A DNA stretch of 42,604 nt from Pseudodesulfovibrio sp. (lineage in GTDB: Bacteria > Desulfobacterota > Desulfovibrionia > Desulfovibrionales > Desulfovibrionaceae): NCBI GenBank assembly GCA_022712855.1, contig JAFLJT010000040.1:1-42604 (forward strand), read 5' to 3'. Each line of letters opens with the position of its first letter. Position 1 is the first letter of the stretch. The position numbers and the translations under genes were made by a program. Below the pieces are notes generated by a model. The model was not told where the DNA came from, made no database searches, and saw only the letters and a program-made list of their open reading frames with translations. This document shows positions 1 to 42,604 of the stretch, one piece after another.

Positions 1-70
1 CCCCTGAGAACATTTTGGCCCATTGAAAATTGTAATCCAAAACTATATCCGTCGGTTGTAAGGCTTAGAA

Positions 71-103
71 AGGGAAAAACCGGGAGTGCCGAGGCACTCC
101 CGG
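71..103 (-). terminator. Intrinsic terminator after the amino-acid binding protein gene
   Basis: A perfect 10-bp stem (80-89 with 94-103) with a 4-nt loop is followed, on the minus strand, by a run of five T (79-75). It lies 20 nt past the stop of the binding protein gene and probably ends the two-gene ABC transcript. Confidence 0.9.
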
Positions 104-123
104 TGAATCAGACTATAAGGGTC

Positions 124-930
124 TTACATGGGCCACAGTTCAATCTGCCAGCCAGCGGGGAGGTCGTAACCCATCCACTTCTTGAACAGGGACTGGTATG
201 TGCCGTCGAGCCACATTTCGTTGAGGGACTTGTTCACGAAATCGCGGAAAGCGGAATCGTTGGAAGGAACGCCGAGACCGTAAGGCTCGGAGGAAAAGAA
301 CTCACCAACGACTTCCCATTTCTCGGGATTGTCGTCGCCAGCTTTGAGACCAGCAAGGATACCGGAGTCGGTGGTGACTGCCTTAACTTTGCCCTGCTTC
401 AGAGCCATGAAAGCCTGGGGGTATTCATCGTATGAGATGACCTGGGCTTTGGGCTGTGCTGCAGCGATGTTCTTTTCAGAGGTGGAACCCTTGACGGTAC
501 CGACTTTTTTGTTAGCCAGATCATCTGTGGAAGCGATGCCGGAGCCCTTTTTGACGAGGAGCTTCTGGCCATCCATGAAGTAGGTGATGGAGAAATCAAT
601 CTGCTCATCACGGGAGAACTTGTGAGTCATGGTAGCAGCCAGGATATCAACGGAACCCTGAGCCAGCATCGGGATGCGGTTCTTGGATGTGACAACCTTG
701 AACTCGGTCTTCACGCCCAGCTTGGCAGCCAGAGCTTTACAGATGTCTACGTCGAAACCGACGAGCTTTTTGGAATCAGCATCAATGAAGCCGAACAGGT
801 TAACGGAGTCTTTGACACCACAAACCAGAACGCCAGCTTTTTTGACGTCTTCGATTTTACCAGCGCTCGCTACGGAAGCTGCGAACATGAAGGACAGTAC
901 CAGGGCCAGAATAATTACCAAACGTTTCAT
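124..930 (-). CDS. Amino-acid ABC transporter periplasmic substrate-binding protein (family 3)
   Basis: 268-residue periplasmic protein that captures a polar amino acid, perhaps glutamate or aspartate, for an ABC importer. A signal peptide is visible (MKRLVIILALVL, then A-rich to about residue 23), and the mature part has the family 3 pattern: GVLVCGVK near the start, GFDVDICKALA, a hinge-like DILAATMT segment and a C-terminal SLFKKWMGYDLP. I chose the ATG at 930 because AGGAGG sits 6 nt upstream; an in-frame ATG at 951 lacks a better site. The ATPase gene lies 41 nt upstream, so the two are one operon. The usual permease gene is not present and a strong terminator follows at once. The family is clear; the substrate is not readable from sequence. 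Confidence 0.93.
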   Translation of the reverse strand: MKRLVIILALVLSFMFAASVASAGKIEDVKKAGVLVCGVKDSVNLFGFIDADSKKLVGFDVDICKALAAKLGVKTEFKVVTSKNRIPMLAQGSVDILAATMTHKFSRDEQIDFSITYFMDGQKLLVKKGSGIASTDDLANKKVGTVKGSTSEKNIAAAQPKAQVISYDEYPQAFMALKQGKVKAVTTDSGILAGLKAGDDNPEKWEVVGEFFSSEPYGLGVPSNDSAFRDFVNKSLNEMWLDGTYQSLFKKWMGYDLPAGWQIELWPM

Positions 931-971
931 AATTCCTCCTCTCTCATACAATTCAAACAGTTATATACCAA

Positions 972-1700
972 TTAAAGAATTTCCTTCAGGAAGTTCTTTG
1001 TACGCTCATGTTTCGGGTTTTTGAAGAATTCATCCGGCGGGGCTTGTTCGACCACAACGCCTTCGTCCATGAAAAGAACGCGGTCACACACTTCACGGGC
1101 AAAGCCCATTTCGTGGGTAACACAGAGCATTGTCATACCCTCACGCGCCAGATCCTTCATGACGTTCAAAACCTCATTAATCATTTCCGGATCAAGAGCG
1201 GAGGTCGGCTCGTCAAAGAGCATAACCTTGGGCTTCATGGCCAGGGAACGGGCGATGGCAACACGCTGCTGCTGACCACCGGAAAGTTCTGCGGGGTACT
1301 TGTGTGCCTGATTACCAATACCGACACGGTCCAAAAGCTGAAGTGCTAAGGCTTCGGCTTCATCTTTCGGCATATTTCTGACCTTCAGTGGGGCCAGCGT
1401 GACATTATTCAGGATGCTCAGATGAGGATACAAGTTGAACTGCTGGAAAACGATACCGATTTCAGCACGCAGGTCATTAATATTGACGTCTTTGTCCTGG
1501 ATATCCTTTCCATCAAAAAGGATCTGCCCTTTCTGATATTCCTCCAACCGATTAATGCAGCGGATGAAGGTAGATTTACCGGAACCGGATGGGCCACAGA
1601 TGACCAGCACCTCGCCCTTGTCAACAGATTCGGTAATACCCTGAAGGACGTGAAAATCACCGTACCACTTATGCAGTTTGTCAACTTCGATCATTGCCAT
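972..1700 (-). CDS. Polar amino-acid ABC transporter ATP-binding protein (GlnQ/GltL type)
   Basis: 242-residue cytoplasmic ATPase that powers amino-acid import. All ABC motifs are present: Walker A GPSGSGKS at 36-43, Q-loop VFQQFNL near 84-90, signature LSGGQ at 139-143, Walker B VMLFDEP at 159-165 followed by TSALDPE, and the switch histidine in CVTHEMG at 196. Length is typical. The start is ATG 1700, or two codons later at 1694 ([12 protein letters not shown]); a GGAG lies about 11 nt upstream of 1700, so the longer form is slightly favoured. It is first in the operon with the binding protein. No permease is encoded in the window, so it must pair with membrane subunits encoded elsewhere. 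Confidence 0.94.
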
Positions 1701-2070
1701 ATAAAAGTAACTCCAAACGTAGATTAGCTCAAAAATGAAACCGGGCCAGCCAGTCGGATTATGTCCCCAGCGGCTTGACCCTAGTATTGAATTTGCCTGT
1801 TACTTGTTATCCAAATCAGTAAAAAAGTCAAGGTACTGTTCAATAAAGAGACGGTTCTTTGCCCTTCAAAAAATCATCCCAAAAGCAAGAATGTACCCCA
1901 GTATTTCGGAAAACAGGATGTAATTTAAGACAAAAGCTTTACTACGATGAGCATAATGCACAATTCCTCATCGTATTGTGCGTTCACAGAATTGTACACT
2001 TTATTCCCCCTTACATCGACAACTCTCCCCACATCCTACTAATCCCCTTCCTTACCATCACTCCAAAAGC
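1701..2070. other. Intergenic region upstream of the ABC operon
   Basis: No credible gene. It should hold the promoter for the leftward ABC operon; a weak candidate is TTGACT on the minus strand at 1831-1826, but no good -10 hexamer sits at 17 nt. Two overlapping inverted repeats at 1943-1981 are listed separately. The short open frames here have no ribosome site or coding character. Confidence 0.5.
1943..1981. repeat. Two overlapping, mutually exclusive inverted repeats
   Basis: A perfect 9-bp inverted repeat (1943-1951 with 1967-1975) overlaps a second perfect 7-bp inverted repeat (1958-1964 with 1975-1981). In RNA the two hairpins compete for the same bases. They lie about 240 bp upstream of the ABC operon start. 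They could be operator sites or a switch in a long leader; nothing shows which. Confidence 0.6.
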
Positions 2071-2102
2071 CAATAAAAAAGGCCCGCTCTTTCGAGCGGG
2101 CC
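2071..2102 (-). terminator. Intrinsic terminator of the qrc operon
   Basis: A perfect 9-bp GC-rich stem (2081-2089 with 2094-2102) and 4-nt loop is followed on the minus strand by six T. It lies 25 nt beyond the qrcD stop codon. Confidence 0.93.
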
Positions 2103-2127
2103 CTTTATTAGTGATGAAGCGTACGGT

Positions 2128-3369
2128 TTAGTCGCCAGACTGGTAGTTCAACTTCGTTTCCAGCGGGAAGACCGGCAGGTAACGATAGGAGAGACTGATG
2201 ACGATGAAGCCGAAGGCAATGATCATGATGGACGTGGCGTACTCAACCCAGTTCGGGTAGTAGAGCTGCCATGTATCAAAGGGCATTACCGGGAAGGCGA
2301 TGGTCTGAACCGTAAAGATGTAACGGTTCAGGGAAACGCCGATGCAAGCGAGGATTCCTGCTGTATACAGCAGGCCCGGACGATTGCGGATAGAGGGTAC
2401 GACCAGCATGATTGCCGGGACGATACCGCAGATGACGATCTCGGAGAACATCAACCATTTGCCATAGATGAAGCCGTAGAACATATCATCAAAGGTCAAA
2501 CCGACGGAAGGCAGGTAGCCAGTGGCCCATGCCCATGTGTCGATGATCTTGAAGAACATGTAAACGCTCAGCATGGAGCCGGCGATTTTGGCCATCAGTG
2601 CTTTAGTCTTGAAGTCAACGAGCTTCTTGCCAGTGATCTTTTCCATGAGGGTGGCGACCAGGACGGTGAAGACCGGGCCGGTACCGACAGCGGAAAGGAT
2701 AAAGAGGAAGAAGGTCCAGGGCCAGATGAAGAAGCCTTCGCGGAAAGCGAAAGGACGACCAATCAGGACACCGTACATGCCACCCAGGGAACCCTGGTGG
2801 AACGTGGACAGGAATGCGCCGATACCGGCAAACAGAGCCATGTTCACGTGTAAGTTATGCGCAAACGCGTGGATGAAGGGAATCTTGTTCAACTGTTTCT
2901 GCTCGAGGATCAGCGGGACGAACTCGATGATCAGGACGATCAGGTAACAGGTGATACAGAAGATAACTTCTGTCAGCATGGAGTGGACATTCGGATGCCA
3001 GTAACCGAACCAAGCACGGGTCGGCTGACCAACATCGAGTACCAGAATCAACATGGCGCCCGCGTAGCAACAGAAACCGATGATAACCGTCAGGTTAATG
3101 ATCTTTTCAAGTTGTTTGATCTTGAGGATGTACTTCAGCAGACCGGTGAAAAATGCACCAGCGCCAAGCGCGATCACAGCAAGGTCAAAGGTAATCCAGG
3201 CGCCGAAACCAAAGTAGTTATCGAGGCCAGTAGTACCGATTCCATTATACAGGACGAGTGTTGCTCCGTAGACACCCCAGAGGAACACTGCCCCCAAGAA
3301 GCCCATCCAGAGCATGAACTGTCCAAACGAACACCGCTGAGTCCCTTCCGGGAAGAGTTTGCTATCCAT
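2128..3369 (-). CDS. qrcD: Menaquinone reductase Qrc, NrfD-like membrane subunit QrcD
   Basis: 413-residue polytopic membrane protein of the NrfD/PsrC family, with about ten hydrophobic helices between residues 15 and 395. In the known Qrc complex of Desulfovibrio vulgaris this subunit anchors the periplasmic subunits and carries the menaquinone site, taking electrons that come from hydrogenases and formate dehydrogenases through cytochrome c3. The start at 3369 has AGGAGG 8 nt upstream, inside the 3' end of qrcC; the two genes are 11 nt apart. It is last in qrcABCD and is followed by a strong terminator. Family assignment comes from the helix pattern and the gene order; I see nothing missing. 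Confidence 0.93.
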   Translation of the reverse strand: MDSKLFPEGTQRCSFGQFMLWMGFLGAVFLWGVYGATLVLYNGIGTTGLDNYFGFGAWITFDLAVIALGAGAFFTGLLKYILKIKQLEKIINLTVIIGFCCYAGAMLILVLDVGQPTRAWFGYWHPNVHSMLTEVIFCITCYLIVLIIEFVPLILEQKQLNKIPFIHAFAHNLHVNMALFAGIGAFLSTFHQGSLGGMYGVLIGRPFAFREGFFIWPWTFFLFILSAVGTGPVFTVLVATLMEKITGKKLVDFKTKALMAKIAGSMLSVYMFFKIIDTWAWATGYLPSVGLTFDDMFYGFIYGKWLMFSEIVICGIVPAIMLVVPSIRNRPGLLYTAGILACIGVSLNRYIFTVQTIAFPVMPFDTWQLYYPNWVEYATSIMIIAFGFIVISLSYRYLPVFPLETKLNYQSGD

Positions 3370-3380
3370 TGTTTAGCCTC

Positions 3381-4214
3381 CTAACCGTGGGAATTAGACG
3401 GGGCACCATGAGCACCACCGTCAGCGTTGTAGTTATCACCAAGTTTACGAACCCACTCGCGTTCGCTCGTGTAGTAAACCTGGGGGTCCAAGCCGAGCTT
3501 TTCGATCAAGCGGTAGGCGTTCTTGCCCTTGGCCAATTCGTGCACCTTGTGCTCGGGATTGTTGAGATCGCCGAAGGTGATAGCCTTAGTAGGACAGATG
3601 TCGGCACAAGCAGTGTTGTACGCGCCATCAGGCAGATCCATGGGATCATTACCGTCTTGACGGGCCTGATCCTTGGCATCGAGGTAGCGGCTGTGACAGA
3701 AGCTACACTTCTCAACCACACCACGGGGACGTACAGCAGTCGAAGGGCTTAAGCCCTTGTCCATGCCTTCCGGCCAGATCGGATCCCACCAGTTAAAGTA
3801 ACGAGCGTGGTATGGGCACGCTGCCATACAATATCTACAACCGATGCAACGAGGAGTAACCTGAGAGACGATGCCGCCCTCTTCGTTCTTCTCGGTAGCT
3901 ACAACCGGACAGACAGGCACACAGGCAGGGTTACCGCACTGCATACATGGTCTGGGCAGGTAAGCTGTCTCATGTTCCGGGAAGCTTTTGCCATTAGACA
4001 GTTCGTAGACATACAGCCAAGTCAGAGTCTTGAGCTTGTTGGATGCGTCATCGCGATCCCAAGTCAGAGCCTGAACATAGTTATAGGGGTCTTTCTTGGT
4101 CATCGGAGCGATGTTGTTCTCCACCTGGCAGCCGACCATACAGGCCCCGCAACCAGTGCATTTGTCAACATCAATGACCATGCCCCATTTGACTTTGAAT
4201 TCTTTCATTTGCAT
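3381..4214 (-). CDS. qrcC: Menaquinone reductase Qrc, iron-sulfur subunit QrcC
   Basis: 277-residue periplasmic iron-sulfur protein of the PsrB/HybA type. Sixteen cysteines in four groups can bind four clusters: 19/22/25/29 (CTGCGAC...), 90/93/98/102, 123/126/129/133 (CIGCRYC...) and 170/173/203/207. It should wire the multiheme QrcA and QrcB to the quinone site in QrcD. I start it at ATG 4214 (MQMKEFKV) because GGGAG lies about 7 nt upstream and the qrcB stop is 11 nt before it; an upstream in-frame ATG at 4262 would lie inside qrcB and has no site. No signal peptide is seen, as expected if it is exported with the Tat-signal subunit QrcB. Confidence 0.94.
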   Translation of the reverse strand: MQMKEFKVKWGMVIDVDKCTGCGACMVGCQVENNIAPMTKKDPYNYVQALTWDRDDASNKLKTLTWLYVYELSNGKSFPEHETAYLPRPCMQCGNPACVPVCPVVATEKNEEGGIVSQVTPRCIGCRYCMAACPYHARYFNWWDPIWPEGMDKGLSPSTAVRPRGVVEKCSFCHSRYLDAKDQARQDGNDPMDLPDGAYNTACADICPTKAITFGDLNNPEHKVHELAKGKNAYRLIEKLGLDPQVYYTSEREWVRKLGDNYNADGGAHGAPSNSHG

Positions 4215-4225
4215 GTTGGTTCTCC

Positions 4226-6175
4226 CTAGATTTTGGCGACGTTCACAGTGGAACCGGCCCAAGTCGAGGCGCCAGCGGCAGCTTCAGAGCTCACCGTGAG
4301 GATCTTGTAAACGTTATCGCCCTTGCCCTTCGAGAACTCATCGCCGACGGTGTGGCCCATTCCCAGAGGAGCAGCCACAACACCCGGCAAAACGCCTTCG
4401 AAGACCTGAACCAGTGCTTCGCACTCGCCATTTCCACCAGAGAGTTTCACCTTGGAACCAACACTCACGCCAAGCTTCTTGGCAGTGACGGATGCCATCA
4501 TGACAACCATGTTGTCGCCAACGAGCTGGTTGTTGCTGATGGTAGCCGGAGCATTAGGAGTAGTCGCCTGATTGGCGGTACCAACACTCAGAACCGTGTA
4601 AGGAGCCAGGCCAACAGCGCCAGTTCCCTTGACGGGAACAGCAGCTTTGCCCAGCGCACTTGCGGCCAGGGTGACACCGGACATGTCCGGAGTCTCTTCC
4701 AGAACGTATGCAGCACCTTCAACCAGCTCATCCATGTCTGCGCCAATAGCTTCGACCTTGGCTTCGATGACTTCAGCGAAAGACTCGGAATCGAGTCCAG
4801 CCGGAGCCAGAAACAGGTCGCGTGCATCTTTGGCACCAGATGCGGGTTTTGAGACCGGTGCGCCCATGGTGTATATTGCCGAAGCAACACCGTAAGGGCT
4901 GGCCAGATCATCATAGCGCTCATAAGAGTGCAAGCTGGGCAGTACCAAGTCGGCGGCAGCAGTAGTCTCGGTGTTGACCGAGTCTATAGCTACAGTGAAT
5001 CCAGCCTTGACCTGCTCAGGCAGAGCATATGTGGGGTTAGCTTCGTAGATAATCACCATCTCGGCGTCGACACCCTGGAGGATATCGCCTTTGAGCATTT
5101 CGCTACGGGTCATTGCACCATCAACGGCTGCTGCGAATTCGGGAAGCACTTTCATGCCACCGCCCAAGAGCAGGTTGAGTGCGATGCCAGCGGCGTTGGC
5201 AGCCACGGATCCAGCCGGAACAACCACGGGGTTGCTGGCGGACAGCAGCTGCTTGGCGACTTCGGCCATCTGATCGGCTTTGACACCAGTGGCGGCTTCG
5301 ACCTTGGCTGGGGTGTACCCGGCCATGACCATTGCCTTGAACTGATCAAAGTCGGATGCAGGCACGGACTTGCCAGCCTGCAATACATAATAACAGATAC
5401 CCAGAGTGAAAGCAGCCATGCCTTCAGCCGGGACGGGCACCCATTTGCTTGTTACGGAAGCGGTCTTGGTCTGCATGGGACCGGCGAAGATGAACTTGCC
5501 GCCCTCATTGTTTGCAAACGCTTTCATGTTGGCAACGGTGGGACCCCAAGATTCAAAGGCGTCGGCACCGGCCAGCAGGACCACATCGGCGTTTTCCATG
5601 TCGTAACCGATCTGGCCGGAACCGCCCATGAGGCCGGTCCATGCTCTATCGGAAACCTGCATATCGCAGGGCATGGTGTAGAACTTGTCGCTCTGTTTTC
5701 CGGTGAGAACAGCGGAAAGAAGCTCGTTTACGGTACCAGTCTGGTCACCGGAAATGACAGCAACATTGCTACCAGCGGCGGCCAATTTGTCGACCAGAAC
5801 CTCTTCGGCTTTTTCCCAGGTGATTTCTTCACCGTTCAACATCGGAGCCGCGATACGGTTGGGGCTGTTCTTCACCTGGACACCATTGGCGCACAAGGGG
5901 CAGATACCACCACCGGAAAGCGGGTTATCCATGTTTCCTTCAGTACCAAAGGCTTCTCCCGCAACAGTGCGGACCTTTACGGCACATCCGGATTCACACA
6001 TCTTGGACACAGTCGGTACACCTTTTACTTCCCCGTATTTCAACGTGGGAATCCAGGGCCAGTTCTGCGTCCAGATGGAAACATCATCAAGGAGCGTCCA
6101 AACCGTCGGAGTAAAAAGGATACCGACGGTGGCGCCCACACTCATCTGAATAAAAGCTCTGCGTGCTACGCTCAT
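4226..6175 (-). CDS. qrcB: Menaquinone reductase Qrc, molybdopterin-oxidoreductase-like subunit QrcB
   Basis: 649-residue periplasmic subunit related to molybdopterin oxidoreductases. The N-terminus has a twin-arginine (VARRAFIQ, residues 3-10) and a hydrophobic stretch, consistent with Tat export. Four cysteines at 60/64/92/95 (CESGC and CPLC) form an unusual C-x3-C-x27-C-x2-C set, unlike the usual N-terminal cluster motif. In D. vulgaris the equivalent subunit is reported to lack molybdenum, so this is probably a structural electron-transfer subunit and not an enzyme. Spacing is 12 nt from qrcA and 11 nt to qrcC. A GAGG about 9 nt upstream supports the start. The C-terminal 120 residues resemble the beta-barrel dinucleotide-binding domain of the family. 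Confidence 0.92.
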   Translation of the reverse strand: MSVARRAFIQMSVGATVGILFTPTVWTLLDDVSIWTQNWPWIPTLKYGEVKGVPTVSKMCESGCAVKVRTVAGEAFGTEGNMDNPLSGGGICPLCANGVQVKNSPNRIAAPMLNGEEITWEKAEEVLVDKLAAAGSNVAVISGDQTGTVNELLSAVLTGKQSDKFYTMPCDMQVSDRAWTGLMGGSGQIGYDMENADVVLLAGADAFESWGPTVANMKAFANNEGGKFIFAGPMQTKTASVTSKWVPVPAEGMAAFTLGICYYVLQAGKSVPASDFDQFKAMVMAGYTPAKVEAATGVKADQMAEVAKQLLSASNPVVVPAGSVAANAAGIALNLLLGGGMKVLPEFAAAVDGAMTRSEMLKGDILQGVDAEMVIIYEANPTYALPEQVKAGFTVAIDSVNTETTAAADLVLPSLHSYERYDDLASPYGVASAIYTMGAPVSKPASGAKDARDLFLAPAGLDSESFAEVIEAKVEAIGADMDELVEGAAYVLEETPDMSGVTLAASALGKAAVPVKGTGAVGLAPYTVLSVGTANQATTPNAPATISNNQLVGDNMVVMMASVTAKKLGVSVGSKVKLSGGNGECEALVQVFEGVLPGVVAAPLGMGHTVGDEFSKGKGDNVYKILTVSSEAAAGASTWAGSTVNVAKI

Positions 6176-6187
6176 ATCAGTACCTCT

Positions 6188-6934
6188 TTACTTATGACAG
6201 GTGTAGCAGGCGTTGGGCTGACCCTTAAGGGCATGGCACCGTTCGCACTTCCACATCTTCATGGTCATCTTGCTATAGCCGGAGATGATATTCCGCTCAA
6301 AAGCTGGCGGCGTATCGTTCTTGTCGATGTCCTTCATGTGGCACAGATTACAATTCTGTTCGCCAGGCTCATCAAACACAGCGGAGTCAACAACACTAGA
6401 CAGTTCGTTCTTCATCTCAGCCAATTCGGCGATATCAAGACCTTCGTGGGCCTTGTGAGAGAAGTAGACGTTGTCCGGCTGGTATTGGTAATTCAACCAA
6501 GGTACTTCTGTACTCTGGATGAGGTACTTGACCACGTACTCGCGTTCTGCAGCTTTGTTTTCATCTTCGCCGGAAAGCAGGTTGTCTTCAATGACTTCCA
6601 GTTCAGCGGCAATGATGGCGTTGTAATCACTCGGGTCGATACCGGCTTCGGCAATGGCTTCCATTGCTTCTTCGGGATCAACTGCGTGACACTCAGCACA
6701 GCCTTCGTTAGTCGGGAAACCGGCGTAAGAGCCGTCGTCCCGGAAATAGTGGCAACTTTCGCAATCCATTCCTTCGCTCTCTACGTGGATGGCATGACTA
6801 AACTTGAATGGCTGCTCTATTTCTTCGTAGAACAAACCAGGCAGTACAGCCCAACCTAAAACGCAGGTGGCCAAGAAGCCGATAATAAAGGGGAGTACCC
6901 CTCCACACCGTTTCGATGCTCTTCTTTCCTCCAT
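6188..6934 (-). CDS. qrcA: Menaquinone reductase Qrc, multiheme cytochrome c subunit QrcA
   Basis: 248-residue membrane-anchored periplasmic cytochrome. One hydrophobic helix (about 13-33) is followed by five CxxCH heme motifs: CESCH 58-62, CAECH 79-83, CNLCH 195-199, CERCH 230-234 and CYTCH 243-247. Free histidines for axial ligation are present (FSHAIH 46-50, FSHKAH 159-163). It accepts electrons from the periplasmic type I cytochrome c3 pool and is the first gene of qrcABCD. As I recall it, the characterised homologue is described as hexaheme; only five canonical motifs are visible here, so a sixth heme would need a non-standard site. GAGG repeats lie just before the ATG at 6934. Confidence 0.92.
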   Translation of the reverse strand: MEERRASKRCGGVLPFIIGFLATCVLGWAVLPGLFYEEIEQPFKFSHAIHVESEGMDCESCHYFRDDGSYAGFPTNEGCAECHAVDPEEAMEAIAEAGIDPSDYNAIIAAELEVIEDNLLSGEDENKAAEREYVVKYLIQSTEVPWLNYQYQPDNVYFSHKAHEGLDIAELAEMKNELSSVVDSAVFDEPGEQNCNLCHMKDIDKNDTPPAFERNIISGYSKMTMKMWKCERCHALKGQPNACYTCHK

Positions 6935-6967
6935 AACCTCAACCTCGCCCCATCACTCTAAAGTTTA

Positions 6968-6980
6968 TGTGAAATTCACA
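6968..6980. promoter_or_regulatory. Palindrome in the qrc leader (possible operator)
   Basis: TGTGAA-A-TTCACA is a perfect inverted repeat with a 1-nt centre. It lies just downstream of the predicted qrc transcription start and about 34 bp before the qrcA start codon. The half-sites resemble those of CRP/FNR-family regulators and of Rex in sulfate reducers, but their usual centre spacing is wider, so the regulator is unknown. Confidence 0.5.
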
Positions 6981-6997
6981 ACAATTGAACTATGTCC

Positions 6998-7026
6998 CCA
7001 TAAGGCACGGACCGTTTTCGTGTCAA
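6998..7026 (-). promoter_or_regulatory. Candidate sigma-70 promoter of qrcABCD
   Basis: On the minus strand a perfect TTGACA (7026-7021) and a TTATGG -10 (7003-6998) are separated by exactly 17 nt. The predicted start near 6990 gives a leader of about 55 nt for qrcA. The -10 is imperfect. Confidence 0.6.
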
Positions 7027-7112
7027 GAGAATATGAAAAAATTCACGATCTCTTTTCCACAAAAAAAAACAAGAAAACCATGCCTATAAAGACCAATAAC
7101 CAAATTTATAGA

Positions 7113-8543
7113 TTATTTCTTAACCCGCCCGTAGACGTCGTCAAAACGCACAATATCGTCTTCTTCCAAGTACGGTCCGCTCTGAATTTCAATGATATTC
7201 AGTGCAACTTTCCCCGGATTAGCCAATCTGTGCTGTGACGCTTTGGGAATGTCCACGGACTGGTTTTCCACCAGTATCCGCGGTTCATTGTCCACTTCAA
7301 CTTCAGCGGTTCCGTCCACGACAACCCAGTGTTCACTCCTGTGATGGTGCATTTGTGAACTCAGGCGCGCGCCCGGATTTACCTGTATACGCTTGATCTT
7401 GTAATGCGGCCCTTCTTCAAGGACACAGTAGCTGCCCCAAGGACGGACCACCGTGGGATGACTCTCCACTAACGGACTGCCCTCGGCCTTGAGGGTGTCC
7501 ACCACGTCCCGCACATACTGTACGCATTTCATGGGGCACGTCAGAGTAGCATCGCGGGTCTGGACCATGATCATGTCTTCGACACCGACCACGGCCAACT
7601 TGCCGCCTTGACTGATAAGCAAGGAGTTCTTGCAATTCATGGCGAGCACATCGCCCTGAATCACATTGCCAGCCTCATCCTTTTCACCAAGGCGATACAT
7701 GGCTTCCCAGCTTCCAAGGTCGTCCCACTCAAATCCTGCGCGAACCACGGCGATATTGTCGATCTTCTCGACCACACCATAGTCCACGGAAATATTTGGA
7801 ATATCGCGATATCCTTCAATCATTGGCACTTCATCACGCCCCATCCACCAGCTCCACAGTTCGGGCTGGCACTTGGCGATTTGCGTCAAAAAGTCTTTGA
7901 TACGGAACAGGAACATGCCGCTATTCCAATAGTGGCTGCCGTCACGCACAAAGGATTCCGCTGTTTCCAGATCAGGCTTCTCAACAAAGCCATCCACTGC
8001 AGATGCGCCCTCCCCCAAGTTTTCTCCAAGGGTAATGTAGCCATACCCGGTCTCCGGTTTATTCGGCTTCACGCCAAAGGTCACAAACCGTTTTTCGGCA
8101 GCAAGGTGTGATGCACGAACAAGATCGTCAATCCATGCTTGGCTATTTCCGATGAGATGATCAGACGGGAAGACCGCAGCCAGCGCTTTGGTATTGCCAT
8201 TGGCAACCTTATCCAGCCCCAGCATGATGGCGGGCAACGTATTGCGGGCCAAGGGTTCGGCCAGGACCTGAGCCTCCATGTTCGGATTGACGGCCGCAAT
8301 CTGCTTGCGAACCTCGAACACGTGCTCTTCATTGGTGACAACCCAAATGCGGGACGGGTCAAACGCCTCAAGCACACGGCTGACAGTCTGTTGCAGCAAG
8401 GTCTGCTCGCCGCCCAGCACCAAAAGCTGTTTGGGGAGTAGGTTACGGCTCAGGGGCCACAAACGGGTGCCGGAGCCGCCCGCCAGAATTATTGCATGAC
8501 ATTCTTCGGCGAATTCCGCCGTGGTCTGCGTTTTTTCAGACAT
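7113..8543 (-). CDS. Bifunctional mannose-1-phosphate guanylyltransferase / mannose-6-phosphate isomerase
   Basis: 476-residue cytoplasmic enzyme of the ManC/AlgA type. The N-terminal nucleotidyltransferase domain has LAGGSGTRLWPLSR at 20-33 and the sugar-binding FVEKPD near 173; it makes GDP-mannose from mannose 1-phosphate and GTP. The C-terminal cupin domain, with HHHRSEHWVVVDG and a late SQHRLANPG, is a type II phosphomannose isomerase that supplies mannose 6-phosphate from fructose 6-phosphate. The product feeds surface polysaccharide synthesis. It starts 3 nt after the rmlC stop, with GAGG 8 nt upstream, so the two are translated from one message. A phosphomannomutase is not seen nearby. 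Length is typical of the fused form. Confidence 0.94.
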   Translation of the reverse strand: MSEKTQTTAEFAEECHAIILAGGSGTRLWPLSRNLLPKQLLVLGGEQTLLQQTVSRVLEAFDPSRIWVVTNEEHVFEVRKQIAAVNPNMEAQVLAEPLARNTLPAIMLGLDKVANGNTKALAAVFPSDHLIGNSQAWIDDLVRASHLAAEKRFVTFGVKPNKPETGYGYITLGENLGEGASAVDGFVEKPDLETAESFVRDGSHYWNSGMFLFRIKDFLTQIAKCQPELWSWWMGRDEVPMIEGYRDIPNISVDYGVVEKIDNIAVVRAGFEWDDLGSWEAMYRLGEKDEAGNVIQGDVLAMNCKNSLLISQGGKLAVVGVEDMIMVQTRDATLTCPMKCVQYVRDVVDTLKAEGSPLVESHPTVVRPWGSYCVLEEGPHYKIKRIQVNPGARLSSQMHHHRSEHWVVVDGTAEVEVDNEPRILVENQSVDIPKASQHRLANPGKVALNIIEIQSGPYLEEDDIVRFDDVYGRVKK

Positions 8544-8546
8544 AGG

Positions 8547-9116
8547 TTAATCCTCGTATATGAAGGGGGAATCGAACTCGGCCAGCTTCATGAGCCGCCG
8601 ATCCTTTTCAGACATAATCGGTTGTATACCCGGCAGGGCTGGTGTCCAGTCCATGGCGATATCCGGATCATCCCAGGCGATACCGCACTCATGCTCAGGG
8701 GCATACGGTGCATCTACCTTATACTGGAACTCGGTATCCGGCATGATGGTGACATAGGAATGCCCAAACCCTCTGGGAATGAACATTCGCTTGAAATTGG
8801 CAGCGCTTAGGATGACGTGCCGCCATTTGCCATACGCTGGCGACCCTTTTCTCAGGTCCACCACCACATCAAGGACAGCGCCACGCGTCACCCAGACAAG
8901 CTTTGCCTGAGCCGCCGGTGGCAGCTGAAAGTGAAAGCCACGCAACACTCCGGCATCCCGGGAATAGGCGTGGTTATCCTGAACAAACTCACAATCAATG
9001 CCGAGTTTTTTGAAAGCTTCCCTGTTGTAACTCTCCAGAAAAAAGCCTCGCTCGTCCTGAAAAACACGGGGCTCTAAAACAAGCAAGTCAGGAAATCCAG
9101 TATCGTGGACCTGCAT
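8547..9116 (-). CDS. rfbC: dTDP-4-dehydrorhamnose 3,5-epimerase
   Basis: 189-residue cupin enzyme of the RmlC family, which epimerises dTDP-4-keto-6-deoxyglucose at C3 and C5 on the way to dTDP-L-rhamnose. Family blocks are visible: FLESYNREAFKKLGI, the catalytic-histidine region VLRGFHFQLPP, VWVTRGAVLDVVVDLRKGSP and FIPRGFGHSY. The length is standard. AGGAGG lies 6 nt before the ATG at 9116. It is followed within 3 nt by the GDP-mannose gene, an uncommon partner: rmlA, rmlB and rmlD are not in the window. The product may therefore be a related 3,5-epimerase serving another deoxysugar, although the sequence fits RmlC well. Confidence 0.92.
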   Translation of the reverse strand: MQVHDTGFPDLLVLEPRVFQDERGFFLESYNREAFKKLGIDCEFVQDNHAYSRDAGVLRGFHFQLPPAAQAKLVWVTRGAVLDVVVDLRKGSPAYGKWRHVILSAANFKRMFIPRGFGHSYVTIMPDTEFQYKVDAPYAPEHECGIAWDDPDIAMDWTPALPGIQPIMSEKDRRLMKLAEFDSPFIYED

Positions 9117-9298
9117 CCACTCCTCCTTGATAGTGTTTCAAGTGGCTGGCGTACCATTTAGCCGAGTTCCGGGACGGACACAACCCCGCACGAGAAAGAG
9201 TACGTAAAAAAAACGGTCTCACCTGTTCACATTTCGCCTTCAGTTTGATAGTTCCATCTGCAGGGGATCATTTTCATATAATAATAGGATTCAGTTTC

Positions 9299-9871
9299 AT
9301 GAATTTTCTGGATATCATACTCATCTGCATCGGCGGCATATTTCTCATTCGCGGGTTCTTCCGTGGTTTGGTTCAGGAAATCCTGTCACTCTCCGCCATT
9401 ATCCTGGCCATCCACCTGGCCTCGAACTTTCAGCACCTGCTGATTCCGCACCTTGAACTCTACATAAAAAGCGAAATCACCGTGGGCGCCCTCTCCTACG
9501 TCATCCTGTTTTTCGGCACCCTCATCGTGTTCTGGCTTCTTGCAAAGCTGGTCCGGTCCGTGCTCGAAATAACCCTGCTTGGTTGGGTGGACCGCGGTGC
9601 CGGAGCAATCTTCGGACTCATTGAAGGCGCACTCATCGGCCTGATTCTCATCATGTTCATGCAGAGCTTTGCCCCTGAATCTGACATGTTGAAAGACTCT
9701 GAGATCGTCCCCCGCTCTCAGCATCTTATTGAATATGTAGGCGATCTTACGCCTGAGTCCATGCGAGACATGTTCAACTCCAAAGGATTCAACATCCCCT
9801 CCGCTCAGGAGGCGCTTGATTCCGCCAAGGAAGCCGTCGGACTTGACGGTCAGGACGATCCGCAGGACTAA
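9299..9871 (+). CDS. CvpA family membrane protein
   Basis: 190-residue inner-membrane protein of the CvpA family. Four hydrophobic segments lie in about the first 125 residues, starting MNFLDIILICIGGIFLIRGF, with the family's FFRGLVQEILSL after helix one and ARGA-like GWVDRGAGAIFGLIEG before helix four. The C-terminal 60 residues are soluble and acidic. Family members affect colicin V production, envelope stress and biofilm formation, but the molecular role is not settled. I chose ATG 9299 because the open upstream extension (from 9245) has no ribosome site and spoils the N-terminal helix; AGGA lies 9 nt before 9299. mazG follows after 53 nt and is probably cotranscribed. Confidence 0.88.
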   Translation: MNFLDIILICIGGIFLIRGFFRGLVQEILSLSAIILAIHLASNFQHLLIPHLELYIKSEITVGALSYVILFFGTLIVFWLLAKLVRSVLEITLLGWVDRGAGAIFGLIEGALIGLILIMFMQSFAPESDMLKDSEIVPRSQHLIEYVGDLTPESMRDMFNSKGFNIPSAQEALDSAKEAVGLDGQDDPQD

Positions 9872-9924
9872 CACCCTACGGGCAATAGCCCAGACCAACA
9901 CATTACTTTGAAGGACAGTACGCC

Positions 9925-10734
9925 ATGAGCGGAAGAAATACAGACGCCCACGCGGCTGCCATGCAAAAACTTTTCAGTGTCATCGACACACTCATCGGCC
10001 CTGATGGTTGCCCATGGGACAAGGAACAGACCCCCCGCTCCATGTGCGATTATCTTGCCGAAGAAACCTTCGAGTTGATCGAAGGCATCCGCACTGGCGA
10101 CACCAAAGAAGCTATGGAAGAGCTGGGCGACGTTATGTTCATCCTGCAATTCATCGCCACTATGTATGAAAAAGAGGGTGCGTTCACCATGACCGACTCT
10201 CTCAAAAACAATGCGGCAAAGATGATCCGTCGCCATCCGCATGTGTTTGCAGACATGAATTTCGAGAGCAAGGAAGCCCTTCTGGACAATTGGGAAACCA
10301 CAAAAAAAGAAGAGAACAAAGGCACGAACAAAAAGCATGTCTTCGATTCCCTGCCCAAAGGTTTGCCGCCACTCCTCAAATCCTACCGCATCAATTCCAA
10401 GGCCGCTCGCAACAAGTTTACCTGGGAAACCGATGCAGATGTAGAAGTTCAACTCAAAGACGAATGGCAGGAATGGCAGGACGCCATGGCCTCGAAGGAT
10501 GCCGAGGCGTCTGAAGAAGAATTCGGTGATTACCTGTTCACTTTAGTCGAACTTGCCCGCCGCAAAGGCATCAAGGCCAACTCGGCCCTCGACTTCGCCA
10601 ACCAGAAATTCCTCAAACGATTCGGCCAGATGGAAGAATTGGCCGAACAACGTGACTTGGACTTCTCTGAACTAGACCTCGACGCGATGAATGCACTGTG
10701 GGATGAAGTAAAAGCTGACGGTCAGGCTCTCTAG
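9925..10734 (+). CDS. mazG: Nucleoside triphosphate pyrophosphohydrolase MazG
   Basis: 269-residue cytoplasmic enzyme that hydrolyses NTPs or dNTPs to monophosphate and pyrophosphate and so removes unwanted nucleotides. It is a full-length two-domain MazG. The first domain has GPDGCPWDKEQTP, LAEETFELIEGI and the metal motif EELGDVMFIL. The second has a weaker copy around DEWQEWQDAMASKDAEASEEEFGDYLFTLV (residues about 178-207). AAGGA lies 9 nt upstream. The stop codon overlaps the stop of the convergent binding protein gene (the shared bases are CTAG at 10731-10734), so no terminator separates the two genes. Confidence 0.95.
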   Translation: MSGRNTDAHAAAMQKLFSVIDTLIGPDGCPWDKEQTPRSMCDYLAEETFELIEGIRTGDTKEAMEELGDVMFILQFIATMYEKEGAFTMTDSLKNNAAKMIRRHPHVFADMNFESKEALLDNWETTKKEENKGTNKKHVFDSLPKGLPPLLKSYRINSKAARNKFTWETDADVEVQLKDEWQEWQDAMASKDAEASEEEFGDYLFTLVELARRKGIKANSALDFANQKFLKRFGQMEELAEQRDLDFSELDLDAMNALWDEVKADGQAL

Positions 10735-11606
10735 CGGAGTTCCTGCTGGAACCCCTTAGCCGCATTTCGAAGATTTTCCGACCAATTCTCGGCCAGTGAA
10801 TCCAGAGGCATGACGCGTGCGCCGATCTCTGCTGCGATAACGCGCGCACTTTTGTCAGAGAACTGCGGCTGTGCAAAGACAACTGCGATGCCCAGCTCCC
10901 GGCCATGCTCAATTATTTCCATCAATTCGCGAGGACTCGGTTCCTTGCCTTCCGACTCGATGGGAATCTGGCGTAAGCCGTACTGCTCGGCGAAATATCC
11001 CCACGATGGATGGAAGACCATGAATGACCGTCTGCCTTCCGGCACAACGGCCAGCGTTGCTTTGATTTCTCCATCCAAAGCTTCGATTTCACTCATAAAA
11101 ATATTCAGATTGGCTTCGTAGGCCGCTTTATTCTCGGGATCAAGCCGTACGAGTCCCGCACAGGTGTTCGCTGCGATAGTCTTCACCAGTTCTGGCGAGA
11201 GCCATATGTGTGGGTCAAGAACACCATCATCGTAGTCAGCATCATGCCCATCGTGATCGTGACTCTCCATGGGCTTCTTCGTAACACCCACGTCTGTTTG
11301 GATAATCACCAGATCCGAATTGGCCGCCTTAATGCGTGAAAGCCAACCGGTTTCAAATGGTACCCCGGGTGTGAAATAGCCACTGGCTTTGGTCAGTCCG
11401 ACCATCTGTCTGGGCGATGGTTCATAGGTAGCAGGGCTGGCGCCAGGCATGACCATGACGGAAGCATCGATCAAATCTCCACCAATTTTTTCAAGGAAAT
11501 ATTTCTGAGGCAGGACGCTGGCATACACCGAAAGTGTCCCAGCGTGTGCGGGGAAAGCTCCCCCCCACAGGACGAAGAATGTCAGAACAACAATCAGGCG
11601 ATGCAT
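10731..11606 (-). CDS. Zinc/manganese-type ABC transporter substrate-binding protein (ZnuA-like)
   Basis: 291-residue periplasmic metal-binding protein of the cluster A-I family. A signal peptide runs to about residue 22 (FPAHAG) with no lipobox. A short His/Asp-rich loop (SHDHDGHDADYDD, about 115-127) is typical of zinc members. Expected ligands are present at H133 (LDPHIWLSP), H199 (VFHPSWGYF) and D269 (MPLDSL). The first ligand histidine, usually in a GASPHTYEP-like motif, is alanine here (GASPATYEP, A59), so metal coordination would be incomplete or use the His-rich loop. No znuB or znuC is adjacent; two small membrane ORFs lie directly upstream on the same strand. It ends in a 4-nt overlap with mazG. 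Confidence 0.88.
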   Translation of the reverse strand: MHRLIVVLTFFVLWGGAFPAHAGTLSVYASVLPQKYFLEKIGGDLIDASVMVMPGASPATYEPSPRQMVGLTKASGYFTPGVPFETGWLSRIKAANSDLVIIQTDVGVTKKPMESHDHDGHDADYDDGVLDPHIWLSPELVKTIAANTCAGLVRLDPENKAAYEANLNIFMSEIEALDGEIKATLAVVPEGRRSFMVFHPSWGYFAEQYGLRQIPIESEGKEPSPRELMEIIEHGRELGIAVVFAQPQFSDKSARVIAAEIGARVMPLDSLAENWSENLRNAAKGFQQELR

Positions 11607-11621
11607 TAGAAATATACTCGA

Positions 11622-11786
11622 TTACGCGAAAAGGAATTCAAGAAGATAATAGACGGCGAAACCCGCGCCGGCTGCAACATACATGAACAGTCACGGCGCA
11701 CAGCTTTTTTTGAACTTCCATGCGAAAAGGCTGGCGGCGGCTCCGCCTGCAATAATTGCTGGGATAACTAATTTCAATTCAACCAT
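11622..11786 (-). CDS. Small two-helix membrane ORF with an in-frame UGA (Sec candidate or nonsense-broken gene)
   Basis: Reading from ATG 11786, 31 codons end at TGA (11693-11691). The same frame continues for 22 more codons to TAA at 11624-11622. Both halves look like one protein: helix one at residues 3-23 (LVIPAIIAGGAAASLF inside), a basic KFKKSCAP, the UGA at codon 32, then helix two (MYVAAGAGFAVYYLLEF inside). The context is C-A-P-UGA, a CxxU-like arrangement. About 25 nt after the UGA, CGGCG/CGCCG can form a stem with a 7-nt G/U-containing loop, loosely like a bacterial SECIS. It lies between the 74-residue ORF and the ZnuA-like gene, 15 nt before the latter. An AAGG about 8 nt upstream is a modest ribosome site. 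A plain nonsense mutation or two separate tiny ORFs are the alternatives. Confidence 0.4.
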
Positions 11787-11820
11787 TCAAGACCCTTGCA
11801 TAAAACAGTGCCCATGTCAC

Positions 11821-12045
11821 CTACGGCCACCCAGTTCTTCCACTGCCAAACACGACATGGAGTATGTAATAAGTCGCTACACCGATGCAGAAAACACTCA
11901 CTATCAGCTTTGGAATCGTCAAACGCTTGCTCGGTGTCACCACGCGCCAGCGTTGAAGCCACAACACAAGCCCTCCAACCACTATACTGAAGAGGATGGC
12001 TATGACAAAATACGGAATTTCAATCTGTATGCCCACTATTTCCAT
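11821..12045 (-). CDS. Small hypothetical membrane protein with two predicted helices
   Basis: 74-residue protein not recognised as any named family. It has two clear hydrophobic helices (about 10-30 and 47-66) joined by a basic loop rich in R, K and S/T (LQRWRVVTPSKRLTIPK), which places the loop in the cytoplasm. The start codon has only a weak G-rich ribosome site, and no upstream in-frame start exists before a stop. It is the first of three same-strand genes with short gaps (34 and 15 nt) ending in the ZnuA-like binding protein, so a role with that protein in metal uptake or sensing is possible but is inference only. Confidence 0.5.
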   Translation of the reverse strand: MEIVGIQIEIPYFVIAILFSIVVGGLVLWLQRWRVVTPSKRLTIPKLIVSVFCIGVATYYILHVVFGSGRTGWP

Positions 12046-12163
12046 ACCCCATTCTACCGCATCTCGGCTTTTTGCGCATTATTTTTACGAACACGGCCTA
12101 AAGATTTCAGAGATTCCGTCGATAGGATGAATACGGAGAATTGTAACCAAAGGGAAAACATCA

Positions 12164-12397
12164 ATGACACCAAGTGATATTGAGTCCATTTTTAGCCCAA
12201 TTGGCCAAGCATCGGCCAATGCTGTGTCAAATATCAATGTCGTCAATAAGATGGCTGAAAACACAGATATCAAGCTGAACACAATGCAAGAAGCCAACGC
12301 AGACACGGTTTCGACTAAGGGTGAAATGCAGGATCAGGCAATTGAAAAAGTTGCCATGGAAATGAAGACCGGCAGCATACTCAGCCAAAAGGGCTAA
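12164..12397 (+). CDS. Small hypothetical acidic protein
   Basis: 77-residue protein with no family that I recognise. It has no signal peptide or membrane helix; the middle is rich in N, A, M and charged residues and is probably helical (SANAVSNINVVNKMAENT onward). AGGG about 8 nt upstream supports the ATG. It is followed 102 nt later by another small protein gene on the same strand, and the two probably form a pair. Between them a 7-bp hairpin (12441-12459) may be a weak terminator or processing site. Confidence 0.6.
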   Translation: MTPSDIESIFSPIGQASANAVSNINVVNKMAENTDIKLNTMQEANADTVSTKGEMQDQAIEKVAMEMKTGSILSQKG

Positions 12398-12499
12398 GGA
12401 GGGACATTGCGTATGAAGCACTCCGTGGAACACTAAATTTTCCATCCATTGCGGATGGATACGGCGTTATTTCCAGTTTGACGGTAGGGAGGGTAGACT

Positions 12500-12790
12500 A
12501 TGACCATGGCAATCGGAGGTCTTGGAGGCCCAGCATCATTCGATCAGCAGACGTTTGGTGCAGCTGTGGTTTCCGAGACTCTGGACATCATGAACAATTC
12601 TGGCAGCGGATCGAGTTTCGCCCCCGTGGACAAGGCGTCCGCAGAAGGCGCACTCGTTTCCAAGACATTGGAGTACATGAACTCCGGGTCCTCATCCGGT
12701 GACAAGACCGGCATGGCCCAAAGCTTTGACTTCCAAAAAGACGTCCTTGGCGCGTATGCCAAGGGCTCCATCGTCAACACCATGATCTGA
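12500..12790 (+). CDS. Small hypothetical protein made of three degenerate repeats
   Basis: 96-residue protein of unknown function. It has a strong GGAGG 7 nt before the ATG at 12500. Three units of about 25-30 residues can be aligned: around SFDQQTFGAAVVSETLDIMN (14-33), DKASAEGALVSKTLEYMN, and SFDFQKDVLGAYAKGSIVNTMI near the end. Each has a hydrophobic GA-x-V-x-S-x-TL-x-x-MN-like core, and Gly/Ser-rich linkers separate them (NNSGSGSS, NSGSSSGD). There is no signal peptide or helix long enough to cross the membrane. A terminator-like hairpin follows at 12821-12851. It lies next to the 77-residue protein and upstream of the P460 cytochrome gene. Confidence 0.65.
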   Translation: MTMAIGGLGGPASFDQQTFGAAVVSETLDIMNNSGSGSSFAPVDKASAEGALVSKTLEYMNSGSSSGDKTGMAQSFDFQKDVLGAYAKGSIVNTMI

Positions 12791-12820
12791 CAATCTGGAG
12801 ATAACGCCCCCGAAAAGGAA

Positions 12821-12851
12821 CCCCGCTTCACTCTAATAGAGAGAAGCGGGG
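12821..12851 (+). terminator. Hairpin after the three-repeat small protein gene
   Basis: A perfect 9-bp GC-rich stem (12821-12829 with 12843-12851) with a 13-nt loop lies 31 nt past the stop. The following sequence is only moderately T-rich (CTACTTATT), so termination may be partial. Confidence 0.6.
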
Positions 12852-12949
12852 CTACTTATTGGCATGGCAAAAAAAGTCCACAAAAAAGGGCTAAGGAGTG
12901 TACAGTGTACTTCCATTTCCTTAAATCGAGCCTGATGGAGGTTACTCTG

Positions 12950-13411
12950 ATGAAAAAAATGATACTGCTGCTCAGCCTGCTGGCCCTGCTTGCCCTGCCA
13001 GTAGCCGCTAGTGGCCCTGCCACTGATGCCGACCAACTTTGGGAGTATATTACCAAAGTCGATCCCTACAACAAATGGGAAAACTGGCCGGATCATAAGG
13101 GAATGCAAGAAGGCGTAGCACCACATGGCCCCTTGCACGAAGTTTTCGTCAACACCGCTGGCTTGAAAAAAGCGGGCTGGCCCAAAACCGATGGCACTAT
13201 CGTTGTTAAGGAAAACTTTTCCCCAGATAAAAAGCTCGCCGCCATTACTGTCATGTACAAGCGCAAAGGATACAACCCCGAAGCAGGCGACTGGTATTGG
13301 GTAAAATACTCACCAGATGGCAAGGCTGCAAAGGCGGGCAAACCAGCAGGATGTATTGGCTGTCATAGCGCCAGAGCTGAGATGGATTACATTATGGTTT
13401 CCGACCACTAG
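12950..13411 (+). CDS. Cytochrome P460 family protein
   Basis: 153-residue exported cytochrome. A clear signal peptide (MKKMILLLSLLALLALPVAA) precedes a P460-fold domain; the heme motif CIGCH is at 135-139, near the C-terminus as in this family. Cytochromes P460 bind a heme with an extra lysine crosslink and are known for hydroxylamine or nitric oxide chemistry; the crosslinking lysine cannot be assigned from sequence alone. I start at ATG 12950 because GGAGG lies 8 nt upstream and the signal peptide begins there. A GTG at 12905, with AAGGAG 6 nt before it, is an alternative that would add 15 residues in front. No nitrogen-oxide genes are close, so the role in this organism is open. Confidence 0.85.
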   Translation: MKKMILLLSLLALLALPVAASGPATDADQLWEYITKVDPYNKWENWPDHKGMQEGVAPHGPLHEVFVNTAGLKKAGWPKTDGTIVVKENFSPDKKLAAITVMYKRKGYNPEAGDWYWVKYSPDGKAAKAGKPAGCIGCHSARAEMDYIMVSDH

Positions 13412-13446
13412 TCGAATACGCGACTCTCGGTATTTCAGTAAGACGT

Positions 13447-13485
13447 TAAAAAAAGCCCCGTTCCTCTCGAAAGAGGAGCGGGGCT
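13447..13485 (-). terminator. Bidirectional intrinsic terminator between the P460 and OmpA-like genes
   Basis: A 14-bp stem with one G-U type mismatch (13454-13467 with 13472-13485) and a CGAA loop. On the minus strand it is followed by a run of T (13454-13448), fitting the OmpA-like gene; on the plus strand the hairpin follows the P460 gene but with a weaker tail. Confidence 0.88.
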
Positions 13486-13513
13486 AAATAGTACAATTGA
13501 CCTGAATGAAGCC

Positions 13514-14086
13514 TTATCGAACAAGAACCTCAACGCGCCGATTCTTTGGCTCACTTCGCCCCTCAACATTGGGAATCAAGGGATTTTCCTCACCATGAGA
13601 TATGGTCTGAATCTGCGCGGCCGGGATTCCCTCCTTAACCAAGAACGAAAAGATCTTTTTTGCACGCCGAAGCGAAAGCTGATGATTATAGACCTTGTCA
13701 CCCATGCCATCAGTGTGACCTATGACTGAAACATCTGTCGAGCTACGCGCAAGATAGGCTTCCATTATCTCAGGCAATATTTTCTTGGAGACTTTCTTGA
13801 GGCGGGTCGAATCATGGTAAAAATAGAGAATGAACCGAGCGGTTGGTTCTGGCTGCGCCTCCAGAGCACTTCCGAAGATTCGCTGAACTTCTTCTTCTGC
13901 CAAAAAGTATAGCTTGTTGTCACTTCCAACGGCCTGGTTCGCCGTATCGAGTATGACAGGTTCCCCATCCTTCGGCGTGACAATGACTTGCCCCACATGA
14001 CCATCGAGATCAGGCAACAGCACAACTGTTTGTCCACATCCAGCAAGAACGAAAACACATATGGTAAGAAAGAGTATTTTTTTCAT
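13514..14086 (-). CDS. OmpA-family lipoprotein with peptidoglycan-binding domain
   Basis: 190-residue outer-membrane lipoprotein. The signal peptide ends in the lipobox LAGC, with the lipidated cysteine at 17. Residues about 85-190 form an OmpA-like domain: ARFILYFYHDSTRL, VIGHTDGMGDKVYNHQLSLRRA and the typical ending NRRVEVLV. Such domains hold diaminopimelate in peptidoglycan and tie the envelope layers together. The N-terminal 80 residues are not recognised. It starts 8 nt after the stop of the FecR-domain gene and shares its transcript. FecR/OmpA pairs of this kind are common in this group, but their function is not established. Confidence 0.9.
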   Translation of the reverse strand: MKKILFLTICVFVLAGCGQTVVLLPDLDGHVGQVIVTPKDGEPVILDTANQAVGSDNKLYFLAEEEVQRIFGSALEAQPEPTARFILYFYHDSTRLKKVSKKILPEIMEAYLARSSTDVSVIGHTDGMGDKVYNHQLSLRRAKKIFSFLVKEGIPAAQIQTISHGEENPLIPNVEGRSEPKNRRVEVLVR

Positions 14087-14094
14087 AGCTGCCC

Positions 14095-14571
14095 CTAGTC
14101 CACCTTTACGAGGAAGCGTGTGCCTCGAATGCCTATAGTCGACAAGGGGGTTTCAACCATCATTCTCTCGGGCGCAATTTTCGCCATTTGCCCGGTGATG
14201 AACTGCCCTACCCCTTTATTCATGCTCGCCACAAAACTCATGTCACCCTCAGCCGGATTGAAAACGAACTCATCAATAACAACTTCCGAACTCGCCCCAA
14301 GGGAAAGCATCGTATCGTCACGAAAAATAACACCCATCGAAGACGAGGAAGCGGTGAGAAGCGTATCCCCCTGATAAAAATGATCACCAACAACAGCGAG
14401 AGTTTTCTCCCCATCACGCAAAAGATACCCTTCACCCGAGACTGTTTTCACCGACCCAATAAAGTTATCAACCACAGGCTCGGCACCATCTCCCGCCACA
14501 CCACCACTGGCTGACAGCATTACGACCAAGACCGCCACAAGCATGATCATACGACAATTACGGATTCTCAT
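14095..14571 (-). CDS. Exported FecR-domain protein
   Basis: 158-residue protein with a signal peptide (MRIRNCRMIMLVAVLVVML) and a single FecR-type domain: NFIGSVKTVSG, LRDGEKTLAVVGDHFYQGDT, then ETPLSTIGIRGTRFLV at the end. There is no membrane helix or sigma-regulating partner, so this is the freestanding periplasmic form and not a classical anti-sigma factor. I start at ATG 14571 although the frame is open to 14739: the upstream part overlaps three 21-bp repeats and a candidate TATAAT at 14614-14609 that would give a 30-nt leader. The ribosome site is poor (a G-rich run directly before the ATG). It is the first gene of a pair with the OmpA-like lipoprotein. Confidence 0.82.
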   Translation of the reverse strand: MRIRNCRMIMLVAVLVVMLSASGGVAGDGAEPVVDNFIGSVKTVSGEGYLLRDGEKTLAVVGDHFYQGDTLLTASSSSMGVIFRDDTMLSLGASSEVVIDEFVFNPAEGDMSFVASMNKGVGQFITGQMAKIAPERMMVETPLSTIGIRGTRFLVKVD

Positions 14572-14605
14572 CCCCCCCCAGCCTACCTGCGTAACGACCT
14601 GAAAA

Positions 14606-14668
14606 GAAATTATAATACCTTCACAATGAGCTAGAATACGCTCACAATAAGCAAAAATGCGCTCATTT
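14606..14668 (-). promoter_or_regulatory. Three tandem 21-bp repeats at the FecR/OmpA promoter
   Basis: Three adjacent 21-bp units (14648-14668, 14627-14647, 14606-14626) share a core on the minus strand. The middle one is a perfect inverted repeat TGAGC-N8-GCTCA; the first has TGAGC-N8-GCTTA and the third, most degenerate, TGAAG-N8-ATTTC. The third contains TATAAT (14614-14609), which places the other two over the -35 region and just upstream. A 21-bp period equals two helical turns, which suits a row of regulator dimers on one face of the DNA. Confidence 0.6.
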
Positions 14669-14739
14669 ACGGTTCGCCCGAGTTGCGAGTCTGTTTTTGA
14701 GAAAGACAACCCACCTGAAAATAAAACTCTCTCCTTCAT

Positions 14740-15075
14740 ACAAGACTAAAATCTGTTTTTCAGGATACTTATCATCTGATTTTTCGGAACAATTTTGTCT
14801 GAATTATTGGATTGAGCCTATTCCCGCTCAACCATCGACTCTTTTCCACAGCTTATCATTCCTTTTTTTCCCATAAGGTTTTTTCTCCTGACATTAGACT
14901 GCAGCTCGGTACCTCCTGTTTTAATGGACAATTTCAGGAACAGCAAAAACCACTGTTCCTTTTTTTCTCTGCTGAATGACTTTTCAATATTTCATGAAGA
15001 TTACAGGCACACCGCTTGCAATTTAGCATGTTCCAACAGCCATTTTTAATTCAAGTGACAAGTAAAGATGTCCCC
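14740..15075. other. Gene-free AT-rich region between the FecR operon and the DUF3360 leader
   Basis: No open frame with a ribosome site was found on either strand. It contains a plus-strand terminator at 14937-14967 that does not follow any gene and so may mark the end of an unannotated small transcript. Confidence 0.6.
14937..14967 (+). terminator. Orphan intrinsic terminator on the plus strand
   Basis: GGAACAG (14937-14943) pairs perfectly with CTGTTCC (14953-14959) across a 9-nt loop and is followed by seven T. The gene to the left is on the other strand, so this would end a plus-strand RNA starting somewhere in 14700-14900. Confidence 0.6.
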
Positions 15076-15242
15076 CCACGCATTCTCAAGATGCGTGGAC
15101 ACAACTGAATTTCTGCGAGCTGTTCGAGGGAAGTCGTTCATGTGCCACGGCACAAGGACATGGTGCGGATGGATTGTGGACTCCTGTTTCACAGTCACGA
15201 ATTGAGAGACCGTCAGGCGCAGTCTGATTGGCTCTCACTGAC
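15076..15242 (+). promoter_or_regulatory. Structured leader upstream of the DUF3360 transporter gene
   Basis: Three hairpins occur in series: CCACGCAT/ATGCGTGG (15076-15083 with 15091-15098), TGTGC/GCACA (15141-15145 with 15150-15154), and a longer one, 15203-15237, with TGAGAG/CTCTCA, CC/GG and TCAG/CTGA helices. An extra GTCA/TGAC pair (15194-15197 with 15239-15242) can close it. The last hairpin ends 12 nt before the ribosome site. This fits a cis-acting RNA, but I do not recognise a known class. Confidence 0.45.
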
Positions 15243-15268
15243 ATGGAAGACCATAAGGATATGATTTA

Positions 15269-16726
15269 ATGCAAGATGCACCTGAACAGAGCTACAGAGA
15301 ACTCCACAAGCCTGCGAAAGAGTTCGCGTCCCGATCTGAGTACCTTGACCATGAATTGACTATCATGCGACCCAAACGGTGGGGCATAAACCTGCCAGGC
15401 CGAGACTTCCGTTTCGAAATTGAAGACTTCATCCCAGCCATCGCCGGTACTATTGGCCTAGCTGTCATGTGTACCGCCGTAACCAAGACTTTTGCCATCG
15501 CCTACGGGTTGAACATGAACTTCATCGTCGAGAACGTTCGCGTGGACATGATTGCAGTCTCGCTGTTCTTCGTCATTTTATTCTCAGGAGTTTTCAACCC
15601 TCGCTCCAACCTCGCTGGTATCCACGGCCCCATGATGCCTTTGATTCCACTTATGGCTGCTTCCGGGACTCATCCCCTGGCATTGGGTACGCTTATCGCT
15701 GTTTTTGGTTTGATCATGAGTGCCACAAAAGGAGGCTCCCGACTGGTCAAAGTGACGAGTCAGGGTGTGGCGGGAGGCTTGCTCGTTTATCTGGGAGCCA
15801 TTGGAACCATGGGACAGGTCAAAGCCATGCGGGCTTGGGCCGAGACCATTGATATGGGATATATCAGTTTTGCAGTCCTGCTCTGTAATCTACTTTTATA
15901 CGCCGGTCTCGCGCGACTAGGAAAACGCTGGCTGGCTATCCCGTTGTGTTCTCTGCTGGCCGCAGTAGTGGCCCTGTCCTTAGGTGCACCGTTCGAATTC
16001 ACCACAGGCCCTGGCTTACCAAGCTTCAATCCAATGTATTGGTGGGGTGCGGACACCGGCTGGAAACTCGGACTGCCCGGCATAACGCATTTTATTGCGT
16101 CGTTGCCATTTGCCATTCTCGCCGTAGCCATGTGGTCTCCTGATTTTCTGGGCCACCGCATCTTCCAGGAAATGAACTATCCTCCGAAAGCCAAAGGAGT
16201 ACTGATGGACGTTGACGATACCATGGTCGGCTGTTCATTCCGCCAGGTCTTCACCAACCTGCTCGGCAGTGGCTGTATCACGTCATCCTGGGGTACTTAC
16301 ATGATTCCTGCCGCCATCGCCAAACGCCCCATTCCCGGCGGCGCCATACTCACAGGCATTTTATGTATCGCTGTTGCCATCGCAGGTTTCCCCATGGACA
16401 TCGCTGTCTGGCGTCCGGTACTGAGTATCGCACTTCTGGTCGGTGTCTACCTCCCCTTGCTGGAGGCTGGCATGGAAATGGTCCATGATACCAAAGACAC
16501 CAAAGCTGCCGGTATTTGTATATTCTCGTCGGCCATCGTCAATCCGGTATTCGGTTGGGCCCTGACCATGTTCCTGGATAACAACGGCCTGATCGCAGAC
16601 AAGGATCGCCCCAGCAAACTGAACATGGCTGACCGGCTGGTCATCCCCGGCCTCGCACTGGGAATCAGCACCATCGCCATGGCCGTCGTTGGGATGCTTC
16701 CCGGCATCCCGGCACTTATCAAATAG
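15269..16726 (+). CDS. DUF3360 family membrane transporter of unknown substrate
   Basis: 485-residue polytopic membrane protein of the DUF3360 family, related in general pattern to the SulP/NCS2 group of anion and nucleobase transporters. The N-terminal soluble stretch (SYRELHKPAKEFASRSEYLDHEL, in part) is a family hallmark. About twelve hydrophobic segments follow, with conserved loops such as VFNPRSNLAGIHGPMMPL, MWSPDFLGHRIFQEMNYPP and LGSGCITSSWGTYMIP. The substrate is not known and cannot be read here. AAGGA lies 9 nt before the ATG. It stands alone between a structured leader and a strong bidirectional terminator, so it is a single-gene transcript, possibly controlled by the leader. Confidence 0.85.
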   Translation: MQDAPEQSYRELHKPAKEFASRSEYLDHELTIMRPKRWGINLPGRDFRFEIEDFIPAIAGTIGLAVMCTAVTKTFAIAYGLNMNFIVENVRVDMIAVSLFFVILFSGVFNPRSNLAGIHGPMMPLIPLMAASGTHPLALGTLIAVFGLIMSATKGGSRLVKVTSQGVAGGLLVYLGAIGTMGQVKAMRAWAETIDMGYISFAVLLCNLLLYAGLARLGKRWLAIPLCSLLAAVVALSLGAPFEFTTGPGLPSFNPMYWWGADTGWKLGLPGITHFIASLPFAILAVAMWSPDFLGHRIFQEMNYPPKAKGVLMDVDDTMVGCSFRQVFTNLLGSGCITSSWGTYMIPAAIAKRPIPGGAILTGILCIAVAIAGFPMDIAVWRPVLSIALLVGVYLPLLEAGMEMVHDTKDTKAAGICIFSSAIVNPVFGWALTMFLDNNGLIADKDRPSKLNMADRLVIPGLALGISTIAMAVVGMLPGIPALIK

Positions 16727-16746
16727 TCTTCCGCACACCCCAAAAG

Positions 16747-16783
16747 AAAAGGCCGGAATGGAGTAACTCCATTCCGGCCTTTT
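16747..16783. terminator. Bidirectional terminator between convergent genes
   Basis: A perfect 17-bp inverted repeat (16747-16763 with 16767-16783) with a TAA loop, ending in four T on both strands. It serves the DUF3360 gene (+) and the ACT-domain gene (-). Confidence 0.95.
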
Positions 16784-16799
16784 CGTTGTCGTTTATCAA

Positions 16800-17303
16800 T
16801 TATTCGAAATTAACACGCGCCCGCTCAGAGAGAGATTCAAGGTTCTCAACAAGCTGTTCCTTGATCGAATCATCGGGGAACAAGACCGTCATCTTGGCAG
16901 TATAAACAGTGCGCCCCAAAAGAGCGACCGGAAGACGATGGGATTCCATACTCTCCGTTTTCAGATTGAGATCCGAAAGTATTCCATTGATATCATGGGT
17001 CAATCCGGGACGATCATCACAATCAATGACCACTGTAGCAACTATGCCCTGCCCCTCAACAACCGCATCGGCCGAAGCGTAAGAGAAAGCCAGATCAGGG
17101 AACGCCTCTTCCAAAGCAGTCTTCAGTTCAGCTTCCTTCTCCTCGTCTATTGAAACCAACATCATAGCTGAGAACTGGGGCGCCATGCGTATAAGCTTGC
17201 TCTTAAGCCATTCACCGCCCAACGAACGTGTGACTTCCGCTAATGATTTAACTATATTAGCTTTATCTTTTCCTGTGACGGTCTTAACAAAGACACTCTT
17301 CAT
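16800..17303 (-). CDS. Double ACT-domain regulatory protein (GcvR-like)
   Basis: 167-residue cytoplasmic protein with two ACT domains. The first is around residues 3-75 (FVKTVTGKDKANIVKSLAEV) and the second around 88-165 (VVIDCDDRPGLTHDINGIL). This layout matches GcvR, the accessory repressor of the glycine cleavage system in enterics, and a wider set of amino-acid-sensing proteins; there is no DNA-binding domain. AGGAG lies 7 nt before the ATG. No gcv genes are nearby, so the target is unknown. A weak sigma-54-like element is present about 240 bp upstream. Confidence 0.85.
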   Translation of the reverse strand: MKSVFVKTVTGKDKANIVKSLAEVTRSLGGEWLKSKLIRMAPQFSAMMLVSIDEEKEAELKTALEEAFPDLAFSYASADAVVEGQGIVATVVIDCDDRPGLTHDINGILSDLNLKTESMESHRLPVALLGRTVYTAKMTVLFPDDSIKEQLVENLESLSERARVNFE

Positions 17304-17803
17304 TACAGGCTCCTATACAGTAAAACGTGAGCTCCCATTGTTTAGAACAATTACGAAGCATTGAGCGATTTCCCCATGGTCCATTTTATACGTAGCGACC
17401 CATCATAGAAATACTTGAATACTGATTCGTCCATTTAAAACCAAGCATAAACGAAACACAACTATCAATAATCTCAAGGATTAATCCGTAAAAATATACC
17501 CAGAAACCTCAAACAACAAACACAAAGTCAACAATAAATGTCTAGCGAGAATTGTGCCACTTTCCCCTTTCAATCGAGCAGGGCCTTATGGTCGCACTAT
17601 AATGTTTGTATATTCATTGGTAGTATGAAGGGAATCGCCCCCTTGACCTCTTGAATCCCATTCAATAAGCCTCGTGATATCAGTAACTTCATGAAAAATA
17701 CTCCTGTCATCGAATAGCATTAACCCTATTCGTCCTTACCGTATTCAACAATCTCCTCCACCATAGCGTTTGGTTATCTGCCTAACACAACAGACCGATG
17801 TTT
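17304..17803. other. 500-bp intergenic region upstream of the ACT-domain gene
   Basis: No gene is supported on either strand. It holds a weak sigma-54-like element on the minus strand (17559-17544) and a 7-bp hairpin CGAATAG/CTATTCG (17711-17717 with 17726-17732) that could mark the 3' end of the chemoreceptor transcript but lacks a T tract. Confidence 0.55.
17544..17559 (-). promoter_or_regulatory. Weak sigma-54-like promoter element
   Basis: The minus strand reads TGGCACAATTCTCGCT, with GG and GC separated by 10 nt as required. The -12 half is TCGC instead of TTGC, which weakens it. It points toward the ACT-domain gene about 240 bp away. Confidence 0.25.
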
Positions 17804-19573
17804 TTAGGTATTACGTATCTGCTCAACAAAATGATAGAGTTCATCTGCTAATTCAGCGACCTGCTGCGTAGACGCGGCTGTAAATTCCACCTCTTTTGAA
17901 ATGGTTAACGTCAGTTCATTAACATCTTCTGTTGCATGAGTTATTTCTTCGGTCGTAGCAGACTGCTGTTCAGCAGCCGTTGCAATGGTATGAATAGCGT
18001 CCGAGACCATGTGCACTGATTGCAAGATACCTTCAAAAACTTCTCCAGAACCACCAGCCATATCATTGACTTTAATGATAGCATCAAGAGCCTCGTCTGT
18101 TGCCTCAGAGCTTCGCTTGCTACTGTCTTGAATAGACGCAATGTTTTTACCAACATCATTGGTGGCAGTCATGGTCTTTTCAGCGAGTTTGCGCACTTCA
18201 TCCGCAACAACGGCAAATCCGCGACCAGCTTCGCCAGCTCTGGCAGCCTCAATGGCGGCGTTAAGAGCCAGCAAGTTCGTTTGATCTGCAATATCACTGA
18301 TAATAGCCATGATATTTCCAATCTCTTTTACGTACCCGGCCAGCTCTCTCATATTTGTCTTGAGGCCTTCACTATTGGATTTAACCTTTCCAATGCCCTT
18401 AATGACACCCTGCAAAGATGTAACACCTTCCCCGGCATCGGTGGTTGCTTGCCCTGCTTCAGTTGAAGCGTTTTCAGCATTTCCTGCGATAGACAAAGCG
18501 GTGGAACTCATCTCTGTGATAGCTGTTGCTGTTTCAGAAAAACGATCCCGCTGTTCGCCAACTGCCCGAGAAACCTGTGAAGTTCGTTCACTCAACTCGC
18601 CTGCAGCGTCTTTCAAAGCCTGAGCCATGACTTCAAGCTCTTCAGCGGCTCTCAGAATCATTTGTTTTTGTTCTTCCGCCTGTTGAGCCATTTCACCTGC
18701 GCGTTTTTCAGCTTCCTGGGCAGCCTCGGCTTCTTTCTCGGCATCAACAGCTTTCCTCCGAGCCTCAACCATTGCTTCTTCGACTTGCTCAGCCATAGTA
18801 TTCATTACAGAACCCAACTGACCAATCTCATCTTGGCCCCTGGATTCAAACCGTAGCGAAAGATCACCGCCTGACAATCCGTCAGCGAAATGCATAAGCC
18901 TTCTCACCGGTCGAATAATTGACTGGCTCATGACAAAGCTCAAAAGAAGCGTAATAAAGGCAATCACCACAGAAAAAATGAGCATGTTTCGACTCACGGT
19001 CACAACCAACTCACCCACTTGAGTGCGCTTATTGACCATGCTTTCAACCTCAAGCTGTTTGAGCTTAACCAACTGACTATTCAGCTGTTTATAAAATTGT
19101 TCAGCTGTTGAAAGAGAGGCAAAAGCGATATCTGTATCAAACGTTACAGCACTAATAACCTGCAACATGAGCATCTTGTATTCAGTATAATCTTTCAGGG
19201 TGCTGACATACACTGGATGACGCTGATCACCCTCATTGAGGCCAGCGAGAACCCCTTGTATATCCTTCTCAATCTGATCAAGAATCCCTGGGAGCGGTTT
19301 CACCGCAGCTTCAATATCTTCATCTGGAAAACCAACATTTGCCATATTCAAAGCATTGTACCCCTGAATATTGATACTCTTAATTGCATCAATAAGATCA
19401 GTGGAAACCGCATAACTCCGAACACTTTCAGAGAACACGGAATCAGTCAGTTCCTCTTGTTGCTTCAGGCCGAGAAAGGCCGAAAAAGAGAGGAAGGAAA
19501 GCAAAATGATAGTCAACAAGCTCAAAAGCATAAGCTTGGTTCCAATCTTCATATCGAGAAAAAAATGGCGCAT
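17804..19573 (-). CDS. Methyl-accepting chemotaxis protein
   Basis: 589-residue transmembrane chemoreceptor. Helix one is about 12-36 and helix two near 190-215; the roughly 150-residue periplasmic part between them is mostly helical, like a four-helix-bundle sensor, with no cache domain that I can see. A HAMP domain follows ([20 protein letters not shown]), then an unusually charged coiled coil rich in A/E/Q/K, and the signalling hairpin with [20 protein letters not shown] near residue 430. There is no C-terminal pentapeptide tether for CheR. ATG 19573 has GGAG 7 nt upstream; a longer frame to 19630 runs into a terminator-like hairpin. A secreted cache protein is encoded just upstream on the same strand and may be its partner. 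Confidence 0.93.
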
Positions 19574-19616
19574 GACACACTCCATACGGGTCAAGATCAT
19601 TTGAAAGACAATAGAA

Positions 19617-19649
19617 AATGCCGGGTGCATGGGACGAACCCAGCACCCG
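19617..19649 (-). terminator. Terminator or attenuator between the cache protein and chemoreceptor genes
   Basis: An 11-bp stem with one bulge (19622-19628 plus 19630-19633 with 19639-19649) is followed on the minus strand by GCATTTTC, a short T tract. It lies 21 nt past the cache protein stop and 43 nt before the chemoreceptor start, which leaves little space for a separate promoter, so it may be a leaky attenuator. Confidence 0.65.
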
Positions 19650-19670
19650 ACAAATCCGTCTCAAATACAG

Positions 19671-20123
19671 CTACTTATAGATTCCGCAAGCAACAATAAT
19701 ATCGCCGACTTTCTTCACATAGGAAGTCTTTTCAGCGAGCTTGCCTGTGGCAGGATTCTTATACCAGTAGTCCACCCAGCCTTCACCTTTGGAGACTGCT
19801 GTGTCGACGATATCCTTACGAAAAAGCTTACCCTTAACATCGGGCAACTTCTCGTAACTACGGCCAATAAGTTTTGTCTTGAAATGGGCGATCATGGTGT
19901 AGTTCGTGTCATATGCGAATGCATAGAGCGGGGCGAACTCTTTAAAGGCACTTTCAGCAACAGGCTTACTCAGTTCGGCAACAGTAGCATCCTTACCGTT
20001 GGCATCATAATACGCTGCAACTGCATCAACGACGGCAACGGCCTGAGCCCTGTCTTCCGACGATGCAATGTTTGCCATCAAGAGAACCAGACATACTGCA
20101 ATTGCTACACTCAACTTTTTCAT
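19671..20123 (-). CDS. Secreted single-cache-domain protein
   Basis: 150-residue periplasmic protein. It has a signal peptide (MKKLSVAIAVCLVLLMANIASS) and a single cache-type fold: an N-terminal helix (QAVAVVDAVAAYYDANG), then FAYDTNYTMIAHF, GRSYEKLPDVKGKLFRKDIV and GWVDYWYKNPATGKLAEKTSYVKK (in part), typical of the single cache 2 class. Such domains normally form the sensing part of receptors; here it is freestanding. GGAGG lies 6 nt before ATG 20123. It is immediately upstream of a chemoreceptor gene with a hairpin between them, so it may be a soluble ligand-binding partner of that receptor. This is inference. Confidence 0.88.
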   Translation of the reverse strand: MKKLSVAIAVCLVLLMANIASSEDRAQAVAVVDAVAAYYDANGKDATVAELSKPVAESAFKEFAPLYAFAYDTNYTMIAHFKTKLIGRSYEKLPDVKGKLFRKDIVDTAVSKGEGWVDYWYKNPATGKLAEKTSYVKKVGDIIVACGIYK

Positions 20124-20192
20124 TGCTTCCTCCAGCTTCGAATGCGCACGCCTGTCAAAAAATGCTGTTGAGTGATTTATAAAAAACCACAA

Positions 20193-20634
20193 AATAACAA
20201 CATCTTATCCATTACACCATCTAACGAATTGACCGCTAGACAATGAATGTTCACAGATGAACGACATTCACACATTTCCATGTGTGTTTAACAAAACTGA
20301 CCGCAACGAATAAAAGACCAAATAGCTATGAAAACAGTATCCAATTGCCCTCTTTTTAGCAAGGTTGAAAACAGCAAAAACGCCCAGCTTCATTACATTT
20401 TCACTGATTTTCTCTTCCCAATTTTTAACAATTATTGAGCAGCCTACTACACACGGAAAATACGTCTGAAACACCAGGCGAACAAGAGGTTGTAATTCAA
20501 ATATGACGACTCGCGAAAATCGAATTTTATACCCTGAAACAAGACACCCTCAAATTGGCGACAATTGGCAACTTGCCCCTCATTTTTGCCACAATATTGA
20601 TTGACCAATCAGTTAACTTTCCAACTTTTTTAAT
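20193..20634. other. Intergenic region between divergent cache and BOF genes
   Basis: No gene is supported. It should contain promoters for both directions. A tandem 10-bp direct repeat and an inverted repeat sit on the right side, closer to the BOF-family gene, and are listed separately. Confidence 0.5.
20553..20611. repeat. Direct repeat and inverted repeat upstream of the BOF-family gene
   Basis: Two adjacent 10-bp copies, AATTGGCGAC (20553-20562) and AATTGGCAAC (20563-20572), are followed 26 bp later by the perfect inverted repeat TGATTG-AC-CAATCA (20598-20611). The set lies 160-215 bp before the start codon and looks like regulator sites, though none is recognised. Confidence 0.5.
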
Positions 20635-20769
20635 ATGCTCTTTTATTTTAGACACTTATGGGCCAAAGTTTTTCTAGCCTTTTTGTTTCACTGTGCTATT
20701 CCTCTACCTGTGAGTCGAACGGGCGTTCGGCTTCAAAGAAAAAATGAACTTATACACAAGGATATTGTC

Positions 20770-21114
20770 ATGAAACGTATTGCACTGGTTTTGGTTTTCT
20801 CCCTACTTTTTGCGACTGCTGCCATTTCTTCCGAAACCATTCAGGCCACCGGGCCCTTCAAAGCCTCCACTGTGGCTGAAGCAAAAGTTTCTGGTGTTGA
20901 AACCAACGTCATCCTCAGCGGCCATGTTGTCAAAATGATCCAGCCGAATCAGTTTATCTTTGCTGATGGAACCGGTGAACTGATGATTTTCGCTGACGCA
21001 GACCTGTTGAAGGACGTTGATATGAACAATGCCAATATCAAAGTGACCGGTCTTATCTCCCAGAACTTCATGTACACCGAGATCGAAGCCACAACCATAA
21101 CAGCAATTCAGTAA
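20770..21114 (+). CDS. BOF-fold (YgiW/YdeI-type) periplasmic stress protein
   Basis: 114-residue exported protein of the bacterial OB-fold family. A signal peptide (MKRIALVLVFSLLFATAAIS) precedes a compact domain: TVAEAKVSGVETNVILSGHVVK, FIFADGTGELMIFAD and NIKVTGLISQ (each in part), matching YgiW/YdeI proteins. Members are linked to tolerance of peroxide, metals and cationic peptides in enterics; the molecular activity is unclear. I start at ATG 20770 because AAGGA lies 8 nt upstream and the signal peptide begins there; a longer frame from 20635 has neither. It is a single gene closed by a perfect terminator. Confidence 0.88.
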   Translation: MKRIALVLVFSLLFATAAISSETIQATGPFKASTVAEAKVSGVETNVILSGHVVKMIQPNQFIFADGTGELMIFADADLLKDVDMNNANIKVTGLISQNFMYTEIEATTITAIQ

Positions 21115-21131
21115 TTACTGCACTCGCTTAC

Positions 21132-21167
21132 AAAAAAGGGGAGCCTCATCTGAGGCTCCCCTTTTTT
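21132..21167 (+). terminator. Intrinsic terminator of the BOF-family gene
   Basis: A perfect 17-bp inverted repeat (21132-21148 with 21151-21167) around a 2-nt centre, ending in seven T on the plus strand and six T on the minus strand. It lies 17 nt past the stop. Confidence 0.95.
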
Positions 21168-21204
21168 TGGGCCTTGCACTTTTTGCTCACTCGGCTAAAC
21201 TATA

Positions 21205-21342
21205 GGCCTCCCACCGAAGTGGGAGGCCCTACATGAGACCTAGCGGTCCAAGGGAGTTCGGCTCTTTTATGTTGCGGTCATAAATGCCAGATCTCTTGTA
21301 TGTTTTTTGTGTGGAGCGCGGTTACCGCGCTCCTCTTTTTTG
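21205..21342 (+). ncRNA. Candidate structured small RNA (row of hairpins ending in a terminator)
   Basis: Between the BOF-gene terminator and the end of por, the plus strand can form five hairpins in a row: GGCCTCCCAC/GTGGGAGGCC with a CGAA loop (21205-21228), GACC/GGTC (21237-21248), AAGGGAG/CTCTTTT with a TTCGG loop (21250-21268), TTTATG/CATAAA (21266-21284, sharing three bases with the previous one), and GGAGCGCGG/CCGCGCTCC (21313-21333) followed by TCTTTTTTT. The last is a plus-strand terminator with no plus-strand gene before it. A TATAGG at 21201-21206 could be a -10, but the -35 is poor. It does not look like SRP RNA, tmRNA or RNase P RNA. Confidence 0.45.
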
Positions 21343-21369
21343 TCCCCCAATGAGGACTATTTCATCTAA

Positions 21370-25008
<3,639 letters not shown>

Positions 25009-25059
25009 TTACTCCATTTTTTCGTTGTAACGTCGTTTTTTACTTACTTTATATGATCG

Positions 25060-26268
25060 CTATCCATTCACGACATCGACTGTCGCCTGGGCGATTTCCA
25101 GCTCTTCATCAGTAGGAATAATCAGTACGGACACTGAACTTCCCACAACACCGATGCTCCTGATACCCGACGCACGGATAGCATTTTTCCTTGCATCAAG
25201 CGTGATGCCCAACGGCTCCAAGCCTTCGCAGGCCGCAGCACGGACAAATTCATCGTTCTCGCCGATTCCTGCGGTAAAGACGATGGCGTCTGCTCCACCA
25301 ATGATGGCGAGGTAGGCTCCGATGGTCGTCTTCACGCGATAGGCGAACATCTCAAAAGCGAGTTGAGCATTTGTATCGCCATTCTCACGCGCTGCATGAA
25401 TGTCGCGCATATCGTTCATTCCGCAGATGCCATTCAACCCACTCTCCTTGTTAAGCAGCGCATCGATCTCTCTGATGGAGAGCCCCCGGTTTTTGGCAAG
25501 AAAGGCGTGGATGGCCGGGTCGATATCACCGCAGCGAGTTCCCATCATCAATCCGGCAAGAGGCGTCAGCCCCATGGTGGTATCCACGCATTGACCGTTT
25601 TTCACCGCAGCCATGGAACACCCATTCCCGAGATGCACGGTAATGAGATTTATTGCTTCAACAGGTTTGCCAAGATGGGCTGCTGCGGCTTTGGTCACAT
25701 ACTTATGCGATGTGCCGTGGAAACCGTATTTGCGAACCTTGAGTCCTGTATAAAGTTCCATGGGAATGGGATACATGAACGCTTTTTGGGGAATCGTCTG
25801 ATGAAATTCCGTATCGAAAACAGCCACGTTGGGAGTACCTGGAAAGAGTTCCATGGCGATTTCAATACCAGTCAGGTTCGCTGGATTATGCAATGGAGCC
25901 AAAGGAACATAGGAGCGAATAGATTTGATCACGCTTTCGTCGATGAGAACCGGATGAGAAAACTCCTCCCCCCCCTGCACAACACGATGGCCCAGTGCAT
26001 CAATCTCGCTCAAAGAGCTGATAACGCCCCAATCCTCTCCTGTGAGCTTGGCGACCATGAGCCGCATGGCCGCTTCGTGATCCGGGATCAGAATATCTTC
26101 GGTATCCTTGGCGTCGGGCCATTTGTCTGGGTTCGACTTCTGAGTGATGGACCCCATGGTTGCGCCGATGCGCTCGATGACGCCAGTGGCAATAATCGTT
26201 TCCGTGTCCATATCCAGCAGTTGATACTTCAGGGAAGAACTGCCGCAGTTGATGACAAGAATATTCAT
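25060..26268 (-). CDS. ackA: Acetate kinase
   Basis: 402-residue cytoplasmic enzyme that makes ATP and acetate from acetyl phosphate and ADP. Family signatures are present: MNILVINCGSSSLKYQL at the N-terminus, VFDTEFHQTIP, the catalytic-arginine region MGTRCGDIDPA, KYGFHGTSHKYV and FTAGIGEND near the C-terminus. The ATG overlaps the pta stop as TAATG (shared base 26268), so the two are translationally coupled; AAGGA lies 7 nt upstream inside pta. por follows after 54 nt. In a sulfate reducer this is the main substrate-level ATP step during growth on lactate or pyruvate. Confidence 0.97.
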   Translation of the reverse strand: MNILVINCGSSSLKYQLLDMDTETIIATGVIERIGATMGSITQKSNPDKWPDAKDTEDILIPDHEAAMRLMVAKLTGEDWGVISSLSEIDALGHRVVQGGEEFSHPVLIDESVIKSIRSYVPLAPLHNPANLTGIEIAMELFPGTPNVAVFDTEFHQTIPQKAFMYPIPMELYTGLKVRKYGFHGTSHKYVTKAAAAHLGKPVEAINLITVHLGNGCSMAAVKNGQCVDTTMGLTPLAGLMMGTRCGDIDPAIHAFLAKNRGLSIREIDALLNKESGLNGICGMNDMRDIHAARENGDTNAQLAFEMFAYRVKTTIGAYLAIIGGADAIVFTAGIGENDEFVRAAACEGLEPLGITLDARKNAIRASGIRSIGVVGSSVSVLIIPTDEELEIAQATVDVVNG

Positions 26269-28388
26269 TACATGTCCTTTTCGGCCTGGGCCTGAATAGC
26301 GGTGATGGCAACAGTGTTCACGATGTCACGAATTCGACAGCCCCGGCTCAAGTCATTCACAGGCTTGTTGAGTCCCTGTAGCACCGGGCCGATAGCCGTT
26401 GAACCGGGAACGGAACGCTGCACAGCCTTGTACGTATTGTTCCCTGTATTCAAGTCGGGAAAGATGAAGACCGTCGCACGGCCAGCCACTTCGCTGTCAG
26501 GCATTTTGGTGCGGGCAACGTCCATATCCACTGCGGCATCGTACTGGAGTGGCCCCTCGATTGGGATATCCAGACCGCGCTCCTCAGCGAGCTGACGGGC
26601 TATCCTTGTGGCTTCAGCCACTTTCTGAACGTCCGCGCCAGAGCCGGACTTGCCGGTAGAATAGGAAAGCATGGCAACATATGGATCAATGCCGAAAAGG
26701 CGCGCAGTCTCAGCTGAACTCAAAGCGATCTCAGCCAGCTGATGGGCATTGGGATTGGGGTTCACCGCACAATCACCGAAGACCACAACCTTGTCGCCCA
26801 TACACATAAGGAACACGGAGGAAACTATGGATGCATCCGGCTTGGTCTTGATGAATTCAAAGGCAGGCCGAATAGTCTGGGCCGTGGTTGTTACCGAGCC
26901 GGAAACCATACCGTCGGCATCACCTGTCTTGACCATCATGGTACCGAAATACGTTGGGTCACTCATGCGATCACGGGCATCTTCCATACGGATACCCTTA
27001 TGCTGGCGCTCGTCGAAGTAGAGCTTGGAATAGGCATCAAACTGGGCCGAGTTTGCCGGATCAATGAGATTGGCACCATTGAGATTCACTCCCAGCTTGG
27101 TTGCCTGCTCGCGAATGGCATCAGGATCACCAATAAGGCTGACCTCGACCACATCGCGGCGTTGCAAAATTTCCGTGGCTTGCAAGACACGATCACTGGT
27201 GCCTTCGGGCAGGACGATGTGTTGCCTGGCAACCTTGGCTCTTTCAATAAGATTGTACTCGAACATGAACGGCGTGATTTTCTTGGATTCCGTGGTCACC
27301 AACCGCTTGCGCAGTTCTTCGGTATCCACACACGATTCAAACAAACCAATAGCCGAGGCGATCTTGCTGGGATGTTCCGGGTCGATGGTACCGTGCAGCC
27401 CCTGCAATATTTGTGTGGCTTTATATGTATGGTCCTCGACGCTCAAAATGGGCAAAGGTACTCCGGTCCACCCCTCGATGAGGCGATGGATAGTGTCGGT
27501 AGGCTGTAGCCCACCAGTAAGGACGATGCCTGCGATATTTTCATAGGACGACGATTGAAGCGACGTGATGCTTGCCAGAATGATGTCGGAACGATCACCC
27601 GGTGTAATGACGAGACTCCCATCCTGTATATACTTGAGAAAATTACCAATATGCATGGCTGCCGTGAGGAAATTATCCACCTGGGTGTCGAGTCTGCCAT
27701 GCCCATAGAGGACTTTTGCATCGAGCCACTTGATGACATCGTGGATAGTCGGATTACCCAACCGCTTGTCATCGGGGATAATGTAGGAAAGCAACGGATG
27801 TGTGGCGTGGGTCCTGTCCGTGATCTCCTCAAGAATGGAAGTGGGAAGGTCGGCCTCGGCGCGGTTGATAATCAGCCCCATGACCTCCAGCCCATGCTCT
27901 TCAAAGGATTCGATGGTTCGCTGAGCCGATCCGGTGATTTCAGAAGCACTCTTGTTCTGCCCATTCACCACCAAAAGGAGGGGACACCCAAGGTTGGAAA
28001 CAATGGAGGTATTGATTTCATACTCCAATGCCGCGTTACCGCCGATATAGTCCGTGCCTTCGCACAGGACAAAATCGTATTCCTTTTCGAGTTCCTTGAA
28101 CTTGTTCAGCGTATTTTCAAGCAGGAGCGTCTGCTGCCCTTCGTTCAGAAGACGACGCGCCTCACTGAGTGTGTAGGCATAGGCTTGATCGTACTCCATT
28201 TCGAGTTTGAAATGTTTGAGCATCAAATCGATATCGTGATCCTGCGCACCATCAACAGGGTCGTTGATAATCGGGCGAAAGATGGCCACGCGCTGAACAT
28301 GTGCACGCAAAAGCTGCATGACACCAAGTACAATGGCGGATTTTCCGCTCCGAGCCTCTGTGGCCGCTATGTATAAACTCTTGGACAT
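26268..28388 (-). CDS. pta: Phosphate acetyltransferase, long form
   Basis: 706-residue cytoplasmic enzyme converting acetyl-CoA and phosphate to acetyl phosphate. It is the three-part form: an N-terminal BioD-like P-loop domain (MSKSLYIAATEARSGKSAI), a central DRTGG-type domain around residues 210-340 (TPGDRSDIILASI), and the C-terminal transferase domain (IERAKVARQHIVLPEGTSDR to KPVNDLSRGCRIRDIVNTVA, in part). AAGGAG lies 7 nt before the ATG. The stop overlaps the ackA start. A 40-bp hairpin lies between this gene and rnfB. The N-terminal domain in long Pta proteins is thought to be regulatory. Confidence 0.96.
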   Translation of the reverse strand: MSKSLYIAATEARSGKSAIVLGVMQLLRAHVQRVAIFRPIINDPVDGAQDHDIDLMLKHFKLEMEYDQAYAYTLSEARRLLNEGQQTLLLENTLNKFKELEKEYDFVLCEGTDYIGGNAALEYEINTSIVSNLGCPLLLVVNGQNKSASEITGSAQRTIESFEEHGLEVMGLIINRAEADLPTSILEEITDRTHATHPLLSYIIPDDKRLGNPTIHDVIKWLDAKVLYGHGRLDTQVDNFLTAAMHIGNFLKYIQDGSLVITPGDRSDIILASITSLQSSSYENIAGIVLTGGLQPTDTIHRLIEGWTGVPLPILSVEDHTYKATQILQGLHGTIDPEHPSKIASAIGLFESCVDTEELRKRLVTTESKKITPFMFEYNLIERAKVARQHIVLPEGTSDRVLQATEILQRRDVVEVSLIGDPDAIREQATKLGVNLNGANLIDPANSAQFDAYSKLYFDERQHKGIRMEDARDRMSDPTYFGTMMVKTGDADGMVSGSVTTTAQTIRPAFEFIKTKPDASIVSSVFLMCMGDKVVVFGDCAVNPNPNAHQLAEIALSSAETARLFGIDPYVAMLSYSTGKSGSGADVQKVAEATRIARQLAEERGLDIPIEGPLQYDAAVDMDVARTKMPDSEVAGRATVFIFPDLNTGNNTYKAVQRSVPGSTAIGPVLQGLNKPVNDLSRGCRIRDIVNTVAITAIQAQAEKDM

Positions 28389-28419
28389 ACCGCACTCCTT
28401 ACGTTGTTTTCAGGGAGGT

Positions 28420-28459
28420 AGAAGAGTGGCCCGACGTTCGGTGTCGGACCGACTCTTCT
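28420..28459. repeat. Long hairpin between rnfB and pta
   Basis: AGAAGAGT/ACTCTTCT (28420-28427 with 28452-28459) encloses CCGAC/GTCGG (28431-28435 with 28443-28447). On the minus strand no T tract follows, so it is not a clear terminator. It could be a leader structure of pta, a processing site between the Rnf and acetate parts, or a partial transcription stop. Confidence 0.65.
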
Positions 28460-28530
28460 GGATCAAATGCTGAATCGCTGATGAGAAACTGCAAAGGATA
28501 TCCTCCTAGATGGGGGTATGGTGTTCGAAA

Positions 28531-30633
28531 TTATTTCGTCGTGTTGCCGAAGTGTCTTGCCTCAGCAGCGGAATCCGTATCGTAGCAAATAAGCCCACAG
28601 CGCAGGCAGCGTTCTGATTCGGCCAATGCCTGATTTTCAGAAACCGCACCTTCCACTTCATTAAACGTGCAGACACGCTCGTCGCCGTGGCACAAGTGCG
28701 GCATGACCGCCCTTTCCTTGCGTTCCATTGCGTCAATTTCCTTAAAGAGTGTGTATGGAATCATTGTTTTCTGCGTCGTCTCAGAGATCGGCACATCGCC
28801 ATGCATCATGGAATAATGCATTGACCGGGCAGCCTTGCGACCGTCACCGATGGCCGAGATAACCAGATCGGGACCGGTGTAGACATCTCCTGCGGTAAAT
28901 ACGCCGGGGATAGCTGTTTCAAAGGTATTTTCGTCAGCCACAATGGTCTGCCAGCGAGTGGTTTCCAGCGGGCAGGAACCTTCGTCGCCATCTTCGTACA
29001 GGCAAGCGAGATCAGGCTTCTGACCAATGGCCGGGATAATCAAATCCGCTGCCATCATTGTCTCGGAACCTTCTTTCTTTACAGGGCTGCGGCGGCCGGA
29101 AGCATCCGGTTCGCCAAGCTCCATCTCATAGTATTCAAGATGGGTCGCTCTGCCATTTTCATCACCGACAACTCGGGCCGGAGCTGCGAGGAGCTTGAAG
29201 ATCACGCCTTCATCCTCGGCACCGATGATCTCTTCCAAGTCAGCGGGCATTTCAGCCTTGGTGCGGCGATACATGAGCGTTGTCTCAGCGCCGAGACGGA
29301 CACAGGTACGGGCGGCATCGATAGCGGTGTTACCACCGCCGACAACAATGACCTTTTTGCCCACTTCAGGCCTCTGGCCGAGAGCGTGGGCAGTGAGGAA
29401 TTCAATGCCGCCCATAACGCCGTCGAGGTCTTCGCCTTCCGCGTACATGCCGCTGGCCTGCCATGCGCCGATGCCGATGAAGATGGTCTCAAAACCATCC
29501 GCCTTGAGTGTTTCGATGGTAAAATCAACACCGAATTTGGTGTTCACACGGGCCTTGACGCCGAGGTCAAGGATACCTTTGATTTCCCAGTCGAGGTCGG
29601 CCTTTGGCAACCTATATTCGGGGATACCGTACCGTACCTGACCGCCCAGTTTGGGCATGGCGTCAAAGATGGTGGGATGGTGTCCGAGCCTGCGCAGGAA
29701 GTAGGCGCAGGACAGACCAGCAGGACCGCCACCAATTATGGCGACTTTCCTGCCGGTGTCCTTCGCACAGGGTATGGTCAATCGTGAACCGGAATGGAGT
29801 TCCCGGTCGGCGACGAAACGCTTGAGCATGTTGATGCCCACGGTTTCGTCTACAAACTGGCGACGACATTCTGTCTCGCAAGGGCGGGGGCAGACGCGGC
29901 CACAGGTGACTAACAGCGGATTTCTGTCCTTGATGGTCATGACGGCACCGTCGTAGTCGCCAGCCTTGATCTGTTCGATATACTTTGGGATGTTGATCTG
30001 AGCAGGACACTTCTGACGACACGGGGCCAGGCAGTCGGTGTTCTGGTTCAGGTGCAGCAACCGTGCGGACATGCCGGAGACTCCTATGACGCCTCGCGGA
30101 CAGGCGTCCACACAGTTGCCGCATGCTTTGCAGGCTTCAGGATCAATGATAGGCAATCCGTCAAGACCCATTTGTATAGCATCAAATGGGCAGGAACGGG
30201 CGCAGGTGCCGAGGCCCAGGCATCCTTCAGGACAGGACTTGGAACCGCCATACAACTGATGTGCAGCGCGGCAGTCCAAGGCGCCTTCATAATGAAAAGT
30301 ATCTGCGGCACGGGAGCCGCCAGCACAGTCTCGGATGGCGAGTTCAGGCTCACGTTCAATGACTTCCTGCCCCATGATGCCAGCGACACGAATACTCGTC
30401 TCGGCGTCTGCCACAATGCAGACAGAGGCCGGAGCCTTACCCAGAACTATAGCCGCTGCCGCACCCGAGCAACCGGGGAATCCACAGCCGCCACAGTTGG
30501 CCCCTGGCAGATTGTCCTCAATAAGCCCGATACGTGGGTCTTCCTTGACGTAGAGCAACTTGGAGGCAACGCCCAGAATGGCGGCGGCCCCAAGGCCAAT
30601 GCTGAAAAGTGTCAGTCCCGATGTCACTATCAT
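28531..30633 (-). CDS. rnfB: Rnf complex subunit RnfB fused to a GltD/NfnB-like FAD-NAD(P) domain
   Basis: 700-residue fusion. Residues 1-185 are RnfB: a membrane helix (5-28), a 4Fe-4S domain (C47/50/55/72) and a double-cluster ferredoxin part (C134/138/144/148 and C168/171/174/178). From about 195 the protein becomes a glutamate-synthase small-subunit-like flavoprotein: cysteines 201/205/209 and 244/248/252/256, the FAD fold VAIIGGGPAGLSCAY at 297-311, a second nucleotide fold KVIVVGGGNTAIDAARTC, and ending GVFTAGDVYTGPD. An extra cysteine cluster (CLRCGLIC) sits at the C-terminus. It could link ferredoxin to NAD(P)H directly at Rnf. Standard RnfB is only 180-300 residues. The ribosome site is weak (GGGGA about 10 nt upstream). 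The 167-nt gap before it is the longest in the rnf operon. Confidence 0.93.
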   Translation of the reverse strand: MIVTSGLTLFSIGLGAAAILGVASKLLYVKEDPRIGLIEDNLPGANCGGCGFPGCSGAAAAIVLGKAPASVCIVADAETSIRVAGIMGQEVIEREPELAIRDCAGGSRAADTFHYEGALDCRAAHQLYGGSKSCPEGCLGLGTCARSCPFDAIQMGLDGLPIIDPEACKACGNCVDACPRGVIGVSGMSARLLHLNQNTDCLAPCRQKCPAQINIPKYIEQIKAGDYDGAVMTIKDRNPLLVTCGRVCPRPCETECRRQFVDETVGINMLKRFVADRELHSGSRLTIPCAKDTGRKVAIIGGGPAGLSCAYFLRRLGHHPTIFDAMPKLGGQVRYGIPEYRLPKADLDWEIKGILDLGVKARVNTKFGVDFTIETLKADGFETIFIGIGAWQASGMYAEGEDLDGVMGGIEFLTAHALGQRPEVGKKVIVVGGGNTAIDAARTCVRLGAETTLMYRRTKAEMPADLEEIIGAEDEGVIFKLLAAPARVVGDENGRATHLEYYEMELGEPDASGRRSPVKKEGSETMMAADLIIPAIGQKPDLACLYEDGDEGSCPLETTRWQTIVADENTFETAIPGVFTAGDVYTGPDLVISAIGDGRKAARSMHYSMMHGDVPISETTQKTMIPYTLFKEIDAMERKERAVMPHLCHGDERVCTFNEVEGAVSENQALAESERCLRCGLICYDTDSAAEARHFGNTTK

Positions 30634-30684
30634 ATCACTATTCCCCGTAAGGTTTTCGCGTTGGAAATTTCGTTATGCCCACGC

Positions 30685-30780
30685 TTAAAAGCATGTGCGT
30701 ACAAGACGTAAAAGCGATGAAAGATTGCAGCCAAACAGCCAGTTTCTGGGGCTGATCGAGCGTGTATTAACAATATTCAT
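30685..30780 (-). CDS. Possible 31-residue ORF between rnfA and rnfB
   Basis: A short frame starts at ATG 30780 with GGGAG 8 nt upstream, 20 nt past the rnfA stop, and ends at 30685, 51 nt before rnfB. The peptide (MNIVNTRSISPRNWLFGC at its start) is basic and partly hydrophobic and resembles nothing I know. It might be a leader peptide or a small Rnf subunit, but chance is possible. Confidence 0.3.
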   Translation of the reverse strand: MNIVNTRSISPRNWLFGCNLSSLLRLVRTCF

Positions 30781-30800
30781 ATCCATGACTCCCATCTTCC

Positions 30801-31376
30801 CTAGATCATGCCCTTGAAGGCGAAGAAGGCGAGAGACATCAAACCAGCCATAACCAGACCGATAGGTGTGCCGCGCATGGCGATGGGCAGTCTACGCACA
30901 GCCAGTCGTTCACGAATACCGGCCAGCAGAACCAGCGCGATCATGAAACCAAGGCCGGAAGCAAAGGCGAACATGACGGTCTTCATCAGGCCGAATTCTT
31001 CACGCTGACAAATGAGGGCGATACCCATGACAGCACAGTTGGTGGTTATGAGCGGCAGGAAGATACCCAGCGACTTGTACAGCGGCGGGACCATCTTCTT
31101 GAGGAACATTTCCACGAACTGAACCAATGATGCGATGACCAGAATGAAGACAAGTGTCTGGAGATATCCCAACTCAAATGGGACAAGGACATGCCGCTGC
31201 ACCAGCCAGGTGATGGCCGCTGCCATGACAGCGACGAAGACCACGGCTCCGCCCATGCCAACAGCCACACCCGACTCCTTGGATGTGCCGATAAACGGAC
31301 AGTTACCAAGGTATTGGGCCAGCACGATGTTGTTCACAAACATCGCGCCTATGAAGAGTACAAAGAATTCCTGCAT
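30801..31376 (-). CDS. rnfA: Rnf complex membrane subunit RnfA
   Basis: 191-residue integral membrane protein with six hydrophobic helices. Family hallmarks are AMFVNNIVLAQYLGNCPFIG near the N-terminus and LPLITTNCAVMGIAL in the middle, each with the cysteine that in Rnf/Nqr holds an intramembrane iron-sulfur cluster between RnfA and RnfE. It forms part of the ion-translocating core. RGA-rich AGGAA lies 9 nt upstream of the ATG, and rnfE ends 18 nt before it. Confidence 0.96.
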   Translation of the reverse strand: MQEFFVLFIGAMFVNNIVLAQYLGNCPFIGTSKESGVAVGMGGAVVFVAVMAAAITWLVQRHVLVPFELGYLQTLVFILVIASLVQFVEMFLKKMVPPLYKSLGIFLPLITTNCAVMGIALICQREEFGLMKTVMFAFASGLGFMIALVLLAGIRERLAVRRLPIAMRGTPIGLVMAGLMSLAFFAFKGMI

Positions 31377-31394
31377 GATTATATTCCTCTGATA

Positions 31395-32072
31395 TTAGCA
31401 GTTAGAGGCCGAGCTACAGCCGCCACAGGAACCGCAATCATGGGTTGGACCTTCAACAGCCTTCAACCCTTTGCGCCTGCGCTGGACGTTCTCCGCAAAA
31501 TTCATGATGGCGAGCAACACACCCAGACTGACGAATGCGCCGGGGGCCTCGACCATAAAACCGAGAGGCTCGAAGCCCTGCCATGTGACGTCTGCACCAA
31601 AGAGTTGCCCTTTGCCGAGCAATTCGCGCAGACCACCAAGGAAGGTCAGGGACATGGTGAAACCAATGCCCATGCCCAGTCCGTCGGCGATAGCCAGCAG
31701 CGGCGGATTCTTGAAGGCGAACGCCTCTGCCCTGCCAAGGATGATGCAGTTGACCACGATGAGCGGCACAAAAATGCCGAGCTGCTGGTAAAGCGGATAG
31801 GCATAAGCCTGCATCAGTAGTTCCACGGCCACGACCAGTGAGGCCGAGATGGCGATGAAACAAACGATGCGCACCTTGGGCGGGATAATCGAGCGAATCA
31901 GCGAGACCACCAGGTTGGACAACGTCAGTACAAAAACTACCGCGATACCCATACCGAGTCCGTTATCAGCCGTGTTGGTAACAGCCAGGACCGGACAGAG
32001 GCCCAGCACCAGCTTGAACGGCGGCAGGTCTTTCCAGAGACCTTTTGAAAATTCTTTCCACAATCTATTCAT
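31395..32072 (-). CDS. rnfE: Rnf complex membrane subunit RnfE
   Basis: 225-residue membrane protein with six helices, paralogous to RnfA. FKLVLGLCPVLAVTN and FVPLIVVNCIILGRAEAFA carry the cysteines for the shared RnfA/RnfE cluster. The C-terminus ends in a short Cys-rich tail (CGSCGGCSSASNC) that is longer in cysteines than in many homologues; a metal-binding role is possible but unproven. GGGAG lies 8 nt before the ATG. It follows rnfG after 34 nt. Confidence 0.95.
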   Translation of the reverse strand: MNRLWKEFSKGLWKDLPPFKLVLGLCPVLAVTNTADNGLGMGIAVVFVLTLSNLVVSLIRSIIPPKVRIVCFIAISASLVVAVELLMQAYAYPLYQQLGIFVPLIVVNCIILGRAEAFAFKNPPLLAIADGLGMGIGFTMSLTFLGGLRELLGKGQLFGADVTWQGFEPLGFMVEAPGAFVSLGVLLAIMNFAENVQRRRKGLKAVEGPTHDCGSCGGCSSASNC

Positions 32073-32106
32073 TCTATAACTCCCAATCGTGTCGTTTTCG
32101 TGGTGG

Positions 32107-32682
32107 CTAGGACCAGCCGTCAGTGAACTGAGGTTTCAGCGTATTGAAGATGGAAACAGCGCTTTGCACTGCATTGACGGTACCCGTGGAGGAGATAGTC
32201 GCCCCTGCCACGGCTTCGATATCGCCGCCCTGTTTCTTCAGCTTCACCGAATCAATGGAGTGATCCTTGAACTGGGTGGTATACCCATGACCAGCCACAC
32301 GGGTTCCCAAACCGGGCGTTTCCTTCATGGTGGTGATGCCAATTCCGGACAGTGTGCCGGATGCCATGCTGAAACCGACCATGACACCGATGTTTCCACC
32401 GTAGCCTTTGCCGAAAGTCTCAAAGGCGATGCTTATCAGCGCGCCGTCTTTGATGGCCGGGAAGACAGTGATGGTCTTGCCTTCGAAGTCGAACTTTTTA
32501 CGGTCCTTGATGGGGTTATTGTCATGGGCGCTCAACACGGATTCGATGGCCGGAGCCTGAACGAATGTGAGCACCTGTTCTTCGATTGTGGATGCGGTCT
32601 GTTCCTTGAGTGCGGCCAGAGTAACACCTGACAATCCGCAGATCAGCGAGAGGACGACCATCATTTTTATCATTTCTTTCAT
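32107..32682 (-). CDS. rnfG: Rnf complex FMN subunit RnfG
   Basis: 191-residue membrane-anchored periplasmic flavoprotein. One N-terminal helix precedes an FMN-binding domain with ETPGLGTRV and the attachment region DIEAVAGATISS, where the threonine of GAT is the expected covalent FMN site. The serine usually before GAT is alanine here. FMN attachment would need the ApbE transferase, which is not encoded in the window. GAGG lies 6 nt before the ATG, and rnfD ends 3 nt upstream. Confidence 0.94.
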   Translation of the reverse strand: MKEMIKMMVVLSLICGLSGVTLAALKEQTASTIEEQVLTFVQAPAIESVLSAHDNNPIKDRKKFDFEGKTITVFPAIKDGALISIAFETFGKGYGGNIGVMVGFSMASGTLSGIGITTMKETPGLGTRVAGHGYTTQFKDHSIDSVKLKKQGGDIEAVAGATISSTGTVNAVQSAVSIFNTLKPQFTDGWS

Positions 32683-32685
32683 GGG

Positions 32686-33636
32686 TTACCTCTTTCCGAA
32701 CGATCTGGGACGGATACGCTCAAAGACCGGAGTGAACAGATTGGCGAGCAGGATGGCGAAAGGAACGCCATCTGGATAAATGCCGTAGACACGGATGATG
32801 ATGATCATGATTCCGACGAGCATTCCGAACAACAGCATAGGTATCTGTCTGTTGGGTGAAGACGGTCCATCGGTTGCCAGAAAAAAGGCACCGAAAATGG
32901 TGGAACCGGTCAGCAGGTGGAACACGGGCGGTGCATAAACTTCAGGGTCGATCATGTTGAACAGCCCTGCCGTGATGATGACGCCAGCAATGACACCCAC
33001 CGGAATGATGGATGAAATGTGTTTGCGCATGACCAGCACCAGACCGCCCATCAGGACGCCTGCAATCTGAACCACACCAAGGCCACCAAGCTGTTTACCC
33101 AAAAAGAGTGCTTGAGCGTCTGTGGCGGTAACGGCTTGAAGGCCGAAGTTTTTCAGTTGAGCCAGAGGATAGACGAGATCCATGGTAAGCATGGTGGCGT
33201 CGATATCCATGAAGGCGGGCCAGGAGATACGGCAGAGCGCCCAACCAATAAGGGGCGCGCAGAAGGGGCTTCCACCCAATCCACCGAACATCATCTTGCC
33301 CAATATTATGGAAGAGGCGCTGCCTATGGTTACCAGCCACCACGGTGCGGAGGCTGGGAGCAAAAATGCGAAGGCAAGACCGACGAACATGGCGTGCAAA
33401 TCACTAATCTGCGACTCACGACCCATGAATTTGTCACAGACTATTTCGGTGAGCACGGCGGTTGCCATGGACAATGCCATGACTCGGAAACCGGCTATAC
33501 CATACTGTGTCACAGCCATGGCCGCAGCGGGTACCATGGCCAAAAGGATGATGAGCATCCTACTTCGGACCGTCACACCGCAATGGCGATGGGGGGGGAC
33601 CGAAACGGTGAGTGAAAATGGGTTGAACGGCTTCAC
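32686..33636 (-). CDS. rnfD: Rnf complex membrane subunit RnfD
   Basis: 316-residue membrane subunit with about nine helices and a TAT motif (AVTATDA) at the place where the family holds covalent FMN. Further landmarks are FGGLGGSPFCAPLIGWALCR, FGAFFLATDGPSSP and the ending YPDGVPFAILLANLFTP. I start at GTG 33636 (VKPFNPFSLTVS) because GAGG lies correctly before it and rnfC stops 2 nt upstream; the frame is open to 33750, but that extension lies within rnfC. It is part of the ion-pumping core. Confidence 0.93.
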   Translation of the reverse strand: MKPFNPFSLTVSVPPHRHCGVTVRSRMLIILLAMVPAAAMAVTQYGIAGFRVMALSMATAVLTEIVCDKFMGRESQISDLHAMFVGLAFAFLLPASAPWWLVTIGSASSIILGKMMFGGLGGSPFCAPLIGWALCRISWPAFMDIDATMLTMDLVYPLAQLKNFGLQAVTATDAQALFLGKQLGGLGVVQIAGVLMGGLVLVMRKHISSIIPVGVIAGVIITAGLFNMIDPEVYAPPVFHLLTGSTIFGAFFLATDGPSSPNRQIPMLLFGMLVGIMIIIIRVYGIYPDGVPFAILLANLFTPVFERIRPRSFGKR

Positions 33637-33638
33637 GG

Positions 33639-34742
33639 CTAGACTTCCTCCCCGGACTGGGCTTGAGCGAGTGCCAGCTCGTTTTTGGCGAGCCGGATGT
33701 ATTGGAGCATGGGACGACGGGCTATGCAGAAGAATCCACACAGACCACATTCAAAGCAGACATCAACATCTTCAGCTGCTGCTTTGTCGTACATGCCGAA
33801 TTCGGCGTAACTGGTAATCATGGATGGATCGAGACGAGCCGGACATTTGCGGACGCATTCACCACACCCGACGCACGGGGCATCCTGTGCCACGGGTGCC
33901 GGATTGTTGACGAGGGCCACTGCGCTGGTGTCACGACCGACGCCATGGGAAGGCGACGCAGCGGCAGCACCCCGAAGGACACCGCCGAGGACAATGCGAT
34001 CACGGTCTGCGATCACTTCGCCTGCCTCATCGAGAATCTGGCCGACAGGAGTACCGAGGGAAACGATCTTTCCCTCCTTGCCCACGGTAATCATAGTCTC
34101 CATGATCGGCAGTCCGGTTTCCATGATGCGGCCCAACTGAAACAATGTTTCAAGGCCGATGACCACGGTATTCTCTGGAGCTTCCCTTCCGGTCACCGCC
34201 AAGGCGACCATAGGGTCAAGTCCGGAAGGATATTGTTCCGAGATATCAACAGTGTTTGCGCCATCCAATGTTTGTGCAGTGCCCTTGAGCGCGGCCAGAA
34301 CCGTCGTTTGGGGGTTGTATAGAGCAACGGCGGTCTTTAGGCCGCGCTCAAGGGTTGCACGGGAGGAGATGAAAAGCTCCTGACGAGTCAGGACGCCCTG
34401 TTCCGCATCTACACCGTTTATGATGAGTGTTTCTGTAGTGTTCACCTGAGGCAGGTCTGCACCCAGCTCAAGGAGCGTGATGAGCAAATTGCTTCCGCTC
34501 AGATCATCAAGGGATACAGGGTCAACCTGTTCGTCCCCGTTTGCGTCAATACGGATACGGAAAGTATCCACATGGGCGACCTTTCCGGCCACCGGAGTGT
34601 GAATGTCACCCATGCCCGGAGTGGACGATGTGGCGATCCGTTCACCGCGTTTGACTTCCTGACCGCACGTTACGAGCGGACAGTGGCGCATGAGTGGCAT
34701 TTCTGCCTGCGTAAGTGTCGAATGTGTTTCGTGAGTATTCAT
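33639..34742 (-). CDS. rnfC: Rnf complex peripheral subunit RnfC
   Basis: 367-residue subunit of the SLBB/NADH-binding family with two 4Fe-4S motifs near the C-terminus (CVGCGECVRKCP and CFECGLCGFFC). The N-terminal part has RGERIATSSTPGMGDIHTPVAGKV, a lipoyl-like fold, and GADLPQ...NGVDAEQG of the RnfC domain. The glycine-rich NADH/FMN stretch typical of long RnfC proteins is hard to see, so the protein may not use NADH; in this group RnfC is thought to exchange electrons differently, perhaps through the RnfB fusion. ATG 34742 is chosen: it follows the cytochrome stop by 7 nt with AGG-rich sequence before it. Confidence 0.92.
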   Translation of the reverse strand: MNTHETHSTLTQAEMPLMRHCPLVTCGQEVKRGERIATSSTPGMGDIHTPVAGKVAHVDTFRIRIDANGDEQVDPVSLDDLSGSNLLITLLELGADLPQVNTTETLIINGVDAEQGVLTRQELFISSRATLERGLKTAVALYNPQTTVLAALKGTAQTLDGANTVDISEQYPSGLDPMVALAVTGREAPENTVVIGLETLFQLGRIMETGLPIMETMITVGKEGKIVSLGTPVGQILDEAGEVIADRDRIVLGGVLRGAAAASPSHGVGRDTSAVALVNNPAPVAQDAPCVGCGECVRKCPARLDPSMITSYAEFGMYDKAAAEDVDVCFECGLCGFFCIARRPMLQYIRLAKNELALAQAQSGEEV

Positions 34743-34749
34743 AATCTGC

Positions 34750-35514
34750 CTACCTGCTGATGTGGCACTGGTTGCAGTTATCGGGTCCGTACGGGCCTGC
34801 CCCCATCTCTTCATGGCAGGACATGCATTGGTCGTGAAAGGCGTTCATGCGCGGGAGCACCAACTCTCTGATCTCAGATTCATGGCATGAATCACAGGAT
34901 GTGTAGTCGCCTTCATATTGGGTCATATCCACGGCAACATGGCAGGATTTGCAGCTCGACAATCCCTTGTCGAACATGTCTTCGTGACAGGAGCCGCAGC
35001 TCTCATGACCGGCAAGACGCATGCTGATAAGATCGCCGGAGTCTTCGCCCTTGTGGCAATTGGCGCAGTTCTGCGGTTCCGGTTCGATCTCCTTGCCATG
35101 GTGGCAGTCATAGCAGTCGCTCGCGTAGTCCTTGTGTTCCTCGTGATCGAAAATAACTTCACCGTATTCGGTGTGGTGACAGCGCACGCAGTAGGTTTCG
35201 TCAGGGAAGGAATCCACGTGATCGACGATGAAATCTTCATTAAATTCGTTTGGATGACATGAACCACAGGCCAGGGCCTCATCGTTCTCACTCAGCTCCA
35301 TCTGTTTTTTGTCGTGATGGCACTTCGCACAGTCGATCTGATAATCCCTGTGGTGAGTAAGATGGGAGAAGATGACTTTCCCGCCAGTGTTCTCGAACAG
35401 GATTCGTACCGGCATTTGGGGCTTGTTTCCTGCCTGAACGTAGCCAATAACGGCTGCTATCAGGAGCAGAATTGCGGCCAGAATAACCGGGAGTATTTTC
35501 GATTTTGAACGCAT
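34750..35514 (-). CDS. Rnf-associated periplasmic decaheme cytochrome c
   Basis: 254-residue protein with an N-terminal signal anchor (about 7-28) and ten CxxCH heme motifs: CAKCH, CGSCH, CVRCH, CYDCH, CANCH, CGSCH, CKSCH, CDSCH, CMSCH and CNQCH. Many free histidines can serve as second axial ligands. It is the first gene of the rnf operon, and the same arrangement is known in Desulfovibrio, where the cytochrome is thought to connect Rnf with the periplasmic cytochrome c3 network. AGGA lies 5 nt before the ATG. A GC-rich hairpin (GCCGC/GCGGC) sits in its short leader. Confidence 0.95.
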   Translation of the reverse strand: MRSKSKILPVILAAILLLIAAVIGYVQAGNKPQMPVRILFENTGGKVIFSHLTHHRDYQIDCAKCHHDKKQMELSENDEALACGSCHPNEFNEDFIVDHVDSFPDETYCVRCHHTEYGEVIFDHEEHKDYASDCYDCHHGKEIEPEPQNCANCHKGEDSGDLISMRLAGHESCGSCHEDMFDKGLSSCKSCHVAVDMTQYEGDYTSCDSCHESEIRELVLPRMNAFHDQCMSCHEEMGAGPYGPDNCNQCHISR

Positions 35515-35577
35515 CGTTCCTCTCCGCCGCTAACCGCGGCAGCTCAAGTATTAAAATTAATGGTCTTTTTGTTGATT

Positions 35578-35608
35578 CCTGTGGACGACCGGAATGGCCG
35601 CCCACAGG
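35578..35608. repeat. Inverted repeat between the dicarboxylate transporter and rnf operon
   Basis: CCTGTGG/CCACAGG (35578-35584 with 35602-35608) encloses a smaller CGG/CCG pair. It lies 11 nt past the transporter stop, where a terminator is expected, but no T tract follows on the minus strand. Confidence 0.5.
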
Positions 35609-35618
35609 GGGTATGTGT

Positions 35619-37160
35619 TTACTTGGGTATGACAGCCCAGTCCGGCACTACATTGAGGTCGATTCCCCAGATGGAGGGCAGGAGGTACACCACGAACATG
35701 GTGATGAGGATTGTCCCGAGTATGTTGAGCCATATCCCGGCCTTAGCCATTTGCTTGATTGATATACACCCACTACCGAAAACAACGGCGTTTGGCGGCG
35801 TAGCAACCGGAAGCATGAAGGCAAAGGAAGCGGCGACACAGGCACCAATGATGGTGGCAAAAGGATGCACACCCATGGCGATAGCTGCACTACCCATGAT
35901 GGGTACGAGCAGAGTTGCCGTAGCAGTGTTGGAAGTGATTTCCGTCAGGAAGATGGTAATCAGGACAACAACTCCAACGAATACCAGGATGCTGGTGCCT
36001 TCGAGGCCACCGAGCTGGGAGGCGATATAGGTAGCCAGGCCAGTCTTTGCAAAACCACTGGCGATGGCGAGACCACCACCGAAGAGCAGCATGACATCCC
36101 AGGGGATCTTGACTGCGGTTTTCCAATCCAGAAGGAACTCGCCCTTCTTGAAGTTGGTAGGAATGGCAAACAGGATCAGTGCGCCGAGGATACCGATGGT
36201 GGCATCAGCGATGAAGCCGAAGTTCGGCATGATATCGAGAACGAACGGTGCCTTCTTCATGAATCCGCGGCTCATCCAGAACAGGGCCACAAAACCACCG
36301 ACCATGACGATCTTCTTCTCTTCAGAAGACATGGGGCCGAGAGCTTCGACTTCCTTTTCGATGATTTCCTGACCGCCAGACAAAGTCATGCCTTTCATGG
36401 GGAACAGGAACTTGGTCAAAATAACCCAGGACAAAGCCAGCATGACTGCGGCCAGCGGGACGCCGAACATCATCCATTGGCCGAAACCAATTTCGTAGCC
36501 AAACATATTTTCGATCATACCAACCATAATGGTGTTGGGAGGCGTACCGATGATGGTAGCGACACCACCCATGGAGGCAGCGTAGGCGATACCAAGCATG
36601 AGACATTTACCAAAGTTGGATTCGGGACCGGTGGTCGCACAGGCACGAATATCTTTGGAGTCAAAGCCGGTTGCCTGCTGGATGACAGCAAGACCGATGG
36701 GAACCATCATCATGGTGGTAGCCGTGTTGGATACCCACATGGACAGGAAGGCCGTGGCAAGCATAAAGCCCATAATCATTCGGCCCGGACTTGTTCCAAC
36801 CATTTTAATGGTGTGTAATGCCACACGTCTGTGCAGATTCCATCGTTCCATGGTCACGGCGAGCAGGAAGCCACCCATGAACAGAAAAATAAGATGGTTG
36901 GCGTACGGCAGGGTTGCCGCTTTTGATTTCATAATACCCAGAAGTGGGAACAACGCGATGGGCAGGAGCGATGTCGCCGGAATGGGAATCGCTTCAGTAA
37001 TCCACCATACTGCCATCAGGACAGTCACCGCGGCAACACGCCACGCTTCCACTTGCATTCCTTCCGGTGTCGGAAGGATAAGCATCAAGGCAAACAGGGC
37101 AGGTCCGAGAAAGAACCCGACCTTTCTGCCGTTTCCGCTGTCTTCAGCTTGAGCACTCAT
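35619..37160 (-). CDS. DASS (SLC13) family sodium:dicarboxylate symporter
   Basis: 513-residue membrane transporter with about 11-12 helices. Both family SNT motifs are present: WVSNTATTMMMVP and ITSNTATATLLVP, along with IGTPPNTIMVG and the C-terminal VATPPNAVVFGSG. Members import succinate, fumarate, malate or related acids with sodium. The neighbours (malic enzyme, fumarase, fumarate reductase) support a C4-dicarboxylate substrate. I start at ATG 37160 with GAGG 7 nt upstream; a GTG four codons earlier (37172) would overlap that site. It is the last gene of the C4 cluster. Confidence 0.92.
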   Translation of the reverse strand: MSAQAEDSGNGRKVGFFLGPALFALMLILPTPEGMQVEAWRVAAVTVLMAVWWITEAIPIPATSLLPIALFPLLGIMKSKAATLPYANHLIFLFMGGFLLAVTMERWNLHRRVALHTIKMVGTSPGRMIMGFMLATAFLSMWVSNTATTMMMVPIGLAVIQQATGFDSKDIRACATTGPESNFGKCLMLGIAYAASMGGVATIIGTPPNTIMVGMIENMFGYEIGFGQWMMFGVPLAAVMLALSWVILTKFLFPMKGMTLSGGQEIIEKEVEALGPMSSEEKKIVMVGGFVALFWMSRGFMKKAPFVLDIMPNFGFIADATIGILGALILFAIPTNFKKGEFLLDWKTAVKIPWDVMLLFGGGLAIASGFAKTGLATYIASQLGGLEGTSILVFVGVVVLITIFLTEITSNTATATLLVPIMGSAAIAMGVHPFATIIGACVAASFAFMLPVATPPNAVVFGSGCISIKQMAKAGIWLNILGTILITMFVVYLLPSIWGIDLNVVPDWAVIPK

Positions 37161-37225
37161 AAATTTCCTCACTTGTACTTACGACCTTGTGGCCGCGTAT
37201 CGGACGTAATCACCCCAGAGCTGGT

Positions 37226-37270
37226 ACTCTCAACAATTGAGAGTCGGGCAGGACCGCAACGCCCTGCCCG
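37226..37270. repeat. Two adjacent hairpins after the malic enzyme gene
   Basis: CGGGCAGG/CCTGCCCG (37245-37252 with 37263-37270) and ACTCTCAA/TTGAGAGT (37226-37233 with 37237-37244) lie side by side between malic enzyme and the transporter. Neither has a T tract. They may stabilise the upstream message or reduce expression of the transporter. Confidence 0.7.
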
Positions 37271-37279
37271 AAGGGTGGA

Positions 37280-38599
37280 CTAAATGCCCAGGTTATAAGA
37301 ATCGACAAATGCGCTGACGCGGTCCGTGGAATCGGAGATACGTTGGCGCAATGACTTTCTGTATTCGTCGAGATCGATGGTCTTGCGAGCAACGCCGGTA
37401 TCCATGGCTGCTTTGGCAACAGCGACGGAGACGTATTCGATGAGACGGAGATCAAGAGCTTTGGGGATGATGTAATCAATGCCGAATTCGAGTTTATCGA
37501 CACCGAAAGCATCACAGACATACTGCGGGACCGGTTCTTTGGCGAGATCTGCCAGAGCCTGAGCGGCTGCAAGCTTCATTTCTTCGTTGATGGATGTAGC
37601 ACCTACGTCGAGGGCTCCACGGAAGATAAAAGGGAAACCAAGGACATTGTTGACCTGGTTCGGGAAGTCGGAACGACCGGTACCCATGATGGCGTCAGGA
37701 CGAGCTTCTTTTGCATCGGGGTACGGAATTTCGGGATCAGGGTTCGCACAGGCGAAGATGATCGGGCTGTCACCCATGGACTTGACCATATCCTTGTTGA
37801 CCATATCCTTGACGGACAGACCGAGGAAGCAGTCAGCGCCTTCCATGGCCTCAGCCAGAGAACCGTATTCAACCGTGGTTGCGAATGCTTTTTTGGTATC
37901 ATTGAGATCGGTGCGGCTCTTGTTGATGTGACCGCGAGAATCGAACATTGCGATATTCTCGGGATCCACGCCCATACGTTTGTACAGGTTGGTGCAGGCA
38001 ACGGCGGATGCGCCAGCGCCGGAGACAACAACACGCATCTTTTCAGCTTTCTTGCCGGTGATTTCCAGAGCATTCATCATACCTGCGGCGGTAACGATGG
38101 CGGTGCCGTGCTGGTCGTCATGGAAGACAGGAATGTTCATTTCCCTCTTCAGGGTCTCTTCGATGTAAAAACACTCAGGGGCTTTGATGTCTTCGAGGTT
38201 GATACCGCCGAAGGTGGGCTCCATGGCTTTACAGATCTCGATGATTTTGTCGGGATCGGTAACGTCTAGGTTGATATCGAAGACATCAACGTCAGCGAAT
38301 ACCTTGAACAGAACGCCTTTACCTTCCATGACTGGCTTACCGGCTGCTGCGCCGATGTTGCCAAGGCCCAGAACGGCAGTACCGTTGGATACGACTGCGA
38401 CGAGGTTGCCACGAGCGGTATATTCGTACGACTTGGATTCATCCTCGGCGATTTCCATGCAGGATTCTGCAACGCCGGGGCTGTATGCCATGGAGAGGTG
38501 TTTCTGGGTCGAGCAAGGCTTGACCGGGACGACCTCGATTTTTCCCTTTCTCCCCATGGAGTGGTAATCGAGAGCTTCCTGTTTTGTGAATAGTGCCAT
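37280..38599 (-). CDS. Malic enzyme, oxaloacetate-decarboxylating (short form)
   Basis: 439-residue cytoplasmic enzyme converting malate to pyruvate and CO2 with reduction of NAD(P), or the reverse. Landmarks are [11 protein letters not shown] near residue 39, [19 protein letters not shown], the metal and substrate part [17 protein letters not shown] and the nucleotide fold [16 protein letters not shown]. It lacks the C-terminal phosphotransacetylase-like domain of long MaeB proteins. ATG 38599 ([13 protein letters not shown]) has AAAGGAG 8 nt upstream; a longer frame to 38686 overlaps fumB. NAD versus NADP use cannot be decided from sequence. Confidence 0.94.
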
Positions 38600-38624
38600 T
38601 TCTATCTCCTTTAAATTGATTCTG

Positions 38625-39182
38625 TTATTCGATACCGGCCGCTTTGCGGTCGGGTACTGCGTAGAGTTCGCCGCCATGACAGTCATTGATGACCAGCAGC
38701 GGGAAGTCCTTGACCGTCATTTCACGAACGGCCTCGGGGCCGAGATCGTCAAAAGCGATGACCTTGGAGTCCACGATGGAGTTGGACAAGAGCGCCCCTG
38801 CTCCACCTGTTGCGCCGAAGTAGACTGCGGTGTGGTCTTCCATGGCCTTACGAGTTTCATCGTTGCGCTTGCCTTTACCAATGGTGGCCTTGAGGCCGAG
38901 GCTGTGCAGGCGCGGTGCATAGGAATCCATGCGGTAACTGGTGGTAGGACCCGCCGAGCCGATGGGGCGACCCGGAGGGGCCGGGCTGGGGCCGACGTAA
39001 TAGACGGCTGCGCCCTTGAGATCGAAGGGCAATTCCTTGCCAGCATCCAGCAGGTCGATGAGCTTTTTGTGCGCTGCATCGCGGGCGGAATAGATGTGTC
39101 CGGACAGGAACACGACATCTCCGGCCTTGAGCTGCGCGATATCTTCATCGGTCAGCGGTGTGTTCAGTTTGAATTCAGCCAT
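38625..39182 (-). CDS. Fumarate hydratase class I, beta subunit
   Basis: 185-residue subunit of the oxygen-sensitive iron-sulfur fumarase, matching the C-terminal domain of the single-chain class I enzymes. Typical blocks are [42 protein letters not shown] and [12 protein letters not shown]. With the alpha subunit it hydrates fumarate to malate. The ATG overlaps the alpha-subunit stop as TAATG (shared base 39182), so expression is coupled and subunit amounts are matched. A GGAGG about 10 nt upstream lies within the alpha gene. Confidence 0.96.
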
Positions 39183-40018
39183 TAGAGTTCAACCTCCTCG
39201 TGTCTCTGAGAGTGGCACTGGACATTGACTGCCAGAGGCAAGCTCGCCAGATGACACGGTTCAACGGACATCTTGACGCTGAGTACGGTGGTGCTTCCAC
39301 CAAGACCCATGGGCCCGATGCCGAGTTTGTTGATTGCCTCTTCCAACTCTTGTTCCTTGGCCGCGATTTCCGGATCAGGATGAGTGTCGTCGAGGCGGCG
39401 AATGAGGGATTTTTTGGCAATCTTGGCTGCATGCTCGAAGGTGCCACCGATACCGATACCGATGATGGTAGGCGGACACGGATTGGGACCAGCTTCTGCA
39501 ACGCGATTGACCACATATTCCTTGATGCCTTCCCAGCCCTGGGCCGGAGCAAGCATGGTGGCGCGGCTCATGTTCTCGGAACCGCCGCCCTTTGCCATGT
39601 AGAATATCTTCAATTTATCGCCGGGGGTAAAATCGAGATGAATGATAGCGGGAGTACCGTCGCCGGTATTTACGCGAGTAAACGGATCGCAAGCAGACTT
39701 GCGCAGGAAGCCGTCAGCGTAGCCCTTGCGGGTGCCTTCGTTGATAGCTTCGCGCAGATTACCTTCGATACGAACATCATCGCCCACTTCGACGAAAAAC
39801 ACGGCAAGGCCGCAGTCCTGACATAATGGGAGTTTCGTTTCCATGGCGAGATCAGCGTTTTCAAGAAGCTGGCGAAGCACTTCCTTGGCTGATTCCGAGG
39901 TTTCCTTAGCCATAGCCTCTTCGAACTTAGCGCGGACATCGTCCGGCAGTTCGGTGTTGGCCTTGATGCACATGGCAGCCACAGCATCAATTATTTCGGG
40001 TGTTTTGATAGTACGCAT
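39182..40018 (-). CDS. Fumarate hydratase class I, alpha subunit
   Basis: 278-residue subunit carrying the 4Fe-4S cluster of class I fumarase. The three cysteine regions are visible: KLPLCQDCGLAVFF, RKSACDPFTRVNTGDGTPA and GPNPCPPTIIGIGIGGTFE. It belongs to the split (two-gene) form common in anaerobes. It starts 2 nt after the frdB stop; the ribosome site is weak (A/G-rich AAGAAG), so translation may depend on coupling to frdB. Confidence 0.96.
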   Translation of the reverse strand: MRTIKTPEIIDAVAAMCIKANTELPDDVRAKFEEAMAKETSESAKEVLRQLLENADLAMETKLPLCQDCGLAVFFVEVGDDVRIEGNLREAINEGTRKGYADGFLRKSACDPFTRVNTGDGTPAIIHLDFTPGDKLKIFYMAKGGGSENMSRATMLAPAQGWEGIKEYVVNRVAEAGPNPCPPTIIGIGIGGTFEHAAKIAKKSLIRRLDDTHPDPEIAAKEQELEEAINKLGIGPMGLGGSTTVLSVKMSVEPCHLASLPLAVNVQCHSQRHEEVEL

Positions 40019-40020
40019 AA

Positions 40021-40761
40021 TTATTTCTTCTTGAAGATGTCTTTAAGTGCGGAAATACCCATTTTACGACGCAGAAAGCCAAGTTGGTTCTGCAAGGGTA
40101 GCCCCTTGGGGCACACGTCTTCACAGGCCAGAAGGCCCATGCAACCAAAGATGCCAGTGTCTCCGCCGATGATGTCGAAGTATTGTTCTTCGGTACGTTC
40201 ATCGCGTGGGTCGACCACAAAGCGTGCAACGCGGTTCAGCGCAGCCGCACCCATAAAGTCGTCCCGGAGACGAGCAGTGCCGCATGCAGCCACACAACAG
40301 CCGCACTCGATACAACGCTCAAGCTCGTAGATTTCATCGGCAATGGCGTCATCCATCCGCTCTTCTTCCTTGGCAGGATCAAAGACCTTCTTGGTATGAA
40401 TCCAGGACTCGGTTTTGGTGTACATTTCACGGAACCAGACGCCGGTATCGACGGACAAATCGCCAATGAGCTTGTAGACCGGCAGCGGGTGCAGGGTGAT
40501 ATGCGCGGGTAGGTCCTTGACCTTGGTCTGGCAAGCCAGATTGGGACGCCCGTTAATGACCATGGCGCAAGCGCCACAGATGCCTGCGCGGCAGCAGAAG
40601 TCAAACGTGAGGCTCGCGTCCTGTTCTTCGCGCAACCTGTTCAAAGCAATGAACAATGTCATGTTCGGAGTTTCGTCGAGGGTGTATTCCTGCATACGCG
40701 GGACATCACCTTCTTTCGCTGGATTGAACCGGAATATTTCGAATTTTAATTGTCTACCCAT
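40021..40761 (-). CDS. frdB: Fumarate reductase/succinate dehydrogenase iron-sulfur subunit
   Basis: 246-residue subunit with the three clusters of this family: 2Fe-2S (CCRAGICGACAMV near 56-68, plus C77), 4Fe-4S (CIECGCCVAAC near 148-158, with CP later) and 3Fe-4S (GCMGLLACEDVCPKG near 204-218). It passes electrons between the quinone-reactive cytochrome b subunit and the flavoprotein. AAGGA lies about 7 nt before the ATG, and the flavoprotein gene ends 24 nt upstream. The sequence is closest in style to the Wolinella-type quinol:fumarate reductase. Confidence 0.96.
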   Translation of the reverse strand: MGRQLKFEIFRFNPAKEGDVPRMQEYTLDETPNMTLFIALNRLREEQDASLTFDFCCRAGICGACAMVINGRPNLACQTKVKDLPAHITLHPLPVYKLIGDLSVDTGVWFREMYTKTESWIHTKKVFDPAKEEERMDDAIADEIYELERCIECGCCVAACGTARLRDDFMGAAALNRVARFVVDPRDERTEEQYFDIIGGDTGIFGCMGLLACEDVCPKGLPLQNQLGFLRRKMGISALKDIFKKK

Positions 40762-40785
40762 GATGCATTCCTTTTTTGATCCGGG

Positions 40786-42604
40786 TTACTTCTTTTTCCC
40801 GATTTCGGTGACTGGACTCTTGATGATGCGGTCCTTCACGTGCTTCTCGTCGGCAGGAATAATCGTGCCGCCACCATAGCCACGGTCACCCGGAGGCAAC
40901 TCGAAAACAGGCGTGGTGTCTTCGTAGACAACCTCAGGCATGTCAGCGTTCTCAGGCCAGTAAGCCAGAGTGCGGTTGAGCCATTCCTTGTCATTACGTT
41001 CGGGGAAGTCTTCACGATTGTGGGAACCACGCGACTCGGTGCGCTGCATGGCAGTCTGAGCAATACACAGAGCAAGCTTAACCTGACCTTCAACCTTGAG
41101 GGCAGCGGCCAGTTCATGGCCAGGACCGGTTCCATCAGAAACGAGACCGACCTTGCGTGCTTTCTCAAGAGTTTTCTGCAGAGTCTCAACGCACTCTTCC
41201 AAGCCTTCCTGATTACGGAAAACAAAGCAGCCTTTCATCAGTGCGTCCTGCATCTCATTACGAACGTCGTAAACATTCATCTTACCATTGCGACCATGAA
41301 CGAGATCGTGGATGCGTTGTTCCTGCTTCTTGACTTGCAGGTTTATGGAGCGGGTATCGAACTTGGTCTCTTGGCCCTTGAGGAATTCGACGATTTTCTC
41401 ACCGATAATTCCACCTGCAACAACGGTTTCAGCCAGGGAGTTACCACCCAGGCGGTTAAATCCGTGCATATCCCAACATGCGGCCTCGCCTGCGGAATAC
41501 AGACCTTTGAGGCCGTAAACTTCACCGTCTTTATTGGTACGAATACCAGCCATGGTGTAGTGCTGAGTCGGACGAACAGGTATTAACTCTGTCCGGGGGT
41601 TAACGCCGAGGAAGTGCTGACAAATCTCATCGACTTCACGCAGCTTGGTGGAGATGTGCTTATCGCCAAGGTGACGAATATCGAGCCAGAGGTGTTCACC
41701 GTTGGCTGTTTTAACTCCTTTTCCCTCACGCATGTGATGCGTCATCCAGCGAGAAACAACGTCGCGAGATGCGAGTTCAGCTTTTTCCGGCTCGTAGATG
41801 TTCATGAAGCGTTCTTCATTGCAATCCAGAAGCGTACCGCCATCACCGCGACAACCCTCAGTGACGAGAATATCGGTGGGGACGATTCCGGTGGGATGGA
41901 ACTGAATAGATTCGGGGTTACCGATTGGAACCACCCCAGTGTCATGGGCAATGATGTGACCACCGCCGTCACAGATAACTGCGTTGGTGGTAGCCTTGTA
42001 GATACGACCGAAGCCACCGGTACAGATGGCGGTTGCCTTGGCCAGGTAGGTCTCAAGTTGACCAGTACGGAGACAACGGACGATGGCACCTGTACAGGTT
42101 TCACCATCTTGGATCAGGGCTATGGCTTCTTTTTTATCAAAGACATCAATGCCGAGTTCGGCGCAGCGATTATCCATGGTGCACATGACCGCGTGCCCAG
42201 TACCATCAGAAGTGAAGCATGTACGCCACTTGGCTGTGCCTCCGAATGAGCGGGCCGTAATCAAGCCTTCATTCTCTTCTTTCTCGTACTTCTCGAATTT
42301 CTCGCCACCCTTGAAGTAGGTTGACTGTCCAGGGACAACGCGGTTCCACGGCACACCCCAGGCAGCCAGGCGGCGCATTTCGATGGGTGCGGTATCGGCA
42401 AAGAGGCGAGCGACTTCCTGGTCGCAACCCCAGTCGGAGCCTTTGACGGTATCAATAAAGTGGACGTCCGGGCCGTCTCCTTCACCCTTGGCACAGTTGC
42501 CGAGGGCAGCCTGCATGCCACCCTGGGCGGCAGAGGAGTGGGAACGTCTGGCAGGAACGATGGAGAGACAGGTGGCTTTGAAGCCAGCTTGAGCCGCTTC
42601 ACAA
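40786..42604 (-). CDS. frdA: Fumarate reductase/succinate dehydrogenase flavoprotein subunit (5' end outside window)
   Basis: Partial gene: 605 codons are visible and the frame runs past the right edge, so only the first few dozen residues, with the FAD dinucleotide fold, are missing. Near the edge RRSHSSAAQGGMQAALGN contains the histidine that binds FAD covalently. Further landmarks are FHPTGIVPTDILVTEGCRGDGG, with the active-site histidine and arginine regions, and PTQHYTMAGI. It reduces fumarate to succinate or the reverse. The cytochrome b subunit gene (frdC) is expected just beyond the window on the same strand. The first ATG inside the window (42516) is not the start. Confidence 0.96.
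   Translation of the reverse strand, partial: CEAAQAGFKATCLSIVPARRSHSSAAQGGMQAALGNCAKGEGDGPDVHFIDTVKGSDWGCDQEVARLFADTAPIEMRRLAAWGVPWNRVVPGQSTYFKGGEKFEKYEKEENEGLITARSFGGTAKWRTCFTSDGTGHAVMCTMDNRCAELGIDVFDKKEAIALIQDGETCTGAIVRCLRTGQLETYLAKATAICTGGFGRIYKATTNAVICDGGGHIIAHDTGVVPIGNPESIQFHPTGIVPTDILVTEGCRGDGGTLLDCNEERFMNIYEPEKAELASRDVVSRWMTHHMREGKGVKTANGEHLWLDIRHLGDKHISTKLREVDEICQHFLGVNPRTELIPVRPTQHYTMAGIRTNKDGEVYGLKGLYSAGEAACWDMHGFNRLGGNSLAETVVAGGIIGEKIVEFLKGQETKFDTRSINLQVKKQEQRIHDLVHGRNGKMNVYDVRNEMQDALMKGCFVFRNQEGLEECVETLQKTLEKARKVGLVSDGTGPGHELAAALKVEGQVKLALCIAQTAMQRTESRGSHNREDFPERNDKEWLNRTLAYWPENADMPEVVYEDTTPVFELPPGDRGYGGGTIIPADEKHVKDRIIKSPVTEIGKKK

Follow-up and report, generated by a model that had tools for sequence, protein, structure and literature searches.

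Whether an in-frame UGA ends a small membrane protein or is read as selenocysteine (Sec) is the question raised by positions 11622-11786 of the window, by which is meant the whole analysed stretch of 42,604 nucleotides. The sequence-only reading that preceded this analysis described here a small two-helix ORF with an in-frame UGA and left the strand unstated. The ORF is confirmed and lies on the minus strand; a plus-strand reading of 11622-11786 was rejected, since no such ORF exists on that strand. The ATG is located at 11786, the UGA at 11693-11691, and the UAA at 11624-11622. Translation of the minus strand runs through MVELKLVIPAIIAGGAAASLFAWKFKKSCAP, which begins MVELKLVIP and places KKSCAP immediately before the UGA, and then through LFMYVAAGAGFAVYYLLEFLFA to the terminal stop. 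With UGA read as Sec, the product would be MVELKLVIPAIIAGGAAASLFAWKFKKSCAPULFMYVAAGAGFAVYYLLEFLFA, of 54 residues. The same translation bore out that C-A-P precedes the UGA at codon 32, giving a CxxU motif, and that a hydrophobic second segment continues in frame to the TAA. The features of the locus are as follows.

11622..11786, minus strand: ORF of the putative selenoprotein, 54 aa, ATG to TAA, Sec at codon 32; assigned from the frame and from conservation.

11691..11693, minus strand: in-frame UGA, predicted Sec, closing the C-x-P-U motif; assigned from the frame, its invariance, and the Cys found in genomes G930 and G931.

11654..11670, minus strand: bSECIS-like hairpin core, CGGCG, loop CGGGTTT, CGCCG; assigned from folding and comparison within the genus.

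11793..11797, minus strand: candidate Shine-Dalgarno-like AAGGG preceding the ATG, read from the letters.

11821..12045, minus strand: upstream partner, 74 aa, two hydrophobic segments, C-terminal GSGRTGWP, without Cys or Sec at the motif.

10731..11606, minus strand: ZnuA-type metal-binding protein, PF01297, 224.5 bits, starting 15 nt past the selenoprotein stop.

Judged from the comparisons described below, the minus-strand ORF at 11622-11786 almost certainly encodes a bacterial selenoprotein. The best explanation overall, held with high confidence, would be a two-helix membrane protein in which UGA is read as Sec and which carries a redox centre.

Comparison of the locus with related genomes, a check proposed beforehand, revealed both a conserved TGA and conserved protein sequence after it. 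In stop-tolerant whole-genome searches, 32 of the 36 genomes of the genus, presumably Pseudodesulfovibrio, had TGA at this codon, and a count of the rows below E 1e-5 gave TGA-bearing matches in 67 of the 348 genomes of the order. Outside the order, 14 further carriers were present among 395 genomes sampled from the phylum. In a second order, that of G618, here called Desulfobulbales-type (group names are assigned by inference), 213 of 257 genomes matched at E up to 0.001; a single TGA was found in 211 of the 257, and no stop in two (G930 and G931). Among second-order genomes with a completeness of 90% or more and a contamination of 5% or less, 136 of 148 matched. The best rows of 148 second-order holders all contained one TGA, and the remaining 65 comprised 63 with one TGA and two with none. 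The UGA is invariant in the A1 alignment of 44 sequences. Moreover, GTDB contigs were scanned with a pattern consisting of C-x-P, then TGA, TGC or TGT, then Tyr and Gly, which matched at least 118 stretches. Among the matches listed, the codon was TGA in 80 of 80 loci, with TGC and TGT equally permitted; the pattern is blind to G930 and G931 because it demands C-x-P before the codon and Tyr and Gly after it. The matches listed came mainly from Desulfobulbaceae, Desulfocapsa, Desulfofustis, Desulforhopalus, Desulfogranum, and Pseudodesulfovibrio, and included single matches from MAGs labelled Myxococcota (L275) and Clostridiales (L211).

Weaker matches were treated separately. G663, G090, and G131 were dropped as chance before the counts on 83 sequences. 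From the searches of the order and phylum, 15 weak matches (E 4e-5 to 0.01) were translated, the first five of which are without C-x-P-C; earlier weak matches with E up to 0.1 were examined in part. Of the other ten translated matches, five contain C-x-P-C (G304, G136, G069, G415, and the second place in G579); these were taken as chance, since a first helix is present in none of them. A pattern scan of genome contigs with a single protein gave 585 stretches, none of which was confirmed, and neither viral contigs (0 matches) nor plasmids contained a match.

These results bear directly on the alternative in which the UGA is a true stop, so that the locus would encode a one-helix peptide of 31 residues, followed by a separate or dead frame or truncated by a nonsense mutation. 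The sequence downstream of the UGA is conserved at the protein level in different families, with the codon itself still TGA, and in two genomes a Cys codon leaves a single open frame. Furthermore, no fixed Met occurs just after the UGA (at most 20 of 83 sequences at any of the first four codons, a count that took in Met codons only). Two separate ORFs were rejected on the conservation either side of the UGA. The simple alternative of the sequence-only reading, a recent nonsense mutation, is excluded because the same TGA is present in hundreds of genomes, to which a mutation would not be common. The probability of a true stop is therefore regarded as negligible, even with the folding result for the window given below on its side.

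Cys at the TGA position in a relative, also sought as a check, was found in two genomes. The sequence in G931 is MKTVLISLAAAVAAATAFFYFRNQEDDGCPACLAVNAAIAAALLAIYLLNRFF, in which residue 32 itself is Cys (E 2.8e-8), and G930 reads ...DEDGCPMCLALNAAIAAALLTLYILNRYLG, with Cys in the Sec column (E 3.0e-5). Both loci (L345 in G931, L346 in G930) belong to one genus (g347) and represent the only Cys orthologues found. By tblastn, the gene downstream of each Cys gene is the one that stands behind the Sec form of G488, G599, and G637 and behind the copies of G967 and G907; by our reading, the downstream gene common to all these loci would be mtnA. The Sec form of G599 carries the related motif C-P-A-U. 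Folding after the Cys codon of G930 and G931 gave nothing that resembles a SECIS stem with a GG loop. In the two orders, which contain 280 carriers (67 + 213), Cys occurs in 2, and in none of the 67 of the window's order. The family is a classical Sec/Cys pair in which Cys is very rare, and this pair in G930 and G931 strengthens the selenoprotein reading. A family with Sec only and no Cys form was rejected on the same two genomes. It can also be observed that Sec does not always occur with its partner Cys. In two extra copies of G260 (G260b and G260c, at L179 and L198) the UGA is kept and the motif Cys is lost, and the same applies to G967 (L347), which reads R-P-U and is outside the 83-sequence set. 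The Cys-Sec pair is thus not obligatory. Taken together, the rarity of Cys and the Sec copies without partner Cys suggest a membrane-surface chemistry for which selenium matters more than the Cys-Sec pair.

The sequence-only reading had placed a CGGCG/CGCCG stem with a 7-nt loop about 25 nt after the UGA. Stem and loop stand as described; by counting, the distance from the UGA is 20 nt to the stem and 25 nt to the loop. The criteria for a bSECIS in PMC13188914 (Fig. 2 legend) comprise a stem of 4-16 bp, a loop of 3-9 nt with G in its first two positions, a distance of 16-37 nt from the UGA, and an MFE of at most -7.5. The hairpin of the window agrees with these values, having a CGGGTTT loop, 5 bp, a distance of 25 nt, and an RNAfold energy of -9.2 kcal/mol over 45 nt, although the 21-nt core by itself reaches -7.0. 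Neither energy is better than chance, with z of +0.95 (45 nt) and -0.15 (core) against shuffles and +0.11 against synonymous shuffles, a result that favours a true stop when the window hairpin is considered alone. One sequence is therefore insufficient, and conservation decides. An Rfam search of the window returned nothing above the gathering scores.

Pairs were counted in 72 of the 83 sequences, separated into three groups (20, 23, and 29) because the position of the hairpin shifts; the 11 outside these groups are G140, G215, G063, G048, G129, G115, G162, G056, G005, G228, and G237. The stems were chosen after viewing the folds, a bias that favours the pairing percentage and bears less on the covariation tests by shuffling and sliding. 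Group A consists of 20 sequences from other families of the order; its stem of 8 bp closes a 3-nt loop and is paired in 94.4% of cells. Its covariation of 0.313, compared with 0.161 in shuffles, was reached in 0 of 500 and exceeds every slid version, and the number of pairs changed on both sides was 2, equalled by 366 of 500 shuffles. Group B (23 sequences, 14 from the second order and 9 from other genera of the window's family) has an 8-bp stem with a 4-nt loop and 77.2% pairing. Here covariation was 0.366 versus 0.222 (0 of 500 shuffles), with five both-side pair changes (12 of 500) and a number of pair types reached by 49 of 500; a single consensus fold over the whole of group B gave no structure. 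In the genus group (29 sequences, window included), the 5-bp stem is 95.9% paired and almost invariant, its covariation of 0.101 was reached by 57 of 500 shuffles, and the stem slid by -3 scores 0.137. The third bases in the genus are C in 93, 93, 90, and 97% at precisely the four codons of the stem, +7, +8, +11, and +12, compared with 79% or less at all other codons compared, the UGA itself apart. Folding against synonymous shuffles gave a negative z in 69 of 83 sequences, with a mean of -1.12. Covariation and the freezing of third bases indicate that the hairpin after the UGA, lying in the SECIS range as the earlier check required, is under selection in relatives.

The genome of the window possesses all four of selA, selB, selC, and selD above the cut-offs, with scores of 609.8, 389.8, 77.6, and 334.3 bits, respectively. 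Its selD (G000:C197:2844-3773, L319) has an in-frame TGA of its own, as expected of a Sec-type SelD. In the order, tRNA-Sec is present in 65 of 67 holders of the gene compared with 223 of 281 non-holders (Fisher one-sided p 1e-4, kinship ignored). Presence was defined as E below 1e-12, read from the table; the tool cut-off gives 301 of 348 genomes. The two holders without tRNA-Sec, G024 (82% complete) and G056 (67% complete), are incomplete drafts, and by hand count the gene is found in 0 of the 27 genomes of the order that are at least 90% complete and without tRNA-Sec. Another explanation is selenium-free readthrough of the UGA by near-cognate Trp or other suppression. Each of the 20 group A sequences has CT directly after the UGA, as is known for readthrough in eukaryotes, but the covariation of the hairpin within the SECIS range, the association with selC, and the orthologues seen without TGA, which have Cys and not Trp, make such readthrough very improbable. 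Of the outcomes named in the sequence-only reading as contrary to Sec, namely homologues that end at codon 31, missing sel genes, and a sense codon other than Cys or Sec, all three were absent.

With Sec as the preferred reading of the UGA, the surroundings of the gene were considered. The adjoining gene had been taken for a zinc-type binding protein, which agrees with its ZnuA-type assignment (PF01297). The proposed link to metal uptake is unsupported: ZnuA adjoins the ORF only in the window and G026, 2 of the 48 loci compared, and in 2 of 86 (both in the genus) when every locus was searched. A role as an accessory of zinc or other metal uptake was rejected for want of conserved linkage with uptake genes. 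Loci of the genus mostly adjoin mazG (cluster c0, 28 loci). A small conserved protein of 96 aa, encoded at 12500-12790 on the plus strand of the window, recurs close to the locus in many of the genus genomes (cluster c6, 17 loci). Neighbours in other families, named by reading their sequences, look like housekeeping genes (TypA, Der, DnaX, MtnA). A shared functional neighbour was sought across families and none was found, and no conserved neighbourhood points to a function. The neighbourhoods being uninformative, function must be argued from the protein itself.

In the 83 Sec sequences, Cys occupies position -3 in 81, Pro -1 in 77, Tyr +4 in 78, Gly +8 in 76, and Gly +10 in 82. An AlphaFold model of low confidence (mean pLDDT 65.5, pTM 0.32), of which the secondary structure alone was used, places helix 1 at residues 4-24 and helix 2 at residues 32-53, with Sec as the first residue of helix 2. 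The ten residues before Sec contain 2.8 K/R and 0.3 D/E per sequence; the C-terminus, with 1.0 K/R and 0.18 D/E, is also slightly positive, and the N-terminus has 0.4 K/R and 0.6 D/E. Since the loop before the motif is rich in Lys and Arg, the motif probably faces the cytoplasm by the positive-inside rule. We infer Sec insertion, membrane insertion, topology, and a redox role, which may be pictured as follows. SelB and tRNA-Sec, guided by the hairpin 25 nt downstream, would read UGA 32 as Sec, and ribosomes would go on past the UGA into the second helix. The product would be a membrane hairpin of 54 residues with C-x-P-Sec opening helix 2. In this membrane-anchored redox pair, Sec would act as the attacking selenolate and the Cys at -3 would close a selenosulfide, with oxidised or persulfidated thiols, peroxides, and the quinone pool as candidate substrates. 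Given a selenoprotein, the chance of a redox role is estimated as roughly even.

The main rival to a redox centre is a selenoprotein that binds or passes a soft metal or metalloid (Hg, As, Cu, Zn) by means of its Cys-Sec pair, in the manner of MerF, a two-helix mercury transporter. Such a role suits the two predicted helices with the Cys/Sec pair at the presumed cytoplasmic end and the ZnuA gene that adjoins the ORF in two genomes; several Sec-bearing metal transporters are also listed in the selenoprotein catalogue (PMC13188914). Nevertheless, no Mer family is found among the matches of 44 members to NCBIfam (E up to 1) or Pfam (E up to 0.1), no PDB match falls under E 0.3, and neighbours in other families are housekeeping-like, with ZnuA at 2 of 48 loci. 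Binding of a soft metal is accordingly considered doubtful. Alternatively, the protein might be a small subunit with a structural or regulatory part in a membrane complex, its Sec serving as a sensor and not as a catalyst; in Pseudodesulfovibrio, the selenoprotein may then pair with the Cys-free paralogue upstream. This partner occurs in 21 of the 36 genomes of the genus, each time directly upstream of the selenoprotein ORF, and is absent from the other 312 genomes of the order (E up to 0.001). Its profile also weakly matches selenoprotein ORFs (E 1e-6 to 1e-3), which suggests duplication, and it is probably a paralogue of the selenoprotein. A subunit role is in keeping with the very small size of the protein, with a partner that is solely adjacent (21 of 21 genomes), and with the G-x-G after the motif (Gly +8 in 76 and +10 in 82 of 83), which suits helix packing. 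It is quite unlikely, however: the other genera of the order yielded no such partner, and none of the neighbours codes for a common membrane complex.

With the redox pair retained as the preferred reading, several known systems can be compared. The eukaryotic SelK and SelS are very small membrane selenoproteins with one helix, Sec near the C-terminus, and a eukaryotic SECIS. The product of the ORF would likewise be a very small membrane selenoprotein with Sec outside the helix core, a likeness of anatomy. The C-G-P-C of thioredoxin sits at a helix N-cap, the same placing as is proposed for C-x-P-Sec. Thioredoxin C-G-P-C or C-x-x-C and the present Cys-x-Pro-(Sec/Cys) at a helix N-terminus are alike as motifs alone, whereas the helix here is probably membrane-spanning and the low-confidence model contains two helices and no strand, and hence no thioredoxin fold. 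The Sec-containing putative mercuric transport protein (PF02411, C/SxxU) and MerF share small size, membrane location, and a soft-metal-type Cys/Sec motif with the present family, which differs in having neither a Mer model match nor a mer-type neighbourhood. Bacterial CxxU selenoproteins (GrdA, AhpD-like, SelW-like; PMC13188914, Table 1) are alike in the UGA with a bSECIS-type hairpin and in the Sec machinery, and also in the Cys three residues before Sec and in the Sec/Cys pair (here in two genomes). In contrast, the present family has 54 aa, two predicted membrane helices, no convincing family model, and a very rare Cys form.

No Pfam or NCBIfam family covers the protein; scattered weak matches reached a best E of 0.0007, to a sorting-signal model that was matched by 6 of 44 members at E up to 1. 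A PDB profile search had a best E of 0.32, to cystathionine beta-synthase, and this was taken as chance. Compared by description, nothing recognisably the same occurs in the available part of a catalogue of 119 prokaryotic selenoprotein families (PMC13188914, a 2026 review), and the NCBIfam accessions that this part gives for its hypothetical families are not among the matches of the 44 members. The available parts of PMC1914089 and PMC8318568 contain nothing like the 54-aa family either. CxPU was not found among the literature matches listed, in which coverage is thin for subscription papers and none for bioRxiv preprints. The selenoprotein family seems to have been missed by catalogues, an earlier description being possible. 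Most discovery of bacterial selenoproteins relies on Sec/Cys pairs, and with Cys in 2 of 280 holders the family lies at the edge of what such methods can detect. According to the deep-Sep paper (PMC12013277), its filter may discard selenoproteins without Cys homologues, and the row there for Salidesulfovibrio onnuriiensis IOR2 was read as 10 known and 0 new selenoprotein genes. It is likely that these membrane-hairpin selenoproteins form a new family with a nearly obligatory need for selenium, near-universal in one sulfur-cycling order and missed by discovery methods because the annotated frame is cut off at 31 codons and Cys homologues hardly occur. This membrane protein of 54 residues is present in most genomes of the Desulfobulbales-type order, and its natural Sec, Sec-without-Cys, and Cys versions would constitute a compact system for what selenium does beyond sulfur.

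Some copies depart from the common form. The Clostridiales-labelled MAG carries at L211:5802-5855 a 38-residue version, MKEILKSFLTHCPP-U-IMIYLLLGAGFGIYFLVKNFLLR, in which the first helix is missing. It has a good Shine-Dalgarno, and its CCUGCU-GGG-AGCAGG hairpin is no better than shuffles. The copy at L101 in G005, one of the 32 TGA-bearing genomes of the genus, looks broken: the conserved Trp is replaced by a second TGA, and a start codon is missing where one normally lies. The copy at L348 (G907) also looks broken, having in-frame stops ahead of the motif.
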